Shown piece after piece: positions 1-64,000 of a stretch of DNA of 64,000 nt. Made by a program: the position numbers and the translations under genes. The stretch is from Sphingobacterium sp. GVS05A. Its GTDB lineage: Bacteria > Bacteroidota > Bacteroidia > Sphingobacteriales > Sphingobacteriaceae. The DNA lies in NCBI RefSeq assembly GCF_019969845.1, contig NZ_JAHXYR010000001.1:868001-932000 (forward strand). Direction: 5' to 3'. The notes beneath the pieces were generated by a model that was not told where the DNA came from, searched no databases, and saw only the letters and a list, made by a program, of their open reading frames with translations. Within the stretch, counting starts at the first letter, position 1. Every line of letters begins with the position of its first letter.

Positions 1-440
1 GGGAAAATATCGGTGGACAGCTTATCGAAAGTACTGCATTGCAGATTTTTCTGGATGATATCAAGTCCAAAAAGATAGACTCCTGGGACGATATTCATGA
101 GTTTTATCATGAGCGTAGCAAGGACTATCCATTGGATAAACGAAAGCATGCCTTATTGTCACTGATTGAAATTCTGACTTTGGAAGGTATGGAAATATCC
201 AGAGATAAAATTGTATCTTTGTTGGATCAGGCTTTGGGACACCGAATCTGGATAGGCGAGCAGATCTATAAATCCCGCGCTAAAGATTACAAAAATCCGT
301 TTAAGAATATGGTGTATGCCAATGATGAAGAACGCGATATAGTGGTTGGGAAATTGACAGAAAACTCCTTTATCAATCAACAGCAAAAAGAACTAGAGAT
401 ATTTAAAATAAGGGTTGCTAATTTGAAAGGGCAATTTTAA
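1..440 (+). CDS. DUF4954 family protein, C-terminal part (5' truncated)
   Basis: The reading frame is open from base 3 at the window edge to the TAA at 438-440, so only about the last 145 residues are present. The visible part starts with ENIGGQLI and continues with a helical segment (IDSWDDIHEFYHE, KHALLSLIEI, YKSRAKDYKNPF). From memory this matches the C-terminal helical region of the DUF4954 proteins of Bacteroidota, whose N-terminal half is a left-handed beta-helix of the acyltransferase type; that half lies outside the window. The exact function of the family is unknown to me. The TTG at 39 is an internal codon, not the start. A strong hairpin terminator follows at once. Confidence 0.65.
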   Translation, partial: ENIGGQLIESTALQIFLDDIKSKKIDSWDDIHEFYHERSKDYPLDKRKHALLSLIEILTLEGMEISRDKIVSLLDQALGHRIWIGEQIYKSRAKDYKNPFKNMVYANDEERDIVVGKLTENSFINQQQKELEIFKIRVANLKGQF

Positions 441-443
441 AAG

Positions 444-476
444 AAAGGCTTCCGCTCGGAAGCCTTTTCTTTTTTA
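444..476. terminator. Intrinsic terminator, probably bidirectional
   Basis: A 10-bp perfect stem (444-453 with 458-467), loop GCTC, is followed by a T-rich run to 476. It ends the DUF4954 gene and, read on the other strand, could also serve the converging AraC-type gene. Confidence 0.8.
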
Positions 477-525
477 TCTTTAGGTGCCAAATCATGATCT
501 GATCAATTCAGCGCATGCATGATAG

Positions 526-1098
526 TTATCCAGCATCTTGAATCTTATCCAACGGTTTCCTTTTATTCTCCTTGATATGCTTAAAATGACTTGGAGTCAG
601 CCCAGTTACTTTTTTGAATTGATTGCTCAAATAGGCGACACTGGAGTAATTCAGTTGATAGGCGATCTCGCTTAAAGTCAATTCGTCGTAGACCAATAAT
701 TCCTTAACATATTCGATTTTTTGGCTGATGAAATATTTCTCAATTGTCATGCCTTCCACATCTGAAAATAGATTCGAAATATAGTTGTAATCGTGATAAA
801 TTTGATTACTTATTATTTCTGATAAATTGAGATTGGTGTTATTATTTTGGTTGCGGATTAGATCCAGCACCAAATGCTTGACCTGTTCAATAAGTACTGT
901 TCTCTTGTCGTCGATCAATTCAAAGCCAAGGGCAGAGAAGCTCTCGGCCAATTGTGCCGATTGTTCTCTGTTCAACGTTTCTTCTATTTCGACCTGTCCT
1001 AAAGAAATATGTTTAATGTGAAGATTAAGCTTGGCCAATTCGTTTTCGACAACCATGATGCATCTATTGCATACCATATTCTTTATTGCGAGTTTCAT
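526..1098 (-). CDS. HMA-like/AraC-family regulator
   Basis: A 190-residue protein with two parts. Residues 1 to about 65 look like a heavy-metal-associated (HMA, ferredoxin-like) fold: MVCNRC with Cys10 and Cys13, then alternating helices and strands ending in ALGFEL. Residues about 90-178 are a double helix-turn-helix AraC domain, with LTLSEIAYQLNYSSVAYLSNQFKK and the family signature VTGLTPSHFK. The family binds DNA as a transcription factor. The CxxC pair suggests metal or thiol sensing, but the usual glycine before the Met of HMA motifs is replaced (KNMVCNRC). It is a single gene, converging on the DUF4954 gene. No copper or zinc transporter adjoins it, so its target is unknown. Confidence 0.8.
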   Translation of the reverse strand: MKLAIKNMVCNRCIMVVENELAKLNLHIKHISLGQVEIEETLNREQSAQLAESFSALGFELIDDKRTVLIEQVKHLVLDLIRNQNNNTNLNLSEIISNQIYHDYNYISNLFSDVEGMTIEKYFISQKIEYVKELLVYDELTLSEIAYQLNYSSVAYLSNQFKKVTGLTPSHFKHIKENKRKPLDKIQDAG

Positions 1099-1121
1099 TC
1101 GATTTTTTTTAATACAAGTTA

Positions 1122-1129
1122 CAAATCTA
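1122..1129 (-). promoter_or_regulatory. Bacteroidota -7 element of the AraC-type gene
   Basis: On the minus strand it reads TAGATTTG, a match to TAnnTTTG, 23 bases before the ATG at 1098. No well-spaced TTTG -33 element is visible. Confidence 0.5.
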
Positions 1130-1260
1130 AACCCAAAAATCGCAAATTAATCGGACATTCTGTTGTAAGATTTGGGACTTATGTTGTAGAGTTTTGGTGC
1201 GGTAAAACGGAATGATTGAGATGCCGTATGTCTTGATCACTAAGGTGTACAGCAGTGACA

Positions 1261-1803
1261 CTATGGATTAATCTCAATAGGGGTGCCTATGGGAACAGCG
1301 CGGTAGATCTCATCAATTTCTGTGTTGGTCAATGCCATGCAACCGAAGGTCCAGTCTACACAACGTTGTAGTTTGCCAATGAAGCCCATTCCGTTTCGCA
1401 GTCCATGAATTTTGATATCACCACCAGCAGTTTTACCTAGAGTTTTAGCATGGGCGATATCCTTCTCATTGGGATAGGAGACCCCTAAGTTTTTATGGTA
1501 CCCACTGTGTTGATTCTTATCGTTGATATAATATAATCCCTCTGGAGTTTTTAGGTCACCTTCAATTTCTTTTGCACCTACGGGCTTTCCACCGAGTGAA
1601 ATACGGTAGGATTTGAGTAATTTTCCGTGTGCATAAGCCAATAAGGCCCTTTTGGATTTATACACCACAAGCCTGTCAATGACAGTATTTTTTGATAAAC
1701 GGGATTCTGGATAGCGGTTGTAGACCGTCAACGCCAAAATGGATAGGAGGAATACGGCAATACCAACTTTTAGCCAGCTGCTACGACTTTTACTTCGCTT
1801 CAT
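1261..1803 (-). CDS. L,D-transpeptidase (YkuD domain)
   Basis: A 180-residue protein with an N-terminal membrane anchor (residues about 11-27, VGIAVFLLSILALTV after a Lys/Arg/Ser-rich start) and an extracytoplasmic YkuD domain. The catalytic pattern is visible: KIHG with His133, then CVDWTFGC with nucleophile Cys155. Family members form 3-3 cross-links in peptidoglycan or attach proteins to it. It is short, consisting of little more than the catalytic domain, and has no LysM or peptidoglycan-binding module. It is a single gene downstream of trpB on the same strand, separated from it by a hairpin, so probably transcribed alone. Confidence 0.9.
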   Translation of the reverse strand: MKRSKSRSSWLKVGIAVFLLSILALTVYNRYPESRLSKNTVIDRLVVYKSKRALLAYAHGKLLKSYRISLGGKPVGAKEIEGDLKTPEGLYYINDKNQHSGYHKNLGVSYPNEKDIAHAKTLGKTAGGDIKIHGLRNGMGFIGKLQRCVDWTFGCMALTNTEIDEIYRAVPIGTPIEINP

Positions 1804-1866
1804 AAGGTCTATATTTAATATCGTTGTTTTGTGTATTTGGCAAGTGCCTAATTCATATTAATTAAG

Positions 1867-1897
1867 ATACAAAGTCCCTGTATAAGGGACTTTGTAT
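1867..1897 (-). terminator. Hairpin after trpB, likely terminator
   Basis: A perfect 13-bp stem (1867-1879 with 1885-1897) around a 5-base loop lies just after the trpB stop. The following U-run is weak, so termination may be partial and the L,D-transpeptidase could receive read-through. Confidence 0.6.
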
Positions 1898-1919
1898 TGC
1901 TATTTGAAATGGTCAGTTG

Positions 1920-3110
1920 TTAAAATTCACGATCCACATCCTTGTCGCCACGTCCGGATAAATTGACGATAGCAAGTTTATTTTTATCTTTTAGCAGCTT
2001 AACTGCTAATGCAACAGCATGTGATGATTCGATTGCCGGAATAATTCCCTCTAATTTTGAAAGCAGTTTATAAGCTGCGATGGCTTCATCATCTGTTACT
2101 GGGTAATAGTTTGCTCTATTGCTGTCCTTTAAAGCTGCATGTTGGGGTGATATACCCGGATAGTCCAGTCCTGCAGACACCGAGGTCGAAGGAATTGGAT
2201 TGCCTTCATCGTCGACCAGGCAGTAGGAATAAGTGCCTTGAAAGACGGTTGGTTTACCGAATGACAGGGTCGCAGCCGTTTTCGGATATGTTCCCGAACC
2301 ACCACCTTCGCCACCGTTGATTTCAACTTCCTGGTCTTCTAGGAAGCCTGAAAATAATCCAATGGCATTTGATCCACCGCCTACACATGCAAAGATACTA
2401 TCTGGAAGACGTCCTTCTTGTTCAAGGATCTGTTGTCTGGCTTCTTTCCCGATAACGCTCTGAAAATAGCCAACCATTTTTGGATAAGGATGGGGGCCGA
2501 CGTGCGAACCCAAAAGGTAATAAGAAGTTGGGTTTTCTACATAGTACATCAAGGCTGCATCAACAGCGTCTTTGAGTGTGCGGCTTCCTAGGTTTGTCGT
2601 GACAACTTGAGCACCCAGTAGTTCCATTCGTTTCACGTTCAACGCCTGACGGGCAGCATCAATCTCTCCCATAAATACCTTACAGGGGATATTTAATAAT
2701 GCCGCCGCTGTGGCTGTTGCAACACCATGTTGTCCTGCACCGGTTTCCGCAATGATCTCGGTAGCACCCATTTGTTTGGCCAATAAGATCTGACCGATAC
2801 AATTGTTTATTTTATGTGAACCAGTATGGTTTAGATCCTCCCGCTTTAAATAGATCCTAGAACCAACATAATCACTTAGGTTCTTGGCAAAATACAAAGG
2901 TGATGGACGTCCAACATAGTGTTTAAGGATAGAAATAAATTCGTTTTGGAATTCTTCTTTCTGTACATGGCTATCGAAAAATTCGGCTAACTTGTTTAAC
3001 TGACTTTCCAAAACAGGTGGGATAAACGATCCACCATACTCGCCATATTTACCATTGTATTGAAGCATGTTTTCGTTCGCTTCGACAGATGCACACTTTT
3101 CTAGACTCAT
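1920..3110 (-). CDS. trpB: Tryptophan synthase beta chain, stand-alone
   Basis: A 396-residue PLP enzyme that condenses indole with L-serine to give tryptophan. The family marks are present: HTGSHKINN with the PLP lysine Lys100, AETGAGQHGVA, phosphate-binding GGGSNA, and SGRGDKD near the C-terminus. No trpA, trpC, trpD or trpE is nearby; the gene sits between a noncoding region and an L,D-transpeptidase. Compared with the TrpB consensus I remember, the stretch after GGGSNA is unusual: GGEGGGSG replaces the usual VEAxGxG, and DDEGNPIPSTSVSAG replaces the (Q/M)xEDGQIxxxxSISAG segment. This could indicate a paralogue that works without TrpA. The TrpB family assignment is very secure; the special role is inference. 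Confidence 0.92.
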   Translation of the reverse strand: MSLEKCASVEANENMLQYNGKYGEYGGSFIPPVLESQLNKLAEFFDSHVQKEEFQNEFISILKHYVGRPSPLYFAKNLSDYVGSRIYLKREDLNHTGSHKINNCIGQILLAKQMGATEIIAETGAGQHGVATATAAALLNIPCKVFMGEIDAARQALNVKRMELLGAQVVTTNLGSRTLKDAVDAALMYYVENPTSYYLLGSHVGPHPYPKMVGYFQSVIGKEARQQILEQEGRLPDSIFACVGGGSNAIGLFSGFLEDQEVEINGGEGGGSGTYPKTAATLSFGKPTVFQGTYSYCLVDDEGNPIPSTSVSAGLDYPGISPQHAALKDSNRANYYPVTDDEAIAAYKLLSKLEGIIPAIESSHAVALAVKLLKDKNKLAIVNLSGRGDKDVDREF

Positions 3111-3471
3111 TTTAGGCTTAAGTTTTCTTGTTGTAAAAATGTTTGATAATAATAGAAGCCTAAATATAGCAATCTTTGTAGGTTTTGGATAAAAAACAAC
3201 AAAATATTGTTTATGAATTGGATGTAGATAGTTGGATCAGGCTCATTCACATCACAACGATTTTAGAAATTTCAATATAATGTTAGTGAGAATTATATGC
3301 TATCTATTTGTATAGAAAAGCTAAATAATATATATTTTATATATTTTATTTCTATTCAAAAGAATTGTATTTGTATATAAATGTTTGTTTATTATTTTCA
3401 CTTATATATAATTTATTTATATAGTCCGTGTTCCAAGCGTTATTTGACAATTGTTTGCACCTTATCTGAGA

Positions 3472-3593
3472 CTGATTCGTGCCTGATTCGCCCCTAGAAG
3501 CAGGTCTGAGCATAGTGCGAACACTATCAGTCCGTGTTGAGTCCGTGTTTAACACGGACTCAACACGGACTGATGTCGGACTCAACACAGATT
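3472..3593. repeat. 11-bp phased repeats with long palindrome
   Basis: The word AGTCCGTGTT occurs at 3529 and 3540, and its reverse complement AACACGGACT at 3551 and 3562, each step exactly 11 bp. Together they form a near-perfect palindrome over 3526-3574 with a single-base centre. Two decayed units continue in phase at 3573 (7/10 matches) and 3584 (8/10). Another 11-bp-spaced pair, CTGATTCG, is at 3472 and 3483. A further lone AGTCCGTGTT lies at 3423, and a GACCAC/GTGGTC inverted pair at 3600 and 3638. The structure is too compact and symmetric for a CRISPR array. It may be a protein-binding site, a dispersed intergenic repeat or a structured RNA. The same 11-bp design recurs at 61552-61610. 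Confidence 0.85.
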
Positions 3594-3696
3594 CATGACG
3601 ACCACGATGCGACGCTGTGAAGGAGCAGGTAGCTACTGTGGTCAAACAGAAACCGAAGCATTGACGAAGCGTACATAGCTTTCGAATAGGACTATG

Positions 3697-3728
3697 AAAA
3701 AAGGCATTTTTCTCAGAAAAGATGCCTT
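3697..3728 (-). terminator. Terminator of lgt
   Basis: A 7-bp stem (AAGGCAT 3701-3707 with ATGCCTT 3722-3728), extended by partly pairing A/T bases in the loop, is followed on the minus strand by a run of T. It lies 44 bases after the lgt stop. Confidence 0.65.
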
Positions 3729-3771
3729 GTTAAATATATGTTTTGCGAATAATAGTCGATCGCAGCCTGTT

Positions 3772-4587
3772 TTACGCTTTTGGTTTGCGGAAGATAAAAT
3801 AGAGACCCACCAAAATAAAGGGTATACTCAGCAATTGCCCCATATTTAGTAGCATGCTTTGCTCAAAATCTTCCTGATCGATTTTAAAATGTTCCAGTAC
3901 CATCCGTGCACCAAATAGCAAGACCATAAAAATGCCGAATAATTTCCCTTTTTGACGATTCGGGTTTGACTTGAATAAGGAACCGATAATAATAAAGATG
4001 ATAATATAAGCGATGGCTTCATAGAGCTGACCCGGATGGCGAGGGATGTTGTCATGACGGTCAAAAATGATTGCCCAAGGTAAATCCGTAGGGGTGCCGA
4101 CCATCTCTGAATTGAAAAAATTTCCGATACGGATCAGCGCACCAGCAATAGGAACAACCACAACCAATCGGTCTGCCAACCATAAAAAGTCTGTTTTTGT
4201 TTTGCGGCAGAAGAGGTAAAGTGCTGTGAGGATACCGATAGCCCCCCCATGAGAAGCCAATCCGGCGAAACCTGTGACCTGGAATCCGTTTTTATCCCAT
4301 TTGAAAGGTAGGAAAATTTCCAGAATATGGTCTTTATAATAGTCAAAATCGTAGAACAGACAATGACCAAGTCGTGCGCCAATCAGCGTGCCGAGAAAGA
4401 TATAGATGGAAAGTTGGTCCAGTTGTTCCTGCGAGCGGCCTTCTTTTTTGAAAATACGCAACATAATAACATAGGAAACAAAAAAAGCGAGGAGCCAACA
4501 TAAGGCGTAGTAACGGAGGGCAAATGCGCCAAGGTTGAACATCTCGGGATCAATATTCCAATGTATAGCACTTAGTATTGAATTCAT
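3772..4587 (-). CDS. lgt: Prolipoprotein diacylglyceryl transferase
   Basis: A 271-residue inner-membrane enzyme with about seven hydrophobic segments. It transfers diacylglycerol from phosphatidylglycerol to the lipobox cysteine of prolipoproteins, the first step of lipoprotein maturation. The Lgt signature RIGNFFNSEMVGTPT is present, as are the conserved GARLGHCLFYD near residue 75 and RHPGQLYEA near residue 185. Length is typical. It is monocistronic and divergent from the M42 peptidase gene. Many lipoproteins in this window (M13 peptidase, MetQ, the 34764 protein and others) are expected substrates. Confidence 0.96.
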   Translation of the reverse strand: MNSILSAIHWNIDPEMFNLGAFALRYYALCWLLAFFVSYVIMLRIFKKEGRSQEQLDQLSIYIFLGTLIGARLGHCLFYDFDYYKDHILEIFLPFKWDKNGFQVTGFAGLASHGGAIGILTALYLFCRKTKTDFLWLADRLVVVVPIAGALIRIGNFFNSEMVGTPTDLPWAIIFDRHDNIPRHPGQLYEAIAYIIIFIIIGSLFKSNPNRQKGKLFGIFMVLLFGARMVLEHFKIDQEDFEQSMLLNMGQLLSIPFILVGLYFIFRKPKA

Positions 4588-4651
4588 ATATTTTATGTCT
4601 GTTTAAATTACCATGGTAAAGATAAGGTTTAATCTTATTTTTCAATAAAAT

Positions 4652-4681
4652 CAAAGTTAAATGTAAAAGGAATATTCCAAA
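4652..4681 (-). promoter_or_regulatory. lgt promoter
   Basis: Minus strand: TTTG (4678-4681), 18-base spacer, TAACTTTG (4652-4659). This fits the Bacteroidota sigma consensus and would give a leader of about 60 bases. Confidence 0.65.
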
Positions 4682-4690
4682 AAACATTTT

Positions 4691-4698
4691 TACTTTTG
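4691..4698 (+). promoter_or_regulatory. -7 element of the M42 peptidase gene
   Basis: TACTTTTG fits TAnnTTTG. It lies 51 bases before the ATG at 4750, back to back with the lgt promoter. Confidence 0.55.
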
Positions 4699-4749
4699 CA
4701 TTTCATTGAAATTTTCATATTTTGACGAAAGTAAATAGAAAAGGAAAAG

Positions 4750-5868
4750 ATGGCTGAAAAGAATAAGAAAAAAGAACAGAAAACGACTGCGGTCGTGACA
4801 AAAGATTCGCTTTCATTTTTTGAAAAATATATAAACAACGCTTCTCCCACAGGTTTTGAATGGGAAGGTCAACGTTTATGGCTGGATTATCTGAAACCTT
4901 ATGTGGACGAAACATTCGTGGATAACTATGGTACCGCAGTTGGTGTTATCAACCCCAAAGCGAGCTATAAAGTAGTCATCGAAGCACATGCTGATGAAAT
5001 CTCCTGGTTTGTTAATTACATTACAAAAGATGGATTGATCTACGTGGTGCGTAATGGTGGTTCTGATCATCAGATTGCACCTTCCAAACGAGTGAACATT
5101 CATACAGAAAAAGGAATCGTTAAGGCGGTATTTGGCTGGCCTGCCATTCATACACGTTCGGGCGAGAAAGAAGAAAATCCTTCCCTAAAAAATATCTTTT
5201 TGGATTGTGGTTGCAGCAGCAAAGAAGAGGTAGAAGCCTTGGGGGTACATGTGGGGTGTGTGATTACCTATGAAGACACCTTTTCAATCTTGAATGACCG
5301 TTACTATATCGGACGGGCCCTGGATAATCGTGCTGGTGGCTTTATGATTGCCGAGGTTGCGCGCCTGCTAAAAGAGAATAAAAAGAAATTGCCATTTGGA
5401 TTATATATCGTAAATTCGGTGCAGGAAGAGATTGGATTGCGTGGTGCTGAAATGATTGCAGACCGCATAAAACCGAATGTTGCCATTGTTACAGATGTGA
5501 CACACGATACCCAAACGCCGATGATCAACAAGATCACACAGGGAGATTTATTCTCCGGAAAAGGTCCGGTATTGTCTTATGCTCCAGCAGTTCAGGTCAA
5601 TTTGAATAAACTGTTGGTTAAAGTTGCTGAGGAAAACAATATCCCATTCCAACGTCAGGCGTGTTCACGTTATACAGGGACAGATACAGATGCTTTTGCT
5701 TACAGCAATGGCGGGGTGCCTTCAGCATTGATTTCTTTGCCGTTGCGTTATATGCATACAACGGTTGAGATGGTGCATAAAGAAGATGTTGACAATGTGA
5801 TCCGTTTGATCTATCAAACATTGTTGAATATCGAGGATGGACAGGACTTTAGAACATTTACAAAATAA
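4750..5868 (+). CDS. M42 family metallopeptidase
   Basis: A 372-residue cytosolic aminopeptidase or deblocking peptidase of the M42 family (YsdC/FrvX/PepA type, forming tetrahedral dodecamers). Metal and catalytic residues are visible: EAHADEI (His80, Asp82), ALDNRAGG (Asp192), VQEEIGLRGA (Glu226, Glu227), TDVTHD (Asp249) and a final MHTTVEMVH histidine. A Lys-rich N-terminal extension of about 18 residues precedes the domain. No signal peptide is present. The DUF3467 gene follows 36 bases later, so the two may be co-transcribed. The old label endoglucanase for this family is considered wrong. Substrate is not predictable from sequence. Confidence 0.93.
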   Translation: MAEKNKKKEQKTTAVVTKDSLSFFEKYINNASPTGFEWEGQRLWLDYLKPYVDETFVDNYGTAVGVINPKASYKVVIEAHADEISWFVNYITKDGLIYVVRNGGSDHQIAPSKRVNIHTEKGIVKAVFGWPAIHTRSGEKEENPSLKNIFLDCGCSSKEEVEALGVHVGCVITYEDTFSILNDRYYIGRALDNRAGGFMIAEVARLLKENKKKLPFGLYIVNSVQEEIGLRGAEMIADRIKPNVAIVTDVTHDTQTPMINKITQGDLFSGKGPVLSYAPAVQVNLNKLLVKVAEENNIPFQRQACSRYTGTDTDAFAYSNGGVPSALISLPLRYMHTTVEMVHKEDVDNVIRLIYQTLLNIEDGQDFRTFTK

Positions 5869-5904
5869 AATTTAGGATTATATTAACTTACATTTAGAAT
5901 TATT

Positions 5905-6246
5905 ATGGAAAATAACCAAAATCAAAACGAATTGAGCATTGAGTTGACAGAAGAAGTAGCAGAAGGAATCTACTCAAATCTTGCGATTATCACTCACTCT
6001 AATACAGAATTTGTGGTTGACTTTATCCGTGTGATGCCAGGAGTGCCAAAAGCAAAAGTGAAATCAAGAATCGTTTTGACTCCAGAGCACGCAAAACGCT
6101 TGTTAGGTGCATTGGTTGATAACGTGAATCGTTTCGAAGCATTGAACGGTCCAATTAAAATGGATATGGGTGCTGCTGAACAACCGCAACAAGGTGGTGA
6201 TCCAACAGTAGCATTTCCTTTCGGAACTCCTCAAGGTCAAGCATAG
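5905..6246 (+). CDS. DUF3467 family protein
   Basis: A 113-residue soluble protein matching DUF3467: IELTEEVAEGIYSN, then NTEFVVDFIRVMPG and VLTPEHAKRLLGALVDNV. The family is widespread, small and of unknown function. The C-terminus is Gln/Gly/Pro-rich and looks disordered. It follows the M42 peptidase gene closely and is ended by a strong terminator. Confidence 0.9.
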   Translation: MENNQNQNELSIELTEEVAEGIYSNLAIITHSNTEFVVDFIRVMPGVPKAKVKSRIVLTPEHAKRLLGALVDNVNRFEALNGPIKMDMGAAEQPQQGGDPTVAFPFGTPQGQA

Positions 6247-6271
6247 TCAATAGCATAATCTATCGATAATT

Positions 6272-6305
6272 AAGGCGCCAATAAAACAATTGGCGCCTTT
6301 TTTTG
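6272..6305 (+). terminator. Terminator after DUF3467 gene
   Basis: The stem AAGGCGCCA/TGGCGCCTT (6272-6280 with 6291-6299) is followed by a run of T. Confidence 0.9.
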
Positions 6306-6397
6306 TCTCCATTTGTGGATACAGGACTGCCCGGATGTTTGGGCTTGGGCCCGACTTTTGCTATTTTTAGAAAAACTTATTTCAAAAGGAGATTTAT

Positions 6398-7906
6398 ATG
6401 GATATTCAAGTGCGCAACTTGACAAAGAAGGATTATGTTGGTTTGAAGAAATCAATGGAGCAAGCTTATGATGGTGTGGGGGAGACCTGGTCAAAGGAAA
6501 ATATTCAGGATTTGATTGAAATATTTCCTGAGGGGCAATTATGTGTGGAGATAGATGGCCAAGTCGTTGCCTGTGCCTTATCTATTATCCTCAATTCTAA
6601 AAAGAATAACATCTACGATAGTTATTATGATATTATTGACGATGGTAAATTCAGCAAACATAGTAATGACGGAGATACTTTGTATGGTATCGAAGTATTT
6701 GTGCATCCAGAACATCGTGCACTACGCTTAGGGCGCCGTTTGTATGATGCACGAAAAGAGCTATGCGAGCAGATGAACTTAAAATGTATCGTTGCTGGTG
6801 GCCGGATCCCCAATTACCATAATTATGCGGACAAAATGAGCCCTAGGGTTTATATTGAGAAAGTAAAACGCAAGGAAATCTATGATCCGACACTGACATT
6901 TCAACTTTCCAATGATTTTCATGTCAAAAAGATTCTGAAACATTATCTGCCAGAGGATGCCGAGTCGATGGAATTTGCGACCTTGCTGGAATGGAATAAT
7001 ATTTATTATGAATCGGAGACCCGTTCGATTTCGACAACAAAACAGACCATCCGTTTAGGACTGGTGCAGTGGCAGATGCGCTTATTCGATAATATTGAAG
7101 CTTTCTATGACCAGATCGAATTCTTTGTGGATACTGTTAGTGATTATGGAACGGATTTTATCATGTTTCCAGAGTTTTTTAATACACCGCTAATGAGCCC
7201 TTACAATGACCTTCCCGAACGATTGGCGATGGAAAGATTGGCGCAGCATACTTCCGATATTATTGATCGTATTCAGCAGTTTGCGGTTTCCTATAACGTG
7301 AATATTATTGCAGGATCTATGCCACTGATGGAAAATAAGAAACTCTATAATGTTTCTTATCTCTGTCATCGAAATGGTAAACTGGATGAATTTAAGAAAA
7401 TTCATATCACGCCAAATGAATTTAAATACTATGGTATGGTCGGGGGAAGTGAGGTAAAGGTATTCGATACAGACTGTGGGAAAGTCGGCCTGTTGATCTG
7501 TTATGACGTCGAGTTCCCGGAGTTGAGCCGCATTCTGGCCGATCAGGGAATGCAGATCCTATTTGTACCTTTTATGACCGATACACAGAATGGTTATATT
7601 CGGGTCAGAACCTGTGCACAGGCCCGCGCCATCGAAAACGAATGTTATGTGGCCATTGCGGGGTCTGTGGGTAACTTGCCACGCGTCAATAATATGGATA
7701 TTCAATATTCGCAATCCGCCGTCTTTACGCCATCTGATTTTGCATTTCCAAATAATGCCATTAAAGCAGAAGCTACCCCCAATGCCGAAATGGTGCTGAT
7801 CGCTGATGTGGATCTTTATGCATTGCGTGATCTACATGAATATGGTACCGTAAAAGTCAAAAAAGATCGACGCAAAGACCTGTATGAAGTAAAACTTTTG
7901 AAATAA
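6398..7906 (+). CDS. GNAT acetyltransferase-carbon-nitrogen hydrolase fusion
   Basis: A 502-residue, two-domain protein. Residues about 1-150 form a GNAT fold with the acetyl-CoA motif HPEHRALRLGRRLYDARKE. Residues about 225-500 form a nitrilase-superfamily amidohydrolase with a complete Glu-Lys-Cys triad: FPEF (Glu259), FKKIH (Lys333/334) and LICYDVEFPE (Cys368). This fusion is a recognised conserved architecture. Its substrate is unclear; an acylated amine made and cleaved by the same protein is a reasonable idea but unproven. No signal peptide, so cytosolic. It is transcribed alone, after a terminator and 68 bases before the M13 gene. Confidence 0.93.
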   Translation: MDIQVRNLTKKDYVGLKKSMEQAYDGVGETWSKENIQDLIEIFPEGQLCVEIDGQVVACALSIILNSKKNNIYDSYYDIIDDGKFSKHSNDGDTLYGIEVFVHPEHRALRLGRRLYDARKELCEQMNLKCIVAGGRIPNYHNYADKMSPRVYIEKVKRKEIYDPTLTFQLSNDFHVKKILKHYLPEDAESMEFATLLEWNNIYYESETRSISTTKQTIRLGLVQWQMRLFDNIEAFYDQIEFFVDTVSDYGTDFIMFPEFFNTPLMSPYNDLPERLAMERLAQHTSDIIDRIQQFAVSYNVNIIAGSMPLMENKKLYNVSYLCHRNGKLDEFKKIHITPNEFKYYGMVGGSEVKVFDTDCGKVGLLICYDVEFPELSRILADQGMQILFVPFMTDTQNGYIRVRTCAQARAIENECYVAIAGSVGNLPRVNNMDIQYSQSAVFTPSDFAFPNNAIKAEATPNAEMVLIADVDLYALRDLHEYGTVKVKKDRRKDLYEVKLLK

Positions 7907-7974
7907 TTACGCTGTATTTTTGAAGCGCTTCAAAATATGCTTAGCTTTAATTATATTCTTTAATCTAATAAAGT

Positions 7975-10017
7975 ATGATACAAAAAGTCAAATGGGGGAC
8001 GCTCTCGATCGTCTTAATGATGCTGTCATGTCAGTCCAATAAGAGCAAAGAGGGTGCACAAGAAGTCAGAACCAATTTTTTTGATGTTTCTGGCATGGAC
8101 ACAACAGTCAATCCTGGTGACAACTTCTTCCAATATGCGAATGGTGCATGGATGAAAAATACCCAGATACCGGCTTCCGAAACGGGCTGGGGCTCATTTT
8201 ATATTCTAGCAGATGAAAATTTGCAGAAATTAAAAACAGTATTGGAAAATGCTGCTCAGTCCAACGCCAAGAAGGGATCAGATCAACAGAAAGCTGGTGA
8301 TTTCTATGCGAGCGGTATGGATACCGTAACCATTGATAAACTTGGTGCCAAGCCGATAGAAGGAACGATTCAGAAAATCAATGCATTGAAAACTGTCGAT
8401 GAATTGATCGCCTATGCGGCAGATGGATTTAAAGATGGCGATGGTGACCTTTTTAGTTTTTATGTGGCTGCCGATGATCGGATCAGCAGTAAAAATGCAC
8501 TTCAATTTTTTCAAGGTGGTTTGAATCTGCCAGAGGCTAGCTACTATTTGGATCAGGATGATAAAGCGAAAAAGATCAGGGAAGCTTATGTGGCCTATTT
8601 GGTTAAAATGTTTGGATTGATCGGTGAGGGAGCAAATGCCCAGAAATCTGCTGAAGAGGTACTAAAACTGGAAACGGAAATCGCGAAATCCCATGTAACG
8701 CCCGTTGAATTGCGGGATCCAATCAAAAACTATAATAAATTTGCCGTTCAGGATTTCCAGAAACAAACCCCAAATTTGAATTGGAAAGATATTCTTGGGC
8801 GACTGGAGGTGAAGACTGATACAATTTTGGTACAGCAACCTAAGTTCTACCTCGCCTTAAATAATTTGTTGAAATCACAGCCTGTAGATATTTGGAAAAC
8901 AAAACTAAAGGCTGATTTGGCAAATGCTTCTGCGACTGCGCTGAGTAAGGAGTTTCGTGATGCAAAATTTGAACTATTCGGCAAGACACTCAATGGACAA
9001 AAGCAGCAAAAAGAACGTTGGAAGTTGATGGTTAGTTCTGCTGATGAAAACCTGGGTGAGATTGTCGGTAAACTTTATGTCGATGACTATTTCAAACCTG
9101 AAGCAAAACAGCGCATGATGGAATTGGTCGATAATTTGCAAAAAGTCTACAAGACCAGAATCGAGAAATTAGACTGGATGACACCGGAAACCAAGAAAAA
9201 GGCAATCGAAAAATTGGAAGCTTTTGTCAAGAAAATCGGTTATCCAGAAAAATGGAAAGATTATAGCGATGTAGAAGTTGCAAAAGATACGTATTATGCG
9301 AATCTGCAGTCTTCAGCTAAGCATGCTTATAAGGAGATGGTCAGTAAAATAAGCAAGCCTGTTGATAAAAAGGAATGGCTCATGACAACACCTACCGTAA
9401 ACGCTTATTATAATCCACCCTACAATGAGATTGTATTCCCAGCGGGAATCCTACAATTTCCATTCTTTGACGCCAATGCGGATGATGCGATCAACTATGG
9501 TGCTATTGGTGCTGTCATAGGTCATGAGATGACACATGGTTTTGATGATCAGGGCAGACAGTATGATAAGGCCGGTAATTTGAATGATTGGTGGACAGCA
9601 GTAGATGCCAAACAGTTTACCGAACGTGCAAATCAAGTAACGAAATTGTACGGCAGCTTCACCTTATTGGATAATCAACATGTCAATGGAGAATTAACCC
9701 TTGGGGAGAATCTAGCTGACATTGGTGGATTGAACATTGCTTATGATGCATTTAAACTGACCAAACAAGGGCAGGGGAACGATAAGATTGACGGTTTTAC
9801 AGGTGATCAGCGTTTCTTTTTGAGTTTTGCACAGGTATGGCGGGTGAAAAGCAGCGATGAGCGCATGCGTTTACGTTTGAAAGTTGATCCACATAGCCCG
9901 GAACAGTTCCGTGTAAATGGCCCTGTCTATAATATGGAAGCATTTTATAAGGCATTTAATGTGCAGCCTACAGCTAAAATGTACGTTGCACCGGAAAAAA
10001 GAATTTTAGTTTGGTAA
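7975..10017 (+). CDS. M13 family zinc metallopeptidase, lipoprotein
   Basis: A 680-residue neprilysin/PepO-type endopeptidase. The N-terminus is a lipoprotein signal (LSIVLMMLSC, lipobox Cys19), so it should be anchored in the envelope. The zinc site is complete: HEMTH at about residues 517-521 and ENLAD at about 577-581; the substrate-binding NAYYNP motif lies near residue 478, as in neprilysin. The C-terminus ends with RILVW, close to the family's conserved C-terminal Trp. Length is full for the family. Likely role: peptide degradation in the periplasm or at the cell surface. Confidence 0.95.
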   Translation: MIQKVKWGTLSIVLMMLSCQSNKSKEGAQEVRTNFFDVSGMDTTVNPGDNFFQYANGAWMKNTQIPASETGWGSFYILADENLQKLKTVLENAAQSNAKKGSDQQKAGDFYASGMDTVTIDKLGAKPIEGTIQKINALKTVDELIAYAADGFKDGDGDLFSFYVAADDRISSKNALQFFQGGLNLPEASYYLDQDDKAKKIREAYVAYLVKMFGLIGEGANAQKSAEEVLKLETEIAKSHVTPVELRDPIKNYNKFAVQDFQKQTPNLNWKDILGRLEVKTDTILVQQPKFYLALNNLLKSQPVDIWKTKLKADLANASATALSKEFRDAKFELFGKTLNGQKQQKERWKLMVSSADENLGEIVGKLYVDDYFKPEAKQRMMELVDNLQKVYKTRIEKLDWMTPETKKKAIEKLEAFVKKIGYPEKWKDYSDVEVAKDTYYANLQSSAKHAYKEMVSKISKPVDKKEWLMTTPTVNAYYNPPYNEIVFPAGILQFPFFDANADDAINYGAIGAVIGHEMTHGFDDQGRQYDKAGNLNDWWTAVDAKQFTERANQVTKLYGSFTLLDNQHVNGELTLGENLADIGGLNIAYDAFKLTKQGQGNDKIDGFTGDQRFFLSFAQVWRVKSSDERMRLRLKVDPHSPEQFRVNGPVYNMEAFYKAFNVQPTAKMYVAPEKRILVW

Positions 10018-10100
10018 GAGGTTAATACTTGCTAGTCTGTTATTTCCGATGGAGAGACACACTGGTTGATGAAGAATGAAGGGAAAAAGATAGATTTATC

Positions 10101-10131
10101 TTTGAATTGTGATAAAAACTAATTACTTTTG
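10101..10131 (+). promoter_or_regulatory. rplU-rpmA promoter
   Basis: TTTG (10101-10104), 19-base spacer, TACTTTTG (10124-10131): an excellent match to the Bacteroidota consensus. The leader would be about 30 bases. Confidence 0.75.
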
Positions 10132-10165
10132 CCCTTCATTTAATAACACATTTAATTAATTAACA

Positions 10166-10477
10166 ATGTACGCAATAGTAAATATAGCAGGACAGCAATT
10201 TAAGGTTGCAAAAGACCAGTTCCTTTTTGTACACCGTTTACAAGGAGATGAAGGCGCTAGTATTGAATTTGACAATGTATTGTTAGCAGAAGACGGTGGT
10301 AAATTTACCATTGGTACACCTAGCGTTGCTGGTGCAAAAGTTTCGGCTAAAATTTTGTCTCATTTAAAAGGCGATAAAGTTATCGTTTTCAAGAAAAAAC
10401 GTCGTAAAGGCTACAAAAAGAAAAACGGTCACCGTCAACAATTTTCTAAAATCCAGATCACTGGTATTACGTTATAA
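10166..10477 (+). CDS. rplU: 50S ribosomal protein L21
   Basis: A 103-residue ribosomal protein starting [18 protein letters not shown], typical of L21, with the C-terminal signature [17 protein letters not shown] that contacts 23S rRNA. It is followed 43 bases later by rpmA, the usual order. The start is fixed by the conserved N-terminus. Confidence 0.98.
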
Positions 10478-10520
10478 TTGAATTTTTAATCAGACATTAG
10501 TCTTAAATTAAGATAAAGAA

Positions 10521-10784
10521 ATGGCACACAAAAAAGGTGCGGGTAGTTCTAAGAACGGCCGTGAGTCACATAGCAAGCGTTTAGGTATCAAAATCTTCGG
10601 TGGTCAACAAGCAATCGCTGGTAACATCATCGTACGCCAACGCGGTACACAACACAATCCTGACACAAATGTTGGTATTGGTAAAGACCACACATTGTTC
10701 GCTCTAGTAGACGGTAAAGTAGTTTTCCGTAAAAAAGCTAACAATAAATCTTATGTATCTGTAGTTCCTACAGAACAAGCATAA
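10521..10784 (+). CDS. rpmA: 50S ribosomal protein L27
   Basis: An 87-residue ribosomal protein with the standard L27 pattern: [16 protein letters not shown], then [28 protein letters not shown]. The N-terminus begins directly with AHKKG, so there is no cleavable Firmicutes-type extension. The N-terminal tail reaches the peptidyl-transferase centre. It is in an operon with rplU and ends at a terminator. Confidence 0.98.
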
Positions 10785-10805
10785 GGTTTGCAACAATATT
10801 TGAAG

Positions 10806-10834
10806 AAGGCATCAAGCAATTGATGCCTTTTTTT
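10806..10834 (+). terminator. Terminator after rpmA
   Basis: The stem AAGGCATCA/TGATGCCTT (10806-10814 with 10821-10829) is followed by seven T. The remaining 240 bases to 11075 hold nothing I recognise. Confidence 0.9.
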
Positions 10835-11075
10835 GTGTATATCACTTTTTGTTGCCAAATTTTATTTTTAACAGATTCAATGATTCGGCCGAAATCAAGG
10901 AATGTTCCATCTGATTGGATCAGAGTTGTTTGCTGGTTCGAAAAACTCGTGGATGTTCTCATAAGGGAAAAAAACGGGTCTTTATTTATGAGGTAAATTG
11001 TTATTTTCTGTTAAATGTAACCGCTTTGGTACAATTTTTATAAAGGATATGTGTTTTTAAGATAAATACCGATTT

Positions 11076-11819
11076 ATGAAATACAACAAGTTTGGATATG
11101 GTCTGTGTGCTGGATTGTTTGCCTGCTCTCTATATTCCTGTAGTTCGATCTATATGCCCAATGTTCCTTCGGCACCTATGTTTACAGAAGCTGGTGAGGT
11201 TTATGTCTCCGGAAATATAAATACAAAGGCAAATGTATCCGCAAATTTGGGTGTAGCAGTGACGGATCACGTTGCTGTGATTGCTAATGGATCCTATGTA
11301 GACAATGGATCCAATACCAAGGACTACGCGCAGAAAATGGGGGAAGCGGGGATAGGTTACTATACACGTTTTGGTAAAAAAAATAATCGGGTATTTGAAG
11401 TATATGGTGGTTATGGGTTAGGGACCACAAGTGTAATTGATAAAAGATCGTCAACGATGGGGCAGGCAATTGTGGAGACACAAGACATGGACTTTGACAA
11501 GATTTTCGTGCAGGTGAATTTTTCATCGGAAAAGAAGGATGCCCTGAAATTGTTTGGTAATAGACATGATATTGACTACGGTACAATCATTAGACTGAGC
11601 AATATGCGTATGAAGAACTTTGCGATAGATGGCCTTCCAGTCGAGAAAGAAGATAATATGCTTATTGAGCCTGTGTTTTATACCAGGATGGGGCTTGGAA
11701 AAGGGTGGAAGTTGCAATACACAAATGGTATGGTTTTCGGTTTTAAAAGCAATACATATTTAAAAGCTGGTTACCCATTGTTTACACTGGGAGTTTTGTA
11801 TAAATTTGGAGGAAAATAG
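11076..11819 (+). CDS. Putative outer-membrane protein with lipoprotein signal
   Basis: A 247-residue protein I do not recognise as a named family. The N-terminus has a hydrophobic segment ending SLYSCSS, a possible lipobox (Cys22). The rest is rich in alternating aromatic/hydrophobic strands (GVAVTDHVAVIANGSY, AGIGYYTRFG, FEVYGGYGLGT) and ends in LGVLYKFGGK, resembling a small beta-barrel with a near-terminal aromatic. An outer-membrane location is inferred. It is paired with the next lipoprotein gene, 5 bases apart, so they are likely co-expressed. Confidence 0.6.
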   Translation: MKYNKFGYGLCAGLFACSLYSCSSIYMPNVPSAPMFTEAGEVYVSGNINTKANVSANLGVAVTDHVAVIANGSYVDNGSNTKDYAQKMGEAGIGYYTRFGKKNNRVFEVYGGYGLGTTSVIDKRSSTMGQAIVETQDMDFDKIFVQVNFSSEKKDALKLFGNRHDIDYGTIIRLSNMRMKNFAIDGLPVEKEDNMLIEPVFYTRMGLGKGWKLQYTNGMVFGFKSNTYLKAGYPLFTLGVLYKFGGK

Positions 11820-11824
11820 CGGCT

Positions 11825-12415
11825 ATGAGCAAGAAAATTTTATTTGGATGTTTGGTCTTTTTGGGCTTATTCATTTCCGGATGCGGAGTAAATAGACAAA
11901 AAGCACAGATCGAGAACTTGGCGAAATGTAAGTTTGACGTAGAATCAGTGGACAGTATTCGATTGGCAGGGACGTCGCTGCAGCGTCTGATTAAAAATAA
12001 TCAGATTGACCTCGGGGCGGCACCGAGTCTGGCTTTGGCCTACTTACGAAAGGATATTCCTTTGGATGCCGTAATTCGTCTTAAAATAGATAATCCAACA
12101 CTAAAGAAAGCATCCATCAATAAGTTTCAATATATCATTCTATATGGTGGCCAGCAGCTTGTCGAAGGAATTGTCAATCAATCCTTGCAAATTGAACCTG
12201 GTGAGTCTACTGTGGCCAATGTACGTATTGCAACCAATATTTATGATCTTTTGGTGAATTCGGATCTGCAAAATTTTTTAATGTCCAGCGACGAGAATAA
12301 AAAGGGAATATTTACGTTAAAAATTAAACCTTCGATCAATATTGCTGGCCAATCGGTATTCTATCCTGGATATATTACCATAGATAAGGCGGTGAGCCGA
12401 AAAATCCTGCTATAA
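11825..12415 (+). CDS. Lipoprotein, possible LEA14-like fold
   Basis: A 196-residue protein with a clear lipoprotein signal (LFGCLVFLGLFISGC, mature Cys20). The middle, PLDAVIRLKIDNPTLKKASINKFQYIILYGGQQLVEGIVN, has the pattern of a LEA14/WHy beta-sandwich: a hydrophobic strand, an (D/N)NP turn and a strand. This is a weak assignment. The start is 5 bases after the previous gene, and a terminator follows. Function is unknown; the pair is probably an envelope complex. Confidence 0.6.
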   Translation: MSKKILFGCLVFLGLFISGCGVNRQKAQIENLAKCKFDVESVDSIRLAGTSLQRLIKNNQIDLGAAPSLALAYLRKDIPLDAVIRLKIDNPTLKKASINKFQYIILYGGQQLVEGIVNQSLQIEPGESTVANVRIATNIYDLLVNSDLQNFLMSSDENKKGIFTLKIKPSINIAGQSVFYPGYITIDKAVSRKILL

Positions 12416-12438
12416 GGGGTACGGATCAGTAAAAAGAT

Positions 12439-12474
12439 AAAAAGGTTTCCCATGCGAATGGAAAACCTTTTTTA
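12439..12474 (+). terminator. Terminator ending the 11-12.4 kb pair
   Basis: AAAAGGTTT...CCAT pairs with ATGG...AAACCTTTT, with a T-run to 12474. It separates the lipoprotein pair from the sugar-oxidation cluster. Confidence 0.75.
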
Positions 12475-12655
12475 TTGATGGAACTTTTTTTGACTAACCT
12501 TAACCTCCCTGTGGAGATGGGCAAGTCTGCTTGCTAAACCGTTATTACAAAAGGTTCCTTTGTGTAAGAATTAAACTGTAATAAAAAAGTTATAATGTCA
12601 AAGTGTAAAGTATACACCTTATTTTATATTTTAGTCTTTAAATAGAAACCTAAAT

Positions 12656-13624
12656 ATGTTAAAAAGATTCTTAATTCCTGTTTTGCTGTTTGCCGGGGTA
12701 CATGCTATTGCTCAAAAGAAGTTTGATCCTTATGAGCAGACCATTGAAGGGACCAATCTTTCGTTTAAAATGGTAGCAATCCCGGGCGGAAGCTTCAAAA
12801 TGGGATCTGTCACTGGCGGGAAGGATGATGAAAAGCCGGTACATGAGGTTAAACTTGATCCGTTCTGGATGGGGCAGTATGAAGTGACCTGGGATTTGTT
12901 TGAGCCTTTTTTGTACAAAGATTACGAAATCGCAAAAAGCAAAGATGGTAAGGTTGCGCCGGAAATAGACGCCGTCACCAGACCCACGAAACCCTACCTT
13001 GATATGACATTTGGTTTTGGTAAAGAAGGGCATCCTGCACTTGCCATGACGCACTATAATGCGATTCAATTTTGTAAATGGTTATATGTACGTACAGGTG
13101 TATTCTATCGTCTGCCAACGGAGGCGGAATGGGAATATGCTGCACGTGCCGGGGCTAAGACCGCTTATTTTTTTGGAGATAAAGAGGCTCAATTAGGTGA
13201 TTATGCCTGGTTTAAAGATAATTCGGAGCAAAAAACGCATGCTGTAGGAGAGAAGAAACCTAATCCTTGGGGCCTTTATGATATTTATGGTAATGTGGGG
13301 GAATGGACCTATGACCAATACAAAGCCGATAGCTATACTGAAGGTAAAGATAAGGTGTTAACGAATCCAGTTGTCGTTCCAACGACTTTGTATCCGCATG
13401 TTGTCCGTGGTGGAGCGTTCGATCATGCTGCAGCAGATCTTCGTTCGGCTGCCCGTGGAGCCTCAGACCCAATTTGGAAACAATTGGACCCTCAGGTTCC
13501 AAAAAGTAATTGGTGGTTTCCCGAAGCACCATTTGTCGGTATGCGTTTAGTACGACCGTTGAATCCACCTAGTCATGAAGAAATTATGGCTTATTATGAT
13601 AAAAAACCAATTAAAGATTTTTAA
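12656..13624 (+). CDS. SUMF1/FGE-sulfatase-fold protein, exported
   Basis: A 322-residue protein with a Sec signal peptide (LIPVLLFAGVHAIAQ) and a formylglycine-generating-enzyme fold: VAIPGGSFKMGS, PVHEVKLDPFWMGQYEVTW, RLPTEAEWEYAARAG, GLYDIYGNVGEWTYD and VVRGGAFDHAAADLRSAARG. Only one cysteine is present (FCKW), so the two-cysteine copper site of true FGE is missing and sulfatase activation is unlikely. It is the first gene of an eight-gene run, 28 bases before a Gfo/Idh/MocA gene. A periplasmic binding or accessory role in sugar oxidation is inferred. Confidence 0.88.
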   Translation: MLKRFLIPVLLFAGVHAIAQKKFDPYEQTIEGTNLSFKMVAIPGGSFKMGSVTGGKDDEKPVHEVKLDPFWMGQYEVTWDLFEPFLYKDYEIAKSKDGKVAPEIDAVTRPTKPYLDMTFGFGKEGHPALAMTHYNAIQFCKWLYVRTGVFYRLPTEAEWEYAARAGAKTAYFFGDKEAQLGDYAWFKDNSEQKTHAVGEKKPNPWGLYDIYGNVGEWTYDQYKADSYTEGKDKVLTNPVVVPTTLYPHVVRGGAFDHAAADLRSAARGASDPIWKQLDPQVPKSNWWFPEAPFVGMRLVRPLNPPSHEEIMAYYDKKPIKDF

Positions 13625-13652
13625 AAAATAAAATAATCAATATAAAACTGTT

Positions 13653-14966
13653 ATGGAAAATCTAGAAAGAAGAGATTTTATTAAAACTTCTGCCATGGTT
13701 GCAGGCGGTGCCATGTTAAGCTCACTGCCTTTATCCGGAGCCTATGCTGCTGGTTCTGATGTCATCAAAGTGGCTTTAGTTGGCTGTGGAGGTAGAGGTA
13801 CCGGTGCTACATTTGACGCCCTAAGCTCAGGAGCGAACATCAAAGTTGTTGCTTTGGCTGATGCATTTAAAGATAATTTAGATAGTACATATAATACGCT
13901 TAAAGAGAAATGGCAAGATAAAATCGATGTCAGCGATAACCATAAATTTGTAGGATTTGATGCTTATAAAGAGGCTATTAAATTAGCTGATGTTGTTATT
14001 TTAGCGACGCCTCCAGGGTTTAGACCGACACATTTTGAAGAAGCAATCCGTCAGGGAAAACATGTTTTTATGGAGAAACCTGTTGCTGTTGATATTCCAG
14101 GTGTGCAACAAGTTATACGTGCGGCTGCTGAGGCTAAACGCAAAAAATTGAATGTTGTCGTCGGTTTGCAACGTCGCTATCAGACCAACTATCGTGAAGC
14201 GATCAAGCGTATCCATGACGGCGCAATCGGTGATATTACTTCAGGACAGGTGTATTGGAATTCGGGCGGGGTATGGGTACGCCCACGTAAACCAGAACAA
14301 TCTGAAATGGAATATCAGATGCGTAACTGGTATTATTTCAACTGGTTGTGTGGTGACCACATCGTTGAGCAACATGTACACAACATTGACATTGCCAACT
14401 GGGTGAAAGGTTCTTATCCAGTATCGATCCAAGGTACAGGAAGTAGAGCACACCGTACTGGTAAAGAATACGGCGAAATCTATGATAATTTTGCGCTCGA
14501 ACTGACCTATGCAGACAACAGTGTGGTATATAGCCAATGTCGACATTTTGAAGGAATACAAAATCGCGTTGATGAGCAGTTTCAGGCGACAAAAGGTCGC
14601 GTATATCTTTCGGCTGGTGGACAGGCTGTATTGTATGATTGGAAAGGTAAAGAGATCTATCGCCATGACGCGAAAGGTAATCCAAATCCTTACCAACAAG
14701 AACACAAAGAACTTTTTGAAGCGATCACTAAAGGTGAGTATAAGTTTGACAATGCAGAATATGGCGCTTATAGCACGTTAACGGGGATCATCGGACGTAT
14801 TGCTTGTTATACAGGTAAGGTTATCAAATGGGATGAGGCATTGAAATCAACAATCAAATTGGGGCCAGATGTACTGGCGTGGGATGCTAAACCGAAGTTA
14901 CTTCCTGATACAGAGGGTTTTTACGCTGTAGCAAACCCCGGTCAAAATACAAGCCTTTATATATAA
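13653..14966 (+). CDS. Gfo/Idh/MocA family oxidoreductase, Tat-exported
   Basis: A 437-residue NAD(P)-type oxidoreductase. The N-terminus carries a twin-arginine signal (ERRDFIKTSAMVAGGAML). A Rossmann domain follows: VALVGCGGRGTGAT, then the family's EKPVAVD motif (Lys of EKP is the usual catalytic residue). The C-terminal half has WVRPRKPEQSEMEYQMRNWYYF-type sequence and GDHIVEQHVHNIDIANW, as in exported sugar oxidoreductases of Bacteroidota. Tat export suggests the protein is folded with tightly bound cofactor before transport. It is the second gene of the cluster; ApbE starts 13 bases on. Confidence 0.92.
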   Translation: MENLERRDFIKTSAMVAGGAMLSSLPLSGAYAAGSDVIKVALVGCGGRGTGATFDALSSGANIKVVALADAFKDNLDSTYNTLKEKWQDKIDVSDNHKFVGFDAYKEAIKLADVVILATPPGFRPTHFEEAIRQGKHVFMEKPVAVDIPGVQQVIRAAAEAKRKKLNVVVGLQRRYQTNYREAIKRIHDGAIGDITSGQVYWNSGGVWVRPRKPEQSEMEYQMRNWYYFNWLCGDHIVEQHVHNIDIANWVKGSYPVSIQGTGSRAHRTGKEYGEIYDNFALELTYADNSVVYSQCRHFEGIQNRVDEQFQATKGRVYLSAGGQAVLYDWKGKEIYRHDAKGNPNPYQQEHKELFEAITKGEYKFDNAEYGAYSTLTGIIGRIACYTGKVIKWDEALKSTIKLGPDVLAWDAKPKLLPDTEGFYAVANPGQNTSLYI

Positions 14967-14979
14967 TAGCAGTGCAGTG

Positions 14980-16002
14980 ATGGGGCTAAATAGGGAAATC
15001 TGCTGTATATTCTTTTTTATTATTGGGGCGCTTGGTTTACAGGCACAAACTGGTCAAAAAAAGTTAAGCAAGATTCGCCTGGAAGGCCCCGCACAAGGCA
15101 CGCAGTTTCACGTTACTTATTTCGCTTCAGATAGTCTTGTCAGGCGGTCGGAGATTGATAGCATCTTAAAAGTTATCGATCTATCGATGTCGATCTATCG
15201 CAAGGATTCGAAAATATCCTTGTTCAACCAAGACAGCGTTATGCAGATTGAAATGGATAAGCATATGGCCTATGTCATTGCGGCTTCATTCCGATACAAC
15301 AAACTATCTAAAGGCCAATTCGATATTACTATTGCCCCACTGGTCAACCTTTGGGGCTTTGGTATTAAAAAAAGTCAGGTTCCTCCGGATTCGGCAACAG
15401 TTTACGCCGCGAAACAATTTGTAGGCATGCATCATCTTAAAGTCAATCGCAAGCAGCTAATCAAGAAAAAGCAGGGGGTTAAGATTGATGTCAATGGTAT
15501 CGCACAAGGGTATACCGTCGATGTGCTGGCTGATTACCTCGAACATAAAGGAATTTCCAATTATATGGTGGAAGTAGGTGGTGAAATTAGAGCTTCGGGA
15601 ACTCCACCAGGACAAAAGGGCTTTTCCATTGGGATTGTCCAGCCCGACGAAAACAAGCAGGAGGATATCATGACAGCGGTTGTCCAACTCAACTCCGGTG
15701 CGCTAACCACAGCTGGTAGTTTTGAGAAATTTATTAAATATAAGGATAAAAAACTAGGGCATCATATCAATCCGGGTACAGGATTCCCTTATACAACCAG
15801 TGTATTAAGTGTTACTGTATATACCAGAACTGCCATGGATGCTGATGCTTTGGACAACTACTTTATGGGAATGGAACCGACAGAGATTATCGCGAAGGCC
15901 AGGAAATTGAAAGACGTGGAAGTTTTTGTCATTTATAAGAATAAAAACCAAGCCATTCAGACGATTTATTCAGATGGATTTGGTAAATTATTTAAAAATT
16001 AA
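14980..16002 (+). CDS. apbE: FAD:protein FMN transferase
   Basis: A 340-residue exported flavin transferase. A signal sequence (ICCIFFFIIGALGLQAQ) is followed by the ApbE domain: EGPAQGTQFHVTYF, DVNGIAQGYTVD, EVGGEIRASG, SGALTTAGSFEKF and HHINPGTGFPYTTSVLSVTV, ending TAMDADALDNYFMGME. It attaches FMN by a phosphoester bond to Ser/Thr of periplasmic flavoproteins. I prefer the ATG at 14980 to the GTG at 14977. No FMN-binding-domain target (NqrC, RnfG) is in the window, so its client is unknown; its place between two sugar-oxidation genes suggests a redox partner there. Confidence 0.93.
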   Translation: MGLNREICCIFFFIIGALGLQAQTGQKKLSKIRLEGPAQGTQFHVTYFASDSLVRRSEIDSILKVIDLSMSIYRKDSKISLFNQDSVMQIEMDKHMAYVIAASFRYNKLSKGQFDITIAPLVNLWGFGIKKSQVPPDSATVYAAKQFVGMHHLKVNRKQLIKKKQGVKIDVNGIAQGYTVDVLADYLEHKGISNYMVEVGGEIRASGTPPGQKGFSIGIVQPDENKQEDIMTAVVQLNSGALTTAGSFEKFIKYKDKKLGHHINPGTGFPYTTSVLSVTVYTRTAMDADALDNYFMGMEPTEIIAKARKLKDVEVFVIYKNKNQAIQTIYSDGFGKLFKN

Positions 16003-16017
16003 TCAACTATAAACAAA

Positions 16018-16941
16018 ATGAAAAGATCTGATTTTATAAAAAGTGGCCTTTTGGCCGCTGGAGCCGGATTATCTGGGCATACATTTGCCTCAACAAACCA
16101 AAATGCGACCAATATGATGGATAAAGGAAAGACATTCAATCTAAATTATGCACCACATCAAGGGATGTTCAAGAACCACGCAGGGGACAACTTTCTGGAC
16201 GAAATCCGCTATATGCATGATTTGGGTTTCAGGGGAATTGAAGATAACGGTTACCTCGGTCGTACATTGGACGAGCAAAAGAAAGTAGGAGACCTATTGG
16301 CTAAATTGGGAATGACGATGGGTGTATTTGTCGTTGATGGCGGTCAAAATTGGATGCCTTCCTTAGCGACAGGTAAAAAAGAGTTCTTAGACAAATTTGT
16401 CGAAACCTGTCATAAGTCTGTAGAAGCGGCCAAGCGCTGTAATGCAAAATGGCTTACGGTAGTCCCTGGATTTTATGAACGGAGATTACCTTGGGGAAAT
16501 CAATTCAGCAATATCCTTGAGGCGATGCGTAGAGGGGCAGAGATCTTCGAACCACATGGTCTGGTGATGGTGCTAGAGACTCTAAGTGATACGCCGGAAT
16601 TATTTTTACAACAGACGCATGAAACCTATGCGATGTGTAAGGCTGTCAATAGTCCTTCTTGTAAAATATTGTACGATATCTACCATATGCAACGTACAGA
16701 AGGGGATTTGATTGCTAACATGAACCGTTGCTGGGATGAAATTGCCTATATTCAAATTGGTGATAATCCGGGCCGTAAAGAACCCACTACAGGAGAGATC
16801 AATTATAAAAATGTCTTCAAACATATTCATACTAAAGGATATAGGGGTATAATGGGTATGGAACATGGTAATTCTAAGCCCGGTAAAGAGGGAGAAGACA
16901 GATTGGTAACTGCCTACCGTGAGGTCGATAGCTTTTTGTAA
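16018..16941 (+). CDS. Tat-exported TIM-barrel sugar isomerase/epimerase-like enzyme
   Basis: A 307-residue protein of the xylose-isomerase-like TIM-barrel family, close to hydroxypyruvate isomerase. The N-terminus is a twin-arginine-like signal (KRSDFIKSGLLAAGAGLSG; the pair is K-R rather than R-R). Metal-site candidates include VLETLSD, YDIYHMQ, IQIGDNPGR and MGMEHG. Relatives act on keto-sugars, as isomerases, epimerases or lyases, with a divalent metal. It lies 15 bases after apbE in the cluster. A role on a 3-keto-sugar produced by the neighbouring oxidoreductases is plausible but inferred. Confidence 0.88.
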   Translation: MKRSDFIKSGLLAAGAGLSGHTFASTNQNATNMMDKGKTFNLNYAPHQGMFKNHAGDNFLDEIRYMHDLGFRGIEDNGYLGRTLDEQKKVGDLLAKLGMTMGVFVVDGGQNWMPSLATGKKEFLDKFVETCHKSVEAAKRCNAKWLTVVPGFYERRLPWGNQFSNILEAMRRGAEIFEPHGLVMVLETLSDTPELFLQQTHETYAMCKAVNSPSCKILYDIYHMQRTEGDLIANMNRCWDEIAYIQIGDNPGRKEPTTGEINYKNVFKHIHTKGYRGIMGMEHGNSKPGKEGEDRLVTAYREVDSFL

Positions 16942-17032
16942 TATTTTAATAGTGTACTATTGACAATTAGATTTAATTTCTTAAATTGAGCAGGTAAAAC
17001 CAATTAGTAGTATTGTAAAACACCATTTATTT

Positions 17033-18280
17033 ATGATTTCATCAACAATAAAATTTAAACTATCCTTCATGATGTTCCTTGAATTTTTTATTTGGGGGGG
17101 ATGGTTTGTCACATTAGGCACTTTTTTGAGTAAGAATCTGCATGCAACAGATTTCGAAATGGCCAATGTATTCTCGACACAGTCATTGGGTGCGATTATC
17201 GCTCCCTTTATTGTAGGAATGATTGCCGATCGTTATTTTAATGCCGAGCGTATTTTGGGTGTTTTGCACTTGGTCGGTGCCGTATTAATGTATCAGATGT
17301 ATGGTGCGGCCGATATGTCTACTTTTTATCCTTATGTATTGGCTTATATGGTTTTGTATATGCCAACATTAGCTTTAGCAAGTTCGGTATCATTTCGTCA
17401 ATTGACCAATCCGGAGAAGCAGTTTTCGGCTATACGTATCTGGGGAACAATTGGTTGGATTGTGGCAGGTTTAGCAATTAGCTATATCTTCAAATGGGAT
17501 GCGGCGGCTTCTGATGGTGCACTGAAGAATACATTCCTGATGTCAGGTGTAGCTTCTTTGGTATTGGGCGTATTTTCCTTTGCTTTACCAAAAACACCTC
17601 CGGTTAAACTGGATGAAGGTGAGAAACCATCATTTGCATCAATTATTGGTCTGGATGCCATCAAATTGTTGAAAGACAAAAACTTTTTGATCTTTTTTGT
17701 ATCCTCCGTATTAATCTGTATTCCTTTAGCATTCTATTATTCAAATGCGAACCTATTTCTGACAGAAATCGGTTTGGAAAACCCAACAGGTAAGATGACG
17801 ATTGGTCAAGCTTCAGAGGTCTTGTTCTTGTTGGCGCTTCCGGTTTTCTTTACAAAATTTGGATTCAAGAAGACGATTTTGGTAGGGATGTTGGCATGGG
17901 TGATTCGTTATCTATTGTTTGCTTATGGCAATGCTGGTGAACTTTCGTTCATGCTGCTTATCGGTATCGCGTTACACGGAATCTGTTATGACTTTTTCTT
18001 TGTTTCGGGACAGATTTATACAGATAGCAAAGCTGGTATTAAATACAAATCTGCAGCACAAGGATTGATAACATTGGCAACTTACGGTGTAGGTCAGTTG
18101 ATCGGGTTCTGGGTTGCAAGTTATGTAGGTGATAAATACAAAGATTTGAAAGCAACAGATTTAGCTGCATTTTGGAATCATACTTGGGTCGTTCCCGCAA
18201 TTATTGCCGCAGTGGTGTTTTTTATCTTTCTAGCTCTCTTTAAAGATGAGAAAGTAGATAATGCCAAGGCTGCACACTAA
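17033..18280 (+). CDS. MFS transporter, nucleoside:H+ symporter (NupG-like) family
   Basis: A 415-residue inner-membrane protein with about twelve hydrophobic segments. FFIWGGWFVTLGTFL at the start and the GMIADRYFNAERIL loop between segments 2 and 3 fit the NupG/XapB family of proton symporters. In Bacteroidota such proteins are common in sugar gene clusters, so the substrate here could be a sugar or keto-sugar rather than a nucleoside. The 91-base gap before it is the largest in the cluster and may hold a minor promoter, but I see no clear element. Confidence 0.9.
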   Translation: MISSTIKFKLSFMMFLEFFIWGGWFVTLGTFLSKNLHATDFEMANVFSTQSLGAIIAPFIVGMIADRYFNAERILGVLHLVGAVLMYQMYGAADMSTFYPYVLAYMVLYMPTLALASSVSFRQLTNPEKQFSAIRIWGTIGWIVAGLAISYIFKWDAAASDGALKNTFLMSGVASLVLGVFSFALPKTPPVKLDEGEKPSFASIIGLDAIKLLKDKNFLIFFVSSVLICIPLAFYYSNANLFLTEIGLENPTGKMTIGQASEVLFLLALPVFFTKFGFKKTILVGMLAWVIRYLLFAYGNAGELSFMLLIGIALHGICYDFFFVSGQIYTDSKAGIKYKSAAQGLITLATYGVGQLIGFWVASYVGDKYKDLKATDLAAFWNHTWVVPAIIAAVVFFIFLALFKDEKVDNAKAAH

Positions 18281-18322
18281 ACAGAAAAAATAACTATTTA
18301 AAAACAAATAATTAGAAGAGAG

Positions 18323-20008
18323 ATGGCAACAAATACTTATGACGCGATTGTAATCGGTTCTGGGATAAGTGGTGGATGGGCTGCGAAAGAATTGACAGAA
18401 AAAGGACTGAAAACAATTATGCTAGAGCGTGGTCGTAACATCGAACACATTAAGGATTATACTGCGCCAAACAAAATGCCATGGGAATGGCCTCATGCTG
18501 GTGGTCGTACCCAGCAAATGATTGAGGATTATCCAGTATTGCGCAGAGATTATCCATTGAACGAAAAGAACCTTGACCTTTGGGCGAATGAGAAAGATAG
18601 CCCTTATACAGAGGTGAAGCGTTTTGATTGGTATCGTGGGTATCATGTAGGTGGTAGATCATTAATGTGGGGTAGACAATCTTATCGCCTTGGTGACCTA
18701 GATTTCGAGGCTAACTTGAAAGATGGGCATGGGGTAGATTGGCCGATCCGTTATAAAGATATTGCACCTTGGTATAGCTATGCGGAAAAATTTGCTGGTA
18801 TCTCTGGGAATAGAGACGGGGTTGCTTCGCTTCCTGACGGTGATTATATGCCGCCAATGCCGATGAATATTGTTGAAAAGGATTTGGCTGAACGATTGAA
18901 AAAACAATACGGTGGCAAGCGTCATTTCATTATGGGACGGACAGCGAATATCACCGTGCCACATGAGGGGCGTGTCAACTGTCAATATCAAAATCAATGT
19001 TGGTTAGGTTGTAACTTTGGTGCTTATTTTAGTACACAATCGGCAACTTTACCGGCAGCGAAAAAAACGAACAACCTAACATTACGTCCGTTTTCTATTG
19101 TTACAAAGATTATCTACGATAAAAATACGAAAAAAGCGAAGGGTGTTGAAATTGTTGATGCTGAAACAAACAAAACCTATGAGTTCTTTGCTAAGGTTAT
19201 TTTTGTGTGCGCATCGGCACTAAATTCGACTTGGGTATTGATGAACTCAGCTACCGACGTATGGGAAGGTGGTCTTGGAAGTAGCAGTGGAGAGCTTGGT
19301 CACAATTTAATGGATCACCACTTCCGTTGTGGTGCCGGTGGTAATGTGGAAGGATATTTGGATAGCTATGTTTTTGGACGTCGTCCAACAGGCTTATATG
19401 TGCCACGTTTTGTCAACGTTGATGGCGATACGAAGAAACGTGATTACGTTCGTGGATTTGGCTATCAAGGTGCTGCAGGTAGAGGCCGTTGGTCTGGTGC
19501 TGTTGCAGAGATGGAAGTTGGTGGTGCATGGAAAGATGCTATCTGTGAACCAGGTAACTGGAACGTGGGCTTTACGGCTTTCGGAGAAACCTTACCGTAC
19601 CATGAAAATAAAATTACGCTTGATAAAAGCAAAAAAGATAAATGGGGTTTGCCTGTATTATCATTTGATGCCGAAATCAAAGATAATGAATTGAAGATGC
19701 GTGCTGACATGCAAAATGAAATGAAGGAAATGCTGGAAAGTATTGGCGTAAAAGATACCTATACATATGACAACGTATATGGACTTGGCCAAGGTATCCA
19801 TGAAATGGGAACAGCGCGTATGGGTCTCGATCCTAAAACATCTGTATTGAACGGTAATAACCAGGTTTGGGATGCATTAAATGTATTTGTTACAGACGGT
19901 GCATGTATGACTTCTGCTGGTTGTGTGAACCCTTCACTTACTTATATGGCACTTACTGCGCGTGCGGTCGATTATGCAGTTAGTGAATTGAAAAAAGGTA
20001 ATATCTAA
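18323..20008 (+). CDS. GMC-family FAD dehydrogenase with Fe-S-type cysteine motif
   Basis: A 561-residue flavoenzyme, catalytic subunit of a sugar or glycoside dehydrogenase. FAD-binding AIVIGSGISGGWAAKEL opens the protein; HEMGTARMG and CVNPSLTYMALTARA close it. Cysteines 220, 226 and 230 (C-x5-C-x3-C followed by xxGA) have the spacing I recall for the 3Fe-4S ligands of FAD-dependent glucose dehydrogenase, and also suit glucoside 3-dehydrogenase. No signal peptide is present, so export must depend on a partner, presumably the subunit-3-like protein encoded two genes downstream. No cytochrome gene is nearby, so the electron acceptor is unknown. Confidence 0.92.
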   Translation: MATNTYDAIVIGSGISGGWAAKELTEKGLKTIMLERGRNIEHIKDYTAPNKMPWEWPHAGGRTQQMIEDYPVLRRDYPLNEKNLDLWANEKDSPYTEVKRFDWYRGYHVGGRSLMWGRQSYRLGDLDFEANLKDGHGVDWPIRYKDIAPWYSYAEKFAGISGNRDGVASLPDGDYMPPMPMNIVEKDLAERLKKQYGGKRHFIMGRTANITVPHEGRVNCQYQNQCWLGCNFGAYFSTQSATLPAAKKTNNLTLRPFSIVTKIIYDKNTKKAKGVEIVDAETNKTYEFFAKVIFVCASALNSTWVLMNSATDVWEGGLGSSSGELGHNLMDHHFRCGAGGNVEGYLDSYVFGRRPTGLYVPRFVNVDGDTKKRDYVRGFGYQGAAGRGRWSGAVAEMEVGGAWKDAICEPGNWNVGFTAFGETLPYHENKITLDKSKKDKWGLPVLSFDAEIKDNELKMRADMQNEMKEMLESIGVKDTYTYDNVYGLGQGIHEMGTARMGLDPKTSVLNGNNQVWDALNVFVTDGACMTSAGCVNPSLTYMALTARAVDYAVSELKKGNI

Positions 20009-20027
20009 TAGCTAAAGATTGATAACA

Positions 20028-21461
20028 ATGGAAAATAACTCAAATAAGTCGAGTAGAAGAGATTTCTTAAAGACTGCGGCAACCGCTGCGGCAGCCTTTA
20101 TGATCGTTCCTCGTCATGTATTAGGAGGAAATGGTTTCACCGCTCCTAGTGATAAGTTACAAATAGCTGGTATTGGTGTAGGTGGTAAAGGGTTCAGCGA
20201 CATTAACTCATTTCATGATTCAGGTAAAGCGGATCTCGCTTTCTTATGTGACGTGGATGATCGTCGTGCTGCGGGTGCGTTGAAACGTTACCCAAAAGCA
20301 AAATATTATAAAGATTATCGTGAGATGTTGGATAAAGAGCATAAACGCATTGAAGCTGTTTCTGTTTCTACTCCAGATCATCAACATGCGATTCAGGCCT
20401 TGGCAGCGATGCAATTGGGCAAGCACGTCTATGTTCAGAAACCATTGACTCATGATGTCTGGGAAGCAAGAGCACTGACGCATGCCGCGAAGAAATATAA
20501 AGTTGTAACCCAGATGGGAAACCAAGGGGCATCCAACGATGGGCCACGTTTTGTCCGTGAATGGTACGAAGCTGGTTTAATCGGTGATGTACATACAGTA
20601 TATTGCTGGACTGACCGTCCAGTATGGCCTTCCGGTATTGCATGGCCTACAGGTAAGGCTGAAATTCCGAAAGAATTGGATTGGGATCTTTGGTTGGGAA
20701 CTGCTCCTCACAAGGAGTATGTAGATAAATTGGTGCCGTTCAACTGGCGTGGCTGGTGGGATTACGGTACTGGTGCATTGGGTGATATGGGGTGTCACTT
20801 GTTGGAAGTTCCTTTCAGTACCTTAGGTCTGACTTATGTGCAAGATGTACAGGCAACTGTAGGTTCTGTTTATGTGGATGAGTTCAAACGTGGTTATTTC
20901 CCTGAGAGCTGCCCGCCATCAAGTCATGCGACATTAACATTCCCTAAAACACCGCGTACAAATGGTCCTGTAACATTACATTGGATGGATGGCGGTATTC
21001 AACCTGCACGTCCGGATGAACTGGGACCAAATGAAATCTTCGGTGATGGTGGTAACGGTATCTTGTTAGTCGGTACCAAAGGTAAGATCCTTGCGGATAC
21101 TTACGGTCAAAATGCACGTTTGTTACCAACATCAAGAAAAGATCAAGTTGCTCAGAAATATGCACGTGTACCGGGACAAGAGTCAGGTCACTATGCACAA
21201 TGGGTGGAAGCTTGTCAAGCTGGTTATGGTAAAAAAGAAGTAAGTTCACCATTTGAAATTGCTGGCCCATTAACTGAAGCTTTGTTGATGGCTAACCTAG
21301 CAATTAGAGGCGCTGATTTACGTTTAGATGGAAAATATCCAGGACGTAATCTAAAATTGTTATGGGATAATGACAATATGCGTGTGACAAACTTTGATCA
21401 TGTGAATCAGTATGTCAAACGTAATTACAGACAAGGTTGGGAAATGAAATATAATTTCTAA
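20028..21461 (+). CDS. Gfo/Idh/MocA family oxidoreductase, Tat-exported
   Basis: A 477-residue protein with a classical twin-arginine signal (SSRRDFLKTAATAAAAF). The Rossmann motif is IAGIGVGGKGFSD; the catalytic loop is QKPLTHDVWEAR, with Gln in place of the Glu of EKP. The C-terminal part contains WDLWLGTAPHKEY and NWRGWWDYGTGALGDMGCH, features of a large exported subfamily in Bacteroidota. I prefer the ATG at 20028 over the TTG at 20019. It is inserted between the GMC gene and its small-subunit gene, 19 bases from each, which implies a shared pathway. It shares little with the other Gfo protein of the cluster, so the two probably do different steps. Confidence 0.93.
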   Translation: MENNSNKSSRRDFLKTAATAAAAFMIVPRHVLGGNGFTAPSDKLQIAGIGVGGKGFSDINSFHDSGKADLAFLCDVDDRRAAGALKRYPKAKYYKDYREMLDKEHKRIEAVSVSTPDHQHAIQALAAMQLGKHVYVQKPLTHDVWEARALTHAAKKYKVVTQMGNQGASNDGPRFVREWYEAGLIGDVHTVYCWTDRPVWPSGIAWPTGKAEIPKELDWDLWLGTAPHKEYVDKLVPFNWRGWWDYGTGALGDMGCHLLEVPFSTLGLTYVQDVQATVGSVYVDEFKRGYFPESCPPSSHATLTFPKTPRTNGPVTLHWMDGGIQPARPDELGPNEIFGDGGNGILLVGTKGKILADTYGQNARLLPTSRKDQVAQKYARVPGQESGHYAQWVEACQAGYGKKEVSSPFEIAGPLTEALLMANLAIRGADLRLDGKYPGRNLKLLWDNDNMRVTNFDHVNQYVKRNYRQGWEMKYNF

Positions 21462-21480
21462 AATTAAGATATTTAGTAGT

Positions 21481-22110
21481 ATGAATAGAAGAGAAGCATT
21501 ACAACGGGTTGCCTTGATTTTAGGAGGTACCGTTATCGGCGCCAATTTATTTTTGGAAGGCTGTACGCGTTCGGCTACAAAGGATGTGGAAGGCTTATTT
21601 GAAGCAAAAACGACAGATTTGTTGGGCGATCTAGCTGAGGCTATTTTACCTGCGACAGCTACTCCTGGAGCGAAAGAAGCTGGTGTAGGAAGCTTTATTC
21701 CTGTGATGGTCCGTGACTGTTACACTGAAAAGCAACAAAAAGCATTTATAACTGGTCTTGCAAGCTTGGATAATAAAGCAAAAGAAGTCAAAGGAAAACC
21801 TTTCCTTGAGCTTTCGGCTGCAGATCGCACAGCGGTAGCAGCAGCTTTGGATAAAGAAGCAAATGAGTTTAATAAGAAACAAGCTGAAGATCAAAAGGAC
21901 ATCCTGGAGAAAAACAAAGAAAAACAAAATCAATTGTATAATTACGTAGAAAATGATCCACCACACTGGTTCACGATGTTTAAGCAATTGACGTTGACAG
22001 GTTTCTTTAACTCAGAATTGGGTTGTACAAAAGCATTACGTTTTGTCAAAATTCCTGGAAAATATGACGGGAACTTTCCTTACAAAAAAGGAGACAAGGC
22101 ATTTGCATAG
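21481..22110 (+). CDS. Gluconate 2-dehydrogenase subunit 3 family protein
   Basis: A 209-residue small subunit (PF13618-like). The N-terminus, MNRREALQRVALILGGTVIGANLFLEGC, has an RR motif and a hydrophobic stretch ending at Cys28, consistent with a Tat signal and possibly lipidation. Downstream are LLGDLAEAILPATATPGAKEAGVGSFI and a C-terminal HWFTMFKQLTLTGFFNSELG, both family features. In known complexes the small subunit carries the folded, cofactor-loaded GMC subunit through Tat; that fits the lack of a signal on the GMC protein here. It is the last gene of the cluster. Confidence 0.9.
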   Translation: MNRREALQRVALILGGTVIGANLFLEGCTRSATKDVEGLFEAKTTDLLGDLAEAILPATATPGAKEAGVGSFIPVMVRDCYTEKQQKAFITGLASLDNKAKEVKGKPFLELSAADRTAVAAALDKEANEFNKKQAEDQKDILEKNKEKQNQLYNYVENDPPHWFTMFKQLTLTGFFNSELGCTKALRFVKIPGKYDGNFPYKKGDKAFA

Positions 22111-22132
22111 TACATATGCTTTGCGCAAAATA

Positions 22133-22158
22133 AAAAAGGAGGCCCAAGCCTCCTTTTT
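22133..22158 (+). terminator. Terminator of the sugar-oxidation cluster
   Basis: AAAAAGGAGGC pairs with GCCTCCTTTTT around a CCAA loop. It can also work for the converging thioesterase gene. Confidence 0.9.
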
Positions 22159-22168
22159 TATTTTATTG

Positions 22169-22894
22169 TTATTTAGTTTCTACTTCCAGTGCAAAATGAA
22201 TACGTTGTTGTTTTGTCACGGTCATAAAATAGCCTTTATCCGTTGAATCGCCGTTAATGTCCACTGTGTCATTGTAACGAAGTTCTCTGAGGTAATTCAT
22301 CTCCAACGATTTGATCTGATTGGTCAGCACGAGTTCGATTGGGAGTCTATCCATACACCAATCCAGGTATTTGACATTATTGGCATGATTGACAATATCA
22401 AGGTCGGATAACTTGACAATATATTGATCTATATTTTTGACAAGCTGAGAAATATCCAACTTTGAGAATGGTCGTTGTGTTGCAGGGCGATCGGGGTAAG
22501 TTGTAAAGCCCGCAGCCGAAATAGCCAGATCTTCGGAACTTCTTTTTACGGTATTGATTACCGCCCAATAGCTTGTCGCCGTGACATACACCTGCCCATT
22601 CACTAAAATTTCGAAATTACGTGTAGAGCGCGCACCTTCCAGTTCTTGTATCCATGTTTTTACCTGGACAATGTCCATCCATTTGGGTAATCTGTTGATT
22701 TCAATACGCATTCGACTGAGCACCCAAGTTTGGTTGTGTTTGGCCATTTCTTTAAAACCGAAACCAACATTGGTCGCATGTTCGCCAGCAGTAAGTTGAA
22801 GAATATTTGACAAGTCGGAGAAACGGATACGACCATTGGAGTAACATTGTGTGAAATAAATTTCCCAGTTTTTCTCAAAGACTGATTTTTCCAT
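22169..22894 (-). CDS. Acyl-ACP thioesterase
   Basis: A 241-residue protein with two hotdog folds (residues about 1-130 and 150-240), typical of bacterial acyl-ACP thioesterases. VFEKNWEIYFTQCYSNGRIRFSDLSNILQ opens it; DLDIVNHANNVKYLDWCMD in the second fold carries the characteristic Asn-x-His-x-Asn motif. It would release free fatty acids from acyl carrier protein in the cytosol. An in-frame TTG lies at 22915, but it overlaps the promoter element, so the ATG at 22894 is the better start. Confidence 0.9.
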   Translation of the reverse strand: MEKSVFEKNWEIYFTQCYSNGRIRFSDLSNILQLTAGEHATNVGFGFKEMAKHNQTWVLSRMRIEINRLPKWMDIVQVKTWIQELEGARSTRNFEILVNGQVYVTATSYWAVINTVKRSSEDLAISAAGFTTYPDRPATQRPFSKLDISQLVKNIDQYIVKLSDLDIVNHANNVKYLDWCMDRLPIELVLTNQIKSLEMNYLRELRYNDTVDINGDSTDKGYFMTVTKQQRIHFALEVETK

Positions 22895-22912
22895 CTGTTG
22901 TTTAGTTTTTTG

Positions 22913-22920
22913 CAAAATTA
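22913..22920 (-). promoter_or_regulatory. -7 element of the thioesterase gene
   Basis: Minus strand TAATTTTG, 18 bases before the chosen ATG. It overlaps the alternative TTG start and therefore helps decide the start. Confidence 0.55.
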
Positions 22921-23217
22921 GGCAATATGACTGATTTGTGGCTTAAATTCAAAATGAAATGACAAAATTTTAAGATATTCCGATAATATGAACTGTTGGG
23001 CAGTTTTTGGGCATAAATAGACAAAAAAGCGGAAAGCTGTTAATCGTTTTTTTATTGTAAAATAAATGATAGTTTTCAAATATTTAATTGATTATTATCA
23101 TCGGATTAGGTAGATTTAAATAAGCCAATGGCATAAAATAATAAAATAAGATTGGCTTTATCACGTTATATCTAGTGTAACGCGAAACATTAAATTTATA
23201 CATTAAATGCTAATATT
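22921..23217. other. 297-bp noncoding interval, nothing recognised
   Basis: AT-rich spacer between divergent genes. It presumably holds the promoter of the 88-residue gene, but no full consensus element is visible. Confidence 0.5.
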
Positions 23218-23484
23218 ATGGTTGGAGAACTAATAGCTAAAGAGGAAATTCCTCAATTTAAATTTATCCCTGCGAGTGAAGATAAGTCATCGAGTTTTAT
23301 GGATAAATTGAAAGGGGCCCTTCGGTTGGGAAACGAATTTAAATCCAAGACTGAAATAGCCTTTCAAACAGATTCCGGACCAAAGCGTATCGAAACCACA
23401 GTGTGGTCATTAACCGATAGATATATCCAGATCAAAAGTGGCGTATTGATCCCACTTCGGTCTATTATTGCAATTGACTATTAA
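23218..23484 (+). CDS. Small conserved-looking protein, unknown function
   Basis: An 88-residue protein with no signal peptide or membrane segment. Residues about 45-88 (KTEIAFQTDSGPKRIETTVWSLTDRYIQIKSGVLIPLRSIIAIDY) suggest a small beta-barrel in which a strand pair leads to IPLRSIIAIDY, as in PH-like or Sm-like folds; this is only a visual impression. ATG start, good codon use and its own terminator support a real gene. I do not recognise the family. Confidence 0.65.
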   Translation: MVGELIAKEEIPQFKFIPASEDKSSSFMDKLKGALRLGNEFKSKTEIAFQTDSGPKRIETTVWSLTDRYIQIKSGVLIPLRSIIAIDY

Positions 23485-23502
23485 TAAGAACGACTTCCGA
23501 TA

Positions 23503-23536
23503 AAAAAGCTCCTGAAATTTTTCAGGAGCTTTTTTA
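23503..23536. terminator. Bidirectional terminator
   Basis: AAAAAAGCTCCTGAAA pairs with TTTCAGGAGCTTTTTT. It serves the 88-residue gene and the converging TolC gene. Confidence 0.9.
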
Positions 23537-23602
23537 ATAGTCAATTTCCAATGTGAACAGATTGGTTCTGCTGCTCACTTGCAGCAAAATAATTCATGAA
23601 AA

Positions 23603-24904
23603 CTAATATGTTTCTCCTGTTAATTCTTTCAGGCGTATTTCCGAAACCTTTGCATCGTATTGTGCAGTATAGCTTCGTGTCATGGCATTGATATAATTTA
23701 GTTGCGCCGTTCTAACCTCAAGGGTCGTGATTGTTCCTATACGGAATTTATCCATGGTGATATTTAGATTTTCTTTGGCGAGCTCCTCATTCTTTTTTTC
23801 TACGTCCGCTAATTCGATGTTAGTGATATAGGTTTGAAATAGTGTCCTAACTTGTGCCTGTATACTCTGCTTTTGTTGTTGGATCTGTATTTCGGTGCTT
23901 TGTACCTGAAATTTGGCAATCCTTTCATTTCTGTTTTGAATAAATCCATTAAAGATATTCAGGGAAGCAGTAACGCCATAGTTGAGACCTTTATTTTTGT
24001 TCTCAGTGGAGAAACCCAATGAGGAGTGGGATTCATTCCAGTTATAGCCTGTATTCAGGCCTATTTTGGGATAACGTTCTGCTTTTACTGCTTTTAGGTT
24101 TAGTTCGGCAACTCGTCTGTTTATAAGCGCGAGCTGTACCTGCGGATTCTGTTGATCCGCGATCTGGATCAGATCGCCCAGTTTAAGGTCGGTATCCAAT
24201 TTCATTTCGTCTTCAACTTGAAAATCTATGCCTAGATCACGGGTCATGAGCTGGTTCAGGTAGGTCTTGGTATTTTGGAAACTCTCCCGTTGACGTAGCA
24301 AATTGGTCTGATCAGTATTTAGATCTACTTTTGCATTCAGTAAATCTAATTTAGATCCCTTTCCGATCTCCAAACGGTTCTCGGCTAGGGTAACGCGATA
24401 TTGAGACAGGGTAATGGTCGTATCTAAAGCATTCAATAAACGCTTTTGTTGCACTAAACCGTAATAGGTAGCGATAACTTCACTCAATTGACTGATTACC
24501 TCAAATTTGATTTCGGCCTCACCTTGACGCTGTATTTCTTTGAACCTATCGCGACGGGCAAACATACCGAATCCGTCAAATACTGTCCAGTTGAGATTGA
24601 CTCCATAGGACATGTTGTCGTTTTTCGCGTTGGAAATCTGCTGCACCTGCCCGTCATTTCTTACTTGCCGGGAATTTTGGATAGAATTGCTCCTGCTAAA
24701 AGTTCCGGTGACTGCAGGCAGCATTCCAGCACTACCGAGGCTTGTGTTTTCAATGTCTATTTTGTTGTCATTTTTGGCCAAAAGGATATTAAAGTTGTTG
24801 CTCAAAGTGGTTGTCAATGCTTCTTCTAGCGTCAACATTTGTTGTGCATGGGCTTGAATTAGGATGAAACTAAGCAGCAGTGTTATGATTACATTTCTCT
24901 TCAT
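23603..24904 (-). CDS. TolC family outer-membrane efflux protein
   Basis: A 433-residue outer-membrane channel with a signal peptide (ITLLLSFILIQAHAQ). Two repeats with long coiled-coil helices are visible; LTLEEALTTTLSNNFNILLAKND begins the first. TLEVRTAQLNYINAMTRSYTAQYDAKVSEIRLKELTGE at the end is typical of TolC. It is the last gene of an adaptor-RND-TolC operon and starts 7 bases after the RND gene. It would form the trimeric exit duct of the pump. Confidence 0.95.
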   Translation of the reverse strand: MKRNVIITLLLSFILIQAHAQQMLTLEEALTTTLSNNFNILLAKNDNKIDIENTSLGSAGMLPAVTGTFSRSNSIQNSRQVRNDGQVQQISNAKNDNMSYGVNLNWTVFDGFGMFARRDRFKEIQRQGEAEIKFEVISQLSEVIATYYGLVQQKRLLNALDTTITLSQYRVTLAENRLEIGKGSKLDLLNAKVDLNTDQTNLLRQRESFQNTKTYLNQLMTRDLGIDFQVEDEMKLDTDLKLGDLIQIADQQNPQVQLALINRRVAELNLKAVKAERYPKIGLNTGYNWNESHSSLGFSTENKNKGLNYGVTASLNIFNGFIQNRNERIAKFQVQSTEIQIQQQKQSIQAQVRTLFQTYITNIELADVEKKNEELAKENLNITMDKFRIGTITTLEVRTAQLNYINAMTRSYTAQYDAKVSEIRLKELTGETY

Positions 24905-24911
24905 GTCTGAT

Positions 24912-27900
24912 CTATTCGTAGCTTTTTATGTTATCAAATTCAGGTCTGTGTTTCTTTGGTCTTGACCACATGTAATAAATTGCAGGGATAATAAACAAGG
25001 TCAGTATCAACGAGAATATGGTACCACCGACGATGACAACCCCCATACCTATACGGCTCGTAGAGGCCGCACCTAGGGACATCGCAATGGGTAATGCACC
25101 GAGTGCAATGGCCAGACTGGTCATTAAGATCGGTCGCAAGCGTGATTCGGCCGAGTGCATGATCGCTTCAAATTTTTCCATACCTTCTTCCCGCATCTGG
25201 TTGGCAAATTCAACAATCAAGATCCCGTTTTTCGTCACCAGACCTATCAACATAATGGTTCCGATCTGGCTGAATATATTCCAGGTCTGATCAAATAACC
25301 ATAGACTGATCAGTGCACCGGCGACAGCCATTGGGACTGTAAGGATGATGATAAAAGGATCTAGGAAGCTTTCAAACTGAGCTGCTAATATCAAATAGAT
25401 CAACAGTAGGGCCAATCCAAAAGCAAATAGAGTATTGGAACTACTTTCGACGAAATCACGGGATTCGCCACTGAGGTCAGTGGTAAAACTTTGATCCAAT
25501 ACTTTCTCCTTGATACGATCCATTGCAGCGATACCGTCACTCATACTCATGCCCGGAGCCAAGCCTGCAGACACTGTCGCAGACATATACCGATTATTGT
25601 GGTATAGTTGAGGCGGACTACTTTCTTCTTTGACATTGACAACATTATCGAGTTGTATGAGCTGTCCGATATTATTGCGTACATAAATTGAGGTCAGATC
25701 TGTTGGTGTTGCCCGTCTATTGTTATCAACCTGCCCAATCACCTGATATTGCTTGCCATCACGCATAAAATAAGCAAAACGCTGACCGCTTAACAATAAT
25801 TGAAGGGATTGGGATACATCGAGTACAGATACGCCCATACTTAAGGCTTTTAAGCGATCGATCTCGACATGAAGTTCGGGTTTGTTAAACTTCAGATTGA
25901 TATCTGTTGTTGAGAATGTCGGATCATTATTCACCTCATTCATAAATTCCGGTATTTTTTCCTGAAGCTTTTCAAAGTTTTGTGCCTGAATAATATATTG
26001 CACTGGTAAACCGCCTCGACGGTTCATTGAAATGGTTGGCGTCTGCGATACATTGACACGTACCCCATCGTATTTTTTTGTCCATTTGGTCAGCTCTTTT
26101 GCAACATCATCTTGTGACCTTGTGCGTTCTTCCGGATCGACCAGGGTCATCCGAATACGCCCAGAGTTGACAGAACTCGCTCCAAAACCCGGAGAGGTGA
26201 TATTCAAACTGATCTTATTTTCCGGAATCGAATCGTAAACCAGTTTATCCAGTTCCTGCATATAACGATCCATGTATTCATAGGTTGCTCCCTCGGGTCC
26301 AGTAACATTGACCATTATGGCACTCCGGTCGTCATAAGGAGCTGTTTCTTTTTTGATCGAGGAGAAAATCACCGCAATGATGACAAAACAGATCAATAAG
26401 ATGGGGAAGCTTATCCATTTGAATTTCATGAATTTATCCAGGGAATTGGCGTAACCTTTGTTCATTTTTACAAACATCGGTTCAGTCCATTCATAAAAGC
26501 GGGTCTTTTTGTGACCGCCGCCCTTAATCAGGTAAGCATTAAGCATAGGTGTCAAGGTCAGTGAAACAAAGGCTGATACCAGTACGGCCGACGCGATGAC
26601 CACACCGAATTCCCGAAACAGTCGGCCGACGAATCCCTCCAGAAATATGACAGGTAAGAAAACAGAAGCAAGTGTAATGGAAATGGAAATAACAGCAAAG
26701 AAAATCTCCTTTGAGCCCTTTAACGCAGCTTCAATAGGAGACATGCCTTCTTCAACTTTCTTAAAAATGTTTTCGGTAACGACAATCCCATCATCGACTA
26801 CGAGCCCTGTGGCCAATACAATTGCAAGCAGGGTAAGTACATTGATCGAAAAGCCAAAAATGTACATGATAAAAAAAGTCGCGATCAATGAAACTGGGAT
26901 ATCCAATAGCGGTCGCAAGGCTATTCCCCAGTCGCGAAAGAAGAAATAGATGATCAGCGTAACCAGGATGATGGAAATCAGTAAGGTCTCAGCAACCTCT
27001 ACAACGGATTTTTTGATGAATTTAGTGTTGTCAGATGCGATATTGATACTGATATCCTGTGGGATATCTTCTTTCATCTGATCGAGCATCTTGTAAAAAT
27101 TGTCAGCTATATCAAGGTAATTTGTACCTGGCTGTGGAATAATGGCAACGCCGACTAGTTGTTTGCCATTACTGACCATTTTGGTCTCTAAATTTTCTGC
27201 GTCAATTTCGGCGCGGCCAATGTCGATAAACTTAACCAAGCGTGAGCTATCCGCTTTTAGGACAATATTGTTAAATTGCTCTGGTGTTGAAAGATTTCCT
27301 ACTGTTTTTACAGTTAATTCGGTGGTATTACCAACAATTTTACCAGAAGGCAATTCAACATTTTGGTTATTTAGTGCAGTACGGATATCGGAGGCGGTAA
27401 TGCCGTAGGCCGCCATCCGGTCGGGGTTGAGCCAGAGCCGCATGGCATATCGTTTTTGACCATAGATTTGCGTGCTACTGACGCCGGGGATGGTCTGTAA
27501 TCTTTCGGAGATAACATTTTCGGCATAGTCACTCAAGGAAAGTTTATCTCTCGTTTCGCTTTGCAAGGTGAGTGTGATGATGGGATCGGAGTCCGCATCG
27601 GCTTTTGACACAACGGGAGGAGCATCGATATCCTGGGGCAAACTTCTTACTGCCTGGGATACTTTGTCGCGGACGTCATTGGCAGCCTCTTCCAGATTTT
27701 TCTTTAAATCGAACTCTATGGTGATATTGCTGGACCCCTGGTTGCTGGAGGATGATATGTTGCGGATACCATCGATGGAGTTGATTGCTTTCTCTAAAGG
27801 TTCGGTGATCTGGGATTCAATAATATCGGGATTGGCTCCAGCATAGTTGGTGCGCACCGATACGATTGCCGGATCAATAGAAGGGTATTCACGCACACCC

Positions 27901-27995
27901 AGAAAGCTAAAGCCAATGTAGCCAAATAGAATAATCGTAATGTTGACGACAATGGTTAGCACAGGACGCTTAATAAAAACGGCAGATAAATTCAT
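24912..27995 (-). CDS. RND efflux transporter permease (HAE1 type)
   Basis: A 1027-residue inner-membrane proton antiporter of the AcrB type with twelve membrane segments and two large periplasmic loops. MNLSAVFIKRPVLTIVVNITIILFGYIGF is a typical start. The proton-relay aspartates are in GLVVDDGIVVTENI; GLVTKNGILIVEFANQMREEG is the second-half counterpart. The repeated multidrug-type motifs argue for export of organic compounds rather than metals (no CzcA/CusA methionine pattern noticed). Substrate is unknown. It lies between the adaptor and TolC genes. Confidence 0.96.
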   Translation of the reverse strand: MNLSAVFIKRPVLTIVVNITIILFGYIGFSFLGVREYPSIDPAIVSVRTNYAGANPDIIESQITEPLEKAINSIDGIRNISSSSNQGSSNITIEFDLKKNLEEAANDVRDKVSQAVRSLPQDIDAPPVVSKADADSDPIITLTLQSETRDKLSLSDYAENVISERLQTIPGVSSTQIYGQKRYAMRLWLNPDRMAAYGITASDIRTALNNQNVELPSGKIVGNTTELTVKTVGNLSTPEQFNNIVLKADSSRLVKFIDIGRAEIDAENLETKMVSNGKQLVGVAIIPQPGTNYLDIADNFYKMLDQMKEDIPQDISINIASDNTKFIKKSVVEVAETLLISIILVTLIIYFFFRDWGIALRPLLDIPVSLIATFFIMYIFGFSINVLTLLAIVLATGLVVDDGIVVTENIFKKVEEGMSPIEAALKGSKEIFFAVISISITLASVFLPVIFLEGFVGRLFREFGVVIASAVLVSAFVSLTLTPMLNAYLIKGGGHKKTRFYEWTEPMFVKMNKGYANSLDKFMKFKWISFPILLICFVIIAVIFSSIKKETAPYDDRSAIMVNVTGPEGATYEYMDRYMQELDKLVYDSIPENKISLNITSPGFGASSVNSGRIRMTLVDPEERTRSQDDVAKELTKWTKKYDGVRVNVSQTPTISMNRRGGLPVQYIIQAQNFEKLQEKIPEFMNEVNNDPTFSTTDINLKFNKPELHVEIDRLKALSMGVSVLDVSQSLQLLLSGQRFAYFMRDGKQYQVIGQVDNNRRATPTDLTSIYVRNNIGQLIQLDNVVNVKEESSPPQLYHNNRYMSATVSAGLAPGMSMSDGIAAMDRIKEKVLDQSFTTDLSGESRDFVESSSNTLFAFGLALLLIYLILAAQFESFLDPFIIILTVPMAVAGALISLWLFDQTWNIFSQIGTIMLIGLVTKNGILIVEFANQMREEGMEKFEAIMHSAESRLRPILMTSLAIALGALPIAMSLGAASTSRIGMGVVIVGGTIFSLILTLFIIPAIYYMWSRPKKHRPEFDNIKSYE

Positions 27996-28001
27996 GTACA
28001 G

Positions 28002-29063
28002 TTAGTTAGCTAATGATACTTTAACCTTCACTCCATCTTTTAATGCGAGAACGCCTGTTGTCAATACGGTATCTCCAGCACTTATACCCGATAGGATAAC
28101 AATCTCCTTATCGGTGCGGGCGCCAGTTTCAACTTTGGTTTCTTTAGCCATCCCATTTTGTAATATAAAGACTTTCTTGCCATCTTGGACCGGAACGATC
28201 GCTTCTGTTGGGATAGCAATGGCATCATTTTCCACTTCGATCGGAAGGATGACATTGACAAAAGAGCCTACGCGAAGGCGTCCTTGTTCGTTTGCTGCCC
28301 GCGCACGAACAGTTAAGGTACGCGTACTCAGCGATACCTCAGGCTCTATCGCATAGATATTTGCTTTGATGACTGTAGGGTCATTGGCAACACTAAATTC
28401 GATGGGAGTGTTTAGTTTGACGACGTTACTGTATTTCTCTGGAATAGCGAAGGTAATCTTCACTGAATTGTCCTTGACCAAATTTGCGATCAGTGTATTG
28501 GATGAGACGATAGCGCCAACGGAAATATTTCTTAAGCCGATCATTCCGCTAAATGGAGCGCGGACGGTTGTTTTGGAAATCTGCGCCTGGATCAGCTGGA
28601 TCTGGGCCTGCGAAGTTTTAAGTGCTGCACTGGCGATATCAAATTCTTCCTGGCTGATCGCGCCCTTTTGGAGCAAAAGTTTTGCGCGACGCTCATTTTC
28701 GGCATTTAACTGATTTGTTGTTTGCGCCTGTTTAAGCTGCGCCTGTAGCTCGATATCATCAATCTTGATCAAGGGCTGTCCTTGTTGGATTCGCTGCCCC
28801 TCAGAAAAGTAGATTTTTGTAATTCGACCACTGACTTCGCTTCTGATCTCCACCTTTTCTTCGGCATCAATACTTCCAGACAAATTGATGGAACGATCCG
28901 CTACAGATGACTTTGCAATAATCGCCTGTGCAGGGATAGGGGCATCCTTTCTGATAGCAGATTTATCGCTTTCTTTCTTGTCTTTTTTTGGATTTAAGAG
29001 GAAATATCCCCCTCCAATGACAGCACAGGCTAAAATGATGTAGAGGGTCGTTTTTTTATTCAT
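28002..29063 (-). CDS. RND efflux periplasmic adaptor subunit
   Basis: A 353-residue membrane-fusion protein. An N-terminal hydrophobic segment (TLYIILACAVIGGGYFLL) anchors it. A biotinyl-lipoyl-like domain follows (EVRSEVSGRITKIYFSEGQRIQQGQPLIKID), then an alpha-helical hairpin and a second lipoyl half (TVRAPFSGMIGLRNISVGAIV). It links the RND pump to the TolC channel. It is the first gene of the operon, with only 6 bases to the RND gene. Confidence 0.95.
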   Translation of the reverse strand: MNKKTTLYIILACAVIGGGYFLLNPKKDKKESDKSAIRKDAPIPAQAIIAKSSVADRSINLSGSIDAEEKVEIRSEVSGRITKIYFSEGQRIQQGQPLIKIDDIELQAQLKQAQTTNQLNAENERRAKLLLQKGAISQEEFDIASAALKTSQAQIQLIQAQISKTTVRAPFSGMIGLRNISVGAIVSSNTLIANLVKDNSVKITFAIPEKYSNVVKLNTPIEFSVANDPTVIKANIYAIEPEVSLSTRTLTVRARAANEQGRLRVGSFVNVILPIEVENDAIAIPTEAIVPVQDGKKVFILQNGMAKETKVETGARTDKEIVILSGISAGDTVLTTGVLALKDGVKVKVSLAN

Positions 29064-29212
29064 GCGGTATAGTCCTTATGTGGTTTTTTGATTTGACGGA
29101 TAAAGATAGGTTTATTCTAATGATGATACCGGTTGTCAAAAGGATTTTACAATACAGACTGCGAGATAAGAATGAATTTGACCGCATATCCGTTAACGGG
29201 ACCACATGCAAC

Positions 29213-29241
29213 AAAAAAAGCTAGAAACATGTTCTAGCTTT
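29213..29241 (-). terminator. Terminator of the THX gene
   Basis: Minus strand: AAAGCTAGAA pairs with TTCTAGCTTT around a short loop, followed by seven T. Confidence 0.85.
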
Positions 29242-29248
29242 ATGCGTA

Positions 29249-29404
29249 CTATTTTTTCGCTATAGCTGCTTTCTTTTCAACTTCTTTTGGCGCTGCATCA
29301 CCTACTTTTGGCTTGATGGAAGCTTTCGATAAATGTGGCCTTCTTTTTCCAAAAGAACCATTTGATATTTTTCCTCTTCTGGTTTTGATATCACCTTTTC
29401 CCAT
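29249..29404 (-). CDS. 30S ribosomal protein THX
   Basis: A 51-residue basic protein that begins MGKGDIKTRRGKISNGSFGK, the conserved start of the THX family, which sits at the head of the small ribosomal subunit. The Lys/Ala-rich C-terminus (VEKKAAIAKK) is a typical extension in Bacteroidota. The gene is easily missed because of its size. It has its own terminator and appears monocistronic. Confidence 0.93.
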   Translation of the reverse strand: MGKGDIKTRRGKISNGSFGKRRPHLSKASIKPKVGDAAPKEVEKKAAIAKK

Positions 29405-29489
29405 AGTATAAAATATTTTGGTTTTAACAATGTATTCTTGATTAACCTAAATGTACCATTTTTATTTTGTATTTGCAATCTGCTAAGTG

Positions 29490-30092
29490 TTAAATGATTG
29501 GGAAAATTCTTTTCTGTGTTTCAATTTTAAAGTTTTGGGTGAGGGTATCAAAAAACAGATTGTTGGTCGGTTTGTTTTCAGCGAGCAAATAGGGTATTTC
29601 CAAGAGCTGATCTTTTAGTTTTATCCGATAATAGCCATAGAGTAAACCTCTTGTTGTTTGGACAGATTCAATCTTTTGCACAGCTTGTACATCTTGGAAA
29701 ATGTTAAAAGCATAGTTTTCTGCCTTAAGCTGTTCAACAAAAACTTCATTTGTTTTGGCGTTAAACCAAATCTGTTGGCTTTTGATCTTGCTGAAGTGAT
29801 TGTTGAAAAGAAAGAGGTATCCAATTAAAAAGAAGGCAATTGGGAGGAGAAGCAACACAATTTTAATTTTGACAAAGAGTAATACCGTGATGAGGATCAG
29901 CACCAGGCCCATAATGACATTGGAGATTGTTTTCTTTAAGGTGGATTGAATAAGAGCAGCTGGTGCTTCTATCAATTGAAAACCCGATTTTAAGTTTTTG
30001 GAATTCGTATCTGATGCTTCAAAAAAATTAAACTTTTTTCGAAGCATCAGATAGGCGACAAGGAGAATTAGTCCTATGATCAACAATCTCAT
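29490..30092 (-). CDS. Membrane protein of unknown function
   Basis: A 200-residue protein with one hydrophobic segment at residues 2-16 and a further hydrophobic block at about 58-94 (two segments), then a C-terminal soluble part with several beta strands (IWFNAKTNEVFVEQLKAENYAFNIFQDVQAVQKIESVQTT). The soluble part reminds me of PH-like membrane-associated domains but no family is recognised. It begins 10 bases after panB on the same strand and is likely co-transcribed with it. Confidence 0.7.
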   Translation of the reverse strand: MRLLIIGLILLVAYLMLRKKFNFFEASDTNSKNLKSGFQLIEAPAALIQSTLKKTISNVIMGLVLILITVLLFVKIKIVLLLLPIAFFLIGYLFLFNNHFSKIKSQQIWFNAKTNEVFVEQLKAENYAFNIFQDVQAVQKIESVQTTRGLLYGYYRIKLKDQLLEIPYLLAENKPTNNLFFDTLTQNFKIETQKRIFPII

Positions 30093-30102
30093 AGCGCTTT
30101 AC

Positions 30103-30918
30103 TTAGTATTGTTCTTCAGAGTTTGGATATTGCACTGCCTTGACTTCAGCTACATAATTGCTTACTGCCGTAGTGATCTGCTCATGTAGATTGGCGAAAT
30201 GCCGCATAAACTTCGGTTTAAAGTCGGCATTCATGCCCAGCATGTCATTGATCACAAGCACCTGCCCATCACAATCGGCGCCAGCACCGATTCCAATGGT
30301 TGGAATGGTCAATTTTTCGGTTACTGTCTTTGCCAGAGCAGCTGGGATTTTCTCCAATACGATGGCAAAACAACCTGCTTCTTGCAAAGCTAAGGCATCT
30401 TCAATAAGTTTAGCGGCTTCTTGTTCTTCTTTGGCACGTACACCAAAATTTCCAAATTTATTAATGGATTGTGGCGTTAAGCCCAAATGTCCACAAACGG
30501 GAATTCCGCCGGAAATAATTTTTCTGATATTTTCGATGATCTCCAAGCCACCTTCTAATTTCAAGGCATGGGCACCGGATTCTTTCATCATGCGAACAGC
30601 AGCATTGTAAGCCTCGTTGGCTGAGCCTTGATAGCTTCCAAAAGGTAAGTCTGCTAAGACCATGGCGCGTTCGGTACCCCGGGTCACTGCTGCTGCGTGA
30701 TAGATCATATTGTCAAGGGTAATTGGCAGGGTGGTTTCATAACCAGCGAATACATTGGCTGCAGAATCTCCGATCAGAATGACATCCACACCAGCGCTAT
30801 CCACCATTTTGGCCATGGAGTAATCATAGCTCGTCAGCATAGAAATCTTCTCTTTACGGTCTTTCATTGCTTGTAGCATCGCTGTGCTTACTCGTTTTAT
30901 TTCTTTGTTTACAGACAT
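30103..30918 (-). CDS. panB: 3-methyl-2-oxobutanoate hydroxymethyltransferase
   Basis: A 271-residue cytosolic enzyme that makes ketopantoate from 2-oxoisovalerate and methylene-tetrahydrofolate, the first committed step of pantothenate and CoA synthesis. KISMLTSYDYSMAKMVDSAGVDVILIGDS and VFAGYETTLPITLDNMIYH are conserved; VCGHLGLTPQSIN and IGIGAGADCDGQVLVINDMLG complete the family pattern. panC and panD are not adjacent. The gene is divergent from the pseudouridine synthase gene. Confidence 0.97.
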   Translation of the reverse strand: MSVNKEIKRVSTAMLQAMKDRKEKISMLTSYDYSMAKMVDSAGVDVILIGDSAANVFAGYETTLPITLDNMIYHAAAVTRGTERAMVLADLPFGSYQGSANEAYNAAVRMMKESGAHALKLEGGLEIIENIRKIISGGIPVCGHLGLTPQSINKFGNFGVRAKEEQEAAKLIEDALALQEAGCFAIVLEKIPAALAKTVTEKLTIPTIGIGAGADCDGQVLVINDMLGMNADFKPKFMRHFANLHEQITTAVSNYVAEVKAVQYPNSEEQY

Positions 30919-30938
30919 CTTAACTTATATTATATGCC

Positions 30939-30946
30939 CAAAAGTA
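30939..30946 (-). promoter_or_regulatory. panB -7 element
   Basis: Minus strand TACTTTTG, 20 bases before the panB ATG. Confidence 0.55.
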
Positions 30947-30989
30947 AGGTTTTTATCATACATTGGCCAATATTCTGCCTTGTGTTTTG

Positions 30990-30997
30990 TATTTTTG
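30990..30997 (+). promoter_or_regulatory. -7 element giving a leaderless RluA-type mRNA
   Basis: TATTTTTG ends 4 bases before the ATG at 31002. With the usual distance from this element to the transcription start, the mRNA would begin at or within a base or two of the start codon. Confidence 0.6.
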
Positions 30998-31001
30998 TAA
31001 A

Positions 31002-31745
31002 ATGATACAGAATGAAACCCGTCTATTTAAATTTCCCAAATTTTCAGAATTAATAATCCATGAGGATGAAAATTTGATTGTTATAAATAAACCACCTTTT
31101 GTTGCTTCTTTGGATGAAAGAGAGGGGGGAGAGATTAACATTCTCCGTTTGGCAAAGAAATATCATGCTGACGCTCAAGTCTGCCATCGTTTGGATAAGG
31201 AGACTTCGGGTATTTTGTTGATTGCGAAAAATCCGGAAACTTATCGCTCGATTTCCATCGCATTCGAAAGGAGGAGAGTCAACAAGATCTACCATGCGAT
31301 CATTGGTGGTACACACACTTTCCAAGATCTTGTTGTTGATTTGCCGATTTTGAATCAGGGTAATAAAAGTGTCTCTATTGACCGCGCCAATGGTAAACCT
31401 GCAGAGACTATCTTTAATTCGCTTAAATACTATAAGAATTACACCTTAGTGGAGTGTAAACCGATCACCGGACGTATGCACCAGATCCGTATCCACCTGG
31501 CAACGCAGCACGCTGCCATCGTGGGGGATAGCATGTACCGCGGGAAGCCTGTTTATTTGTCACAAATAAAGAAAAGAGGCTATACCTTATCCAAGGATGA
31601 GGAGGAGCAACCGATCATGAAACGTTTTGCCCTACATGCCAAACATGTGGAGTTTGAATTGAACGGTGAGAAGCTGGTGTTTGAGGCACCTTATCCAAAA
31701 GACTTCGCGACTTTGCTCAAATTGTTGGACAAATTTGACGCTTAA
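31002..31745 (+). CDS. RluA family pseudouridine synthase
   Basis: A 247-residue enzyme converting uridine to pseudouridine in rRNA or tRNA. The catalytic motif HRLDKETSGILLIAK holds the nucleophilic Asp. Other family blocks are VNKIYHAIIGG, LVECKPITGRMHQIRIHLA and IVGDSMYRG. The N-terminal S4 domain of RluC/RluD is absent, so it resembles the shorter RluA/TruC type. The ATG at 31002 is chosen over the in-frame TTG at 30963 because the promoter element lies between them. The start of the next gene follows 19 bases after the stop. Confidence 0.93.
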   Translation: MIQNETRLFKFPKFSELIIHEDENLIVINKPPFVASLDEREGGEINILRLAKKYHADAQVCHRLDKETSGILLIAKNPETYRSISIAFERRRVNKIYHAIIGGTHTFQDLVVDLPILNQGNKSVSIDRANGKPAETIFNSLKYYKNYTLVECKPITGRMHQIRIHLATQHAAIVGDSMYRGKPVYLSQIKKRGYTLSKDEEEQPIMKRFALHAKHVEFELNGEKLVFEAPYPKDFATLLKLLDKFDA

Positions 31746-31764
31746 CCTACCGTAATTATTCTTT

Positions 31765-32358
31765 ATGAATCCAAAAACAAAAAAGATAATCGGAAATGTT
31801 GTATTTGTACTATTCATTGGTTTATTAATATGGCCGACGAGTAGGAGCTATTTTCAACAGATGCTGATGAAAATTGGTTTATTTAAACCGACATTGGAAG
31901 TGCCAAAAAGGGTTGCCGAGCCGATTGATGCTGGAGCGAAACCTGTCAGCAACACCGTTTCTTTTGTTAACCATCTGGGCGAAACCGTTCAGGTAGCAGA
32001 TTTAAAAGGCAAGGTGGTTTTTATCAACTTCTGGGCAACATGGTGTGGGCCATGCCGAGCCGAGATGCCTTCTATTAATGTGCTTTACGATAAATTTAAG
32101 GACAACCCGAATATTGTCTTTCTGATTGTGGAGATAGAGGGTGATAAAGAGAAGGCTGCTACTTTCGTCAAGAATGAGAAATTAACCCTGCCGATCAGTT
32201 ATCCGAACAGTGATATTCCCAAAGAATGGCTTTCAGAATCTATACCAAGTACCGTTATTTTGGACAAGGAGGGTAACCTTGCTACACGACACGAAGGTAT
32301 GGCAGATTATTCCACGCCTGATGTGGCAACCTTTATTCAAGATTTAATCAATAAATAA
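31765..32358 (+). CDS. TlpA-like thioredoxin-fold protein
   Basis: A 197-residue membrane-anchored thiol-disulfide oxidoreductase. Residues about 7-24 are the anchor ([17 protein letters not shown]). The thioredoxin domain has [20 protein letters not shown] with Cys94 and Cys97, and a cis-proline region ([10 protein letters not shown]). It would act in the periplasm, for example in cytochrome c maturation or disulfide reduction. It is in a row with the pseudouridine synthase and pyrF genes (about 20-base gaps), which is a shared transcription unit rather than a shared pathway. Confidence 0.92.
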
Positions 32359-32377
32359 TTACGATCTATACATTAGC

Positions 32378-33214
32378 ATGACCAGAGCAGAACTTATTCA
32401 TCAAATTAAAGAGAAACGTTCGTTTTTATGTGTCGGACTGGACACAGACCTTACTAAGATTCCTGAGCATCTTTTGGATGATGAGCATCCGATCTATAGT
32501 TTCAATAAAGCAATTATTGATGCTACAGCTGATCTATGTGTCGCTTATAAGCCTAATATTGCCTTTTATGAATGTTACGGATTAAAAGGATGGCAGTCGC
32601 TTCAAAAAACTTGGGCAGCATTACCGAAAGATTGTTTTAGTATTGCTGATGCCAAACGTGGTGATATTGGAAATACTTCAGGTCGTTATGCCATGGCTTT
32701 TTTTGATGAGCCAAATTCCGGTTTAGGATTTGATAGCATAACCATTGCTCCTTACATGGGGAAAGATTCGGTTACTCCTTTTTTGGAGTTCAAAGATAAA
32801 TGGGCTATTGTATTAGCATTGACCTCTAATGAGGGAAGTTTAGATTTTCAGAATTTTGAAAACAAGGAAGGTCTTCAGTTATTTGAACAAGTCATTGATA
32901 AAGTAAATACCTGGGGCAGTACCGACAATTTAATGTATGTGGTCGGTGCAACGAGAGGGGAAGGCTTTATTAAAATTCGTGAGCATGCTCCAGAACATTT
33001 CCTATTGGTACCGGGCGTCGGTGCACAGGGTGGTTCATTGGAAGATGTGTGCAAATATGGTATGAATAAAGACTGTGGACTCTTGGTCAACAGCACAAGA
33101 GGAATTATATATGCTTCAAAAGGACGTGATTTTGCGGAACGCGCACGTGAAGAGGCTCTAAAACTACAAAAAGAAATGGAAATTGAACTGTTAAAAGCAG
33201 GTATTATTTCCTGA
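32378..33214 (+). CDS. pyrF: Orotidine-5'-phosphate decarboxylase (type 2)
   Basis: A 278-residue cytosolic enzyme of UMP synthesis that decarboxylates [15 protein letters not shown] opens the barrel; [15 protein letters not shown] contains the catalytic Lys93; VPGVGAQGG and STRGIIYA form the phosphate site. Length and spacing are those of the longer type 2 group. It is followed by guaA, which has its own promoter. Confidence 0.97.
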
Positions 33215-33244
33215 TTTGACATTTAATAATTCATTCGTAATACT

Positions 33245-33252
33245 TACCTTTG
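33245..33252 (+). promoter_or_regulatory. -7 element giving a leaderless guaA mRNA
   Basis: TACCTTTG ends 4 bases before the guaA ATG at 33257. A TTTG at 33215-33218 is 26 bases upstream, somewhat far for a -33 element. Confidence 0.6.
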
Positions 33253-33256
33253 CAGC

Positions 33257-34807
33257 ATGCCAGAAAAAATTATCATTCTAGACTTCGGGTCTCAGTACAC
33301 GCAATTAATTGCAAGACGTGTCAGAGAACTAAATGTGTATTGTGAGATACACCCGTTTAATAAATTGCCAGATTTTGACGAATCTGTGAAAGGTGTTATA
33401 TTCTCAGGAAGTCCCTTTTCCGTTCGACAAGCGGATGCACCTCAAATTGATTTTGTCGCTATTCAGGAGCGTTTCCCACTTTTAGGCGTGTGTTATGGTG
33501 CACAATACATTGCTCAACAATCGGGCGGAGATGTATTACCATCTGAAATCCGCGAGTATGGTCGTGCAAATCTGCAATTTGTCAATAGTGAAAATGAATT
33601 ATTGGCAGGGGTACCTGTGCAGTCTCAGGTATGGATGTCGCATGGCGATACGATCAAAGAGGTACCGGCAAATTTTGATATCATTGCCAGCACAGACAAA
33701 GTGCGTGTTGCAGCATACCAGGTTAAAGGAACACGTACTTTTGGTATACAGTTTCACCCAGAGGTAACACATAGTACAGATGGTGCTATCTTGTTGAAAA
33801 ACTTCGTTGTTGGTATCTGTGGTTGTGCGCAAGACTGGACTCCAGATGCATTTGTGGAGACTACTGTAGCATCATTGAAAGAGCAGTTGGGTAATGACCA
33901 TGTGATCATGGCTTTATCTGGAGGTGTAGATTCTACTGTTGCCGCAGTATTATTACACCATGCAATCGGACAGAAATTACATTGTATTTTTGTGGATCAT
34001 GGCTTGCTTCGTAAAGATGAATATGAGCAAGTATTGGATTCTTACAAAAATATGGGTTTAAATATTAAGGGAATTAACGCAAAAGACCTATTCTATGGTC
34101 GCTTGGCTGGAGTTTCTGAACCTGAGGAAAAACGTAAGATCATTGGTAATTCCTTTATTGATGTGTTTGACGAAGCTGCGAAGGAAATTCAAAAAGAATT
34201 GCCAGAGGGCATCGAAGCGAAATGGTTGGGACAAGGTACAATCTATCCCGATATCATTGAATCAGTTTCGGTTAAAGGACCTTCCGCAACAATAAAATCA
34301 CACCATAATGTCGGCGGTTTGCCTGATTTTATGAAACTGAAAGTTGTTGAACCCTTAAAGACTTTATTTAAAGACGAAGTCAGAAGAGTTGGGAAGGCAT
34401 TAGAGGTAGATCAGACGATTTTAGGCAGACATCCATTTCCAGGTCCTGGTTTGGCCATTCGTATTTTAGGTGATATTACAGCCGAAAGAGTAAGAATTGT
34501 TCAGGAAGCAGATGCAATCTTTATCAGTAACTTGAAGGAATCAGGATGGTATGATAAAGTATGGCAAGCTGGTACAATCTTTTTACCTGTGCGTTCGGTA
34601 GGGGTAATGGGTGACGAACGTACTTACGAGCATGTTGTGAGTTTAAGAGCTGTAGGGTCTCTTGACGGAATGACTGCAGATTGGATACATCTACCATATG
34701 ACCTGTTGGCAAAAATTTCAAATGAAATTATCAACCATGTGAAAGGAATAAACAGAGTTGTATATGATATCAGTTCAAAACCACCCGCTACGATTGAGTG
34801 GGAATAA
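33257..34807 (+). CDS. guaA: GMP synthase (glutamine-hydrolysing)
   Basis: A 516-residue enzyme that aminates XMP to GMP. The N-terminal class I glutamine amidotransferase domain has [12 protein letters not shown] (nucleophile Cys79) and [12 protein letters not shown]. The ATP-pyrophosphatase domain starts with [18 protein letters not shown]. The C-terminal dimerisation domain contains [16 protein letters not shown] and ends in KPPATIEWE, the conserved terminus. The 3' end overlaps the start of the next gene by 44 bases in another frame. Confidence 0.98.
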
Positions 34808-36047
34808 AATATGGGTTGCAGCACTCGTGGCATTATGCCTCGCCAGCTGTACAACCAAAAAAAGCACCGTATTGCGTTCGCCCTCTTCTAGTCGGGGCGA
34901 ACAGCAAACTGCTGTCACCAAGCCAAGCAGTGAGAAAGATAAGCCTGCTGTAAAAGTAGGCGATGTGCAAAATGTAAATGGCCATTCGGTTAAAAATAAT
35001 AAAATTGCACTTCTTTTGCCGTTTGAATTAAATAGCATTGCTAAAACGGTGACTACTGAAGATGTCGAGCGATCTGCTTTGGCATTGGACTTTTACCAAG
35101 GTTTTCAAGCAGGTCTAGACAAGATCGCCAAGGATGGAATGCTGTTTGATTTGCAGGTCATCGACTCGCGCGATAATGTAGCTTACAATGCGTCTTTGGG
35201 AACAGCAGCTACGGTAAAGGATGCTGCACTTGTTGTAGGTCCTGTTTACCCACGGGAAATCAGAAGTTTTGCACAGACTTTTGCGAATAAAAATGTCCTC
35301 CAGGTGTCCCCATTGGCGGCTACTATGGCTTCGGAATTTAGTGTTCCAAACTTGGTGTCCATGACACCATCGATACGGACGCATTCCGAAACAATGGCAA
35401 AATATGTCGCTGATCAGTATTATAATGGAGATCAGATTTTGATCTATGATGCCGGAGATGATGAAAGCAAACAATTTTTGGTTAATTTTGCCAGCGAGGT
35501 CACAAAAGCGAATGCACAGGCAAAGGTAAAAACGGTTATGAGCCTAAACGAGCTCAATAATAGTCTGGTCCTGACAGGAACAAATCATGTTGTATCCGGA
35601 ACCGCTAATAAGAACTTGGTAAAAGGCTTGTTGGATGCTATGGATGAACGTTTCTTGAATCCTGGCAATCAATTCAAGCTATATGGCCATCCAAATCTTT
35701 CAAAACTTTCCTTTGAAAATTTTGAAAACATGGATTTTTATAGTTTGACGGTTACTTCTTCGAGCTTAGCCAATGATTCTGACGGTGATACGAAAAAGTT
35801 TATATCAAATTACAAATCACTGTATAAAGTAGATCCTTCTGAGTTTTCTTATAAGGGATATGATGCTGCAGTTTATTTTGGCCGTTTACTTCATAAATAC
35901 GGTGTTGATTATGTAAGCCATATGACCCAGGAGAAATTCTCGGGACTGAATAGCGATTATAGATTTGAGTTCTATCCGAAGTGGGGTTATGCCAATAGAG
36001 CTTTGGGAATCATGGTGTATCACAACAAGAAATTTGAAAGAAAATAA
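34764..36047 (+). CDS. Periplasmic-binding-fold lipoprotein
   Basis: A 427-residue lipoprotein ([13 protein letters not shown], mature Cys29) with a type 1 periplasmic-binding fold: [31 protein letters not shown] and [29 protein letters not shown]. This fold is shared by amino-acid-binding proteins and by LpoA/PBP-activator-like envelope proteins; no transporter genes adjoin, so an envelope role is as likely as transport. The only usable start is the ATG at 34764 inside guaA, because no other start codon precedes the signal sequence. Confidence 0.85.
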
Positions 36048-36054
36048 TCTTTGA

Positions 36055-37230
36055 ATGGCTGAATTCAGTGAAAAACGTGTTTACCAACAAATGCGTAATT
36101 TTGAGCGAGCGATGGATGGTTTCGAAGGAGATCAACCATTTTCGCGGTATTTAACGACTTTTTTTAAGGTGAATAAACAGATGGGCTCTTCGGATCGTAG
36201 GTCCACTTCCCGTCTGTGCTATAACTATTTCCGCTTGGGGCTAGCAGCTTCACAGTTGTCACAGCAACGACGATTGGTACTTGCGGAGTTTTTATGTGAA
36301 AACGAGAGTCCTTTGGTCAATCTACTTGAACCTACCTACAGTGATAAGCTGGGTTTATCTTTAGATGAGAAGATTGCTTTTCTTGAATCTGAAGGACTAC
36401 TAAAAAGTGAAGATCTATTTCCTTTTACAAGCTATTTTTCGTCTCAGATTGATACCAAACAATTTTTGAAGAGCCAATTGGTTCAGCCCCATTTGTATAT
36501 CCGGGTAAAGCGAGGTAAAAATAAGGTCGTTTGTGCGATTTTAGACGAGAATCAGATTCCTTATAGTGAATTGAGCGATCAGACCATCTCTTTGGCCAAT
36601 GGCACCTCTTTACAACGCTTTTCAAACTTCGAGGGATTGCTTGAAGTACAGGATTTATCCTCACAGCGTACGCTTGAATTTATGAAACCAGAGGATAGAG
36701 AATCCTGGTGGGATGCTTGTGCTGCATCGGGAGGTAAATCTCTTTTATTAATGGATGCATGCCCTTCTGTTAATTTATTGGTGTCTGATCTTCGCATGAG
36801 TATCCTTCGTAACCTGGACGAGCGATTTGATCATGCTGGTATTAAACATTACCGTAAGAAAATATTGGATCTGACAAAAGACCCTTATCCGATATTGGGG
36901 AACGAGAAATTTGATGGGGTATTATTAGATGCACCTTGTACAGGCTCGGGCACCTGGGGACGTACACCGGAAATGATCCGGGAATTTAAAACGTCTAAGA
37001 TTGAGGAATTTAGTGCATTGCAGAAAACTATCGCTAGCCATGTTGCGGGATATGTGAAAGTAGGTAAGCCGCTGGTTTATATAACCTGCTCTGTATTTAA
37101 AGCAGAGAACGAAGATGTTGTTGACTATATCTTAAACAATTTAGGATTTGAACTGGAAAGCATGCGCTGTCTGGAAGGTTATACAGAAAGAGCAGATAGC
37201 ATGTTTGTTGCCAGGTTGATCAAAAAATAA
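36055..37230 (+). CDS. RsmB/NOP2/Sun-type RNA m5C methyltransferase
   Basis: A 391-residue SAM-dependent RNA cytosine-5 methyltransferase. The C-terminal domain has a SAM-binding loop (WWDACAASGGKSLLL, with Ala-Ala-Ser-Gly-Gly-Lys), then LLDAPCTGSGTWGRTPE with one catalytic Cys and YITCSVFKAENEDVV with the second. The N-terminal half is divergent. The start is 8 bases after the preceding stop, so it is co-transcribed with guaA and the lipoprotein gene. Target position in rRNA is not predictable. Confidence 0.92.
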   Translation: MAEFSEKRVYQQMRNFERAMDGFEGDQPFSRYLTTFFKVNKQMGSSDRRSTSRLCYNYFRLGLAASQLSQQRRLVLAEFLCENESPLVNLLEPTYSDKLGLSLDEKIAFLESEGLLKSEDLFPFTSYFSSQIDTKQFLKSQLVQPHLYIRVKRGKNKVVCAILDENQIPYSELSDQTISLANGTSLQRFSNFEGLLEVQDLSSQRTLEFMKPEDRESWWDACAASGGKSLLLMDACPSVNLLVSDLRMSILRNLDERFDHAGIKHYRKKILDLTKDPYPILGNEKFDGVLLDAPCTGSGTWGRTPEMIREFKTSKIEEFSALQKTIASHVAGYVKVGKPLVYITCSVFKAENEDVVDYILNNLGFELESMRCLEGYTERADSMFVARLIKK

Positions 37231-37252
37231 CCAGATTGTCCTAAAATATAGG

Positions 37253-37290
37253 AGCGCCTATTTTTTTTCTAAGAATAGGCGCTTTATTTT
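37253..37290 (+). terminator. Terminator after the methyltransferase gene
   Basis: AGCGCCTATT (37253-37262) pairs with AATAGGCGCT (37274-37283), followed by a T-rich tail; it can also act for the converging usp gene. Confidence 0.85.
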
Positions 37291-37320
37291 ATCTCCAACT
37301 ATTTCGTCATCACATATCCA

Positions 37321-37794
37321 TTAATCACATTTGCTTGGTATGACCAATACAGGACAGGTTGCCTTGCGAATCACGGATTCAGATACAGAACCTGAAATAA
37401 AATGATCAAATCCGCTTCTCCCATTCGATCCCATAATAATTAGATCTGCCGACCACTCATGTGAAGCCGCAAGAATTTCTTCTTTGATTGATCCAATTCG
37501 ATTGAAAAGATATACTTCTCCTGAACCGGTAAATTCCCGACTTAATTTTTCAAGATATTTTTGCGCATTTTCCTGTTCCATTTCGGATACTTCCGGTACG
37601 ATAATGGGCTGCTGGCCCAATAGTGGATCCGCTCCGAAATTTGTTGGTGAGGTCGGGGGGATAACAGTGACAAGGGCGACAGAAGCACTGAAGACCTGAG
37701 CCATTTCTCTAGCATATAGAATGGCTTTCTCTGAACATGGAGCATCATCGACTGCAACGAGTATTCTTTTGAATTTTAAATTTGTATTCTCCAT
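37321..37794 (-). CDS. Universal stress protein
   Basis: A 157-residue single UspA domain: FKRILVAVDDAPCSEKAILYA at the start, and an ATP-binding C-terminal loop ADLIIMGSNGRSGFDHFISGSVSESVIRKATCPVLVIPS (G-2x-G-9x-G-S pattern). ATP-binding type, cytosolic. It is monocistronic, in a convergent arrangement with the methyltransferase gene. Confidence 0.93.
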   Translation of the reverse strand: MENTNLKFKRILVAVDDAPCSEKAILYAREMAQVFSASVALVTVIPPTSPTNFGADPLLGQQPIIVPEVSEMEQENAQKYLEKLSREFTGSGEVYLFNRIGSIKEEILAASHEWSADLIIMGSNGRSGFDHFISGSVSESVIRKATCPVLVIPSKCD

Positions 37795-37867
37795 ATCTAC
37801 TATAATTAATTTATCTTCGTTTTATAATATATAATCATAGATTTGACAATTTTGTTTTATTTGGCCA

Positions 37868-38641
37868 ATGAAATATGGTATTTGTACACTTGCTTTGGTT
37901 CCTTTGCGTTCGGAGCAGGCACATCGAAGTGAGATGGTTTCCCAAGTGTTATTTGGGGAATTATTTGAAATTCTGAATTTTGAGACTGACTGGACAGCGA
38001 TAAGGATGTTGGAAACCAATTATCTGGGCTGGATCCAGAATGGTCAGTTTATAGTAGTTGATCCAGTAGAAATTGAACACTATTTTGCAGGGACGTCAAG
38101 TTTGGTCGGAAGGGAAGGCGGATTGCTTTTTAATGATGAGAATAGACTTCATTTATGCCACGGCACAAAACTTTATTTAAACGAGGCCAATAGGTTTACT
38201 TTAGGTGAGCTAGATCTGGCTTACCAAGGCAGTGTCAATCCCTTTTCCAAGTCTGATTTCGAGACTTGGGTTGCTGAACTCGCCACGAGTTATAAAGATA
38301 CGCCATACTTGTGGGGTGGACGCTCCCAATGGGGGATAGACTGCTCAGGTTTTTCTCAACTGATTTATAGTTGCTTTGGGATTAACCTGCCAAGGGATGC
38401 ATATCAGCAGGCCGAAATCGGGGAGACTGTAGATTTTATTTCAGAAATAAAAGTAGGCGATTTGGCTTTTTTTGACAATGCCGAAGGAAGGATTACCCAT
38501 GTAGGGATTATGCTGGATCGCGATACGATTATCCATGCCTCAGCGAAAGTCCGTGTTGATCGGATGGATACGGAAGGTATTTTTAATGCTGAACAGAATC
38601 GTTATACACACAAACTCCGGATTGTTAAACGGTATAATTGA
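37868..38641 (+). CDS. NlpC/P60 cell-wall hydrolase with SH3-like domain
   Basis: A 257-residue protein. Residues about 1-115 form bacterial SH3-like domains (GICTLALVPLRSEQAHRSEMVSQVLFGELFEIL, then DWTAIRMLETNYLGWIQ). Residues about 130-255 form the NlpC/P60 papain-like domain with WGGRSQWGIDCSGFSQLIY (Cys159), ITHVGIML (His211) and IIHASAKVRVD. The family cuts gamma-D-glutamyl-diamino acid bonds in peptidoglycan peptides. No signal peptide is visible, so it may act on recycled muropeptides in the cytosol, as YkfC-type enzymes do. Confidence 0.92.
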   Translation: MKYGICTLALVPLRSEQAHRSEMVSQVLFGELFEILNFETDWTAIRMLETNYLGWIQNGQFIVVDPVEIEHYFAGTSSLVGREGGLLFNDENRLHLCHGTKLYLNEANRFTLGELDLAYQGSVNPFSKSDFETWVAELATSYKDTPYLWGGRSQWGIDCSGFSQLIYSCFGINLPRDAYQQAEIGETVDFISEIKVGDLAFFDNAEGRITHVGIMLDRDTIIHASAKVRVDRMDTEGIFNAEQNRYTHKLRIVKRYN

Positions 38642-38658
38642 TAAAGGTGGACATATAA

Positions 38659-38690
38659 AAAAAGGCTATAAATAATTATAGCCTTTTCTA
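38659..38690. terminator. Bidirectional terminator
   Basis: AAAAGGCTATAA pairs with TTATAGCCTTTT between two convergent genes. Confidence 0.85.
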
Positions 38691-38709
38691 TTGTCAAACG
38701 CCTTATTGA

Positions 38710-39297
38710 CTAAAAGTGGAATTGTACACCTAAAGTTGGCGCTAATGAGTTAACATTCAAACCAAATGTATTTACTGCAACGTCATGAGTTTTATCTTTA
38801 TTGTAGTTGTAGTACAAACCTCTGACTTTTAATTCGATACCGATTTTGCTTGTCGGGAAGTAAGCTAAACCTGGAGCTAGTTCCACACCATATGATTCGA
38901 ATTTATTTTTTGTCTCTACGTTATTTACTTCAGTTGTAGTTGTACCCCATGCCATTGGAACTGATAATTGAGCAAAGAATCTTACCGGGCCGTTTGCAGA
39001 GTACTTTCTAGCGAAAGGTGATACCTGAAAAGCATCGTTTTTAACACTATTATCTTTACTTGTTTCAGTTTTTCCCCAGTTATAACCAATTCCAGTACCA
39101 ATTGCCAAGTTGTCACTTACAAAGTAACCAACTGTTGGGTTGATTGAGAATGAATTATTTTTATGGTCAGTATCTTTCACTTTTGATGTTTCGAAGCCAA
39201 GTTGACCACCAACCATAATTTTTCCTTGTTCAGTTTGAGCTTGTGCTGCTATTGTTAAACCTGCAATGGCAGTCAATGTTAGTAAAACTTTTTTCAT
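38710..39297 (-). CDS. Outer-membrane beta-barrel protein (OmpX/OmpA-barrel-like)
   Basis: A 195-residue protein with a signal peptide (KVLLTLTAIAGLTIAAQAQ) and alternating strands typical of an eight-stranded barrel: GKIMVGGQLGFET, SFSINPTVGYFVSDNLAIGTGIGYNW and a C-terminal LAPTLGVQFHF ending in the Phe that the BAM machinery recognises. No function can be assigned beyond a small porin-like or adhesion role. Confidence 0.88.
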   Translation of the reverse strand: MKKVLLTLTAIAGLTIAAQAQTEQGKIMVGGQLGFETSKVKDTDHKNNSFSINPTVGYFVSDNLAIGTGIGYNWGKTETSKDNSVKNDAFQVSPFARKYSANGPVRFFAQLSVPMAWGTTTTEVNNVETKNKFESYGVELAPGLAYFPTSKIGIELKVRGLYYNYNKDKTHDVAVNTFGLNVNSLAPTLGVQFHF

Positions 39298-39609
39298 GTC
39301 TTTTTTATTTAATAGTTTGTTTTAATTTGCCAGTAATTACTTCCTGACTTTTTAAATTTGTTAGTCAAATATCGAAATCTTATTTTGATTTTTTGTCACT
39401 GGATTGTCTAGATGTTTTGTCATTATTGTAAATTATAGTGTTTCAATTGATTAAAATTTGATGTATTTTTATTTTTATCGTTTCTATTTAACAATAATGA
39501 TATTAAGCTGACTTTTTGTTTTTAATTGTCAATTTCAAGTAAGAAGATAAAAAAAAGCCATTTGTCAATAGCAGACAAATGGCTTTTTTTTGTATTTGAA
39601 AGACAGATT
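39298..39609. other. 312-bp noncoding interval
   Basis: Very AT-rich. Besides the dnaJ terminator at its right end and an assumed promoter for the barrel protein, I see nothing. Confidence 0.5.
39551..39592 (-). terminator. Terminator of the grpE-dnaJ operon
   Basis: A 16-bp perfect stem (39551-39566 with 39573-39588); A- and T-runs on both sides would allow action on either strand. Confidence 0.9.
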
Positions 39610-40767
39610 TTAATCGAAATATTCTTTGATTCGCTCGAAGAATGATTTTTCACTTTTACCTGGTTGAGGTTTAAAGTTTGGTGATTCTTTGAGTTTATTT
39701 AATAGTTCTTTTTCCTCGTTGGATACAGCTTTTGGTGTCCAGATATTAACGTAGACAAGCTGATCACCTTTATGGTAAGAATTGACTTCAGGAATACCTT
39801 TTCCTTTCAGACGCAATATTTTACCACCCTGTGTTCCAGGTTCGATTTTTATTTTAGCTTTTCCATCAATTGTCGGAACTTCTACGCTGGTACCTAAAGT
39901 GGCATCGACAAAATTAATATACAGATCATAGATCACATTAAGGCCATCACGTTTTAAGCTTTCGTGTGGAACCTCCTCGATTAATATAATGAGGTCCCCT
40001 GGTATACCGCCACGTGGGGCAGCGTTTCCTTTGCCACTCATAGAGAGTTGCATTCCTTCGCTTACGCCGGCAGGGATATTGATTGCGATTGTTTCTTCAC
40101 CACGCTCTAATCCTTCACCTCTACAGGTTGTACATTTCGCGGTAATTTCAACACCTTCACCATTACAGGTAGGGCAGGTGCTGGTGGTTTGCATTTGGCC
40201 AAGAATGGTATTTGTTACTCTGCGTACAGATCCAGAGCCACCACAGGTCTTACAGGTATGGAAAGAAGATTTGTCTTTAGCCCCAGAGCCATCACAGCTA
40301 TGACAGGAAACTTGTTTGTTGACCTTTACTTTTTTCTCAACACCTTTAGCGATTTCTTCAAGAGTCAATTTAACTTTAATACGCAAGTTGCTTCCACGTG
40401 CTACGCGGCGGCCACCACGCTGACCTCCGCCACCGCCACCGAAGAAACTTTCGAAGGGGTGTCCGCCACCAAAGATATCACCAAACTGGCTAAATATGTC
40501 ATCCATATTCATGCCACCACCACCGCCGTAGCCACCACTTGCTGAATTACCAGCATGGCCAAATTGGTCATAGCGTTGACGTTTTTGTGGATTGCTCAAG
40601 ATATCGTATGCCTCAGCAGCCTCCTTAAATTTTTCCTCCGCTTCATGATCCCCAGGGTTTTTATCCGGGTGATATTTAATCGCTAATTTGCGATAGGATG
40701 ATTTAATCTCCTTCTCGTCCGCTGAACGCGCGACACCAAGTATATCGTAATAATCTCTTTTTGACAT
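39610..40767 (-). CDS. dnaJ: Chaperone DnaJ
   Basis: A 385-residue Hsp40 co-chaperone. The J-domain carries the HPD triplet at residues 33-35; a Gly/Phe-rich linker follows ([25 protein letters not shown]). Four zinc-binding CxxCxGxG repeats lie at about residues 155-220, then the two C-terminal substrate-binding domains. It stimulates the DnaK ATPase. dnaK itself is not in the window. It follows grpE by 10 bases. Confidence 0.98.
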
Positions 40768-40777
40768 CGTCTTAATA

Positions 40778-41326
40778 TTATTGACCTATAACTACTTTAG
40801 CGTGACGAATCACTTTGTCACCCAAATAGTATCCCTTTTCGATTACGTCTACTACTTTGTTTTTTAAATCTGCTGTAGGTGCCGGAATAGATGTAATAGC
40901 TTCCTGTAATTCAGGGTCAAATGCCTGGCCAGCAGTTTCCATTTCTTTTAATCCCAATTGAGACAAGGTTTGTCTTAACTTGTTGTTGACAATATCCATC
41001 CCTGTTTTAACGGATTCTACGTCTGTAGCTGTTTCCATCGCATTTAATGCTCGGTCAAAATCATCTAACGTAGGTAATAATTTACTGATCACATCTTTTC
41101 CTGCTGATTGAATCAATTCAACACGTTCTTTGCTTGTACGTTTTCTATAATTGTCAAATTCAGCAGAAAGACGAATGTATTTATCCTTTGCCTCTGCCAA
41201 TTCTGCTGCCAACTTCTCTTCGGTAGACAATTCTACCTGATTATCCGAAGGCTGCTCTTGTTGATCAGAAGAATTAGTTTCTACTTGATCTTGACTCTCA
41301 TCATAATAATTATCTTGCTCATTCAT
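40778..41326 (-). CDS. grpE: Nucleotide exchange factor GrpE
   Basis: A 182-residue protein with an acidic, Gln-rich N-terminus, a long coiled coil ([30 protein letters not shown]) and a C-terminal beta domain with [20 protein letters not shown], the family signature. It releases ADP from DnaK. First gene of the grpE-dnaJ operon. I searched by eye for a CIRCE element upstream and saw none. Confidence 0.97.
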
Positions 41327-41484
41327 ATCTTCAATGCTAAAATAGATTCAAAAATTTACTATATCTTCTTTTCTCAAAGTTTTTGCCAAACAATAAAATT
41401 CCGACAGCTTGTCAGATTTTATTAAAAAAGCCTAACAATTTGTCGGAATTTGCAAAAATGTCTTTTTAGTTGTCAGTTTTTCGT

Positions 41485-42165
41485 TTAGATGCTGACATCA
41501 TCCTGTAGGATACCATCTCCAGTTTTGATAATACGCGAAGGCATATTACGAATAATTGTATAATCGTGGGTAGCCATTAAAATTGCTGTTCCAGAATTGG
41601 CGATATCGCGCAACAATAGGACAATTTCCTCGGAGGTGGCAGGATCCAAATTTCCAGTAGGCTCATCCGCAAGGATAATCTCTGGGTTATTCAGTAGGGC
41701 ACGGGCAATTACAATCCGCTGTTGCTCACCACCGGAAAGCTCATGGGGCATTTTCTTTAATTTGGAACGAAGTCCAACTTTTTCCAATACATCCAAGATA
41801 CGTCCATCAATCATTTTTTTATCTTTCCAGCCTGTAGCCTTTAACGCAAACTCGAGGTTCTTCTCGATCGTTCTGTCGGATAACAAATGAAAGTCCTGAA
41901 AAACAATACCTAATTTCCGGCGTAAGTAAGGAACATCATTTTCGTGAAGTTTCTTGAGGTCAAACCCAGCGATCATTCCCTCACCATTACCGATATATAG
42001 ATCGCCATAGATGATTTTTAATAAACTACTTTTTCCGCTGCCAGACTGTCCGATAAGGTAGAGGAATTCTCCCTTCCCGATGTTTAAATTGACATTGGAT
42101 AATACTAAATGTTTCTGTTGAAAGATATCAACGTTCTTTAATGTAATTACTTTATTTTCAATCAT
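41485..42165 (-). CDS. ftsE: FtsE-like ABC ATPase
   Basis: A 226-residue ABC ATP-binding protein. Walker A is GQSGSGKSSLLK, the Q-loop is IVFQDFHLL, the signature LSGGEQQR, and Walker B IILADEPTGNLD. The pattern LRRKLGIVFQDFHLLSDRTIEKNLEFAL is characteristic of FtsE, which partners FtsX in septal peptidoglycan hydrolase control. ftsX is not in the window. It follows a 67-residue gene by 5 bases and is probably co-transcribed with it. Confidence 0.85.
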   Translation of the reverse strand: MIENKVITLKNVDIFQQKHLVLSNVNLNIGKGEFLYLIGQSGSGKSSLLKIIYGDLYIGNGEGMIAGFDLKKLHENDVPYLRRKLGIVFQDFHLLSDRTIEKNLEFALKATGWKDKKMIDGRILDVLEKVGLRSKLKKMPHELSGGEQQRIVIARALLNNPEIILADEPTGNLDPATSEEIVLLLRDIANSGTAILMATHDYTIIRNMPSRIIKTGDGILQDDVSI

Positions 42166-42170
42166 GGGCG

Positions 42171-42374
42171 TTAAAACTCTAATTTTTTAATTTGACCAAA
42201 AGGCATTTCTCTTACCAATTGCATGATATATTCAGCCTTTTCTCCCAATCCGATCTTGTCAAGGGATTTGTCAGGTCGATCTACTCTAAAATATGCCAAC
42301 AAGGTGAAGGCATCATCTCGCAGCTGAACATAGTCGGGAATTTTGGCGACACCTTTTACTTTAATGATATACAT
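42171..42374 (-). CDS. Small conserved-looking protein upstream of ftsE
   Basis: A 67-residue protein with no signal or membrane segment: MYIIKVKGVAKIPDYVQLRD then DKIGLGEKAEYIMQLVREM. I do not recognise it. Evidence for a real gene: ATG placed 5 bases after a good TAACTTTG promoter element, tight coupling (5 bases) to ftsE, and normal codon use. Its coupling to ftsE could mean a cell-envelope or division role, but that is only an inference. Confidence 0.7.
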   Translation of the reverse strand: MYIIKVKGVAKIPDYVQLRDDAFTLLAYFRVDRPDKSLDKIGLGEKAEYIMQLVREMPFGQIKKLEF

Positions 42375-42379
42375 GATTT

Positions 42380-42387
42380 CAAAGTTA
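42380..42387 (-). promoter_or_regulatory. -7 element of the small gene-ftsE operon
   Basis: Minus strand TAACTTTG ends 5 bases before the ATG at 42374, implying a leaderless or nearly leaderless mRNA. Confidence 0.6.
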
Positions 42388-42429
42388 GTATTTTTAATGC
42401 AATTTCTTTACTATGAATTTACCGGAAGC

Positions 42430-43443
42430 TTACTGGTTTGCAAATAAAAAGTCCAGCGTATTTATGCCATCTGCATAATCATCCAGGGCCGGACATTGAC
42501 TTTCTCCAAAATGAAAGACCGGTGACTGTATGTTCAATTGGACTTCGGAGACAACACACTGAATATTTTCAGCTTGCTGATTCAGCTCGTTTTCGACATC
42601 TTCAAGACGATTGTATTCCTCGTAATAAACCACGGATAGTGGAGAGGCCATACGCTCATCCTGTTTGAGTAACAGAAACCCATTATCAAAATGCTTGTCT
42701 CCATTGATCAGATAGATGGATTTATTGTAGTCGTAATTATTATTGTATTTATAGTGTTCGGATACATCTTTAAAATCTGCTATTCCTTCAAAAAAATGTG
42801 CTACGGCATAATCTTTTGGAGTAAAAAGTTTGGAAACTGAGCGGCAGCCAAGGCCGAAGTAATCAAAGATATCGTGACCTAAGGCCTTCATTTGTGCTGA
42901 GGATTCCTGTCCTGTAATGACAGCAACACTATTTCTATTCCGTCGGATAATGTGGGGTTTTGTGCCAAAATAATAGTCAAAATAACGGGCTGTATTGTTT
43001 GAGCCAGTGGCAATGACCAAGTCGAAGCCTTTGAGTTTATCAACAATTTCAAAAGCTGCTCCAAAAGCGGGTTCGATTTGTTTTAAACTATTGAGTACAT
43101 AAGTTGTTAAACCTGCGTCATCCGAGGAAACTTTAATTTTTGCTTTAAATCCGCTGATTAATACACAAAGGATATCATGAAAACCAACCAACGGAATATT
43201 TCCAGCGAGAATCAAACCTACGGTTTTAGTAGATTCGAGATCCGGGTAGTTGTATAGCCAATGATTGAGCTTCTCTTCTGTTAAGTTGGATAAAATCGCG
43301 TGAAGGGCACTTTCGACATTTTTTACGGTATACCAAGGGTTTTTATGTTGCGCCAGTTGAATGATCTGAGTAAGATCTTCAGGTTGCTTTTTCAATAGTT
43401 CACCCAGTTTTACAAACGCATTTATTCGTTGTTGCTTTGTCAA
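42430..43443 (-). CDS. Acyl-CoA reductase (LuxC family)
   Basis: A 337-residue protein of the ALDH-like LuxC family, which reduces acyl-CoA to aldehyde with NADPH. Features are VGLILAGNIPLVGFHDILCVLISG, FDLVIATGSNNTARYFDYYF, PHIIRRNRNSVAVITG and GLGCRSVSKLF with the candidate catalytic Cys. The start appears to be TTG at 43443, since MTKQQRINAFVKLGELL fits the family N-terminus and no ATG precedes it. It is divergent from a ferredoxin gene, a pairing I recall in other Bacteroidota. Physiological substrate is unknown. Confidence 0.88.
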   Translation of the reverse strand: MTKQQRINAFVKLGELLKKQPEDLTQIIQLAQHKNPWYTVKNVESALHAILSNLTEEKLNHWLYNYPDLESTKTVGLILAGNIPLVGFHDILCVLISGFKAKIKVSSDDAGLTTYVLNSLKQIEPAFGAAFEIVDKLKGFDLVIATGSNNTARYFDYYFGTKPHIIRRNRNSVAVITGQESSAQMKALGHDIFDYFGLGCRSVSKLFTPKDYAVAHFFEGIADFKDVSEHYKYNNNYDYNKSIYLINGDKHFDNGFLLLKQDERMASPLSVVYYEEYNRLEDVENELNQQAENIQCVVSEVQLNIQSPVFHFGESQCPALDDYADGINTLDFLFANQ

Positions 43444-43482
43444 AATATTAAATTTTTAAAAGATGAATACACAAATTTGTGT

Positions 43483-43490
43483 TATATTTG
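43483..43490 (+). promoter_or_regulatory. -7 element upstream of the ferredoxin gene
   Basis: TATATTTG, about 110 bases before the ferredoxin ATG; leader would be long. No -33 partner is clear. Confidence 0.4.
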
Positions 43491-43600
43491 TGCTGTTAAC
43501 ATTAATCAACGTGAATCAACTAGCCTTATTGTACAATCAGACTTTGTTTTCATATTGATAATGCAAAAATAGTTTATTTATCATAATTGTGAGGTTATAA

Positions 43601-43951
43601 ATGGCGATTAAAATTACAGACGAATGCATTAACTGTGGTGCTTGCGAACCGGAATGCCCAAATAATGCAATATACGATGCTGGTGTAACTTGGAAATTCT
43701 CAGATGGGACTGCTTTGGACGGTGTTATAGATTTTGGTGATGGCGTTACGCTTGATGCGAATGAATCACAGGAAGCGATCTCAAATGAAGTTTATTATAT
43801 TGTTTCGGATAAATGTACAGAATGTGTAGGTTTTCATGATGAACCACAATGCGCTGCTGTTTGTCCGGTAGATTGTTGTGTGGATGACGAAGATGTACGT
43901 GAGTCCAATGATGAGCTATTAGCGAAAAAAGCTTGGTTACACGCGGAATAA
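43601..43951 (+). CDS. 4Fe-4S dicluster ferredoxin
   Basis: A 116-residue ferredoxin with two cluster motifs: CINCGACEPECP near residue 11 and CTECVGFHDEPQCAAVCPVDCC near residue 72 (the longer Cys-x2-Cys-x8-Cys-x3-Cys loop of the Allochromatium type). It transfers electrons at low potential in the cytosol. The insert between motifs (about 45 residues, acidic) is typical of the Bacteroidota version. It is divergent from the acyl-CoA reductase gene. Confidence 0.95.
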   Translation: MAIKITDECINCGACEPECPNNAIYDAGVTWKFSDGTALDGVIDFGDGVTLDANESQEAISNEVYYIVSDKCTECVGFHDEPQCAAVCPVDCCVDDEDVRESNDELLAKKAWLHAE

Positions 43952-44069
43952 TTTTTTCATTCCGTTAAAATATAGAGCAGGGTAAGAAATTATCCTGCTT
44001 TTTTTTTGCACGATAGCTTTTGTTAAATCGGTATTTTGTTGCGAAAGTTGGGCTATTTAAATAATAATA

Positions 44070-44100
44070 TTTGCAAAAGCATAGTATTTTTTTATTTTTG
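44070..44100 (+). promoter_or_regulatory. Promoter of the dicarboxylate symporter gene
   Basis: TTTG (44070-44073), 19-base spacer, TATTTTTG (44093-44100): full Bacteroidota consensus, with a leader of about 20 bases. Confidence 0.75.
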
Positions 44101-44126
44101 TTCTTTTGACCATTAAAATCTTTTAA

Positions 44127-45563
44127 ATGTTAAAAACCAAAATAGGGTTAATCACCCTCATTACAGTTACATTAGCTTGTATCATTGCAGTATTGTACGA
44201 ATTTAAAGTTGTGGGCTTTTCGCATGAATTTCTAATGGCTGTCCGTTGGATAGTTGCCACCGTTTTGGTTGTAAATGCGCTTTATAAGAAAAATTTGACC
44301 ACATGGATTTTAACATGTATGATCCTGGGCATTTTTGTTGGACTGGATTTTCCCAATCTAGCAATTTCCCTGCAACCGCTGAGTAAAGGTTTCATCAAAT
44401 TGGTAAAGACCATTGTTGGACCTATTCTTTTTGCAACGCTTGTCTATGGTATCGCAGGGCACTCTGACTTGAAGCAAGTAGGACGTATGGCCTGGAAGTC
44501 CATGTTGTATTTCTTTTGTGCAACGACCTGTGCTATTTTTATTGGTTTAGGTGCAATCAATCTGACAAAGGCAGGGGTAGGTGTAGATGTTGCTCATATG
44601 CCACATGAAGAGCTGCCAGTGCCTAAAGAAAGTATGGACGAGCATGTATTGAAATCCCTTCCGGATAATGTACATCCAGTTTATAAATTCACTGCATTCG
44701 TCCGTGATCTTTTTCCTGAGAATATCGTAAAGTCAGTTGCTGACAATCAGGTATTACAAATTGTTGTATTTTCGGTGTTATTCGGAATCGGCCTAGCGAT
44801 GGTCGATGAGAAGAAGCGGAAGCCTCTGGTGGATTTTACCGAAAGTATGTCTGAGACGATGTTTAAATTCACAAACATCATCATGTATTTTGCTCCGGTT
44901 GGGGTGGGAGCAGCAATGGCATACACCGTGGGACATCTCGGTGTTGATATTTTGAAAAACTTATTTATGCTGTTGGCAACCTTGTATTTTGCCTTGTTTT
45001 GCTTTTTGACGCTGGTGTTGCTTCCTGTTGCACTTTATTTAAAGATTCCTGTCAAGCGTTTTATCAATGCGATCAAGGAGCCGGTATCTATTGCTTTTGC
45101 AACGACAAGTTCGGATGCTGCTTTGCCTAAAGCCATGAGTGCAATGGAGAAATTTGGCGTGCCGCGTAAAATCGTTTCATTTGTTATCCCAACTGGTTAT
45201 AGCTTCAATCTGGATGGAACATCTCTTTATTTATCATTGGCCGCAATTTTTGTTGCGCAGGCAGCTGGTATTCACTTGACGTTTGGACAACAGCTCATGA
45301 TTGCTTTCACATTAATGATTACCTCTAAGGGGGTAGCAGCCGTGCCACGTGCTTCATTAATTATCCTAATAGCAACAGCTGATCAGTTCGGTCTGCCAAC
45401 CTTTGTTATCGCAGCTATTTTGGGTATTGACGAGTTGATGGACATGGCGCGTACTTCTGTTAACGTTGTTGGTAACTGTCTTGCAACGGTCGTTGTCGCC
45501 AAATGGGAGGGTGAGTTTGATGAAGAAGCACCTTATCGAGAAGATACGGAAGAATTGGTTTAA
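44127..45563 (+). CDS. Dicarboxylate/amino acid:cation symporter (DAACS)
   Basis: A 478-residue inner-membrane transporter of the GltP/DctA family. The re-entrant hairpin motifs are clear: AFATTSSDAALPKAMSAME (serine-rich HP1) and IPTGYSFNLDGTSLYLSLAAIF (substrate and sodium site), with KGVAAVPRASLIIL in HP2. It takes up glutamate/aspartate or C4-dicarboxylates with H+ or Na+. It is monocistronic with its own promoter and terminator. Confidence 0.94.
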   Translation: MLKTKIGLITLITVTLACIIAVLYEFKVVGFSHEFLMAVRWIVATVLVVNALYKKNLTTWILTCMILGIFVGLDFPNLAISLQPLSKGFIKLVKTIVGPILFATLVYGIAGHSDLKQVGRMAWKSMLYFFCATTCAIFIGLGAINLTKAGVGVDVAHMPHEELPVPKESMDEHVLKSLPDNVHPVYKFTAFVRDLFPENIVKSVADNQVLQIVVFSVLFGIGLAMVDEKKRKPLVDFTESMSETMFKFTNIIMYFAPVGVGAAMAYTVGHLGVDILKNLFMLLATLYFALFCFLTLVLLPVALYLKIPVKRFINAIKEPVSIAFATTSSDAALPKAMSAMEKFGVPRKIVSFVIPTGYSFNLDGTSLYLSLAAIFVAQAAGIHLTFGQQLMIAFTLMITSKGVAAVPRASLIILIATADQFGLPTFVIAAILGIDELMDMARTSVNVVGNCLATVVVAKWEGEFDEEAPYREDTEELV

Positions 45564-45582
45564 TAAAGCCAATCACCTTATA

Positions 45583-45629
45583 AAAAAGCTGCTCCAATAC
45601 ATAATGTATTGGAGCAGCTTTTTTTTGGG
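45583..45629. terminator. Bidirectional terminator
   Basis: AAAAAAGCTGCTCCAATACAT... pairs with its complement ending AGCAGCTTTTTT, a stem of about 20 bp between convergent genes. Confidence 0.9.
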
Positions 45630-45644
45630 ATTGAAGCCAGAAAC

Positions 45645-46025
45645 TTATCGTCCATCTACATAATACCAAAGGTTACCTTGCTGTTTAAATGTAGATTTTT
45701 CATGATGGATCTGTACTTCCATTGTTGCATCCAGATAATGGGCTTCAAATTCCACTGTTGAAAAGGTAGCTTTCAGGATACTTAACTGCATCCATTTATT
45801 TTCCTTAGCCCATTGCTCAATAGCATTCTTATTTTGGAATCTTCTTGTTGTAGGGTGGAATGTGTTATACAAAAAGTCAATGTTTCCCACGGCAAAAGCG
45901 CTGTAGCGAGCTCGCATAAGCGCTTCGGCTGTTGTTGCCTTGGCATGGGTGCTATGAATTTGTAGGCAGCATTCGCCAAAAGTTGTACCCGAACCACATG
46001 GGCATGAATGAGTTGCTGCTATCAT
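45645..46025 (-). CDS. YchJ family protein (SEC-C zinc motif)
   Basis: A 126-residue protein with an N-terminal SEC-C metal-binding motif (CPCGSGTTFGECC) and the YchJ core ALMRARYSAFAVGNIDFLYNTFHP. The family is common and of unknown function; its fold is NTF2-like. The usual second, C-terminal SEC-C motif of E. coli YchJ is absent here. The start is 11 bases after the metQ stop, so it is in the met transport operon. Confidence 0.9.
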   Translation of the reverse strand: MIAATHSCPCGSGTTFGECCLQIHSTHAKATTAEALMRARYSAFAVGNIDFLYNTFHPTTRRFQNKNAIEQWAKENKWMQLSILKATFSTVEFEAHYLDATMEVQIHHEKSTFKQQGNLWYYVDGR

Positions 46026-46036
46026 GCTTTCTGGGG

Positions 46037-46849
46037 TTACCAGCCTTTTATGGCTCCGTTTTTAAATACTTTCTTTGCTGTTGCTTCTACCTCCGGTGAT
46101 TGATAGGATTGTATAAACTGCTGTACTTTTTCATCATTTTTATTATCTGCCCGTGCAACAATTAAATTGACATATGGAGATTCTTTATCCTCGGTAAATA
46201 AACCTTGTTTTTCAGGATCCAATCCAGCCTGTGAAGCAAAGCTGTTATTAATGATCGCAACAACAACCTGAGGGTCGTCAAGTACGCGAGGTAGCTGAGG
46301 GGCTTCCATTTCGATGATTTTAACCTGTTTTGGGTTGCTTACAATGTCTGTTACTTTTGGTTGTATGCCAACATTTTCTTTTAAACCAATGATTCCCTCA
46401 CGCTGAAGAAGTAACAGCGAACGCCCGCCGTTTGTTGGGTCATTTGGGATAGCGATAGTGGCACCTGGCTGAAGTTCGGTGATGGTTTTGATCTTTTTGG
46501 AATAGGCGACAATCGGGAATACAAATGTATTTCCCACAATGGTCAGTTTGGTGAAACCGCGTTGTTTGGATTGTTCCTGAAGATACGGTTGATGTTGGAA
46601 TACATTCACATCGATATCCCCTTGATTCAGGGCTTCATTGGGAACGACGTAATCATTGAAGGCAACCAGTTCCACATCCAGATTGAACTTTTCTTTTGCA
46701 ACTTTCTTAGCCGTCTCCGCAAGTTCCTTTTCAGGACCCGTCACCACACCAACTTTAAGGGTGTTTTCTTTCTTTTCCCTGTTGTTACAAGCTACAATAG
46801 TCGTCAGACTAAAGGCTAGAATTGCAAATGCATAGTTCAATTTTTTCAT
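46037..46849 (-). CDS. metQ: MetQ/NlpA-type methionine-binding lipoprotein
   Basis: A 270-residue lipoprotein (NYAFAILAFSLTTIVAC, mature Cys20) of the NlpA/MetQ family: LKVGVVTGPEKELAETAKKVAKEKFNLDVELVAFNDYVVPNEAL and DVNVFQHQPYLQEQ. It binds methionine in the periplasm for the MetNI transporter encoded upstream. The ATG at 46849 places the signal peptide correctly; an upstream in-frame ATG at 46897 would add 16 residues. Confidence 0.93.
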   Translation of the reverse strand: MKKLNYAFAILAFSLTTIVACNNREKKENTLKVGVVTGPEKELAETAKKVAKEKFNLDVELVAFNDYVVPNEALNQGDIDVNVFQHQPYLQEQSKQRGFTKLTIVGNTFVFPIVAYSKKIKTITELQPGATIAIPNDPTNGGRSLLLLQREGIIGLKENVGIQPKVTDIVSNPKQVKIIEMEAPQLPRVLDDPQVVVAIINNSFASQAGLDPEKQGLFTEDKESPYVNLIVARADNKNDEKVQQFIQSYQSPEVEATAKKVFKNGAIKGW

Positions 46850-47000
46850 CTGTTTAATTTGTTTTTCAGTTGTGATGAAGCTATCAGATTTATTCATCGA
46901 GTGTATGTTTTAAGCGGCATTCATGAGTTCGCTTTGTTCGATTATTCACTCCATAGTATGATCGAATAAATCATGATGGTTTCATATGATACAATTAATG

Positions 47001-47654
47001 TTAACGATGGTTTACTTTTTTAGATATGTAATCGCCTGTATATTGCAACAGGAATACAATTAAAATTAATAAAATAAGGACAGCATTCATGATGAAGGTA
47101 TCATAACCAACATAGCCGTATTGGTAGCCAATCTGTCCTAGTCCGCCGGCCCCAACAGCACCACCCATAGCCGAATAACCTACAAGTGTAATCAACGTTA
47201 TTGTCGCATTGTTTACCAGTGAGGGTAATGCCTCCGGAAGCAACACTTTAAAGACCACCTGCTGTGTACTCGCGCCCATGGCTCTGGCAGCTTCAATTAA
47301 TCCGTGGGGGATCTCCAATAAGCTGTTTTCTACCAATCGCGCAATAAAAGGAGCTGCGCCAATGCTTAAAGGGACCAATGCTGCTGACATACCGATGGAT
47401 GTTCCTACAAGCTGACGTGTAAATGGAATCATCCATACAATGAGAATAATGAATGGAATAGATCTGAACACGTTCACCAGCAAGGAAACAATCTGGTGCA
47501 TAGTTTTGTTTTCCAACAGCTGATGTTTTCTGGTCAAGAATAAGTAGATTCCAAGCGGAAGTCCGAGCACAAAACCAAAGAAACCTGACAGGAAAGTCAT
47601 CATTAATGTTTCGAGTGTTCCTGATAATAGTAAATCTAGTACTTGATCAGACAT
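47001..47654 (-). CDS. metI: D-methionine ABC transporter permease
   Basis: A 217-residue inner-membrane permease with five to six segments. The MetI/binding-protein-dependent motif EAARAMGASTQQVVFKVLLPEALPSLVNNATIT contacts the ATPase. Its start overlaps the metN stop by 8 bases, so translation is coupled. Confidence 0.94.
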   Translation of the reverse strand: MSDQVLDLLLSGTLETLMMTFLSGFFGFVLGLPLGIYLFLTRKHQLLENKTMHQIVSLLVNVFRSIPFIILIVWMIPFTRQLVGTSIGMSAALVPLSIGAAPFIARLVENSLLEIPHGLIEAARAMGASTQQVVFKVLLPEALPSLVNNATITLITLVGYSAMGGAVGAGGLGQIGYQYGYVGYDTFIMNAVLILLILIVFLLQYTGDYISKKVNHR

Positions 47655-48666
47655 AACCTAATATTTTAGTTTGCGGATGCTGTTCTTTTAAATAGGAGAG
47701 ACTCGCCGTTATGTTGTCGGTATCACCTGACAATTCGGCTAATATAACACCAAACTTCATTTCGCCAATGTAATCGATCTGTGCGGTAATAATATTTGTT
47801 TTGACCTGATATTGGCGTTCCAATTGTTGTATAAACGGAATAGAATCTTCACTGGAGGTCATGTAAATCTCGACAAGTGGATTGCCACTGTCTTTTAACC
47901 GCTCCTGAAAACCTAAGGGGATATCTACCTGCAAAGAAGATTGGATAAAGTTTTTGGTAGTTTCCTGCTGCGGATTTGCGAAAATGGTTTCAACAGAACC
48001 GCTCTCAATTAAAGTTCCCTGATCCAATACGGCTACTTGATCACATATCCTTTTGATCACATCCATTTCATGGGTGATTAATAAGATGGTCAGTCCAAGT
48101 TGCTTATTGATTTTTTTTAATAAGGTGAGGATAGATTTTGTCGTTGCTGGATCCAGGGCGCTGGTGGCCTCGTCACAGAGTAGGATATGGGGGTCATTTG
48201 CCAGTGCACGAGCTATAGCGACCCGTTGTTTCTGTCCTCCGGATAGATTTGCCGGATAACTCTCCGCTTTATCTTCCAGTCCAACCAGGCTTAGCAGCTC
48301 CGAAACTTTTTGACGGATAAATGCCTTCGATTTACCTTCCAGTTGTAATGGAAAAGATATGTTCTCAGAGACTGTTAGTGACGACAAGAGATTGAAATGT
48401 TGGAAGATCATTCCTATATTTCTTCGTTTCATCATTAAATCTTTGGAAGACATCGACATCAGATCCTCATTCTCAATAATGACTTGACCTGTGTCCGGTC
48501 TTTCCAAGAGATTGACACAACGAATCAATGTGCTTTTGCCGGCACCCGAAGCCCCGATAACGCCAAATATTTCACCCTTGCCAATGGATAGGGTGAGACT
48601 CTTCAATGCATCTATTCGTTTGGATTTAACCTCGAATGATTTAGATATGTTGTTTAGTTGAATCAT
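47647..48666 (-). CDS. metN: Methionine ABC transporter ATP-binding protein
   Basis: A 339-residue ATPase. Walker A GASGAGKSTLIRC, signature LSGGQKQRVAIARAL and Walker B ILLCDEATSALDP are intact. The C-terminal NIL regulatory domain (residues about 260-339, VEIYMTSSEDSIPFIQQLERQYQVKTNIITAQIDYIG) binds methionine and inhibits transport from inside. First gene of metN-metI-metQ-ychJ. I looked for a SAM riboswitch upstream and did not find one. Confidence 0.95.
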   Translation of the reverse strand: MIQLNNISKSFEVKSKRIDALKSLTLSIGKGEIFGVIGASGAGKSTLIRCVNLLERPDTGQVIIENEDLMSMSSKDLMMKRRNIGMIFQHFNLLSSLTVSENISFPLQLEGKSKAFIRQKVSELLSLVGLEDKAESYPANLSGGQKQRVAIARALANDPHILLCDEATSALDPATTKSILTLLKKINKQLGLTILLITHEMDVIKRICDQVAVLDQGTLIESGSVETIFANPQQETTKNFIQSSLQVDIPLGFQERLKDSGNPLVEIYMTSSEDSIPFIQQLERQYQVKTNIITAQIDYIGEMKFGVILAELSGDTDNITASLSYLKEQHPQTKILGYV

Positions 48667-48766
48667 TGACCCTATAGGGATTTATGCATTTATGTTAACA
48701 AAGTGGATGTCGATATAAATGTACACAAATGCGGTTGATAAATTACAATGAAATGACGAAAAAAAA

Positions 48767-48826
48767 GCCGTAAACCGATCTTTCCGGGTAAAAAATAAAG
48801 ACAGGAAAGATCGATCTATATCGGCA
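48767..48826 (-). terminator. Terminator of the FAH-family gene
   Basis: GATCTTTCC pairs with GGAAAGATC, extended outward by GCCG/CGGC, and followed on the minus strand by eight T. Confidence 0.85.
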
Positions 48827-48831
48827 GGATG

Positions 48832-49692
48832 TTAGGATAGGGAGTGAGCAGATATCACTTGTTTCCCTGATCCAAGTCCTTCGATACCGTATTCAATAAT
48901 ATCGCCATCGCGAAGGAAGCGTTGCGGGGATTTTCCCATACCCGAACCGGCTGGTGAGCCTGTTGAGATGATGTCACCCGGAAGTAGGGACATGAACTGA
49001 CTTAAATACGATATAAGCTTTGGAACACGATAGATAAAATCGCTTGTGTTGCCATCTTGCATCAGATCGCCATTTAATTTAAGCCAAATTCTCATATTAT
49101 CGACATCTTGAATTTCATCTTTTGTAGCGATAAAAGGACCGATAGGAGCGAAAGTATCACAACCTTTACCTTTGTCCCAGGTACCGCCTCTTTCGATCTG
49201 AAACTCCCGTTCAGTTACGTCGTTATGTAGTACATAGCCAAAAACATAATCCAGGGCCTCTTCTTCACTAACATAGGAAGCTTTCTTACCTATAACGATA
49301 GCAAGTTCGGTTTCCCAATCGGATTTCACGGAGTTTTTAGGTAGTGTAATACCATCGAAAGGACCGTTAAATGCCGAAACAGATTTCATGAAAACAATAG
49401 GTTCTGCTGCTTGCTGCAATTTGGTTTCCTTAACGTGATCGTCGAAGTTGAGTCCAACACAAAGAATTTTGGAGGGAGCTTCCAAAGGAGTGCCGATACG
49501 TTCATCCGCACCGATCTCTTTTAGACTTTCACGATTCTGTTCTACATATACTTGAAGTTTCTCCAAATTTGCCGTATTTGCAAAGAAATCACGGTTATAT
49601 TGAAAATTTCCTTCTGAAACATCATATTTCTTTTCATTTAAAATGACTCCCGCTTTTTCGGAGCCCTTTGCGCCATATCTAAAAATCTTCAT
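48832..49692 (-). CDS. Fumarylacetoacetate hydrolase family protein
   Basis: A 286-residue metal-dependent hydrolase or decarboxylase. SKILCVGLNFDDHVKETK and the metal-binding Glu pair in SDWETELAIVIGKKA are typical; KGCDTFAPIGPFIATKDEI and LPGDIISTGSPAGSGMG complete the fold. Members cleave acylpyruvates, 2-keto-3-deoxy sugar acids or related compounds. The closest named type may be 2,4-diketo-3-deoxy-L-fuconate hydrolase, but that is uncertain. The ATG at 49692 is chosen over TTG at 49701, which overlaps the promoter. Confidence 0.9.
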   Translation of the reverse strand: MKIFRYGAKGSEKAGVILNEKKYDVSEGNFQYNRDFFANTANLEKLQVYVEQNRESLKEIGADERIGTPLEAPSKILCVGLNFDDHVKETKLQQAAEPIVFMKSVSAFNGPFDGITLPKNSVKSDWETELAIVIGKKASYVSEEEALDYVFGYVLHNDVTEREFQIERGGTWDKGKGCDTFAPIGPFIATKDEIQDVDNMRIWLKLNGDLMQDGNTSDFIYRVPKLISYLSQFMSLLPGDIISTGSPAGSGMGKSPQRFLRDGDIIEYGIEGLGSGKQVISAHSLS

Positions 49693-49698
49693 AAGCCG

Positions 49699-49706
49699 CA
49701 AATATA
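49699..49706 (-). promoter_or_regulatory. -7 element of the FAH-family gene
   Basis: Minus strand TATATTTG ends 6 bases before the ATG at 49692, implying almost no leader. Confidence 0.6.
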
Positions 49707-49750
49707 CGGATTTTGTCCCGAAAAGGGGCGAAATTAAGGCGAATTAACAA

Positions 49751-50683
49751 TTAACCGATGTGTAAATTATCTATACAATTATTGTCCAAAGTCGGGTACT
49801 TAAAGGGAAACTTTTCCTGAAGTATCTTTTTATTACTCACCCATGTGCCATTAAGAACCATTTCCTGTCCTTTTTTTCCAAGAAGCAGCTTAATCAAGAA
49901 TGCGGGGACAGGAAAAGGTATGTAGAATATTCCGTACCGCCGCCTAGCAATACGTTTGGTAAACTGTCCAAGGGACATCGGATCGGAGGAACAGGCATTG
50001 TATACACCCGCGAGGGGATTGTTTTGTATCGCAAATAGCAGCATTCGGGCGAGGTCTTCCATGTGGATCCAACTTAACATCTGTTTGCCTGAGCCCAGAA
50101 TAGGGTTGACCCGAAAACGTAGCAATTGGTTGACTTCTTTCAATAACCCTTGGTCTTTACTGATCACCACACCGAATCGGAAGACAACGAGTCTTTTTCC
50201 TAAGGTTTCAATGGGTTTTACACTGTCTTCCCAAAGATTGCAGACCCAGGATAAAAAATCACCACCCTGGGGATCTCCCTCTTCGAAGGGCTTTTTCTGA
50301 TAACTATCATCGGCGCCATACCAGCCCGTTGCGGATGCTGATATAACGGCTTTTACCTGGTTTGGGATCTGTTTTAACGTCTGATAAAGCAGTTGTCCAC
50401 TTTCCACCCGGCTGGAAATAATTTCTTGTTGATAAGCCTTGGTCCAACGAGATCCATTGAGGTTGGCGCCAGCTAAATTGATGATATAATCCGCTTCCTG
50501 GATCGATTTTATGTCGATGACCTGTTTTTTGGGATTCCAATGGACATACCGAACGTTAGCTTGTGGAGGATAAGCCTTTGGATCCCTTGTGAAGATGATC
50601 ACTTCATAGAAGTTGGCGACCAGTAATTTGGTCAAATGAAGGCCAATGGCACCTGTTCCTCCTGTAATGATTACTTTTTCCAT
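49751..50683 (-). CDS. TIGR01777-type SDR epimerase/oxidoreductase
   Basis: A 310-residue NAD(P)-binding protein. The Rossmann motif VIITGGTGAIGLHLTKLL opens it; RYVHWNPKKQ, DYIINLAGANLNGSRWTKAYQQEI and SASATGWYGAD are hallmarks of the YfcH/TIGR01777 family. WIHMEDLARMLLFAIQN and the PFPVPAFLIKLLLG C-terminal region also fit. Substrate unknown. Same strand as the FAH gene but with separate promoter. Confidence 0.92.
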   Translation of the reverse strand: MEKVIITGGTGAIGLHLTKLLVANFYEVIIFTRDPKAYPPQANVRYVHWNPKKQVIDIKSIQEADYIINLAGANLNGSRWTKAYQQEIISSRVESGQLLYQTLKQIPNQVKAVISASATGWYGADDSYQKKPFEEGDPQGGDFLSWVCNLWEDSVKPIETLGKRLVVFRFGVVISKDQGLLKEVNQLLRFRVNPILGSGKQMLSWIHMEDLARMLLFAIQNNPLAGVYNACSSDPMSLGQFTKRIARRRYGIFYIPFPVPAFLIKLLLGKKGQEMVLNGTWVSNKKILQEKFPFKYPTLDNNCIDNLHIG

Positions 50684-50900
50684 GGATTAAATCTCAACTT
50701 ATTTGATCTCGATATCTTTATTATTCTCCTTAATTATCTTTTGTCTGGTTAGCTTGATGCTCCTCCTAATATACTATTTTGAATCAATAAATGAAGGTAT
50801 AATTTAAGGTTTATCCTTCAAAAGAATCAGTTTTTAAGGATTTCGTTGGTAATTTATATTTTCCTGTCAAGATGGAGTGGCCAAATGGGATATGTCATAA

Positions 50901-50933
50901 AAAAGGTCCGTCTGCGTTGCGGACGAACCTTTT
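50901..50933 (-). terminator. Terminator of the DUF6660/DUF3347 pair
   Basis: AAAAGGT pairs with ACCTTTT, enclosing a second GC-rich stem (GTCCG/CGGAC overlapping). T-run on the minus strand. Confidence 0.7.
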
Positions 50934-50970
50934 GGTATGGCGACCGATCTCTTCGAGATATTGGTCTCTT

Positions 50971-51813
50971 TTATTGTATCGTTTGGATTGTACTTCCACA
51001 TGTTAGCATCTGGGCGCCATAGTATGGATTTTTGACGTCCTTATTGAGGCTCAACCAAGTTGCTCCTTTGCCACCGTTAAACATGGGGCATTTTTGTTGA
51101 TAAACTGGGAGTGCAGGTTTGGAAGTTTTTGCCAGTTTATAGACCTCTTCGGAGAGCGACACAAACGCCACACGTTGTTTTGCCAGATCTTTTGCCTCCT
51201 GGAGCGCCTTGCTGTGCTGTGTTATGCTGTTTGCCTGTGCTTTCCATGCTTGTTGCTCGGCAGTAGTTAAGTCAGACGATTTTAAAGTCGTCAGTAGGCC
51301 TGAAAGTTTTGCAGCACCTGTCGCTACTGTCTTGTGATCGGAGGCAACCAGTGCATCTTTCAATTGGAAATACTGATCATAAATCGGCTGGAAGTTGCCT
51401 GCCTTAGCGACAGATGACGATCTTGTGCTTTCTTCTTTGCTTTCAGGCGTATTTTCAGGGTTGGCCAGAGGGGCATTTAAGGTTCTGTCATATTGACAAC
51501 AGCCATGCAGGTCGGCATAAGTCGTTGCCGGCGCCAAGTATTTTTCATTGTCATAACCCGCCAATGCGACCTTTTTCAAAACGGCATCCAGAGAGGTTTT
51601 TTCGGCATTAAAAGAGACATTTGCTGTCTGGTTATCCTCGTTCCAATCTACTTTGGCGTCCGCGGAGTTTCCGGCTTTTTCTATTGTTTTTTTACACATC
51701 CCACAATTGCCGCTGATTTTGACGGTTTGGGTTGTCATGGTATTATCCTGTGCATAGGTATATAAGCTGGTAGCTAAAAGGCAGGTTGTTATGATATTAT
51801 TGAGAAGTCTCAT
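50971..51813 (-). CDS. Exported HMA-DUF3347 protein (copper related)
   Basis: A 280-residue periplasmic protein. Signal peptide (IITTCLLATSLYTYAQ), then a heavy-metal-associated domain (VKISGNCGMCKKTIEKAG, Cys36 and Cys39), a linker with GCCQYD, and a DUF3347 helical domain (YDQYFQLKDALVASDHKTVATGAAKLSGLL) ending in KCPMFNGGKGATWLSLNKDVKNPYYGAQMLTCG. This set of Cys/Met positions is typical of Bacteroidota proteins found with CusA-type copper efflux. No CusA gene is in the window. It follows a Cys-rich DUF6660-like gene on the same strand. Confidence 0.9.
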   Translation of the reverse strand: MRLLNNIITTCLLATSLYTYAQDNTMTTQTVKISGNCGMCKKTIEKAGNSADAKVDWNEDNQTANVSFNAEKTSLDAVLKKVALAGYDNEKYLAPATTYADLHGCCQYDRTLNAPLANPENTPESKEESTRSSSVAKAGNFQPIYDQYFQLKDALVASDHKTVATGAAKLSGLLTTLKSSDLTTAEQQAWKAQANSITQHSKALQEAKDLAKQRVAFVSLSEEVYKLAKTSKPALPVYQQKCPMFNGGKGATWLSLNKDVKNPYYGAQMLTCGSTIQTIQ

Positions 51814-51943
51814 GTGTTCTAAATGTTGTAATACGTGTATGGATCCCTGCGGAATACGATCTGTTTTCGTTGATCGGGATAGGGCAGGTGCTTTAAATTA
51901 ATAGGGAGATTTACTTTTTCAAAAAAAGCGTTCTCTGTGTTAC

Positions 51944-52309
51944 CTAGGCTATTTTAGGGGGAACCCAAGGGTAAAAATAGCCATCTGAAAGATAGACGGA
52001 CAATAGACCACTATATAATTTTTTAAAGATTGAAAAGGAAATTTTTGGCAGCTGAACGGGAAGAGGAGAGACAGCCAATATACTTGTCGCTGATGCGCAA
52101 TGACAACTACAATCCCGGCATTGCTTGTGGTGCTGACATAGCTGTTTTTTCTTCGCTTTTTGGTAGCAATTATGTTTTTTGCTTGCATGATCCTGACTGT
52201 CTATAGGACAGGTTTTTGCCTTACTTTGATGGCAGGGAAATACCGCAGTCGGCTTGGCCCATAAGCCAAGAAAAAGAATTAGTCCGATGAGATATTTTAG
52301 TGCTACCAC
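51944..52309 (-). CDS. Cys/His-rich DUF6660-like small protein
   Basis: A 121-residue protein with an N-terminal hydrophobic segment, a Cys/His-rich middle (CHQSKAKTC, HNCYQ, CQHHKQCRDCSCHC) and a C-terminal YFYPWVPPKIA. The xPPK ending after an aromatic cluster recalls DUF6660 proteins, which head metal-efflux operons in Bacteroidota. The start is GTG at 52309; a promoter element ends 4 bases upstream, and no alternative start is available. A role as metal-binding or translation-linked sensor is possible but unproven. The assignment to DUF6660 is from memory of the pattern only. Confidence 0.6.
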   Translation of the reverse strand: MVALKYLIGLILFLGLWAKPTAVFPCHQSKAKTCPIDSQDHASKKHNCYQKAKKKQLCQHHKQCRDCSCHCASATSILAVSPLPVQLPKISFSIFKKLYSGLLSVYLSDGYFYPWVPPKIA

Positions 52310-52313
52310 AGTT

Positions 52314-52321
52314 CAAATATA
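52314..52321 (-). promoter_or_regulatory. -7 element giving a leaderless GTG-start mRNA
   Basis: Minus strand TATATTTG ends 4 bases before the GTG start at 52309. Confidence 0.55.
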
Positions 52322-52465
52322 GCTTTTTTTGAATAAGTATTAAATCCACCATCGAGATGGCTGTTTCTTATTCCAGGTGTGGAGTTTGTAGGGCTCCTGA
52401 CTGCAGTATGGAAAATGCGTGTTATGGGCGGAGAATCTGAGTATTAAGGGGAGGGGTTATTATAT

Positions 52466-52505
52466 AGAAGCGTAGTAAACAGATCAAACGGTTTACTACG
52501 CTTCT
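52466..52505 (-). terminator. Terminator of the repeat-protein gene
   Basis: A perfect 15-bp stem (52466-52480 with 52491-52505) with a 10-base loop, 29 bases after the stop codon at 52535. Confidence 0.8.
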
Positions 52506-52534
52506 GTTATTATTTAAGTTGGGCGAGGAGCTCG

Positions 52535-54910
52535 CTAGAACTTAAAGTTTGATAAGAAACCCGGTTTCTTCCAGGTCTTTTTATATTCGTCTGCTAGTGC
52601 ACTATGGTCTGAATAAGCCAGTACTTCATTGAGTAAACTGTGTGCTTTTTTTAGGTTTCCCGTTTTGTAATTAACAAGTGCTTCAGCCAACTTTACGGAT
52701 TCACAGTCGTCATCATAGCCCCATTCATTTTGTGCATAGATGCCGTTAAAGATCATTACATTGCGGTTGACTTCGGCTAGGTTTTCCTGTTCAGCAAGCA
52801 ACATGATTCCGAATTTTAACCAAAGTACATAATCTTCGGGATCCATGACGGTGGCAACCCAAGCATCATGATGTTGAAATACTTCTGCACCTGATCCAAA
52901 TTCGGCGAGGAAGTAATGACCTTTGATAATCAGATATAAGGTTTTTGCTTTATCAAAGTCATCGATGATAAATTCCTTTTTATTTTTGAGGTAAGTTTGT
53001 GCTGCAGTAACAATAGCGCTATAGTCGGATATTTCATTGTATAGCTGCATTAGGATATATTGCGGTTGTGCTTCATGCGGGTATTGCTGTGCCATATCCG
53101 CATAATAGTGAATACGGTAATCACGATCGTTAGGCTCAAGGATATCATAAATAATACCTTCGACACCATTTTTAGCGGCCTCAAAATCCCTATAATGATA
53201 GTCGTTTAACGTAGGGTGATTGATGTAGAACTGATAGATGTGCTCCAGAAGATATTGTGCTTCTGCCTGTATATCGGAAGAAAGTCCCAGATGATAATTC
53301 ACTTCAAGCTGATACACAAACATTTGATAGCAACTTGGAAATACCAGATCTGATTCATCCTCAGTAGATTGTTCTTCCATTTCCTCATCGCGCATTTCAT
53401 CAAGGTCGCTCAAAGTGACTTGGTAGGTGTCGAAATATAGTGCGAGGGCGTCTTTTAAACGTTCATAATCCTCCAATTTCGACAATGCGTCTGTTCGCGT
53501 CTGATGTAGTTCTTCAAAGTCTGAGTAGTTTAGCCCTTCAGTTGCGATTTGATAGCTCTCTTCGAGGAGATCCACATTCTTTAATGCAATTGCCAGGTTA
53601 TTGCAATTCATTGCACGATTGTGGCTGCCACCGAAATAATCACTTTCATATTTTCCCTGTTCGAAATAAGCTGCAAAGGCATCATAGGCCTGGCGATAAA
53701 CAGCAAGGTAAAGCTGTCTCAGGGCCAGTGTGTCTTCAGCTGACAGGTTATCTAATTCATCGATAAAGTCAGATAGGTTAATTGCTTCATTATAGAGCTC
53801 GCGTGGTAAGTCATCGAACGTCGGAACGTGCGCATAAACTATGCCTGTTGTTAAGTACGTACATTCGACAAGACGGCGCCAAGATGTTGCATTCCACTGT
53901 CTTTCGCCCAATTGTTGGAGGTAAGGTAACGCAGCTTCATGTTGGCCATCGTCATAAAGGTATGCGGCTGTAAAATGGTAGCCGGCATATAAGTCTGGAT
54001 ATTCGTCAATCAGTTTTAGTGCGTGTAGATAATAATAATCTAGTGGTATCCCGATATCTTCGGAATAATTGCGTTCAATGATAAGCTGGTAATAGAATAC
54101 CTCAGGGTTTTCATAGCCGTCAGCGATAAGCTCTTCAAAGCGACCATGCCATTTGACCAGTTCTGCATGGATATGGGCAGCTGAATTTTCGCCCTTAATA
54201 AGTTTTAATAATACTTTTAAGGCTAGATCTATCTCTTTGTTTTCATAAGCGATCTCTGCAAGGTCCACATATTGCATTTCGCTGCCGCTGACGAAGCGAT
54301 CAAATTGCTCTCCAATTAAAGTGGTTAGCGCTGTACCCGAAATCTGTTTGGTACGGTCCAGAAGGTGTATTTTTTTCATCCAGAATATGGAGAAATTTTG
54401 ATCGGCAGCTTCGCGATTGTCTTTAAAAGTTTCATTGAAATAACCGATCCCCTCATCCAATAAAGCTAATAGGGCGGTGTCATCCTGGAGACTCTCATAA
54501 ATATCTGCAAGGAAGCCGTAACCATAGGGAGTCATTTTAGGTATTTCGATCAACTTTTTGGCATAACCGATAAACTGGTCTTTGTTGTTCTCGTTGATGT
54601 GTTTTCTTGGACGATTGATCTGCTCTAAGCTAGCCTGGTTGCCTAAGACATAATTGAGCATGTGATAGAGCGTTGTTTCATTTTCTGGCTCTACCAGTAG
54701 TGCTTTTTGGAGGTAGGGGATCATCTTCTCCTGTATGATATCAAAAATAGCTTCGTGTCCATCGTAAAATACTTGATCGTGATAGGCAACAGCAAGGTGT
54801 GTCCAGAGTGGGACATCCTGGTCGTTCTGCTTCAATTGATTTTCACCTTCTATAATAAACAGATCAAGTTCACCACTGTAGAACAAATCGTAAATATTTT
54901 TCTCTTCCAT
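52535..54910 (-). CDS. Large TPR-like helical-repeat protein, unknown function
   Basis: A 791-residue acidic, helical protein without signal peptide or membrane segment. Tetratricopeptide-like units are visible, for example VPLWTHLAVAYHD, LPYLQQLGERQWNATSWRRLVECTYLTTGI and AEALVNYKTGNLKKAHSLLNEVLAYS. A strongly acidic stretch lies near residue 500 (DEMRDEEMEEQSTEDESD). TPR proteins act as scaffolds. It is monocistronic, and no partner can be named. I do not recognise a family. Confidence 0.75.
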   Translation of the reverse strand: MEEKNIYDLFYSGELDLFIIEGENQLKQNDQDVPLWTHLAVAYHDQVFYDGHEAIFDIIQEKMIPYLQKALLVEPENETTLYHMLNYVLGNQASLEQINRPRKHINENNKDQFIGYAKKLIEIPKMTPYGYGFLADIYESLQDDTALLALLDEGIGYFNETFKDNREAADQNFSIFWMKKIHLLDRTKQISGTALTTLIGEQFDRFVSGSEMQYVDLAEIAYENKEIDLALKVLLKLIKGENSAAHIHAELVKWHGRFEELIADGYENPEVFYYQLIIERNYSEDIGIPLDYYYLHALKLIDEYPDLYAGYHFTAAYLYDDGQHEAALPYLQQLGERQWNATSWRRLVECTYLTTGIVYAHVPTFDDLPRELYNEAINLSDFIDELDNLSAEDTLALRQLYLAVYRQAYDAFAAYFEQGKYESDYFGGSHNRAMNCNNLAIALKNVDLLEESYQIATEGLNYSDFEELHQTRTDALSKLEDYERLKDALALYFDTYQVTLSDLDEMRDEEMEEQSTEDESDLVFPSCYQMFVYQLEVNYHLGLSSDIQAEAQYLLEHIYQFYINHPTLNDYHYRDFEAAKNGVEGIIYDILEPNDRDYRIHYYADMAQQYPHEAQPQYILMQLYNEISDYSAIVTAAQTYLKNKKEFIIDDFDKAKTLYLIIKGHYFLAEFGSGAEVFQHHDAWVATVMDPEDYVLWLKFGIMLLAEQENLAEVNRNVMIFNGIYAQNEWGYDDDCESVKLAEALVNYKTGNLKKAHSLLNEVLAYSDHSALADEYKKTWKKPGFLSNFKF

Positions 54911-54964
54911 TCTTTGCTTCTTTCTTTTATTATTTTTACTAATATGTTAAATTTTATTGAAAAG

Positions 54965-55834
54965 TTATTTCGGTAGCGTAAGTTTTACGAACTTATTGCC
55001 ATCCCATTGAAAATGTTCTTCTCTTTTCGAAATGCGATAGTCGGGGTTCAGGGTATCATCATCTTTCGCTTCACCTTCTTCGATGTACTTATAGATCAAC
55101 TGGTTGTTTCTTTTGTGTTCTGAGGGGAATAGGATTTTTTCGTCGTAATAAAAGACACCGGCATCACTAACGGAGTACCTACTGGGGAGATTGATCAATT
55201 TCTGGCCAGTCCAGGCCATGTAATTGTACTCCGTGGAAACTCCGCAGGCACCTGATAAAAATTCCATGCGTAAGATTTGCTTTACATTATTTAGTCCCAT
55301 AGCTGGCAGCAATTTACTTTGCGAGCTTAGCTGACCAGAGAACACAAATGGGTAAGATTGACTGGTGATTAATGAATCTTGTGCATCCAATAATTTTACT
55401 GTGGTTAAATAGTGATCCTGTTGTTCCTCATTTTGTTGTTTGATGAAACGTTCAAAGCCGAATAAATACTGGAGGCCGTTCTTGTCGGTCTGTTTACCGA
55501 GCGCCAATAACCCGAGCCAGATGAAACCCTGTTTAAGCTGACCATCGCTATGATAGCTGATCTGATACCATGGGGCATAAAAATTTTTGACGGTATTACC
55601 TTTAAATGGAGCACTGGCAATGGTGACATTTTTGCCAAGTGTCAATGAGTCCACCACTTTTATGTTGAGCCCCGGTCCGGAGCGTATATAGGCTTTTTCA
55701 ACAAAAACGGAGGCTGTTTGTCCTTTTTCGATATTCCATAAGTTAAAATCATCTTCAAATGTGACACCGTCCTGTGCTTTTAGAAGCATCGGAAATAGAC
55801 CTAAACATACTATCGCAAAATTCGCTGTTTTCAT
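54965..55834 (-). CDS. Exported SH3-domain protein
   Basis: A 289-residue periplasmic protein with signal peptide (NFAIVCLGLFPMLLKAQ) and a bacterial SH3 domain (VFVEKAYIRSGPGLNIKVVDSLTLGKNVTI). The C-terminal half, with LLPAMGLNNVKQILRMEFLSGACGVSTEYNYMAWTGQKLINLP, is not recognised. SH3 domains of this type often bind cell-wall peptides. The ATG at 55834 is chosen; the in-frame TTG at 55858 overlaps the promoter. It is on the same strand as the helical-repeat gene, 54 bases upstream. Confidence 0.78.
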   Translation of the reverse strand: MKTANFAIVCLGLFPMLLKAQDGVTFEDDFNLWNIEKGQTASVFVEKAYIRSGPGLNIKVVDSLTLGKNVTIASAPFKGNTVKNFYAPWYQISYHSDGQLKQGFIWLGLLALGKQTDKNGLQYLFGFERFIKQQNEEQQDHYLTTVKLLDAQDSLITSQSYPFVFSGQLSSQSKLLPAMGLNNVKQILRMEFLSGACGVSTEYNYMAWTGQKLINLPSRYSVSDAGVFYYDEKILFPSEHKRNNQLIYKYIEEGEAKDDDTLNPDYRISKREEHFQWDGNKFVKLTLPK

Positions 55835-55855
55835 TTTTATCCTGTTCACTAATTG

Positions 55856-55863
55856 CAAAAATA
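55856..55863 (-). promoter_or_regulatory. -7 element of the SH3-protein gene
   Basis: Minus strand TATTTTTG, 21 bases before the ATG at 55834. Confidence 0.5.
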
Positions 55864-56088
55864 GAAGAATTTTGGGGCATGCTTATCACTGGTTTCAGGT
55901 ATTTTTCTGTTTGAGATTACAGTGAGAATAGTAGCGGGCTATGTGCTCCTTAGCCTCTTTGCTTTATAGAAAATAAGAGGAAATAGATTTTATAATTTAA
56001 AACAATTTAGTCCTAAAGATGGTATCTTAAGGATTAAAGTTTATACAGGCTATTTGAGTAGTCATCGAAAAGCGGATACTAAGAGTTT

Positions 56089-58104
56089 ATGAAGAAAAAA
56101 ATGGATCAGAAACAGCAAATAGTTGAGCTGTTTGATCGCTATAAGAATCATTTGGATAATCCAGCGTTTGCAGAAATTGAGCTTTTGGTTTTAATTGTAG
56201 CTATTATTCGTCCAAAAAGAGTGCAATTATTTTATCAGGTCGATATACAGTTTTTTCTTGATTTTCTGAAAGAGTTACCCGATACAAGGCGTCAATTTGT
56301 CCAATATCTCAAACGTGTTCTTTGGCGAAGAGATTTTGATCAATTGGTATCCGATACAGGGATTATCAGTTATGCCGACTTTATTTATGAACTCAGGAAG
56401 CGAATAACGGAACGCTATCTGCCTTATCAACCGGCAAAGTCAACGTTACAGTATTTACTGAACCAAGTGTTTTACAATGTTAAAGACGCAGATTGGTTGT
56501 CAACGATTCCCGCTGAGCAATTGCATGAGCTTTTTCGACTATGTGAATTCGATTCGATATATGATAATGAAACGGGTTTTGAAATGATTGAAATCTTATA
56601 TGGCATAGAACTGTTGGTACAACGTATCACGGGCCGCGCCATGGAAACTGATGTCAATAAAATGGTACCTGAGTTTCAGAATTTTGATAGTCCATTTATC
56701 GCGATCATGCGGGAATTTAGCGAGTTAAATGATCGTATTTTACAATCGGAGAAAAAATATATTACGACTGAGGATCTTTCATACAAACAGCTATTGGTAC
56801 TTCACAAGCAATGCGAAACTTATATAGAAACAGCTTTTAGTAATTCACATCGTTTTGGTATTTCCATTAAAGTGAACCAGTCCTTATTGCGGATTCGGCA
56901 ACAACTGGAGCGCATCAAGGAGATGCTCTCTTTTTTGGTGATTGATAGCGAATTCCAAAAAGCAGAGAAAAGTATTCAATTGGCGAAGACGCTGATTGGA
57001 TATAATTCAAGAAAAAGCAATATTCGGAAATTAATAGGGCAGAGCACACAATTGCTGGCTTACGAAATTACACACCATACCGCCCAGACGGGTGAGCACT
57101 ATATTACGTCAACCCATCAGGAGTATTGGAAAATGTTTCGTTCTGCCTGCGGCGGTGGTGTAATTGTGGGGGCGATGTGTATTGTAAAACTATTGTTGGG
57201 AAAAGTGGAGACAAGCGAATTCGGGCATGCATTTTTGTATAGCTTGAATTATGCGATCGGTTTTACGGTCATCTATCTTTTTGGTGCTACCTTGGCAACA
57301 AAGCAGCCGGCGATGACAGCATCATCCCTTGTGAGCGCGATTGAACAGGGAACTTCGGACCAAGGTACTGACAGACACCGTTATTGGGTCTTTGCGCAAT
57401 TTTTCGCACGTTTATTTCGTTCGCAGTTTATCGCTTTCGTTGGTAATGTAATTATGGCATTCCCCATTAGTCTTTTGTTAGTTTGGGGAATAGAGCAGCT
57501 GTCGGGTGTAAATATAGCAAGCGCAAAATGGCTACATCTGGTCGATGATTTAAATCCGACGAAGACCCCCGTTATCTTGCACGCTTCCATTGCAGGTGTG
57601 TTTTTATTTCTGTCAGGTATTATCACTGGAAGTATTTCAAATCGAGATAAACATAATTCCGTTTACTACAGAATTCAGGAACATCCCTTGCTGAAAAGGA
57701 TATTTGGGAAAACGAAGACGGACAAGATAGCCTCTTTTTATGAGAAGAAATGGGCTGGTATTGTTTCCAATCTCTGGTTTGGTGTTTTTATGGGTTCAAC
57801 GGCCTCCATCGGGATGTTTCTTGGTCTGAGTTTGGATATTCGACATATCACTTTTGCAAGCGGGAATCTGGCCCTGGGCTTATTTGGGCATGGTATGGAG
57901 CTGTCCACGGATATCTGGATATGGGGAATTTTGGGTATCGGAATCATTGGGTTCTTTAATTTTCTGATAAGCTTTGGTTTGTCATTGGTCCTGGCGTTCC
58001 GTTCGAGAAACCTGTCCTCTAAGGAGTTGGCGAAAATGGCAAAGGCGGTATGGATTTATTTTAAGATGAATCCAAAATCATTCTTTTTTCCACCTAAAAA
58101 GTGA
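56089..58104 (+). CDS. PF10136 'site-specific recombinase' (Gcr-like) membrane protein
   Basis: A 671-residue protein. Residues 1 to about 350 are helical and soluble. Residues about 355-650 hold several hydrophobic segments (GGGVIVGAMCIVKLLLG, YAIGFTVIYLFGATLATKQPAMTASSLVSAIE, ITGSISNRDKHNS, WFGVFMGSTASIGMFLGLSLDIRHITFASGNLALG). This matches the PF10136 family, named after Neisseria Gcr. No tyrosine- or serine-recombinase catalytic motif is visible; a polytopic membrane protein is an unlikely recombinase. I would treat it as an inner-membrane protein of unknown role. YdcF follows 36 bases later. Confidence 0.85.
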   Translation: MKKKMDQKQQIVELFDRYKNHLDNPAFAEIELLVLIVAIIRPKRVQLFYQVDIQFFLDFLKELPDTRRQFVQYLKRVLWRRDFDQLVSDTGIISYADFIYELRKRITERYLPYQPAKSTLQYLLNQVFYNVKDADWLSTIPAEQLHELFRLCEFDSIYDNETGFEMIEILYGIELLVQRITGRAMETDVNKMVPEFQNFDSPFIAIMREFSELNDRILQSEKKYITTEDLSYKQLLVLHKQCETYIETAFSNSHRFGISIKVNQSLLRIRQQLERIKEMLSFLVIDSEFQKAEKSIQLAKTLIGYNSRKSNIRKLIGQSTQLLAYEITHHTAQTGEHYITSTHQEYWKMFRSACGGGVIVGAMCIVKLLLGKVETSEFGHAFLYSLNYAIGFTVIYLFGATLATKQPAMTASSLVSAIEQGTSDQGTDRHRYWVFAQFFARLFRSQFIAFVGNVIMAFPISLLLVWGIEQLSGVNIASAKWLHLVDDLNPTKTPVILHASIAGVFLFLSGIITGSISNRDKHNSVYYRIQEHPLLKRIFGKTKTDKIASFYEKKWAGIVSNLWFGVFMGSTASIGMFLGLSLDIRHITFASGNLALGLFGHGMELSTDIWIWGILGIGIIGFFNFLISFGLSLVLAFRSRNLSSKELAKMAKAVWIYFKMNPKSFFFPPKK

Positions 58105-58140
58105 GGAATAATTTCTATTCGTATCCGCTTATAGCAATGT

Positions 58141-58704
58141 ATGGTCCGGCACAACAAAGTTTTACCTGTTTTTTGGCAGGTAATGTCAGATTTTGTAGAT
58201 TATGGTATGAATAATATAATTTTAGTTCTTGGTGCGCCGAACGATGCACAGGGCAATTTATCTCAGATGGCGCAAGACAGGTTGAATTGTGCTCTCAATT
58301 TACACCTGGCCAATCCCGGTTTTAGAATCCTGTGCACTGGTGGTTTCGGAGCACATTTCAATACAACAGAAAGGCCACATTACTTCTATGCCTATCAATT
58401 CTTGATTGAGCGGGGAATACCCGAACAGGCCCTTGAAGAGGGGATACTTTCGACTAATACCATAACGGATTTTCAACTGGTTAAGGAACTGGTATTGCTA
58501 AAGAAACCCGATTTGTTAATCGTAATTACGTCAGATTTTCATATGGAAAGAGCTCAGATTTTGTACAGACGATATATTGGTTATTCTAAAGTTGTATTTA
58601 TTCCTGCTGTTTCATCTTTATCCGAAGAGGAGTTGGCCCCGCTTATAGCACATGAATCGCGGGCTGTAAAAATATTTAAGGAAACAGAGATTAATGCTCG
58701 TTGA
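58141..58704 (+). CDS. YdcF/SanA/ElyC family (DUF218) protein
   Basis: A 187-residue protein with the DUF218 core: IILVLGAPNDAQGNLSQMAQDRLNCAL, ILCTGGFGAHFNTTERPHYFYAYQFLIERGI and LLIVITSDFHMERAQILYRRYIG. The family is linked to envelope biogenesis; some members bind SAM. It lacks the N-terminal membrane anchor of SanA and ElyC. The start is uncertain: the ATG at 58141 gives 187 residues, but the core begins near the ATG at 58207. Confidence 0.85.
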   Translation: MVRHNKVLPVFWQVMSDFVDYGMNNIILVLGAPNDAQGNLSQMAQDRLNCALNLHLANPGFRILCTGGFGAHFNTTERPHYFYAYQFLIERGIPEQALEEGILSTNTITDFQLVKELVLLKKPDLLIVITSDFHMERAQILYRRYIGYSKVVFIPAVSSLSEEELAPLIAHESRAVKIFKETEINAR

Positions 58705-58814
58705 TTTTTTAATGTAAGTTCTCTATCGCTTTTGGTAACTTTACAAACGAAAATGTATTGAATGGCATATTAAAATGCTGTTTTCGATAAAAATTAGCAT
58801 TTCTAGATAAATAA

Positions 58815-59387
58815 ATGGAAAATCTATTACTTTTCATACGTTCATTAACGGATTTTTCTGATGAAGCCTGGATATATTTGCAACCCGCCCTTCGTTTGCA
58901 AGAATACCGGAAAAATGAGGTTTTGCTAAAAGAAGGCGATATATGTGATAAGCTCTTTTATATTGAAAAGGGCTATTGCAAAAGCTACTGCATGATAGAG
59001 GCTGAGAAAAAGAATATCGGATTTTTCTTTGAAGATGAAATCGCAACGGACATCCAGAGTTTTGGATGTGGTCATCCTTCCGCCCTTAATATTGTAGCCT
59101 GTGAACCGTTGGCAGTAGTCATCTTTGATAAGAAAAAGTTGTTTGAAGCTTCAAGCCAGCACATAGAGATTGAAAGATTGGGGAGAAACTGTATCCGCCA
59201 GTTTGCATCAAAGCAGGCGGAATTCGCAAATATGGCCAAACTCTATAAACCTCAAGAGAGGTTGGACTTTCTGGAAAGTCAGTTTCCGGAAATGGGGCAA
59301 CGTGTTCCGCTCACACAGCTAGCCTCTTTTCTTGGAGTGGCTCGGGAAACATTGAGCCGAATTAGAAGAAGAAGGACACATTATTAA
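58815..59387 (+). CDS. Crp/Fnr family transcriptional regulator
   Basis: A 190-residue regulator: cyclic-nucleotide-binding-like beta-roll (residues about 20-110, with EVLLKEGDICDKLFYIEKGYCKSY) and a C-terminal winged helix (VPLTQLASFLGVARETLSRIRRRR). The recognition helix R-E-x-x-x-R is as in E. coli CRP, whose site is TGTGA-N6-TCACA. The cAMP-binding residues of CRP (RxSA-type phosphate cassette) are not evident, as is common in Bacteroidota, so the effector may differ. A perfect CRP-type palindrome lies 3 bases after the stop codon. Confidence 0.93.
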   Translation: MENLLLFIRSLTDFSDEAWIYLQPALRLQEYRKNEVLLKEGDICDKLFYIEKGYCKSYCMIEAEKKNIGFFFEDEIATDIQSFGCGHPSALNIVACEPLAVVIFDKKKLFEASSQHIEIERLGRNCIRQFASKQAEFANMAKLYKPQERLDFLESQFPEMGQRVPLTQLASFLGVARETLSRIRRRRTHY

Positions 59388-59390
59388 TTA

Positions 59391-59406
59391 TGTGACGATC
59401 GTCACA
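59391..59406. promoter_or_regulatory. CRP-type operator palindrome
   Basis: TGTGACGATCGTCACA is a perfect 16-bp palindrome of the form TGTGA-N6-TCACA. It is between the Crp/Fnr gene and the VOC gene, 46 bases before the VOC start, so it could control the VOC gene. It lacks the U-run of a terminator. Confidence 0.6.
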
Positions 59407-59452
59407 GGCTAAAATCTTATTTTTTCCTGAGTTTTGAAAAAAATAAGAAGTC

Positions 59453-59869
59453 ATGCAAAAATTAAAGAAAATCGATGCGCATACCAATGTGCTAACTTGG
59501 TTCGAAATCCCTGTCCTCAATACCCTAAGGGCAAAAAGCTTTTATGAAGAAATCCTAGACCTAAAGATGACTATAAGGTCTTTTCCGGATTCCGAAGAAG
59601 AACTTACATTCTTTCCTTATGATCCTAATGTTATACAGGCAACGTCTGGCCGAATTACGGGAGTTCTGACCAAATCACCTAATAAAAAACCGTCACGATC
59701 TGGAGTCCTTATTTATATAAATGCTTATCCCGAAATCCAGCTTGTTCTTGATAGAGTGATAGCAGCAGGTGGTAAAATAATCCTTAGTAAAACTTTGATT
59801 CCCGCAGGTTATATTGCCGTTATCGAGGACACAGAAGGAAATCATATCGGGCTTAGTTCCGAAAAATAA
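59453..59869 (+). CDS. VOC (glyoxalase/bleomycin-resistance) superfamily protein
   Basis: A 138-residue protein with two beta-alpha-beta-beta-beta units: LTWFEIPVLNTLRAKSFYEEILDLKMT, GVLIYINAYPEIQLVLDRVIAAGGKI and AVIEDTEGNHIGLSS. VOC proteins bind a metal and act on small molecules; no specific role can be assigned. It is directly downstream of the CRP-type palindrome. Confidence 0.88.
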   Translation: MQKLKKIDAHTNVLTWFEIPVLNTLRAKSFYEEILDLKMTIRSFPDSEEELTFFPYDPNVIQATSGRITGVLTKSPNKKPSRSGVLIYINAYPEIQLVLDRVIAAGGKIILSKTLIPAGYIAVIEDTEGNHIGLSSEK

Positions 59870-59928
59870 CCTTTATATTTATCTGTTCCTATAGAATCAG
59901 TGTAATTGGCTTACTCAGAAAAATAAAA

Positions 59929-60684
59929 ATGATCGAAGAAATAGCTTACCGGCCAAAATATCCACTCAGCGGATTTATAGATTATATCTGGGTAGGAAAG
60001 TCGCCTGATCTTACCATGGATTTTGTTCATCATGCTGCTTTGTTTACCGAACTTATTTTCAGTTATGGCGATGAGTACGACATCAGAGGAATCAATACCG
60101 AAAAGATAGACGGTCGTATAGGACTTCAGGTGCTATCGGGTTTAAAAAATCGACCTTTTCTGACCAGAACAAATGGAGCTTACGCGTGCATAGGGTTAAT
60201 TTTAAAGCCGTTTTGCTATGGAATACTGCTCCCCAAATTAGGGAGCTCATCTTTGGAAGAAGTAGCTTCGATTTTATTTGACTGTCTTTTTGCTGTCGAG
60301 AATCCTGATTTTGTCCAAGCCGAAAAATGTTTGTTGAGGGTATTCGAAACAGTAAATACCGACCCTCACTTGATGAGGTTCGAAGCACATCTGGCTGCTG
60401 AAATAGCAGGAAAGGGAATGCTGAGGGATTTCAGTAAACTGCTGCCGATTTCGCAGAAAAGTTTCATTCAGAAATTCAGAAAGCATTATTTTTTGACTCC
60501 CAGTGAATATCTGAATCTTTACAAAGTCAATAAAGCGATCCTATTGCTTCAAAACAATTCGCCGGAACGATTGACTGACATTGGGTTGAATGCTGGATTC
60601 TATGATCAGTCTCATTTTATTAGGGTATTTAAAAAATTCAGTGGTTATACTCCAAAAGAATTTTCAAAATTTGGAGCAGGGTAA
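59929..60684 (+). CDS. AraC-family regulator with DUF6597-like N-terminus
   Basis: A 251-residue regulator. Residues about 1-100 (YPLSGFIDYIWVG, FTELIFSYGDEYDI, YACIGLILKPFCYGILL) look like the DUF6597 beta-barrel sensor; residues about 150-250 are the HTH_18 double helix-turn-helix (LTDIGLNAGFYDQSHFIRVFKKFSGYTPKEF). Target unknown; the following DHFR-family gene is a candidate. Confidence 0.9.
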   Translation: MIEEIAYRPKYPLSGFIDYIWVGKSPDLTMDFVHHAALFTELIFSYGDEYDIRGINTEKIDGRIGLQVLSGLKNRPFLTRTNGAYACIGLILKPFCYGILLPKLGSSSLEEVASILFDCLFAVENPDFVQAEKCLLRVFETVNTDPHLMRFEAHLAAEIAGKGMLRDFSKLLPISQKSFIQKFRKHYFLTPSEYLNLYKVNKAILLLQNNSPERLTDIGLNAGFYDQSHFIRVFKKFSGYTPKEFSKFGAG

Positions 60685-60716
60685 ATTCTGTACAATTTTA
60701 AATGTGTCGAAGGATT

Positions 60717-60724
60717 TAATTTTG
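60717..60724 (+). promoter_or_regulatory. -7 element of the DHFR-family gene
   Basis: TAATTTTG, 24 bases before the ATG at 60749. It shows that the gene starts there, not at the longer frame inside the AraC gene. Confidence 0.55.
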
Positions 60725-60748
60725 TGGTATAACTTTAAATACATAAAA

Positions 60749-61285
60749 ATGAATCAGAAAAACAAAGTCTTCATTGCTACCAGTCTGGACGGATATATTG
60801 CCGATAGGAACGGAGAAATCGATTGGCTGCTTTCCATACCGAATCCCGAAAAGGATGATATGGGCTATAAGAAATTTATTGCACAGATTGATGCGCTGGT
60901 CATGGGCCGCAAAACCTTTGAAGTGGTTTGTGGTTTTGACGAATGGTATTATGATAAGCATGTTTTTGTGTTAAGCGACAGTATGACGGAGATCCCTGCA
61001 AAATTCAGGGATAAAGCTTCTCTTGTCAAAGGCTGCCTAAACGATGTACTGGGTGAAATTCATGGAAAAGGATATCATAACCTGTATATCGATGGGGGAA
61101 AGACTATTCAGGGCTTTTTGCAAGAAGACCGGATTGATGAGATCATTATCACGCTGATTCCTTATCTGCTGGGGGAAGGGATTCCTTTGTTCGGATATCT
61201 TTCCGAAATGTTGAAGTTTGAAGCTGTGGGTACAAAAATCTTTCTAAATTCAATCGTTCAAAATCATTTTGTAAGAAAAAGATAA
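60749..61285 (+). CDS. Dihydrofolate reductase family (RibD-C/YyaP) protein
   Basis: A 178-residue protein with the DHFR-like fold: VFIATSLDGYIADRNGEIDWLLS, DALVMGRKTFEVVCGFDEWYYDKHVFVLSD, NLYIDGGKTIQGFLQEDRIDEIIITLIPYLLGEGIPLFG. It matches RibD C-terminal domain/YyaP proteins, NADPH-dependent reductases of unclear substrate. The frame is open upstream to 60590, but the ATG at 60749 has the promoter and fits the family start. Confidence 0.92.
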   Translation: MNQKNKVFIATSLDGYIADRNGEIDWLLSIPNPEKDDMGYKKFIAQIDALVMGRKTFEVVCGFDEWYYDKHVFVLSDSMTEIPAKFRDKASLVKGCLNDVLGEIHGKGYHNLYIDGGKTIQGFLQEDRIDEIIITLIPYLLGEGIPLFGYLSEMLKFEAVGTKIFLNSIVQNHFVRKR

Positions 61286-61551
61286 ATGGAACCAACATCT
61301 GAAAGGAATAGGCTGTTGCGGCAGGCAAACGATGTATAATCCTCGAAACGGATGGATTAGAGACTTTAAGTTATTAACATAGCCAAGATTTAAACAGATC
61401 TTGCCTCAAAGATCCGAGATTTCTCTTTTCTTCCTAGCTTTGTTTTGATTTTTTGGATAGTTATTGCCATATCCTTTCAGTTTGTCCGCAGATCATTTAA
61501 CGCTTGTTCACTACTCGCTCATACCATATTCGCAATTACTGCTGTATTCCG

Positions 61552-61610
61552 CTACTTATCCTCCACTAATTCCCTACTAAAAGAGTAGAAAAGGAGTAGG
61601 TAATAAGTAG
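61552..61610. repeat. 11-bp phased inverted repeat, CTACT/AGTAG
   Basis: CTACT, CCACT and CTACT start at 61552, 61563 and 61574; AGTAG starts at 61584, 61595 and 61606. All steps are exactly 11 bp, and the two halves are symmetric about 61581. The 6-base spacers between words are not complementary across the axis (2-3 of 6 match), so the conserved parts are the pentamers and not a hairpin stem. This resembles a multi-site protein operator on one face of the helix. It shares the period with the region at 3529-3593. Confidence 0.85.
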
Positions 61611-61992
61611 AGAAACAGTTGATAAATGCCGAATCAGATATGGATAGGGTACGAAGTGGTATTGAATCAACATCGCGACAATATCGAGTTAACCGGGTGT
61701 AGGACACTTTTTGGGCACTAAAGGACAGCTTTGGCTCTTCTTTGCGCATCGCAAGAACAAACGCGGATCAGTCGAACAAACTATTTAGGTAAGTTAGATC
61801 TGGTCTAAAAACTATATGATATGGACGATACCTCGTGTCGGTCATATCATTGTATATTAGGTGTTTAATCTCGTATAGAAAGAAGGGAATTAATGTTAAA
61901 TAGAATGAAAATAATATCGAAACTACTTTCATCCTGACATTATTTTGAGATGGGATCTTTATAAGATCAGACAAGCGAAAATTAAAAAACAA

Positions 61993-62020
61993 AAAGAGCT
62001 CAACATTAGTTGAGCTCTTT
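61993..62020 (-). terminator. Terminator of tRNA-Ser
   Basis: AAAGAGCTCAAC pairs with GTTGAGCTCTTT; T-run on the minus strand, 8 bases after the CCA end. Confidence 0.85.
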
Positions 62021-62027
62021 GTAGTCT

Positions 62028-62117
62028 TGGCGGAAGAGGCGGGATTCGAACCCGCGGTACCGTTTCCAGTACGACAGTTTAGCAAACTGTTCCTTTCGGC
62101 CACTCAGGCACCCTTCC
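62028..62117 (-). tRNA. tRNA-Ser(GCT)
   Basis: A 90-base class II tRNA with CCA encoded (TGG on the plus strand at 62028-62030) and discriminator G. The acceptor stem is GGAAGGG/CTCTTCC. The anticodon GCT (plus-strand AGC at 62081-62083) reads AGC/AGU serine codons. A long variable arm and the T loop GGTTCGAATCC are present. Confidence 0.95.
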
Positions 62118-62244
62118 GTGTTTTGACATTGCAAACATAAGGCAATTATTTGAATCTGCAAAGCCTAAATATCAAAAAAAATGCAAAAAAAACGTAACGT
62201 TACAATAAGCATTTGAATTTCAATTTGTTGTTTAGCAATTAAAA

Positions 62245-64000
62245 TCACATTGTTTTTTTGCTTAAATCATAATCCACCCGCACATGGTAGATACTTTTGA
62301 GCATAGCCTTGAAAATGACAGCCGATTCGGTGATATCTTTCAATGTGATATTACTATTGTTGAACTGTCCGCGCATCAATTTGTGTTCAATTATTTTATC
62401 AACCAGATTATTGATGGACTCTTCCGAGGGTTCTTTTAACGCTCTGGATGCAGCTTCAACAGAGTCGGCCATCATCAATACTGCCGTTTCTTTAGAGAAA
62501 GGGATGGGGCCGGGGTAGGTGAATAAAGATTCGTCCACGAGTTTGTCTGGATTATTTTTAACAAATAAATTATAAAAATAGTCTACACGTGTGGTACCGT
62601 GGTGTGTTCGGATAAAGTCAAGGATAACCTCGGGAAGCTGATGTTTCTTGGCGACATCAACACCTTTGATGACATGGGAGATGATGATCTGTGCACTTTG
62701 CTCTGGAGAGAGTTCATCATGTGGATTTTTCTCTGTTTTTTGATTCTCAATGAAAAATTGCGGATTGGTCAATTTACCAATGTCATGGTACAGGGCGCCG
62801 GCACGGACCAATAGGGGATTACCCCCGATTTTATAAATTGCGGCCTCCGCCAGATTGGCTACCTGTAGGGAGTGCTGAAAAGTGCCTGGAGCTTTAAAGG
62901 AAAGTTCCCGCAATAATTTGGAGTTACTATTGGTGAGTTCCATCAAGGTTAAATCAGAAACAATGCCAAAAAGTTTCTCGAAGGCATAGATCATTGGATA
63001 GGCAAGCAAAGTGATCATCACACTAACCAAGAAGGGAAGGAGATCTGTCCAGTAAATGGTGTCAATAGAGCCATTTCTTGTGACTACTAATCCAATGTAA
63101 GCGACCCAGTATGTTCCGAGGATGATCGCTGATGAAACGAACAATTGTTCTCGCTTGACCAATGTCTTGATACTGTATATCGCGACGATGCCCGCCATAA
63201 ATTGTAAAAAGACAAACTCAAAACTGTTCGGTACAAATAGTCCCGCCAAAAGGACCATCAATAGATGGATATTCAGTGCGACCCTTGTGTCGAATAGGAT
63301 ACGGATGATAATGGGGACCGCACAAAATGGAATAAAGTACAGGTTTGGTATTTTGATCTTGATAGCCCAGGAAAGTACAGCAAGCATACCGATGATAACG
63401 ATCATGATAATCATCAATAACCTGTTGTTGAAATAGATGTCTTTACGGAAAAGAAACAGAAAGACCATAAGTATGGAAAGAGCAAGGGATATAATGAGAA
63501 ATTGCCCTAGGGTTACATAGTTTTGATTTCCACTTATTTTTCCTTCGTCTTCATATACCTTACGTAATGATTCTAGCTTTTGGTAAGTCTCATTGGATAT
63601 AATCTTTTCTTTTTCAGCGATCAGTTCACCTTTTTGGACAACACCCCGGGTAACGGATATATTGGCGATGGCATTTTGTTCCAATGCTTCGGTCTGCTGG
63701 TCGTTATAAATATAATTAATTGTGATATAGTTTTTTAATGTTTCCTCTAGCCAACCTTTTTGTTTTATTTTGGTCAGCTTAGGCATTAATTCGTCCATAT
63801 AGCCATAGGAGCTCTCGATGGTATAGCAATCAGCCGTGTTTTTTTGTGAGGCAACTTTGTCTTGTATTAACGTAAAATTATAATGTTTTGAAGCCGGTGA
63901 TTTCTCGTTGTTGCGGTTTTGAAACCGATTATTCAACGAGAGTATCCCTTTTCCATAGAGATGGTTTAATATCGCATTTCCGGCACTGCGGTAATCGTTT
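62245..64000 (-). CDS. 7TM-HD phosphohydrolase (PgpH-like), 5' truncated
   Basis: About 584 residues are visible; the frame stays open to the window edge, so the N-terminus is missing. The order is: part of an extracytoplasmic 7TMR-HDED domain, seven hydrophobic segments (FLIISLALSILMVFLFLF, IIMIVIIGMLAVLSWAI and others), then a cytosolic HD domain with GALYHDIGK, the His of IISHVIKG and IRTHHGTTRVDYF. In Listeria, PgpH of this architecture degrades c-di-AMP. The TTG at 63936 is internal. It is downstream on the same strand of sequence outside the window; tRNA-Ser follows. Confidence 0.93.
   Translation of the reverse strand, partial: NDYRSAGNAILNHLYGKGILSLNNRFQNRNNEKSPASKHYNFTLIQDKVASQKNTADCYTIESSYGYMDELMPKLTKIKQKGWLEETLKNYITINYIYNDQQTEALEQNAIANISVTRGVVQKGELIAEKEKIISNETYQKLESLRKVYEDEGKISGNQNYVTLGQFLIISLALSILMVFLFLFRKDIYFNNRLLMIIMIVIIGMLAVLSWAIKIKIPNLYFIPFCAVPIIIRILFDTRVALNIHLLMVLLAGLFVPNSFEFVFLQFMAGIVAIYSIKTLVKREQLFVSSAIILGTYWVAYIGLVVTRNGSIDTIYWTDLLPFLVSVMITLLAYPMIYAFEKLFGIVSDLTLMELTNSNSKLLRELSFKAPGTFQHSLQVANLAEAAIYKIGGNPLLVRAGALYHDIGKLTNPQFFIENQKTEKNPHDELSPEQSAQIIISHVIKGVDVAKKHQLPEVILDFIRTHHGTTRVDYFYNLFVKNNPDKLVDESLFTYPGPIPFSKETAVLMMADSVEAASRALKEPSEESINNLVDKIIEHKLMRGQFNNSNITLKDITESAVIFKAMLKSIYHVRVDYDLSKKTM

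Follow-up and report, generated by a model that had tools for sequence, protein, structure and literature searches.

Arrays of short DNA words at an exact 11-bp period, typically in the leaders of DUF6266 operons of Sphingobacterium and related bacteria

Results

The window, by which we mean the whole 64,000-nt stretch of DNA analysed, contains a variable island of about 3.9 kb (58105..61986, no strand assigned) that runs from a PF10136 gene to the tRNA-Ser (GCT) gene forming its border (62028..62117, minus strand). Glyoxalase-like, AraC-type and RibD_C-type genes are present in this island. It also contains the array CTACT-N6-CCACT-N6-CTACT-N5-AGTAG-N6-AGTAG-N6-AGTAG (61552..61610, likewise unstranded), which on inspection of the sequence consists of a left half with words CTACT (61552-61556), CCACT (61563-61567) and CTACT (61574-61578), and a right half with AGTAG at 61584-61588, 61595-61599 and 61606-61610. 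The steps are exactly 11 bp and the words mirror-symmetric about a dyad centre at 61581, as the first-pass annotation had described; the six 5-bp words carry a single mismatch in 30 word bases.

Searching for three words together with three mirrored ones at a constant step, we recovered this array as the only site in the whole window at step 11, no match in the window at steps 9, 10, 12, 13 or 14, and no match in 60 Markov-1 resampled windows. Genome-wide counts are based on 864 kb of the source genome, taken as stretches; there the same search gave two matches at step 11, the window array and a site at L069:10304, and none at other steps. Phase analysis singled out just two period-11 sites in the window, near 3514 (z 9.4) and 61537 (z 6.1). 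The best period-11 stretch at the array spans 61537..61624 (unstranded, 8 units, z 6.1), and the other site is a second array with GTCCGTGTT/AACACGGAC words (3503..3601, unstranded), referred to below as the 3526 array. These z-scores are approximate, each being the best of many positions, with other-period and downstream controls as the yardstick; downstream control values rose as high as 6.2-6.7 at L081 and L084.

Between the words, 9 of 22 spacer positions in the window array are complementary against 7.2 expected (p=0.24), and predicted folds, in which the spacers pair partly, reach -29.4 kcal/mol on the minus strand (z -4.4) and -22.3 kcal/mol on the plus strand (z -2.9). The earlier view that only the pentamers are symmetric is slightly too strong, although spacer complementarity is non-significant in this copy. 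The 3526 array, like some other members of the class described below, is palindromic through its spacers. Pooling 24 arrays gave 251 of 548 symmetric spacer positions against 159 expected, a figure inflated by the selection of centre and phase by fit.

The window array is a relic, comprising the leader and a C-terminal DUF6266 fragment of an operon that is broken here. Searching 93 genomes of the genus, we found the region matched, in split form, in four relatives, two parts of the window matching at 70-80% identity. Positions 61412..61678 (plus strand) are homologous, at 75-80% identity, to DNA upstream of DUF6266 operons in S. detergens, S. athyrii, S. puteale and genome G073, and 61701..61923 (plus strand) match the end of the first DUF6266 gene and the next junction. 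In the relatives these two parts lie approximately 760 bp apart, a stretch that the window lacks, and between and around them is a DUF6266 gene (PF19781, 8e-40). The truncated gene is still legible in frame at 61705..61770 (plus strand), encoding DUF6266 residues 182-203 with 86% identity to S. detergens, so that the window copy shares with DUF6266-operon leaders both the homologous upstream DNA and DUF6266 coding sequence. The intact arrangement is found in S. detergens, S. athyrii and S. puteale, among others. Synteny around tRNA-Ser(GCT) indicates that S. athyrii (L218) lacks the island, the equivalent of window position 58100 being joined almost directly to 61992, and in S. detergens (L216) the island is mostly without a match. 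Conservation of the element at this locus in close relatives was accordingly not observed; the island is missing there and the element is carried elsewhere. With only this remnant of the operon left, the window has no winged-HTH gene of the kind described below near the array.

Arrays of this kind constitute a real, conserved, widespread and apparently undescribed class of bacterial DNA element; the literature we searched neither mentions DUF6266 nor describes such arrays. The first-pass annotation, which had proposed a family of intergenic elements sharing the 11-bp period with variable words, needs amending in that such an element usually forms the leader of a DUF6266 operon. Within the genus Sphingobacterium a period-11 array at z of at least 5 lies upstream of DUF6266 in 33 of 35 loci, and across 79 named loci (Sphingobacterium, Olivibacter, Parapedobacter, Pedobacter, Desertivirga, a Flavobacteriaceae and a Bacteroidales genome) one is present at z of at least 6 in 43. 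Other periods account for 0-2 loci each over 7-21 and 23 in the same set, and period 22, a harmonic of 11, for 26 loci. Each locus group uses one word (TTCGA, TTCGG, TTACC, CTTAC, CCTAG, TACCG, CCGAT, ATCGT, CAGT, TAGGT or GGTGC, with CTACT the word of the window array's group), and a mid-array switch to the reverse-complement word is common. Clean arrays are carried, for example, by S. detergens L106 (CTACT), S. faecale L136 (CTTAC) and Pedobacter L168 (TTACC). Non-ORF DNA in the 864 kb of the source genome holds 8 period-11 arrays at z of at least 5, compared with at most 3 at each other period between 8 and 17, none of which reaches z 6. Both the proposed family, seen across the genus and in other genera, and the further members anticipated in this genome (L031-L036, L041, L050, L057, L060, L064, L069) were found, and the suspected kinship of the two window arrays is borne out to the extent that the 3526 array falls in the same broad class.

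Tandem repeats of other periods also occur upstream of DUF6266, at 7 or 14 bp in L096/L117 (z 15-22) and at 12 bp in L170 (z 21.7). Separately, three loci (L128, L149, L106) contain a promoter-proximal mini-array with an 11-bp CGGACA-N5 repeat approximately 110-240 bp upstream of DUF6266; it is common to loci with differing main words and may represent a common operator.

Comparison of orthologous arrays reveals that the words outlast the spacers. Word and spacer conservation was 0.96/0.67, 0.97/0.70, 0.90/0.64 and 0.71/0.50 in four orthologue groups, 0.79/0.64 at the 3526 locus and 0.94/0.67 for the CGGACA mini-array (all p at most 0.01), with a two-sequence group at 0.83 versus 0.70 (p=0.06). 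The window array itself gave 0.97 versus 0.90 (p=0.07), a weak contrast because its orthologues are close.

The recurrent gene order is a LytTR gene, a small HTH_17/MerR-like gene, the array, DUF6266 (often twice) and downstream genes for a protein of CHAP endolysin-like or DUF5675 type, a small membrane protein and a lipoprotein that has a membrane segment. LytTR genes, encoding a response regulator or a membrane LytTR protein, are upstream in 37 of 80 DUF6266 loci, and a BldC/excisionase-like winged-HTH gene (HTH_17/MerR_1 in Pfam) is found immediately upstream in 52 of the 80. The predicted structure of the latter product (pLDDT 82) is a winged HTH with an extra N-terminal helix that resembles RacA, BldC-smeA-ssfA and excisionases; Foldseek E-values are weak (0.035 and above) and the ranking agrees. 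That of DUF6266 (pLDDT 87) has a flexible N-terminus and a C-terminal fibronectin type III-like domain (Z 10.9, rmsd 2.3, 93 residues). DUF6266 was set aside as the DNA binder, the matches to its model including no DNA-binding fold in a comparison that barely tests the N-terminal part. A phage or plasmid origin was likewise dropped, as searches of viral contigs, plasmids and phages turned up no DUF6266 relatives at the sensitivities applied.

Among 30 loci of winged-HTH homologues in six genomes, nearly all of those near DUF6266 have an array (z 5.4-13.7), the two exceptions scoring 3.3-3.4, and those without DUF6266 nearby have none (maximum z 4.6). Within DUF6266 loci the presence of the HTH gene was rejected as a predictor of arrays, array strength being independent of an HTH gene within 2.5 kb.

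Some arrays are solo, that is, without a DUF6266 gene, and same-word solo arrays occur elsewhere in the source genome. Solo L050 is 81% identical to leaders L034/L035 across 201 bp, solo L060 is 92% identical to leader L033 across 39 bp, and solo L069 has 73-78% identity to the CTACT leaders of relatives. The last belongs to a dispersed intergenic repeat of 300-400 bp (L069:10240-10680) with two 11-bp arrays of CCTAC and CTACT words, a family present in six genomes, with multiple copies at different loci in G073, G007 and G048; alignment of copies with their flanks revealed no common sharp ends. The 3526 array is a solo array of another dispersed family (GTCCGTGTT), found in 18 of the 93 genomes of the genus and retained between lgt and a PALP-family gene in 8 species.

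Discussion

Several characterized systems resemble these arrays in part. Apl of phage 186, a small excisionase-type protein of the recombination directionality factor (RDF) family that doubles as a transcription regulator, reads 6-bp operators in direct repeats 10-11 bp apart, binding 5 and 7 copies cooperatively with one monomer per turn and bending the DNA (PMC7498355). It shares with our arrays the short direct-repeat words one turn apart; by contrast, the arrays here have up to ~16 units per direction at a strict 11 bp with a mid-array flip, and as candidate operators they use a separate word for each paralogous operon, with no integrase or att site seen and no integrase among the recurrent neighbours of DUF6266 loci. 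BldC of Streptomyces (smeA-ssfA), a MerR-like winged-HTH protein, binds as a head-to-tail filament on direct repeats of variable number, protecting 5-bp tracts one turn apart (PMC5859096). The likeness extends to the MerR-like winged-HTH gene encoded nearby here, although BldC reads few, poorly conserved AT-rich repeats with one global specificity, as opposed to long arrays with locus-specific words and a putative reader. RdfS of ICEMlSym(R7A), whose HTH_17 fold carries an additional helix at the N-terminus, assembles into superhelical filaments (PMC11963761); our HTH model has such a helix, and RdfS has no apparent consensus motif, unlike the strict words here. ParR/parC plasmid centromeres likewise have iterons, of 11 bp in the case of plasmid R1, in front of an operon and fall into mutually exclusive specificity families (PMC9426499), whereas the present arrays are chromosomal and dyad-arranged, and ParM/ParR are not among the recurrent neighbours. 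Given direct-repeat words one turn apart with a winged-HTH (HTH_17/MerR-like) gene nearby (52/80 loci), the class most likely works in the manner of RDF/BldC operators, of which we regard it, by analogy, as a putative member.

Our leading interpretation, to which we assign a probability of roughly 0.55, is that the arrays are operators in DUF6266 leaders for a filament-forming protein that reads one word per turn, the likeliest reader being the winged-HTH protein of MerR/BldC/excisionase-like type encoded upstream, which would act in the manner of Apl or BldC. In its favour stand the exact 11-bp period ahead of DUF6266 genes, with other periods near zero, the restriction of arrays to those winged-HTH loci that have DUF6266 nearby, the conservation of words over spacers and the lack of RNA covariation. 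We propose this reader since the array geometry is what Apl/BldC-type proteins need and the encoded protein is predicted to have that fold. One short word per helical turn would be occupied by protein polymerizing head-to-tail along the DNA, and the dyad would be the head-on meeting point of two such chains. An array in the leader could in this way control the DUF6266 genes and the endolysin-like enzyme, small membrane protein and lipoprotein encoded downstream. A relaxed turn of B-DNA is about 10.5 bp. The idea that the words lie on one helix face consequently holds only locally, because an 11.0-bp pitch produces a steady drift of ~17 degrees from unit to unit, in keeping with a filament that winds about the double helix. 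Possession of its own word by each operon group may keep paralogous operons apart, and same-word solo arrays elsewhere would be extra targets or relics. Several observations count against this interpretation: some arrays are palindromic through their spacers, solo arrays have no adjacent reader gene, array strength is independent of a nearby HTH gene, the word/spacer contrast in the window array is weak, as are the Foldseek E-values for the HTH model, and word similarity does not follow winged-HTH similarity. On the last point a partial r that at first stood at 0.34 disappeared on dereplication, and with close relatives removed it was about 0 (p 0.4-0.6), so that covariation of word and protein was abandoned as a means of identifying the reader.

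The arrays might instead act as RNA, each folding into an extended hairpin, within a leader or a small transcript, that is bound by an RNA-binding protein or controls transcription, 11 bp corresponding to a full turn in A-form geometry. The window copy folds stably on either strand, and the spacers pair in some arrays, including L221, which is consistent with this, yet in 10 related CTACT arrays covariation of word and spacer stem pairs alike was no higher than in shuffles, Rfam gave no match above gathering score, and the mostly unidirectional arrays of L182, L168 and L032 make a full-length hairpin impossible. The absent covariation, together with the drift of spacers under persistent words between orthologues, led us to drop a simple RNA hairpin and to favour a protein reading duplex DNA once per turn over an RNA stem, and we consider a role as RNA very improbable. 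The cooperative DNA-binding protein suggested by the first-pass annotation is, for the same reasons, the best putative reading of these arrays. Word conservation over spacers also argues against their belonging to a repeat of the non-autonomous mobile or REP-like kind, with a period arising from transposase binding or repeat expansion and no regulatory role. The multi-copy dispersal of the L069 and 3526 families and a window copy that is moved or solitary would fit such an origin, which we nevertheless judge improbable in light of the DUF6266-leader association across genera, the constant intergenic site of the 3526 family in 8 species, the lack of clear common ends among aligned copies, and the fact that no linked transposase was seen.

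A different reader for the same operators, either a LytTR protein, of the response-regulator or the membrane-bound kind, or some unlinked protein, is a somewhat unlikely alternative to the winged-HTH protein. LytTR genes accompany 37 of the 80 loci, the 11-bp CGGACA-N5 mini-array is conserved, some LytTR regulators bind direct repeats (PMC5859096), and solo arrays need a reader that acts in trans. Word-LytTR covariation is likewise absent (partial 0.03-0.09, p 0.17-0.38). Usual LytTR sites are paired, unlike long arrays of locus-specific words, which counts against this reader. More speculatively, and with some doubt on our part, the arrays of Sphingobacteriaceae and relatives could make up a filament code of private words, in which paralogous winged-HTH (or LytTR) proteins, each polymerizing on long 11-bp arrays of its own word, insulate several DUF6266/lysis-type operons from one another and tie each to its solo arrays at other places in the chromosome.

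If these are filament operators, they would amount to dozens of naturally occurring cognate operator sets that share one geometry and differ in their words, ideally suited to asking how a chain-forming protein reads DNA sequence, and a test bed for the exact 11.0-bp pitch and the meeting point of opposed chains. Uncharacterised DUF6266 operons, with their fibronectin type III-like, endolysin-like, membrane and lipoprotein products, would be placed under a defined switch. In one example (L027:1582-5108, minus strand), a LytTR regulator, a CHAP endolysin-like enzyme, a small membrane protein and a lipoprotein give the DUF6266 operon the look of a lysis or export module. The winged-HTH gene upstream of DUF6266 at this locus in G073 (~4866) is broken by an in-frame stop, and the array there is conserved.
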